Shown here piece after piece: positions 1 through 8,933 of a stretch of DNA of 8,933 nt. This DNA comes from Chloroflexota bacterium (GTDB lineage: Bacteria > Chloroflexota > Anaerolineae > UBA3071). How positions within the stretch are numbered: position 1 is the first letter of the stretch; every line of letters starts with the position of its first letter. The notes beneath the pieces are model-generated. The model saw only the letters and a program-made list of their open reading frames with translations, did no database searches and was not told the DNA's origin. A program made the translations under genes and the position numbers. The stretch spans positions 1-8,933 of the forward strand of contig JACNHM010000162.1 of NCBI GenBank assembly GCA_014383605.1, read 5' to 3'.

Positions 1-236
1 CCGTGGGCGGGGCGACCTGGGTCAGCTTCCATCACGGCGGCGGCGTGGGCATCGGCTACTCCCAGCACGCCGGGCAGGTCATCGTCGCCGACGGCACACC
101 CGAGGCGGCGGTGCGGCTGGAACGGGTGCTGACCTACGACCCCGGCATGGCCGTCATGCGCCACGCCGATGCCGGGTATGCGCAGGCTATCGAATTCGCC
201 AAGCAGCACGGGGTCCGGATTCCGATGTTGACTTGA
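1..236 (+). CDS. hutU: Urocanate hydratase (urocanase), C-terminal fragment
   Basis: This is the last 77 or so codons of urocanase, the second enzyme of histidine degradation, which hydrates urocanate to imidazolonepropionate using a tightly bound NAD+ in the cytoplasm. The visible protein has the conserved C-terminal signatures of the family: [21 protein letters not shown], then a VIVADGT segment, then [14 protein letters not shown], ending at IPMLT with TGA at 234-236. Urocanases are about 550 residues, so roughly 85% of the gene lies to the left of the window. The GTG at position 3 is an internal valine codon, not the start. No other hut gene is visible to the right, so any hut operon extends leftwards and ends here. 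The stop codon is embedded in the -35 element of the next promoter, so there is no room for a separate terminator. Identification is confident from motif conservation. Confidence 0.93.
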
Positions 237-261
237 CCAGTCGTGCATGATCGGATACAAT
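233..261 (+). promoter_or_regulatory. Sigma-70 promoter of the toxin-antitoxin operon, overlapping the hutU stop
   Basis: The -35 hexamer TTGACC (233-238) and the -10 hexamer TACAAT (256-261) are separated by exactly 17 nt, and each matches the consensus at five of six positions. The -35 box overlaps the TGA of hutU (234-236). Initiation would fall near 268, giving a leader of about 35 nt before the antitoxin ATG at 303. A GGAGG Shine-Dalgarno sequence lies at 290-294. The imperfect dyad GCAT (245-248) / ATGC (260-263) around the -10 could be an operator for autoregulation by the antitoxin, but that is only a guess. Confidence 0.72.
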
Positions 262-302
262 GCAGGCACAGTCCATGACGCAGACAGTCGGAGGCATGAG
301 AA

Positions 303-608
303 ATGAGCGAAGAGAAAAGCGTCCAGGAGGCAGCAGTGGCCTACGCTGCCCATGCGGTTGACATCCACAAGCCCATCGTGTTGGAGCACGATGGGCAACC
401 CGTGGCGGCTATCGTGCCTTACCAGGATTACCAGCGTTTCCTGAGGAGGGAGAGAGAGCAGCAAGCAGCCTGGGGACAGTTGGAAGAGCTGTTAGCCCGT
501 GTTCACAGCCAGCCGACCGATTTGACCCTAGAAGAGATCGAAACAGAGGTTACCTTGGCCCTGGAAGAGGTACGAGGAGAGCATCGTGCACGCCGTGGCA
601 GTGATTGA
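303..608 (+). CDS. Phd/YefM-like antitoxin of a type II toxin-antitoxin pair
   Basis: A protein of 101 residues, the usual size for this class. Residues about 9-50 resemble the Phd/YefM DNA-binding fold: a short helix, then the strand-turn-strand pattern HKPIVLEHDGQPVAAIVP followed by YQDYQRFLRRE. In this fold the middle strands hold the phrase 'hydrophobic-x-DG-x-PVA-x-I/L-V'. The C-terminal half (about 55-101) is rich in E, Q and R and predicted helical, as expected for the flexible tail that wraps and neutralises a toxin. The ATG at 303 follows GGAGG at 290-294 with 8 nt spacing and lies about 35 nt downstream of a good promoter. Its 3' end overlaps the toxin gene by 23 nt, the classic antitoxin-first arrangement that couples translation. 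Known Phd-type antitoxins repress their own promoter, and the same is inferred here. The family call is moderate; the role is well supported by the neighbour. Confidence 0.75.
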   Translation: MSEEKSVQEAAVAYAAHAVDIHKPIVLEHDGQPVAAIVPYQDYQRFLRREREQQAAWGQLEELLARVHSQPTDLTLEEIETEVTLALEEVRGEHRARRGSD

Positions 609-1026
609 TACCAGCGTCTGGGTGTCGGCATTCCTCAATCCAGCGGGTTTCCCTGCCCGCTTAGTGGCTCTAGGCAAAAAGGGGGGTTTTGACGTCGTCA
701 CCTCGCTACCACTCCTGGCAGAGTTAGCCGAAGTGCTTTGCCGGCCGCGCATTAAGAAAGTCCGCGACACTACAGATTCCGATGCCGATGCATTCGTGCG
801 TACGATTGCCGGGCTAGCCCATGTCGTACCGGTGACTGGAGAGCTTCGCCTGTGCCGTGACCCCGATGATGACATTGTTCTGGAAACTGCCATTGAGGGG
901 GGAGCCACGCATGTGGTCAGCCGTGACGAAGACATCACTCGCGACTTGGATTTGCAGGCGCAATTGATAACCAGCGGCATCAAGGTTGTCACGATCAGCC
1001 ATTTTCTGGAAGAGCTTCAATCGTGA
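586..1026 (+). CDS. PIN-domain toxin, COG1569-type (VapC-like ribonuclease)
   Basis: A PIN-fold protein of 146 residues, predicted to be a Mg2+-dependent endoribonuclease toxin. The acidic active-site residues expected of PIN proteins are present: D8 in AVIDTSVWVSAF, E46 in LLAELAEVL, the cluster D92/D94/D95/D96 in CRDPDDDIVLETA, and D114/D116 in SRDEDI. The pattern 'RDPDDD-x-VLE-x-A' with a following 'VSRD-D' is typical of the family annotated as putative toxin component, PIN family (COG1569), rather than classical short VapC. The start is GTG at 586, supported by GAGGAG at 575-580 five nucleotides upstream; a GTG at 595 is a weaker alternative. The gene overlaps the antitoxin end by 23 nt. 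Toxicity is inferred from the family and the pairing. Confidence 0.85.
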   Translation: MHAVAVIDTSVWVSAFLNPAGFPARLVALGKKGGFDVVTSLPLLAELAEVLCRPRIKKVRDTTDSDADAFVRTIAGLAHVVPVTGELRLCRDPDDDIVLETAIEGGATHVVSRDEDITRDLDLQAQLITSGIKVVTISHFLEELQS

Positions 1027-1042
1027 TAGCAGCGAGGACACA

Positions 1043-1807
1043 ATGGCTCTGCAGGATAAGCAATCCGTCCTCCAAGAACACACGCCCAAACTCTACACCG
1101 AGCTGGCGTCGTGGTGGCATCTCCTCTCCGCGCCGGCCGACTACGCCGAGGAGGCCGCCTTCTTCCACCAGGTCTTGACGGAGAGTTGTGCGCGGCCGCC
1201 GCGAACCCTCCTGGAACTGGGCAGTGGCGGCGGTAACAACGCCTCGCATCTGAAGGCGCACTATCAGATGACCCTGGTGGATCGGTCGGCGGGCATGCTG
1301 GCTGTGAGCCGCCAACTCAACCCGGAGTGTGAGCACGTCCAGGGGGACATGCGCACGGTGCGGCTGGGGCGGCTCTTCGACGCCGTGTTCATCCACGATG
1401 CCATCATGTATATGACCACAGAGGATGACCTGAGGCGGGCTATGGAAACGGCCTACGTTCATTGCCGGGCTGGGGGTGTCGCCCTGTTCGTGCCGGACTT
1501 TGTGCGGGAGACCTTTCGACCGGAGACGGATCATGGCGGACACGATGGCCAGGGGCGGGGCATTCGTTATCTGGAGTGGGTGTACGATCCTGACGAGAAC
1601 GACACGACCTGCGTGATGGATTTCGCCTACCTGCTGCGGGAGGGGGAGCGGGTGTGGGTGGAGCACGATCGGCACATCTGCGGCCTGTTTGGCCGCGGTG
1701 ATTGGCTGCGCCTGATCGGAGAAGTGGGATTCCAGGCCAAGGTGGTGGGCGATTCCTACGGTCGAGATGTGTTCGTGGGGGTCAAGCGGGAGGAGATCAG
1801 GCCATGA
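1043..1807 (+). CDS. Class I SAM-dependent methyltransferase
   Basis: A Rossmann-fold methyltransferase of 254 residues. Motif I is LLELGSGGGN (56-65), binding SAM; the motif II acidic residue is D80 in LVDRSAGML; GDM (101-103) contacts the adenine side; motif IV is FDAVFIHDAI (112-121). The layout HVQGDMRTVRLGRLFDAVF ... GGVALFVPDFVRETF ... GRDVFVGV resembles, from memory, the DesVI/TylM1 sugar N,N-dimethyltransferase group, but no deoxysugar genes are nearby, so the substrate is unknown. I chose ATG 1043, which has GAGGA at 1034-1038, over an in-frame ATG at 986 that lies inside the toxin gene and would add 19 residues unlike the family. It starts 16 nt after the toxin stop and is probably co-transcribed from the toxin-antitoxin promoter. 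Fold confident, substrate unknown. Confidence 0.86.
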   Translation: MALQDKQSVLQEHTPKLYTELASWWHLLSAPADYAEEAAFFHQVLTESCARPPRTLLELGSGGGNNASHLKAHYQMTLVDRSAGMLAVSRQLNPECEHVQGDMRTVRLGRLFDAVFIHDAIMYMTTEDDLRRAMETAYVHCRAGGVALFVPDFVRETFRPETDHGGHDGQGRGIRYLEWVYDPDENDTTCVMDFAYLLREGERVWVEHDRHICGLFGRGDWLRLIGEVGFQAKVVGDSYGRDVFVGVKREEIRP

Positions 1808-1877
1808 TCGCACCCTGTGGACTGGATGGCAGCGTCTGTGACATCCATCTGGCACGGAACGATCCCCACTGCCCAGG

Positions 1878-1905
1878 TGATCGGGCGCGGGCGCTTGCCT
1901 GATCA
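1878..1905. terminator. Stem-loop between convergent genes, possible weak terminator
   Basis: The stretch TGATCGGGCG (1878-1887) can pair with TGCCTGATCA (1896-1905) across an 8-nt loop. The ten-pair stem has two G-U pairs as + strand RNA, and these become A-C mismatches in the - strand transcript. It sits in the 105-nt gap between the methyltransferase stop (1807) and the polyprenyl synthase stop (1913), which converge on it. There is no U-tract on either side, so this is at best a weak or factor-assisted terminator. Nothing else is seen in the gap. Confidence 0.35.
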
Positions 1906-1912
1906 TCAACCC

Positions 1913-2890
1913 TCAGCGGTTTCGCTCCACCACGTAGTCGGCCAGGGCGCACAGCGTGCGGCGGGAACCGTTGTCGGGCAAGGCTGCCAGAGCCTCCTGG
2001 CTGCGCCGCACGTGGGCTTGTGCTTCCGCCAGCGAGTCCTCGATGGCCCCCGAGGCTCGCAGGGCCTCGATCGCCGCCCGCACGCTCTCCTCGTCCCGCT
2101 GGCCCGAAAACACGGCGCGGACAGGGCCGTTGTCCTTCACCCTCTCCAGGTAACAGAGCACCGGCAGCGTGATCAGGCCTTGACGTAGATCGCTGCCCGC
2201 CGGCTTGCCCAAGCGCGCCTCGTCGCCCACGACGTCCAGCACGTCGTCCACGATCTGGAAGGCCAGGCCAAACTCCCGCCCGAAGCGACGCAGGGCGGCG
2301 ATCTGCACCTCCCCCGCGCCGGCGAGCAGGCCGGCCATTTCCGTCAAGGCGGCGAACAGCGAGGCCGTCTTGGCCTCGATGCTGCGGTAGTACGCCTCCC
2401 GGCGGGTATGATTCCCCTGGGTGGCGAGCATCTGGCGGATCTCCCCGGCGCACATGGTGCAGAGGATGTCGCCGAAAACTCGGAGGACGCGGGGCTGTTC
2501 CAGCCCGGCGATCAGCGACGTGGCCTGGCCCAGGAGAAAGTCGCCGGCCAGCACTGCCGCCGCCACGGGCCAGCGCGTGTGCAGCGTCTCGCGGCCCCGC
2601 CGTGAGGCCTCCCCATCCACCAGATCGTCGTGGATCAGTGTGGCCGTGTGCAGCATCTCCAGCGCCGCCGCCAGGCTGTGGAACGGTGCGGGGGGAGCGG
2701 CGAACATCTGTCCGATGAGGATCACCAGCGCCGGCCGCAACTGCTTGCCGCCATCCAGCAAGCAGTGCAGCATGGAGTTCAGCGGCTCTTCGACCTGTGC
2801 TAACCGTCCATGCAACAGCCACTTCACTTGCTCCAATTGCGGGCAGAGAGGTTCCAGCAGGGGGGTGAGGCGCGAGGGGAGTTCAGTCAC
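1913..2890 (-). CDS. Long-chain polyprenyl diphosphate synthase (trans-isoprenyl family)
   Basis: A complete head-to-tail trans-prenyltransferase of 325 residues that extends an allylic diphosphate with isopentenyl diphosphate. Visible landmarks are GGKQLRP (47-53, IPP binding), the first aspartate-rich motif DDLVD (88-92) followed by SRRGRETLH, the second motif DDVLD (215-219) within FQIVDDVLDVVGD, and GKPAGSDLRQG (228-238) near the C-terminus. The residues before the first motif (HTATLIH) include small Ala/Thr at positions -5 and -4. In this family that leaves the product channel open and favours long products (about C35-C50, quinone side chains) over C15/C20; chain length is inferred. The start is GTG at 2890, overlapping the upstream radical SAM stop by 8 nt with GAGG just before it, so translation is probably coupled. 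It is the last gene of the prenyl operon and most likely feeds the UbiA-family enzyme encoded two genes upstream. Confidence 0.92.
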   Translation of the reverse strand: MTELPSRLTPLLEPLCPQLEQVKWLLHGRLAQVEEPLNSMLHCLLDGGKQLRPALVILIGQMFAAPPAPFHSLAAALEMLHTATLIHDDLVDGEASRRGRETLHTRWPVAAAVLAGDFLLGQATSLIAGLEQPRVLRVFGDILCTMCAGEIRQMLATQGNHTRREAYYRSIEAKTASLFAALTEMAGLLAGAGEVQIAALRRFGREFGLAFQIVDDVLDVVGDEARLGKPAGSDLRQGLITLPVLCYLERVKDNGPVRAVFSGQRDEESVRAAIEALRASGAIEDSLAEAQAHVRRSQEALAALPDNGSRRTLCALADYVVERNR

Positions 2891-4139
2891 GTTCCTCGTT
2901 CCCGTCAGACGTGTGGATGAAGCAGGAGGGGTCTTCGGCCAGGTAGTCGCCGGTGGTGGCCCAGGAGCGCCCCCGACAGCCGCCGCAGAGCCGCCGGTAC
3001 TCGCACTCGCCGCAACGGCCCCGCAGCCGTGTCTCCCGCTGGCGCAAGTCCTGGAAGACGGGGGAGGTGGCCCAGATGGTCGAGAAGGGCGTCTCCCGCA
3101 CGTTGCCGCAGCTCACCTCGATGAAGGGACAGGGCCAGACCTCGCCGTTGGGCTTGACGTAGACGAAACCACGTCCCGCCGAGCAGCCGTGAAAGACCGT
3201 TTCCGCCAACCGCAGCAGCGGGCCACGGCGGATGCCCGCTCGCTGCAGCAGGAAGGGCCAGTACTGCGGCCCGGCCACCGGCTCCATGATGGCCCGCGTG
3301 GTGCGTTGCGCTTCGGCCATGAAGCGGATCAGCCGCTCGTTGGCGTTCAGGTCCAAGGCCGCCTCGCCGATGCCCCGCCCCCGCCCCACGGGCACCAGTT
3401 GGTACATCAGCAGGATGCCTGTGCCCAGCTCGTCCACCAGGGCCATCAGCGGCTCGATCTGATCCATGTTGTATTCCATGGCCGTGATGTTGATGTGCAG
3501 CAGGATGCCCGCCCGGCGCAGGGCGCGTATCCCCCGCAGGGCGGCTTCAAAGGCGCCGGGCTGCCCGCGCACGTAGTCGTGGGTTTGGGCGTCGAAGCCG
3601 TCCAGGCTGACGGCGGCGATGACCAGGCCGTAGCGGCGCAAGCGGCGGGCCACCTCATCGTCAATGAGGGTGGCGTTGGTGGCCATGGTGTTGGTGAAGC
3701 CCAGGGCCTGGGCATAGGCCAACATCTCGAAGAGGTCGCCGCGTACCAGCGGCTCGCCCCCGGTGAAAGCCATCATGCGGAACTCGGGTACCGCGGCCAG
3801 TTGATCCAGCAGCCGCTTGGCCTCCGCGGTGGTCAGTTCATCGGCGGCGGGCTTGCCGCCCGAAGCGTGACAGTGAATGCAGCGCAGGTTGCAGGCGGCG
3901 GTCATCTCCCAGACGGGGTGGGCCGGGAAGCCGATACAGCCCATGCCCCGCGAGCCGGCGGCGCCGGGGAGGCACTTCAACGCATAGGTGCGCGTCCAGT
4001 ATCCCAGTTCCTGCCAGCGGGCCAGCGCGCCCACGTACAGCGCGCTGGTCACCTGCCGCAGCAGCAGCGTCGGCGGCCACCAGTAAGGCCGTACCTTGCG
4101 CTGGGGCCGTTCGCCCCACTCTGGCAACCAGTGGTTCAT
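2883..4139 (-). CDS. Radical SAM/SPASM protein, NirJ/AhbD-like, substrate unknown
   Basis: A protein of 418 residues. The radical SAM [4Fe-4S] site is CNLRCIHC (C83, C87, C90), followed by the SAM-binding FTGGEP (125-130) and a normal partial TIM-barrel core to about residue 260. The C-terminus is a SPASM-type auxiliary cluster domain: C319, C337, C344, then C376-x2-C379-x5-C385-x2-C388 and C406. The tail phrase CGGCRGRSWATTGDYLAED strongly recalls the haem d1/alternative haem enzymes NirJ and AhbD, but no haem genes are near. Odd is a 75-residue N-terminal extension (RPYWWPPTLLLRQVTSALYVGALARW) with amphipathic or hydrophobic character, which might tether it to the membrane. It starts 30 nt after the UbiA stop and overlaps the polyprenyl synthase by 8 nt, so a role in maturing a prenylated or quinone-like compound is inferred. 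The ATG at 4139 has only a weak Shine-Dalgarno. A peptide-modifying role is possible, but no precursor peptide was seen. Confidence 0.88.
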   Translation of the reverse strand: MNHWLPEWGERPQRKVRPYWWPPTLLLRQVTSALYVGALARWQELGYWTRTYALKCLPGAAGSRGMGCIGFPAHPVWEMTAACNLRCIHCHASGGKPAADELTTAEAKRLLDQLAAVPEFRMMAFTGGEPLVRGDLFEMLAYAQALGFTNTMATNATLIDDEVARRLRRYGLVIAAVSLDGFDAQTHDYVRGQPGAFEAALRGIRALRRAGILLHINITAMEYNMDQIEPLMALVDELGTGILLMYQLVPVGRGRGIGEAALDLNANERLIRFMAEAQRTTRAIMEPVAGPQYWPFLLQRAGIRRGPLLRLAETVFHGCSAGRGFVYVKPNGEVWPCPFIEVSCGNVRETPFSTIWATSPVFQDLRQRETRLRGRCGECEYRRLCGGCRGRSWATTGDYLAEDPSCFIHTSDGNEERD

Positions 4140-4162
4140 GTCCCAAGTCCCAGGGGTTGGCT

Positions 4163-4184
4163 GCGCCGGTCAGGAGACCGGCGC
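4163..4184. repeat. 22-nt palindrome A (9/4/9, GGTC-AGGA-GACC class) at the UbiA stop
   Basis: A perfect hairpin: left arm GCGCCGGTC (4163-4171), loop AGGA, right arm GACCGGCGC (4176-4184). It encodes the last four codons and the TGA stop (4170-4172 on the complement) of the UbiA gene. In the mRNA it forms a strong stem 23 nt before the radical SAM start codon. There is no U-tract, so it is unlikely to be an intrinsic terminator within the operon. Confidence 0.85.
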
Positions 4185-5108
4185 GAACGACGATATGAAG
4201 GCCAGGATGTAGGCCGCCGTGGTGCCCAGGTTCACCAGCAGGTTGGCCCCGCAGAGTCTTTCCAGGACGGCCCGATCCCGCCAGCGGCCGCGCAGCACCT
4301 GCACGACCAGGATCAGCGAAAGGGCCAGGATGGGCAGGTAGAACCACAGCGCCCGCCGGGGCACGCCCTGTCCCAGGGAGAGCAGCATCGCCGCCCAACT
4401 CCCCAGGCTGGCCAGGCCGTAGAGCCAGGCGGCACGCTCCTGCCCCAGACGCACCGTGAGATTGGCCTTCCCCGCCTCCCGGTCGGCCGGGTAATCGGGA
4501 AACTCGTTGAGCAGGATCACGTTGAAGATGGAGAGGCCGATGGGCGCTGCCAGCCAGTGCACCAGCGGCGCGATCTCGCCCACTTGCAGGTAGAAGCCCA
4601 CGGCCACCGGCAGCCAGCCATAGTTGAAGGCGATCCACAGCTCGCCCAGCCCCGTGCGCACCCAGCGCACCGGCCGCGCCGAATAGAAGAACCCACCCAG
4701 CAGGCCGACGATGGCGAAGGGAAGTGTCCACGGCCCTGTGCGATAGCCCAGTTGCAGGATCAGCGCCACGCCGATGGCCAGTAGCAGGCTGACCAGCGAA
4801 CCCCACAACGGGGCACGGCGGGGCAGCAGACCGCGCTGCACTACCTGCGAGCCGCCGGCGAAGCGGCTGGGGCCCAGGCGGGCGGCGAGGGCGTCCTCTG
4901 CGACGTCCCAGTACTCGCCGGCGTAGTAGGTCGCCAGCATCACCAGCACCACGCCCAGCGTGCCCCAACCGAAGATGTCCCAACGGAACGCGCCGGCTTG
5001 CCGCCAGGCCAGCACGCCACCCAGGATGAAGGGCAACACGCCCACGGTGTGGAACGGCAGGCGGGACAGCGCCAGCCAGGCGCGCAGCTTCTTGCCTACG
5101 CCAGACAT
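4170..5108 (-). CDS. UbiA-family (MenA-like) aromatic prenyltransferase
   Basis: An integral membrane prenyltransferase of 312 residues with 8-9 hydrophobic helices, predicted to transfer a polyprenyl chain onto an aromatic acceptor such as a naphthoate. The second aspartate motif is canonical: NEFPDYPADR (201-210), followed by GKANLTVRLG. The linker FYSARPVRWVRTGLGE (141-156) is the usual UbiA-family motif. The first motif is unusual: where most members have NDxxDxxxD, this one has GEYWDVAED (64-72), keeping D68 and D72 but with Gly-Glu for Asn-Asp, then RFAGGSQVVQRGLL. I chose ATG 5108, which has GAGGAG immediately upstream and begins MSGVGKKLRAWLALSRLPFH at the first helix; a longer reading from 5255 would overlap the GNAT gene and adds a Cys/Arg-rich non-family stretch. 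The last residues (APVS) and the TGA stop are encoded by a 22-nt palindrome. DHNA as acceptor is the default guess, not shown. Confidence 0.88.
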   Translation of the reverse strand: MSGVGKKLRAWLALSRLPFHTVGVLPFILGGVLAWRQAGAFRWDIFGWGTLGVVLVMLATYYAGEYWDVAEDALAARLGPSRFAGGSQVVQRGLLPRRAPLWGSLVSLLLAIGVALILQLGYRTGPWTLPFAIVGLLGGFFYSARPVRWVRTGLGELWIAFNYGWLPVAVGFYLQVGEIAPLVHWLAAPIGLSIFNVILLNEFPDYPADREAGKANLTVRLGQERAAWLYGLASLGSWAAMLLSLGQGVPRRALWFYLPILALSLILVVQVLRGRWRDRAVLERLCGANLLVNLGTTAAYILAFISSFAPVS

Positions 5109-5141
5109 TTCTCCTCGCACAGCATCTGCTTCTTTGCTTCT

Positions 5142-5163
5142 CTGCTGGTCTCCTGATCGGCAG
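5142..5163. repeat. 22-nt palindrome B (9/4/9, GGTC-TCCT-GATC) upstream of UbiA
   Basis: Left arm CTGCTGGTC (5142-5150), loop TCCT, right arm GATCGGCAG (5155-5163). All nine pairs form if two G-T wobbles are allowed. Its core reads as the reverse complement of palindrome A and C cores with one change, so it is an inverted copy. It lies in the 70-nt gap between the GNAT and UbiA genes, 8 nt from copy C. Confidence 0.75.
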
Positions 5164-5171
5164 CAGCGACG

Positions 5172-5193
5172 GCAGCGGTCAGGAGACCGCCGT
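5172..5193. repeat. 22-nt palindrome C (9/4/9, GGTC-AGGA-GACC) at the GNAT stop
   Basis: Left arm GCAGCGGTC (5172-5180), loop AGGA, right arm GACCGCCGT (5185-5193). The inner six pairs are perfect; the outer three have one mismatch (A5174/C5191) and one wobble. As in copy A, the core supplies the Val-Ser-stop end of the gene read on the complement (TGA at 5179-5181). Paired head-to-head with B, it can also form a longer 13-bp stem (5147-5159 with 5176-5188). Confidence 0.78.
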
Positions 5194-5640
5194 TGAACAT
5201 CCCCCCGGGGGGCGTGCCATGAAACAGCGTTCGTCCGTTTCTCTGACCACCACAAAGCCCAACCGCTCGTACAGGCGGCGCGCCGGGGTGTTGGTGCGCA
5301 GCACCTGCAGCTTGACAGGCAGGCAGCGTCTATCAGCTTCTACGAGCAACTCCCGTATCAGTTTCGTGCCCAGCTCCTGACTCTGAGCCTGCGGTGCGAT
5401 CTCGATCAGCGCCAGGAAGACGTGATCCTCGTGCCGCTCAACGGCGATGCAGCCGATGGGAGTGCCGTCTGCTTCGATGATCTCCCGCTTCTCAGGGGAA
5501 AACCGCTCCTGGAAGTACTGCCGCTGCCAGGCCTCATCCCAGCCCCAGAGCTGCTCGACGTAGGGCCGGATGGTGTGGCAGTGCAATCCCCACAGGAATT
5601 CGTAGTCTTCTGGTCTTGCCGGCCGGCGCGAGATGACCAT
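5179..5640 (-). CDS. GNAT-family N-acetyltransferase
   Basis: A protein of 153 residues, normal for GNAT enzymes that transfer an acetyl group from acetyl-CoA to an amine. The fold is visible as the N-terminal RRPARPEDYEFLWGLH, the strand pair around GTPIGCIAVERH (59-70), the core strand VFLALIEIAP (74-83), acetyl-CoA loop QSQELGTKLI (86-95), and the motif B helix NTPARRLYERLGF (117-129), whose Tyr124 is the usual general acid. The first Gly of the Q/R-x-x-G-x-G loop is Glu89. Many active members tolerate this, but it is noted. The start at ATG 5640 is set by GGGAG five nucleotides upstream; a longer reading to 5721 would run through the divergent promoter. The C-terminal CSTAVS and stop lie in palindrome C. 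It is the first gene of the - strand prenyl run; a functional link to that pathway is not evident. Substrate unknown. Confidence 0.87.
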   Translation of the reverse strand: MVISRRPARPEDYEFLWGLHCHTIRPYVEQLWGWDEAWQRQYFQERFSPEKREIIEADGTPIGCIAVERHEDHVFLALIEIAPQAQSQELGTKLIRELLVEADRRCLPVKLQVLRTNTPARRLYERLGFVVVRETDERCFMARPPGGCSTAVS

Positions 5641-5662
5641 AGAAACTCCCAACAACCGCCCA

Positions 5663-5691
5663 TTGCCCCTGCATGGCACTTGTGGTAAAAT
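5663..5691 (+). promoter_or_regulatory. Extended -10 sigma-70 promoter of the small membrane protein gene
   Basis: A -35 of TTGCCC (5663-5668), a 17-nt spacer and a -10 of TAAAAT (5686-5691, five of six matches), preceded by TGG, which makes an extended -10. Initiation would fall near 5698, giving a leader of about 43 nt. It lies in the 100-nt divergent gap with the GNAT gene, for which no convincing opposite promoter was found. Confidence 0.62.
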
Positions 5692-5740
5692 GCCGCCGGT
5701 CAAGGCGACCAGAGCGATCAACTGGGTGGAGCATCAAAGC

Positions 5741-6136
5741 ATGGAGCATTCAACACGACTGCGGAACGATCTGGTGATGACCCTGGCGGCCTTCTGTGTG
5801 CTGGTGGCCTCCGTGTCCTTGCTGTGGAGGAACAACTTGCTGCTCTTCTTCGTGGCGCTGGCGGAGTGCGTGACCGCGCTGATCCTGTGGCACGACCGGC
5901 TCGACGTGAGCTTCTTCCTGATCATCGGCGTGCTGGGCTCGCTGGCCGAGGCTGTGTTCGTGCGCTTCGGCGTCTGGCACTACGCCAACCCCACCTTCCT
6001 GGGCATGCCCATGTGGTTCCCCTTGGCGTTTGGCACCACCGGCCTGATCGGGGCGCGGCTGGCCCGCGCCATCACCGAGATGTGGGAGAGGGCCAGTCCC
6101 TCGTCCCTTCCAGAGGACACGGGTCCACGCCGATGA
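5741..6136 (+). CDS. Small membrane protein of unknown function, four predicted helices
   Basis: A protein of 131 residues that I do not recognise as a named family. It is mostly hydrophobic, with about four membrane helices: roughly 12-26 (VMTLAAFCVLVASV), 31-50 (LLLFFVALAECVTALIL), 55-75 (VSFFLIIGVLGSLAEAVFV) and 92-112 (PMWFPLAFGTTGLIGARLA). Between helices 3 and 4 is a striking motif FGVWHYANPTFLGMPMWFP, rich in aromatic and proline residues. This reads like a conserved loop rather than filler and could line a ligand or lipid site. I chose ATG 5741, preceded by GGTGGAG at 5725-5731 and just downstream of the promoter; an earlier ATG at 5633 lies upstream of the -10 and cannot be used from it. 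The C-terminus is short, polar and cytoplasmic or disordered. It converges on the polyferredoxin gene with 18 nt between stops. Confidence 0.78.
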   Translation: MEHSTRLRNDLVMTLAAFCVLVASVSLLWRNNLLLFFVALAECVTALILWHDRLDVSFFLIIGVLGSLAEAVFVRFGVWHYANPTFLGMPMWFPLAFGTTGLIGARLARAITEMWERASPSSLPEDTGPRR

Positions 6137-6154
6137 ACGGAGCGCAGGGAGCAG

Positions 6155-6910
6155 CTATCTTCCCGCACTGAAGGAAAAACGGATTGCCTTCGTCGGGCAG
6201 GTATCCACACAGGTGCCGCACAGGATGCACTCGTCGTCTTCCATGTCCCTGGCCCGCACCATCTGGTTGACGTCCAGGCTCATGGGGCAGTCGCGCGTGC
6301 AGCGGCCGCAATCGGTGCAGGCGTCGGGTTCGGCCTGCAAGCGCAATGCCGGCCAGCGGAAGATGTTCCTGATCCTGCGGCCGATGATCATGAAGGGCGC
6401 CATCCAGCAGAGGTAGTGGCAGCCCGCTCGCCGCCCGAAGATCCAGGCCAGGCCCAGGAAGGCCACAAGGACGATGTAATAGATCATGTACCAGAAGGGC
6501 TGTAGCAGAGTGATGCCGCCGTCTAGCATGTAGAATGGGTCTACGGCTCTGTAGCCGCCGGCCCGGATGGCCAGGGCGCTGATGACGCCGATCCACGGAA
6601 GCCAGACGACGATCCACTTGATCCAGTTGGCCCTGCCGCCTGGGGCTGGTTTCCTGTTGATGGCCTCGCCGAACTCCTGCAGAGCGCCCGCCGGACACAG
6701 CCAGCCACACCATGCCCGGCCCAGGAACAGAGCAGAGAGCAACATCAATCCGAAGACGATGAAACTGGCATTGATGATGCCCTCTACAGCCCCATTCACG
6801 ATGATGTAGGGTGAGAAATAGTACAGCGTGATGGGGAACAGCAGGAACGACAGGTACAGCAACGCCTTCCGAACTCTTTGACGCGTATGCAATTGCCTGA
6901 TCTTGGCCAT
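6155..6910 (-). CDS. NapH-like membrane polyferredoxin (4Fe-4S binding protein)
   Basis: An integral membrane iron-sulfur protein of 251 residues, predicted to pass electrons between the quinone pool and a partner across or along the membrane. Four helices are visible at about 15-35, 45-65, 98-118 and 138-158. After helix 2 comes CGWLCP (C68/C72) and after helix 4 CHYLCW (C164/C168), the paired CxxxC motifs of the NapH/CcoG/NosR-type group; the second has Trp instead of Pro. The C-terminus is a two-cluster ferredoxin: C198, C201, C204, C208 and C228, C231, C234, C238, each CxxCxxCxxxCP. I chose ATG 6910, with GAGGG just upstream; a longer reading to 7018 would run through a palindrome. No nap, nos or cytochrome genes are near, so its redox partner is elsewhere. 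Not NapH itself with any certainty, as napG/napC are absent. Confidence 0.88.
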   Translation of the reverse strand: MAKIRQLHTRQRVRKALLYLSFLLFPITLYYFSPYIIVNGAVEGIINASFIVFGLMLLSALFLGRAWCGWLCPAGALQEFGEAINRKPAPGGRANWIKWIVVWLPWIGVISALAIRAGGYRAVDPFYMLDGGITLLQPFWYMIYYIVLVAFLGLAWIFGRRAGCHYLCWMAPFMIIGRRIRNIFRWPALRLQAEPDACTDCGRCTRDCPMSLDVNQMVRARDMEDDECILCGTCVDTCPTKAIRFSFSAGR

Positions 6911-6926
6911 GATACCCTCACTTCGC

Positions 6927-6944
6927 AGTTGTCCAAAAACAACT
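6927..6944 (-). promoter_or_regulatory. Operator-like inverted repeat upstream of the polyferredoxin gene
   Basis: AGTTGT (6927-6932) and ACAACT (6939-6944) form perfect 6-nt half-sites with a 6-nt A-rich spacer, 16 nt upstream of the ATG at 6910. Size and symmetry suit a dimeric repressor site or an mRNA hairpin near the ribosome site. No regulator gene is in the window to pair it with. Confidence 0.35.
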
Positions 6945-6992
6945 TCGTAGTTTTGCCCCCTGTCTTCTTGCCGGGAGCACCTCGGCCGCTCC

Positions 6993-7014
6993 CCGCCGGA
7001 CCTTAGTCCGGCGG
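6993..7014. repeat. 22-nt palindrome D (9/4/9, GGAC-CTTA-GTCC class)
   Basis: Perfect hairpin: left arm CCGCCGGAC (6993-7001), loop CTTA, right arm GTCCGGCGG (7006-7014). Same geometry as copies A-C but with a GGAC core. Its central 14 nt are the exact reverse complement of the centre of copy E, 78 nt downstream. Confidence 0.85.
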
Positions 7015-7084
7015 CCATGGCAATCCGTGATGGGCCTGACCAGCTCGGTATTTTGCAACTATCGGCACCACCTCAAGGCTCAAG

Positions 7085-7106
7085 GCAGCGGACTAAGGTC
7101 CGCTGC
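7085..7106. repeat. 22-nt palindrome E (9/4/9, GGAC-TAAG-GTCC class)
   Basis: Perfect hairpin: left arm GCAGCGGAC (7085-7093), loop TAAG, right arm GTCCGCTGC (7098-7106). It is the head-to-head partner of copy D. Its left arm differs by a single base from that of copy C (GCAGCGGTC), which links the two sequence classes. Confidence 0.85.
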
Positions 7107-7202
7107 GAGCACTGGCTGAGCCGTTGCCCCGCTGGAAAGTGGGAAGTTATTCTCGGACAAGTCCTTCGGCTAGTATTGAGATCAAGGATCGGTGCGAGGT
7201 TG

Positions 7203-7231
7203 CCGGGGGGCGAGGTCAGCTCGCTCCCCGG
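7203..7231 (-). repeat. Hairpin F (12/5/12) behind the EamA gene, possible terminator
   Basis: CCGGGGGGCGAG (7203-7214) pairs with CTCGCTCCCCGG (7220-7231) around loop GTCAG, with a single G-T wobble. It begins 18 nt past the EamA stop on the - strand. It could stop or stabilise the zinc-ribbon/EamA transcript, but no U-tract follows. Its loop size and arm length differ from palindromes A-E, so I keep it apart from them. Confidence 0.45.
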
Positions 7232-7249
7232 GGACAGGGCGGCCCGTCT

Positions 7250-8137
7250 CTAGCGGCGACGCAGTTGGGCGACCAGCGCTCCGATGGCGGCCAGGCACAT
7301 CCCCGCCATCTCCTGGCCCGTCAACCGCTCCCCCAGGAACAGCCAGGCCAGGATGGCTATCTGTATGAGCATGGTGTTGTTGATGATGCTGGACTCCGTC
7401 GCCGAGAGCGTGCGCAGCGTGTGGTTCCACAGGGTAAAGGCAAAGGCCGTGTTCACCACAGCCAACAGGGCGATGATGCCCCAGTGAGTGAGATTGAGGC
7501 GGGGCAGGCCCTCGATCAGAATCCCGGACGCCAGCAGCACGATGGATCCAATGGTCATGCTGACGGCTGTGACGGCGAGCGGGGAGAGGTCACCGTCGCG
7601 ATTGACGCGCCGACCGAGGATCGAGGAGAGCGCATTGGTCAAAACGCCGACGACCACGACGATCAGCCCCACAACCTGGCTGGCCGGGATGGCCACGGGA
7701 TAGAAGTAGATGCCGACGCCGAGGATGTTGATGAGGACACCGCCCCACTGTAGAGCGGTCAGTTTCTCTGCCAGCAAGGGGATACCGAGCAGCGCCACAG
7801 CGATCGTCGTGAAACTCAGGAGCAGGCTGACGGTGACCGATGGCAGGTAGGCCAGCCCGACGAATTGCGCCCCTTGGGTCACGGTGTAGAAGAGCAGGCC
7901 GAGGACGACCAGGCGTATCCACCCGCGGCCGGAGAGCTGACGAAGGGGCTGCCGGTGAGCGGGACGCAAGGCGAAGGGCAACAGACACAGAGAAGCCAGG
8001 CTGTAACGTAGCCCGGCGAAGGTCAGCGCCGGGATGCCCTCCAGGCCGATCTTGATCAGCACCCAGGACGCAGACCACAGGAGGGTCACGAACAGGGCCT
8101 GCAGCACGGCCCCCCAGTGGGAAGGCTTGTCATTCAT
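7250..8137 (-). CDS. DMT-superfamily transporter, EamA family
   Basis: A protein of 295 residues with ten predicted membrane helices arranged as two EamA repeats, the standard size for drug/metabolite transporters of the inner membrane. Repeat 1 starts with the typical LLWSASWVLIKIGLEGIP (19-36) and ends with the AEKLTALQWGGVLINILGV block (123-141). Repeat 2 ends with the matching LGERLTGQEMAGMCLAAIGALVA block (268-290). The tail is a short positive stretch (QLRRR). Substrate cannot be predicted; family members export amino acids, purines or other small metabolites. The ATG at 8137 overlaps the end of the zinc-ribbon gene (GATGAATGA, 8-nt overlap) and has no clear Shine-Dalgarno, so translation is probably coupled to that gene. 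Stop is TAG at 7250-7252. Confidence 0.9.
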   Translation of the reverse strand: MNDKPSHWGAVLQALFVTLLWSASWVLIKIGLEGIPALTFAGLRYSLASLCLLPFALRPAHRQPLRQLSGRGWIRLVVLGLLFYTVTQGAQFVGLAYLPSVTVSLLLSFTTIAVALLGIPLLAEKLTALQWGGVLINILGVGIYFYPVAIPASQVVGLIVVVVGVLTNALSSILGRRVNRDGDLSPLAVTAVSMTIGSIVLLASGILIEGLPRLNLTHWGIIALLAVVNTAFAFTLWNHTLRTLSATESSIINNTMLIQIAILAWLFLGERLTGQEMAGMCLAAIGALVAQLRRR

Positions 8138-8726
8138 CGGCCAACTTCGTCCCGCAGCGGCTGCAGAACCGGGAGCCCTTGGGCAGAACGAATCCGCATT
8201 TGGGGCAGGCCATGGGCTGCACTTCCACCAGGCTTCCGCCGCAGGCTGAGCACCTTCCTTCGCCGACGGGATTGCCCACGCCGCAGTAGGGGCAGGCCAC
8301 CACCAGGTGTTTCTCGGCCAGCCCCAGCCTGGCGCCGACGCTATCGCCGTAATGCTCGACGGCCTCCCATACCTGGTCGTCCAGCGTCAGCTTCCCCACG
8401 TCGCGGGCGATGTCGTCAATGCGCCACAACAGAGAGCGGGGGTTGATCAGCGCCCCCAGGCCGGTGAGGGCCAGGCTGGCCGCGGCGTCCAGCCAGCGCT
8501 GCTCGCCCACGGTCACCCGCACGCCGTCGGCGACGGGGGCGAGGCCCACGCTGAGCGCCGAGCGCGCCGCACCCCAGCCCCGCTCGCGGGTGGCGATCTG
8601 CACCATGACGTGCCCGTCCTGTCCCAGCACTTTCTGGGCCATCAGATCGCCGTGGTTGAAGCGCGCCAGCAGCGCGTTGGCCAATCCGTCAACGTCCATG
8701 TCTCCGCGATATGTCCGCTGTTCCAT
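8130..8726 (-). CDS. Double zinc-ribbon protein of unknown function
   Basis: A protein of 198 residues. The C-terminal quarter carries two zinc ribbons: C145-x2-C148 with C159-x2-C162, and C174-x2-C177 with C188-x2-C191. The second (CPKCGFVLPKGSRFCSRCGTKL) is a textbook bacterial zinc-ribbon tail. The N-terminal 135 residues match no family I recognise. They contain a predicted alpha/beta part (HVMVQIATRERGWGAARSALSVGLAPVADGVRVTVGE) followed by a hydrophobic helix (LDAAASLALTGLGALINPRSLL, about 79-100) that may associate with membranes, then an acidic helix. The start ATG 8726 is supported by AAGGGAG about 7 nt upstream and by an extended -10 promoter. The gene is translationally coupled to a transporter, suggesting the two act together or share control. 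Zinc ribbons of this kind often serve as interaction modules; DNA or RNA binding cannot be assumed. Confidence 0.8.
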   Translation of the reverse strand: MEQRTYRGDMDVDGLANALLARFNHGDLMAQKVLGQDGHVMVQIATRERGWGAARSALSVGLAPVADGVRVTVGEQRWLDAAASLALTGLGALINPRSLLWRIDDIARDVGKLTLDDQVWEAVEHYGDSVGARLGLAEKHLVVACPYCGVGNPVGEGRCSACGGSLVEVQPMACPKCGFVLPKGSRFCSRCGTKLADE

Positions 8727-8759
8727 GCTCTACTCCCTTGTCTTACTCTTGAATACCGC

Positions 8760-8787
8760 CAAGATGCGATGATTGTAGCACATCTTG
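8760..8787 (-). promoter_or_regulatory. Operator-like dyad centred on the -10 of the zinc-ribbon promoter
   Basis: CAAGATG (8760-8766) and CATCTTG (8781-8787) are perfect 7-nt half-sites with a 14-nt spacer, whose centre (8773.5) coincides with the -10 hexamer (8772-8777). A dimer bound here would block RNA polymerase, so this is a good candidate repressor site. The regulator is unknown. Confidence 0.45.
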
Positions 8788-8800
8788 CCCGTCCCGGCAA
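8772..8800 (-). promoter_or_regulatory. Extended -10 promoter of the zinc-ribbon/EamA operon
   Basis: On the complement: -35 TTGCCG (8800-8795), 17-nt spacer, -10 TACAAT (8777-8772) preceded by TGC, an extended -10. Initiation near 8765 gives a leader of about 40 nt before the ATG at 8726. Confidence 0.62.
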
Positions 8801-8863
8801 CGTGGCCGCGGGCCGCCTCGCCCACACCGTCAAGGGTGTCAGGGGGGAGGTCAGAGAGGTTAT

Positions 8864-8892
8864 TTGATGATTATCCCAACTAGTGGTATGCT
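8864..8892 (+). promoter_or_regulatory. Possible divergent promoter at the right edge
   Basis: TTGATG (8864-8869), 17-nt spacer, TATGCT (8887-8892) preceded by TGG. Each hexamer matches at four of six positions, and the -10 runs into hairpin 8889-8917. It would drive a + strand gene starting beyond the window, which cannot be verified. Confidence 0.25.
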
Positions 8893-8917
8893 GGGGGCCA
8901 AGGAATCGCCCCCAGCA
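8889..8917. other. Perfect 10-bp hairpin at the right edge
   Basis: TGCTGGGGGC (8889-8898) pairs perfectly with GCCCCCAGCA (8908-8917) across a 9-nt loop. No U-tract follows on either strand. It could end a - strand gene entering from the right, or regulate a leader on the + strand; context beyond the window is needed. The preceding stretch 8801-8863 shows nothing recognisable. Confidence 0.4.
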
Positions 8918-8933
8918 CATGCACCGCCTGGCC

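Follow-up and report, generated by a model that had tools for sequence, protein, structure and literature searches.

RAYTs are HUH transposases of the Y1 type that act on single-strand DNA. GTAG-tagged REPs have hairpin stems of 6-13 bp, occur in many copies, mostly between genes and in dimers or clusters, and lie beside RAYT/TnpAREP genes (PMC3733652, PMC6006769); GTAG repeats have already been reported in Chloroflexi (PMC3733652). How a RAYT reads the tetranucleotide and chooses its cleavage site has been studied on GTAG systems (PMC8266576). CGTC repeats have stems of 8-9 bp and loops of 4-5 nt, form predominantly head-to-head dimers and are reported without linked transposase genes (PMC3733652). 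RAYT-like genes with non-GTAG palindromes, some of them repeated in the genome, are described as TIRtrons/TIRYTs (PMC3733652) and as TnpAREP subclass 2.6 and class 3 (PMC6006769).

The window (the whole 8,933-nucleotide stretch of DNA analysed here) holds five 22-nt palindromes, A-E, which are most probably REP-type elements of a non-GTAG type and probably mobile. The initial annotation had proposed all five, and each was located at its position with the pairing described. Palindrome A (4163-4184, plus strand; GCGCCGGTC-AGGA-GACCGGCGC) is followed immediately by GAAC (4185-4188), and the last codons and TGA stop (4170-4172) of a minus-strand UbiA gene lie inside it; A is absent from this gene junction in all four relatives compared. 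Palindromes B (5142-5163, minus strand; CTGCCGATC-AGGA-GACCAGCAG) and C (5172-5193, plus strand; GCAGCGGTC-AGGA-GACCGCCGT) form an inverted pair spaced by 8 nt, with B on the left and the 3' sides outward as in a REPIN or BIME. Recomputed pairing gives two wobbles in B, which lacks a GARC tag at offset 0-1, and one mismatch and one wobble in C, which carries GAAC at offset 1 (5195-5198) and contains the TGA stop (5179-5181) of a minus-strand GNAT-like ORF. The exact core GGTC-AGGA-GACC (GGTCAGGAGACC) is present in C, and B differs from it by one base. Palindromes D (6993-7014, minus strand; CCGCCGGAC-TAAG-GTCCGGCGG; GAGC at offset 1, plus-strand positions 6988-6991) and E (7085-7106, plus strand; GCAGCGGAC-TAAG-GTCCGCTGC; GAGC at 7107-7110) share the core GGAC-TAAG-GTCC and form a second inverted pair with tags outward. 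Most of E and 32 nt downstream make up a 51-bp stretch (7088-7138, plus strand) that is identical in the related genome G025 (locus L147, 6968-6918), while both flanks differ between the two.

A GAGC or GAAC 3' tag is thus common to four of the five copies, and neither a GTAG-type (GT[AG]G) nor a CGTC tag is present at any of them. The family resembles GTAG REPs (REPtrons, REPINs) in its short multi-copy intergenic hairpins, dimers, clusters and neighbouring RAYTs but differs in the tag, which reads 5' GCTC/GTTC on the other strand. Stem, loop and head-to-head pairing are likewise similar to those of CGTC repeats, from which the window elements differ in tag and in that the GGTC-AGGA-GACC core has linked RAYTs. 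The window matched nothing in Rfam, its 4100-7300 segment matched nothing in a plasmid comparison, and a Pfam scan of ten ORFs revealed no RAYT in the window. Three perfect 9/4/9 hairpins (A, D and E) were observed, whereas 300 sequences simulated from a second-order Markov model of the window had 0.057 on average and never more than 2. Imperfect hairpins, defined by seven or more Watson-Crick and eight or more standard pairs, occur at 10 sites against a null mean of 7.24, so that geometry alone is at chance level in this class; what makes B and C credible is their core.

The window looks Anaerolineae-like, and copy number, intergenic position and RAYT linkage were examined in relatives. Across 396 Anaerolineae-class genomes GGTCAGGAGACC reaches 474 copies per genome, and within this one class its number spans 0 to 474; the reversed control occurs 0-1 times in the ten highest-copy genomes. 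In G002, for example, 112 copies are found against 0 for the control, and core copies also lie in tandem arrays. Both cores occur in several copies in G025 only (12 of GGTC-AGGA-GACC and 9 of GGAC-TAAG-GTCC, with reversed controls of 0 and 1, respectively). The sequence GGWCNNNNGWCC is rarer in G025 than its reversed control (168 versus 1025), and the excess is therefore confined to particular cores. The D/E core GGACTAAGGTCC was absent from the one other genome of G025's family.

The suggestion that a RAYT gene might accompany the family was borne out in relatives, where the same core lies beside RAYTs in several genomes of the class. In one RAYT clade, 15 of 20 rows have a core-like motif no more than about 1.5 kb from the gene and five lack it, versus 0 of 34 RAYT rows outside the clade. 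Exact cores within 1.5 kb of clade RAYTs number 20 at 4 loci (0.27 expected), compared with 2 at the remaining 45 RAYT loci (2.9 expected), and GGTC-AGGA-GACC is linked to a RAYT in four genomes; an initial set of RAYT loci had yielded a single copy of the core, in L106. All four proteins tested score above the cut-off of NCBIfam NF047646 (REP-associated tyrosine transposase). At least five core copies are carried by 11 of 22 genomes with a clade RAYT versus 29 of 374 others (p = 9e-7, ignoring kinship). RAYTs were detected with NF047646 and an alignment in place of PF01797 (Y1_Tnp), a marker that had missed G288, where a RAYT was later found.

Some high-copy genomes have no detected clade RAYT: among the seven with more than 100 core copies, a clade RAYT of at least 150 bits was found in G062 only, with up to eight first-look candidates scored in each genome, and G070 (465 copies) has a RAYT fragment of 24 bits only. 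This, together with the identical 51-bp unit around E in unrelated flanks, would fit MITE-like elements moved by a non-RAYT transposase. We consider such an origin very unlikely, as the elements resemble REPs in size and inverted pairing and the core is linked to RAYTs in four genomes.

The architecture of the REP-type elements was examined in a G025 sample of 737,593 bases. Identical 9/4/9 geometry, which had been proposed for all copies, is perfect in A, D and E but is not a family constant: the sample contains 39 10/4 hairpins against 13 of 9/4, of which 28 and 6, respectively, are tagged (null: 0.5 tagged of 6.0). Over all hairpins 47 of 253 are tagged, compared with 7.0 of 119.5 in the null. 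GAGC is the commonest end tetramer among loop-4 hairpins with arms of 8-10, where it occupies 33 of the 150 ends; counts over all hairpins are 38 for GAGC and 8 for CTAC, and GACG, representing a CGTC tag, occurs at one end. Inverted pairs in G025 stand 4-5 bp apart with tags outward. The tag letters vary between genomes, being mostly (C/G)A(A/T)C in G002 and CAGC in G070. Pairing in register spans only 4-6 bp in the 69 copies seen in G002, where allowing a small bulge improves the pairing of the outer arm. Because copies in G002, G070, G121 and G185 mostly fall short of perfect hairpins, a census restricted to perfect ones gave no information on these genomes.

Tagged hairpins of the G025 sample lie mostly between genes, as had been anticipated (38 of 47, where noncoding sequence makes up 13.8% of the sample). 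Such positions could also suit non-mobile elements that serve individual genes as transcription terminators or as stabilisers of mRNA 3' ends and are kept for their RNA structure: stop codons lie within A and C, wobbles are tolerated, and 28 of 36 tagged intergenic hairpins with a called gene on each side separate same-direction genes. Background gaps, however, separate same-direction genes about as often (250 of 345), and the three terminator-like sites in 4100-7260 (a hairpin followed by a T run) include none of A-E. Together with the spread in copy number within one class, the tandem arrays and the RAYT-linked core, these observations make a terminator or stabiliser role quite unlikely.

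The compensating arm changes noted initially were confirmed in 17 exact-core copies, 13 from the fetched parts of G025 and 4 from the window. Of their 85 outer-arm pairs 70 form; the permutation mean is 43.3, and none of 5000 shuffles reached the observed 70, although four of the G025 copies are two overlapping pairs and thus not fully independent. That outer arms vary yet covary would be unneeded by a duplex-binding protein, and with the tandem arrays and RAYT linkage it renders highly improbable a family of binding sites for a dispersed regulator or nucleoid protein, in which the fixed core would be the recognition site, even though the 12-mer core is conserved across genomes and its copies are mostly intergenic.

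The RAYTs themselves differ from those of GTAG systems. The GTAG-linked residue set (E/D100, H/R101, R/K104) is kept by 0 of 18 core-like- or GARC-flanked RAYTs and is present in 7 of 8 GTRG-flanked RAYTs, so that the hairpins are best read as REP-type elements with another tag. The RAYT tree keeps core-flanked RAYTs together on the same side of a 100/100 branch, and GTRG-flanked RAYTs on the same side of a 96/91 branch. The clade RAYTs share flanking non-GTAG palindromes with TIRtrons/TIRYTs, subclass 2.6 and class 3; their Y motif is Y---NP, as in class 2, while class 3 is described with foot CnGA and Y motif Y----Q (PMC6006769). Subclass 2.6 is described as mostly from Bacteroidetes (PMC6006769) and ours are from Anaerolineae, a comparison by description that leaves room for overlap with 2.6 or TIRtrons. 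Our literature searches found no paper on the core, REPs in Anaerolineae, REPs with GAGC or RAYTs with GAAC, and among titles retrieved for GTTCCCACGC none on REP elements.

In the proposed mechanism the RAYT would recognise an element of about 9-10 bp stem, 4-nt loop and 3' GAGC or GAAC as a hairpin on one strand, cleave near the flanking tetranucleotide, with the tag as presumptive guide, and copy or move non-autonomous palindromes to new, mostly intergenic sites, often as inverted pairs. Palindromes A, B and C match the hairpins beside the one Anaerolineae-class clade. D and E bear the same tag and probably belong with a related RAYT; no GGACTAAGGTCC copy lay beside a RAYT at the loci examined. 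The window copies may be remnants, or they may rely on a RAYT encoded at another site of the genome. The initial proposal of a dispersed REP-like family thus gains support, with two amendments: the 9/4/9 geometry is variable, and the tag is GAGC/GAAC instead of the GTAG of canonical REPs.

We lean somewhat towards a further RAYT-linked REP superfamily, comprising GAGC/GAAC hairpins (core types GGTC-NGGA-GACC, GGTG-AGGA-CACC and GGATC) and a RAYT lineage with the GTAG-linked residues replaced, in which core and guide tetranucleotide would have changed together with the enzyme. Such a lineage would be a natural experiment, its tag and linked residues being exchangeable and cleavage measurable, and would account for intergenic palindromes of this class outside the scope of a GT[AG]G-based search. 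G025 would hold orphaned copies of the superfamily alongside GTAG systems that keep their RAYTs: no clade RAYT was found in this genome, and two of its three RAYT loci adjoin GTAG-tagged palindromes of other families.

All five palindromes that the initial annotation placed in the window, A (4163-4184), B (5142-5163), C (5172-5193), D (6993-7014) and E (7085-7106), are present in the sequence as described. As to their 9/4/9 geometry, the three perfect hairpins A, D and E lie above the null (mean 0.057 and never more than 2 among 300 second-order Markov sequences), but imperfect sites of B/C quality show no excess (10 in total against a null mean of 7.24), so that the credibility of B and C rests on their core, GGTCAGGAGACC, which is exact in C and has one change in B. 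Four of the five copies carry GAGC or GAAC (GARC) 3' of the hairpin (chance of at least four, 4e-7), a tag that was picked out when the window and the G025 data had both been seen. The window also holds a perfect 10-bp hairpin with a 6-nt loop (371-396), within an antitoxin ORF and unlike the A-E family.

Across 396 genomes of class Anaerolineae, counted against the same pattern read backwards, GGTCAGGAGACC has at least one match in 189 and, read off the count table, at least five copies in 40. The ten highest counts (G185, 474; G070, 465; G121, 343; G153, 176; G062, 158; G002, 112; G135, 105; G288, 97; G113, 77; G151, 64) face controls of 0-1 each, that of G002 being 0. The D/E core GGACTAAGGTCC is matched in 16 of the 396 and exceeds one copy in G025 only (9 copies, control 1), a genome that also holds 12 copies of GGTCAGGAGACC. 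The dispersed REP-like family proposed in the initial annotation is thereby supported in relatives, both by this copy excess (up to 474 against 0-1) and by linkage to genes for REP-associated tyrosine transposases (RAYTs), the search for which had likewise been suggested.

An impression of no RAYT link, based on PF01797, was overturned by locus L101 of G062 and by loci of one RAYT clade with the core beside the gene. L101 carries GGATC...GATCC and GGTTC...GAACC hairpins on both sides of its RAYT, several with GAGC/GCTC ends. Searching with its protein led to L183 (G288), L195 (G062), L193 (G337) and L182 (G151), where 4, 9, 6 and 1 exact GGTCAGGAGACC copies adjoin the RAYT; these 20 copies within 1.5 kb compare with 0.27 expected, the loci having been noticed first, while the other 45 of 49 RAYT loci, which include clade members L181 and L184 with variant cores, have 2 copies against 2.9 expected. 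The RAYTs of L183, L195 and L193, and P0001, score above the NCBIfam cut-off for REP-associated tyrosine transposase. Further clade loci bear GGTC(T/G/-)GGAGACC cores, and some members GGTG-AGGA-CACC hairpins. Within a span of about 3 kb, 15 of 54 RAYT rows have a core-like motif; all 15 belong to a single clade of 20 rows (support 100/100), and none of the remaining 34 rows has one. In the tree (51 rows, 3 of the 54 dropped) RAYTs flanked by GTAG-type (GTRG) tetranucleotides are separated from the clade by a 96/91 branch. A six-member clade profile, with at most eight candidates scored per genome, reaches 150 bits, a threshold set by eye, in 22 of 396 genomes; 11 of these 22 have at least five core copies against 29 of the other 374 (p = 9e-7, uncorrected for kinship). 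At clade loci L267, L269, L271 and L273 the hairpins are of CTGGTG-TCCT-CACCAG type, keeping the AGGA loop with the inner arm changed from GGTC to GGTG. More distant RAYT matches (L283-L285, 126-129 bits) adjoin GTTCCCACGC...GCGTGGGAAC type palindromes ending in GTTC/GAAC.

Among the seven genomes that exceed 100 core copies, six lack a clade RAYT of at least 150 bits; MAG gaps or gene loss may lie behind this, and PMC3733652 mentions REPtron loss in E. coli strains. A search of G025 found no clade RAYT. Of its three RAYT loci, C71 (L155) and C58 (L236) adjoin GTAG palindromes of GTAGGGCAACT... and GTAGGGGCGGAC... types, which are separate REP families, and C94 has neither these nor the tagged family beside it. 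The D/E core lies beside no RAYT among the loci examined; its tie to the RAYT family is the tag and a likeness to the GGATC hairpins seen at L101 and L177. A-E probably belong to a genuine REP-type family, dispersed and linked to RAYTs, that bears neither a GTAG nor a CGTC tag and that the RAYT would mobilise; the six high-copy genomes are why we go no further than probable.

Its GAGC/GAAC tag sets the family apart from the GTAG and CGTC superfamilies into which PMC3733652 sorts most REPs; that paper also reports Chloroflexi GTAG repeats and describes TIRtrons with other repeats. The core-linked lineage may overlap subclass 2.6, which with class 3 forms the non-GTAG groups in PMC6006769. A literature search for the core or GAGC/GAAC with REP or RAYT found no publication. 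For GTAG guide recognition PMC6006769 names W94, Q95, E/D100, H/R101 and R104, and PMC8266576 names C-terminal contacts. Aligned with E. coli TnpAREP (4er8) over positions 94-104, the six profile members retain both W94 and Q95; position 100 is P or A, position 101 is E in five of six, and R104 is absent. Among 54 rows scored, the E/D100, H/R101, R/K104 set occurs in 7/8 GTRG-flanked, 0/15 core-flanked, 0/3 GARC-flanked and 6/28 other RAYTs; L193, with A-E-V at the linked positions, likewise lacks it.

The G025 sample covers 737,593 bases out of some 3.8 million, some of it fetched around known copies. It contains 253 hairpins whose arms reach 8 or more (null 119.5), and in 47 of them GAGC or GAAC stands 0-1 nt away (null 7.0). 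The tag accompanies 28 of 39 hairpins of 10/4 and 6 of 13 of 9/4 arm/loop length (null 0.5 of 6.0). At loop-4 hairpins with arms of 8-10, GAGC is the commonest end tetramer (33 of 150 ends; next AAAA, 8). The second batch of 400,000 bases, two stretches of which were picked for a core copy, yielded 19 tagged hairpins, 13 with loop 4 and arms of 9-10. The tag letters differ from genome to genome. Comparison of intergenic with coding positions, also proposed initially, places 38 of the 47 tagged hairpins between genes (86 of 206 untagged), in a sample that a simple gene caller based on codon usage puts at 13.8% noncoding. Among the nine GGACTAAGGTCC copies, 39 of 45 pairs in the five outer arm positions form (permutation mean 24.8; 1/5000 as high); four fetched of the twelve GGTCAGGAGACC copies give 13/20 (1230/5000), not significant alone, and one of these four, an untagged copy in L172, is probably a chance occurrence. 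All 17 exact-core copies, including those of the window, give 70/85 against 43.3 (0/5000 shuffles), upholding the compensating arm changes noted in the initial annotation. A ACCTCCGAGGT-type palindromic repeat is shared by G002 (L002, about 7880-7980) and G025 (L143, 9346-9378).

In the window the minus-strand UbiA gene ends in A, and the stop codon of the minus-strand GNAT-like ORF lies within C. The best 4 of 13 loci matching the UbiA protein are Chloroflexi/Anaerolineae MAGs (74-81% identity), with further matches that include archaea at 65% or below. Five of the 13 junctions were compared, L003 having no visible next gene. In L001, L002, L004 and L012 the protein stops 2 or 3 residues past ...AF, the next ATG follows 4-11 nt beyond the stop, and the following ORF opens like the window's radical SAM protein, a likeness that is N-terminal only except in L002. 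The window protein is extended as ISSFAPVS, with its TGA within A and the next ATG 30 nt off; because the junction differs in this way, A is best read as an addition there. Window 303-1026 encodes a Phd/YefM-like antitoxin (under the Pfam cut-off) and then a PIN-domain protein, which likely form a toxin-antitoxin pair. In G025 locus L144 (6913-6565) the counterparts of window 1-239 (92% nucleotide identity) and 1672-1785 lie next to each other, so that about 1.4 kb (240-1671), including this pair, seems absent there. A 51-bp stretch identical in the window and G025 contains most of E, and its flanks differ.
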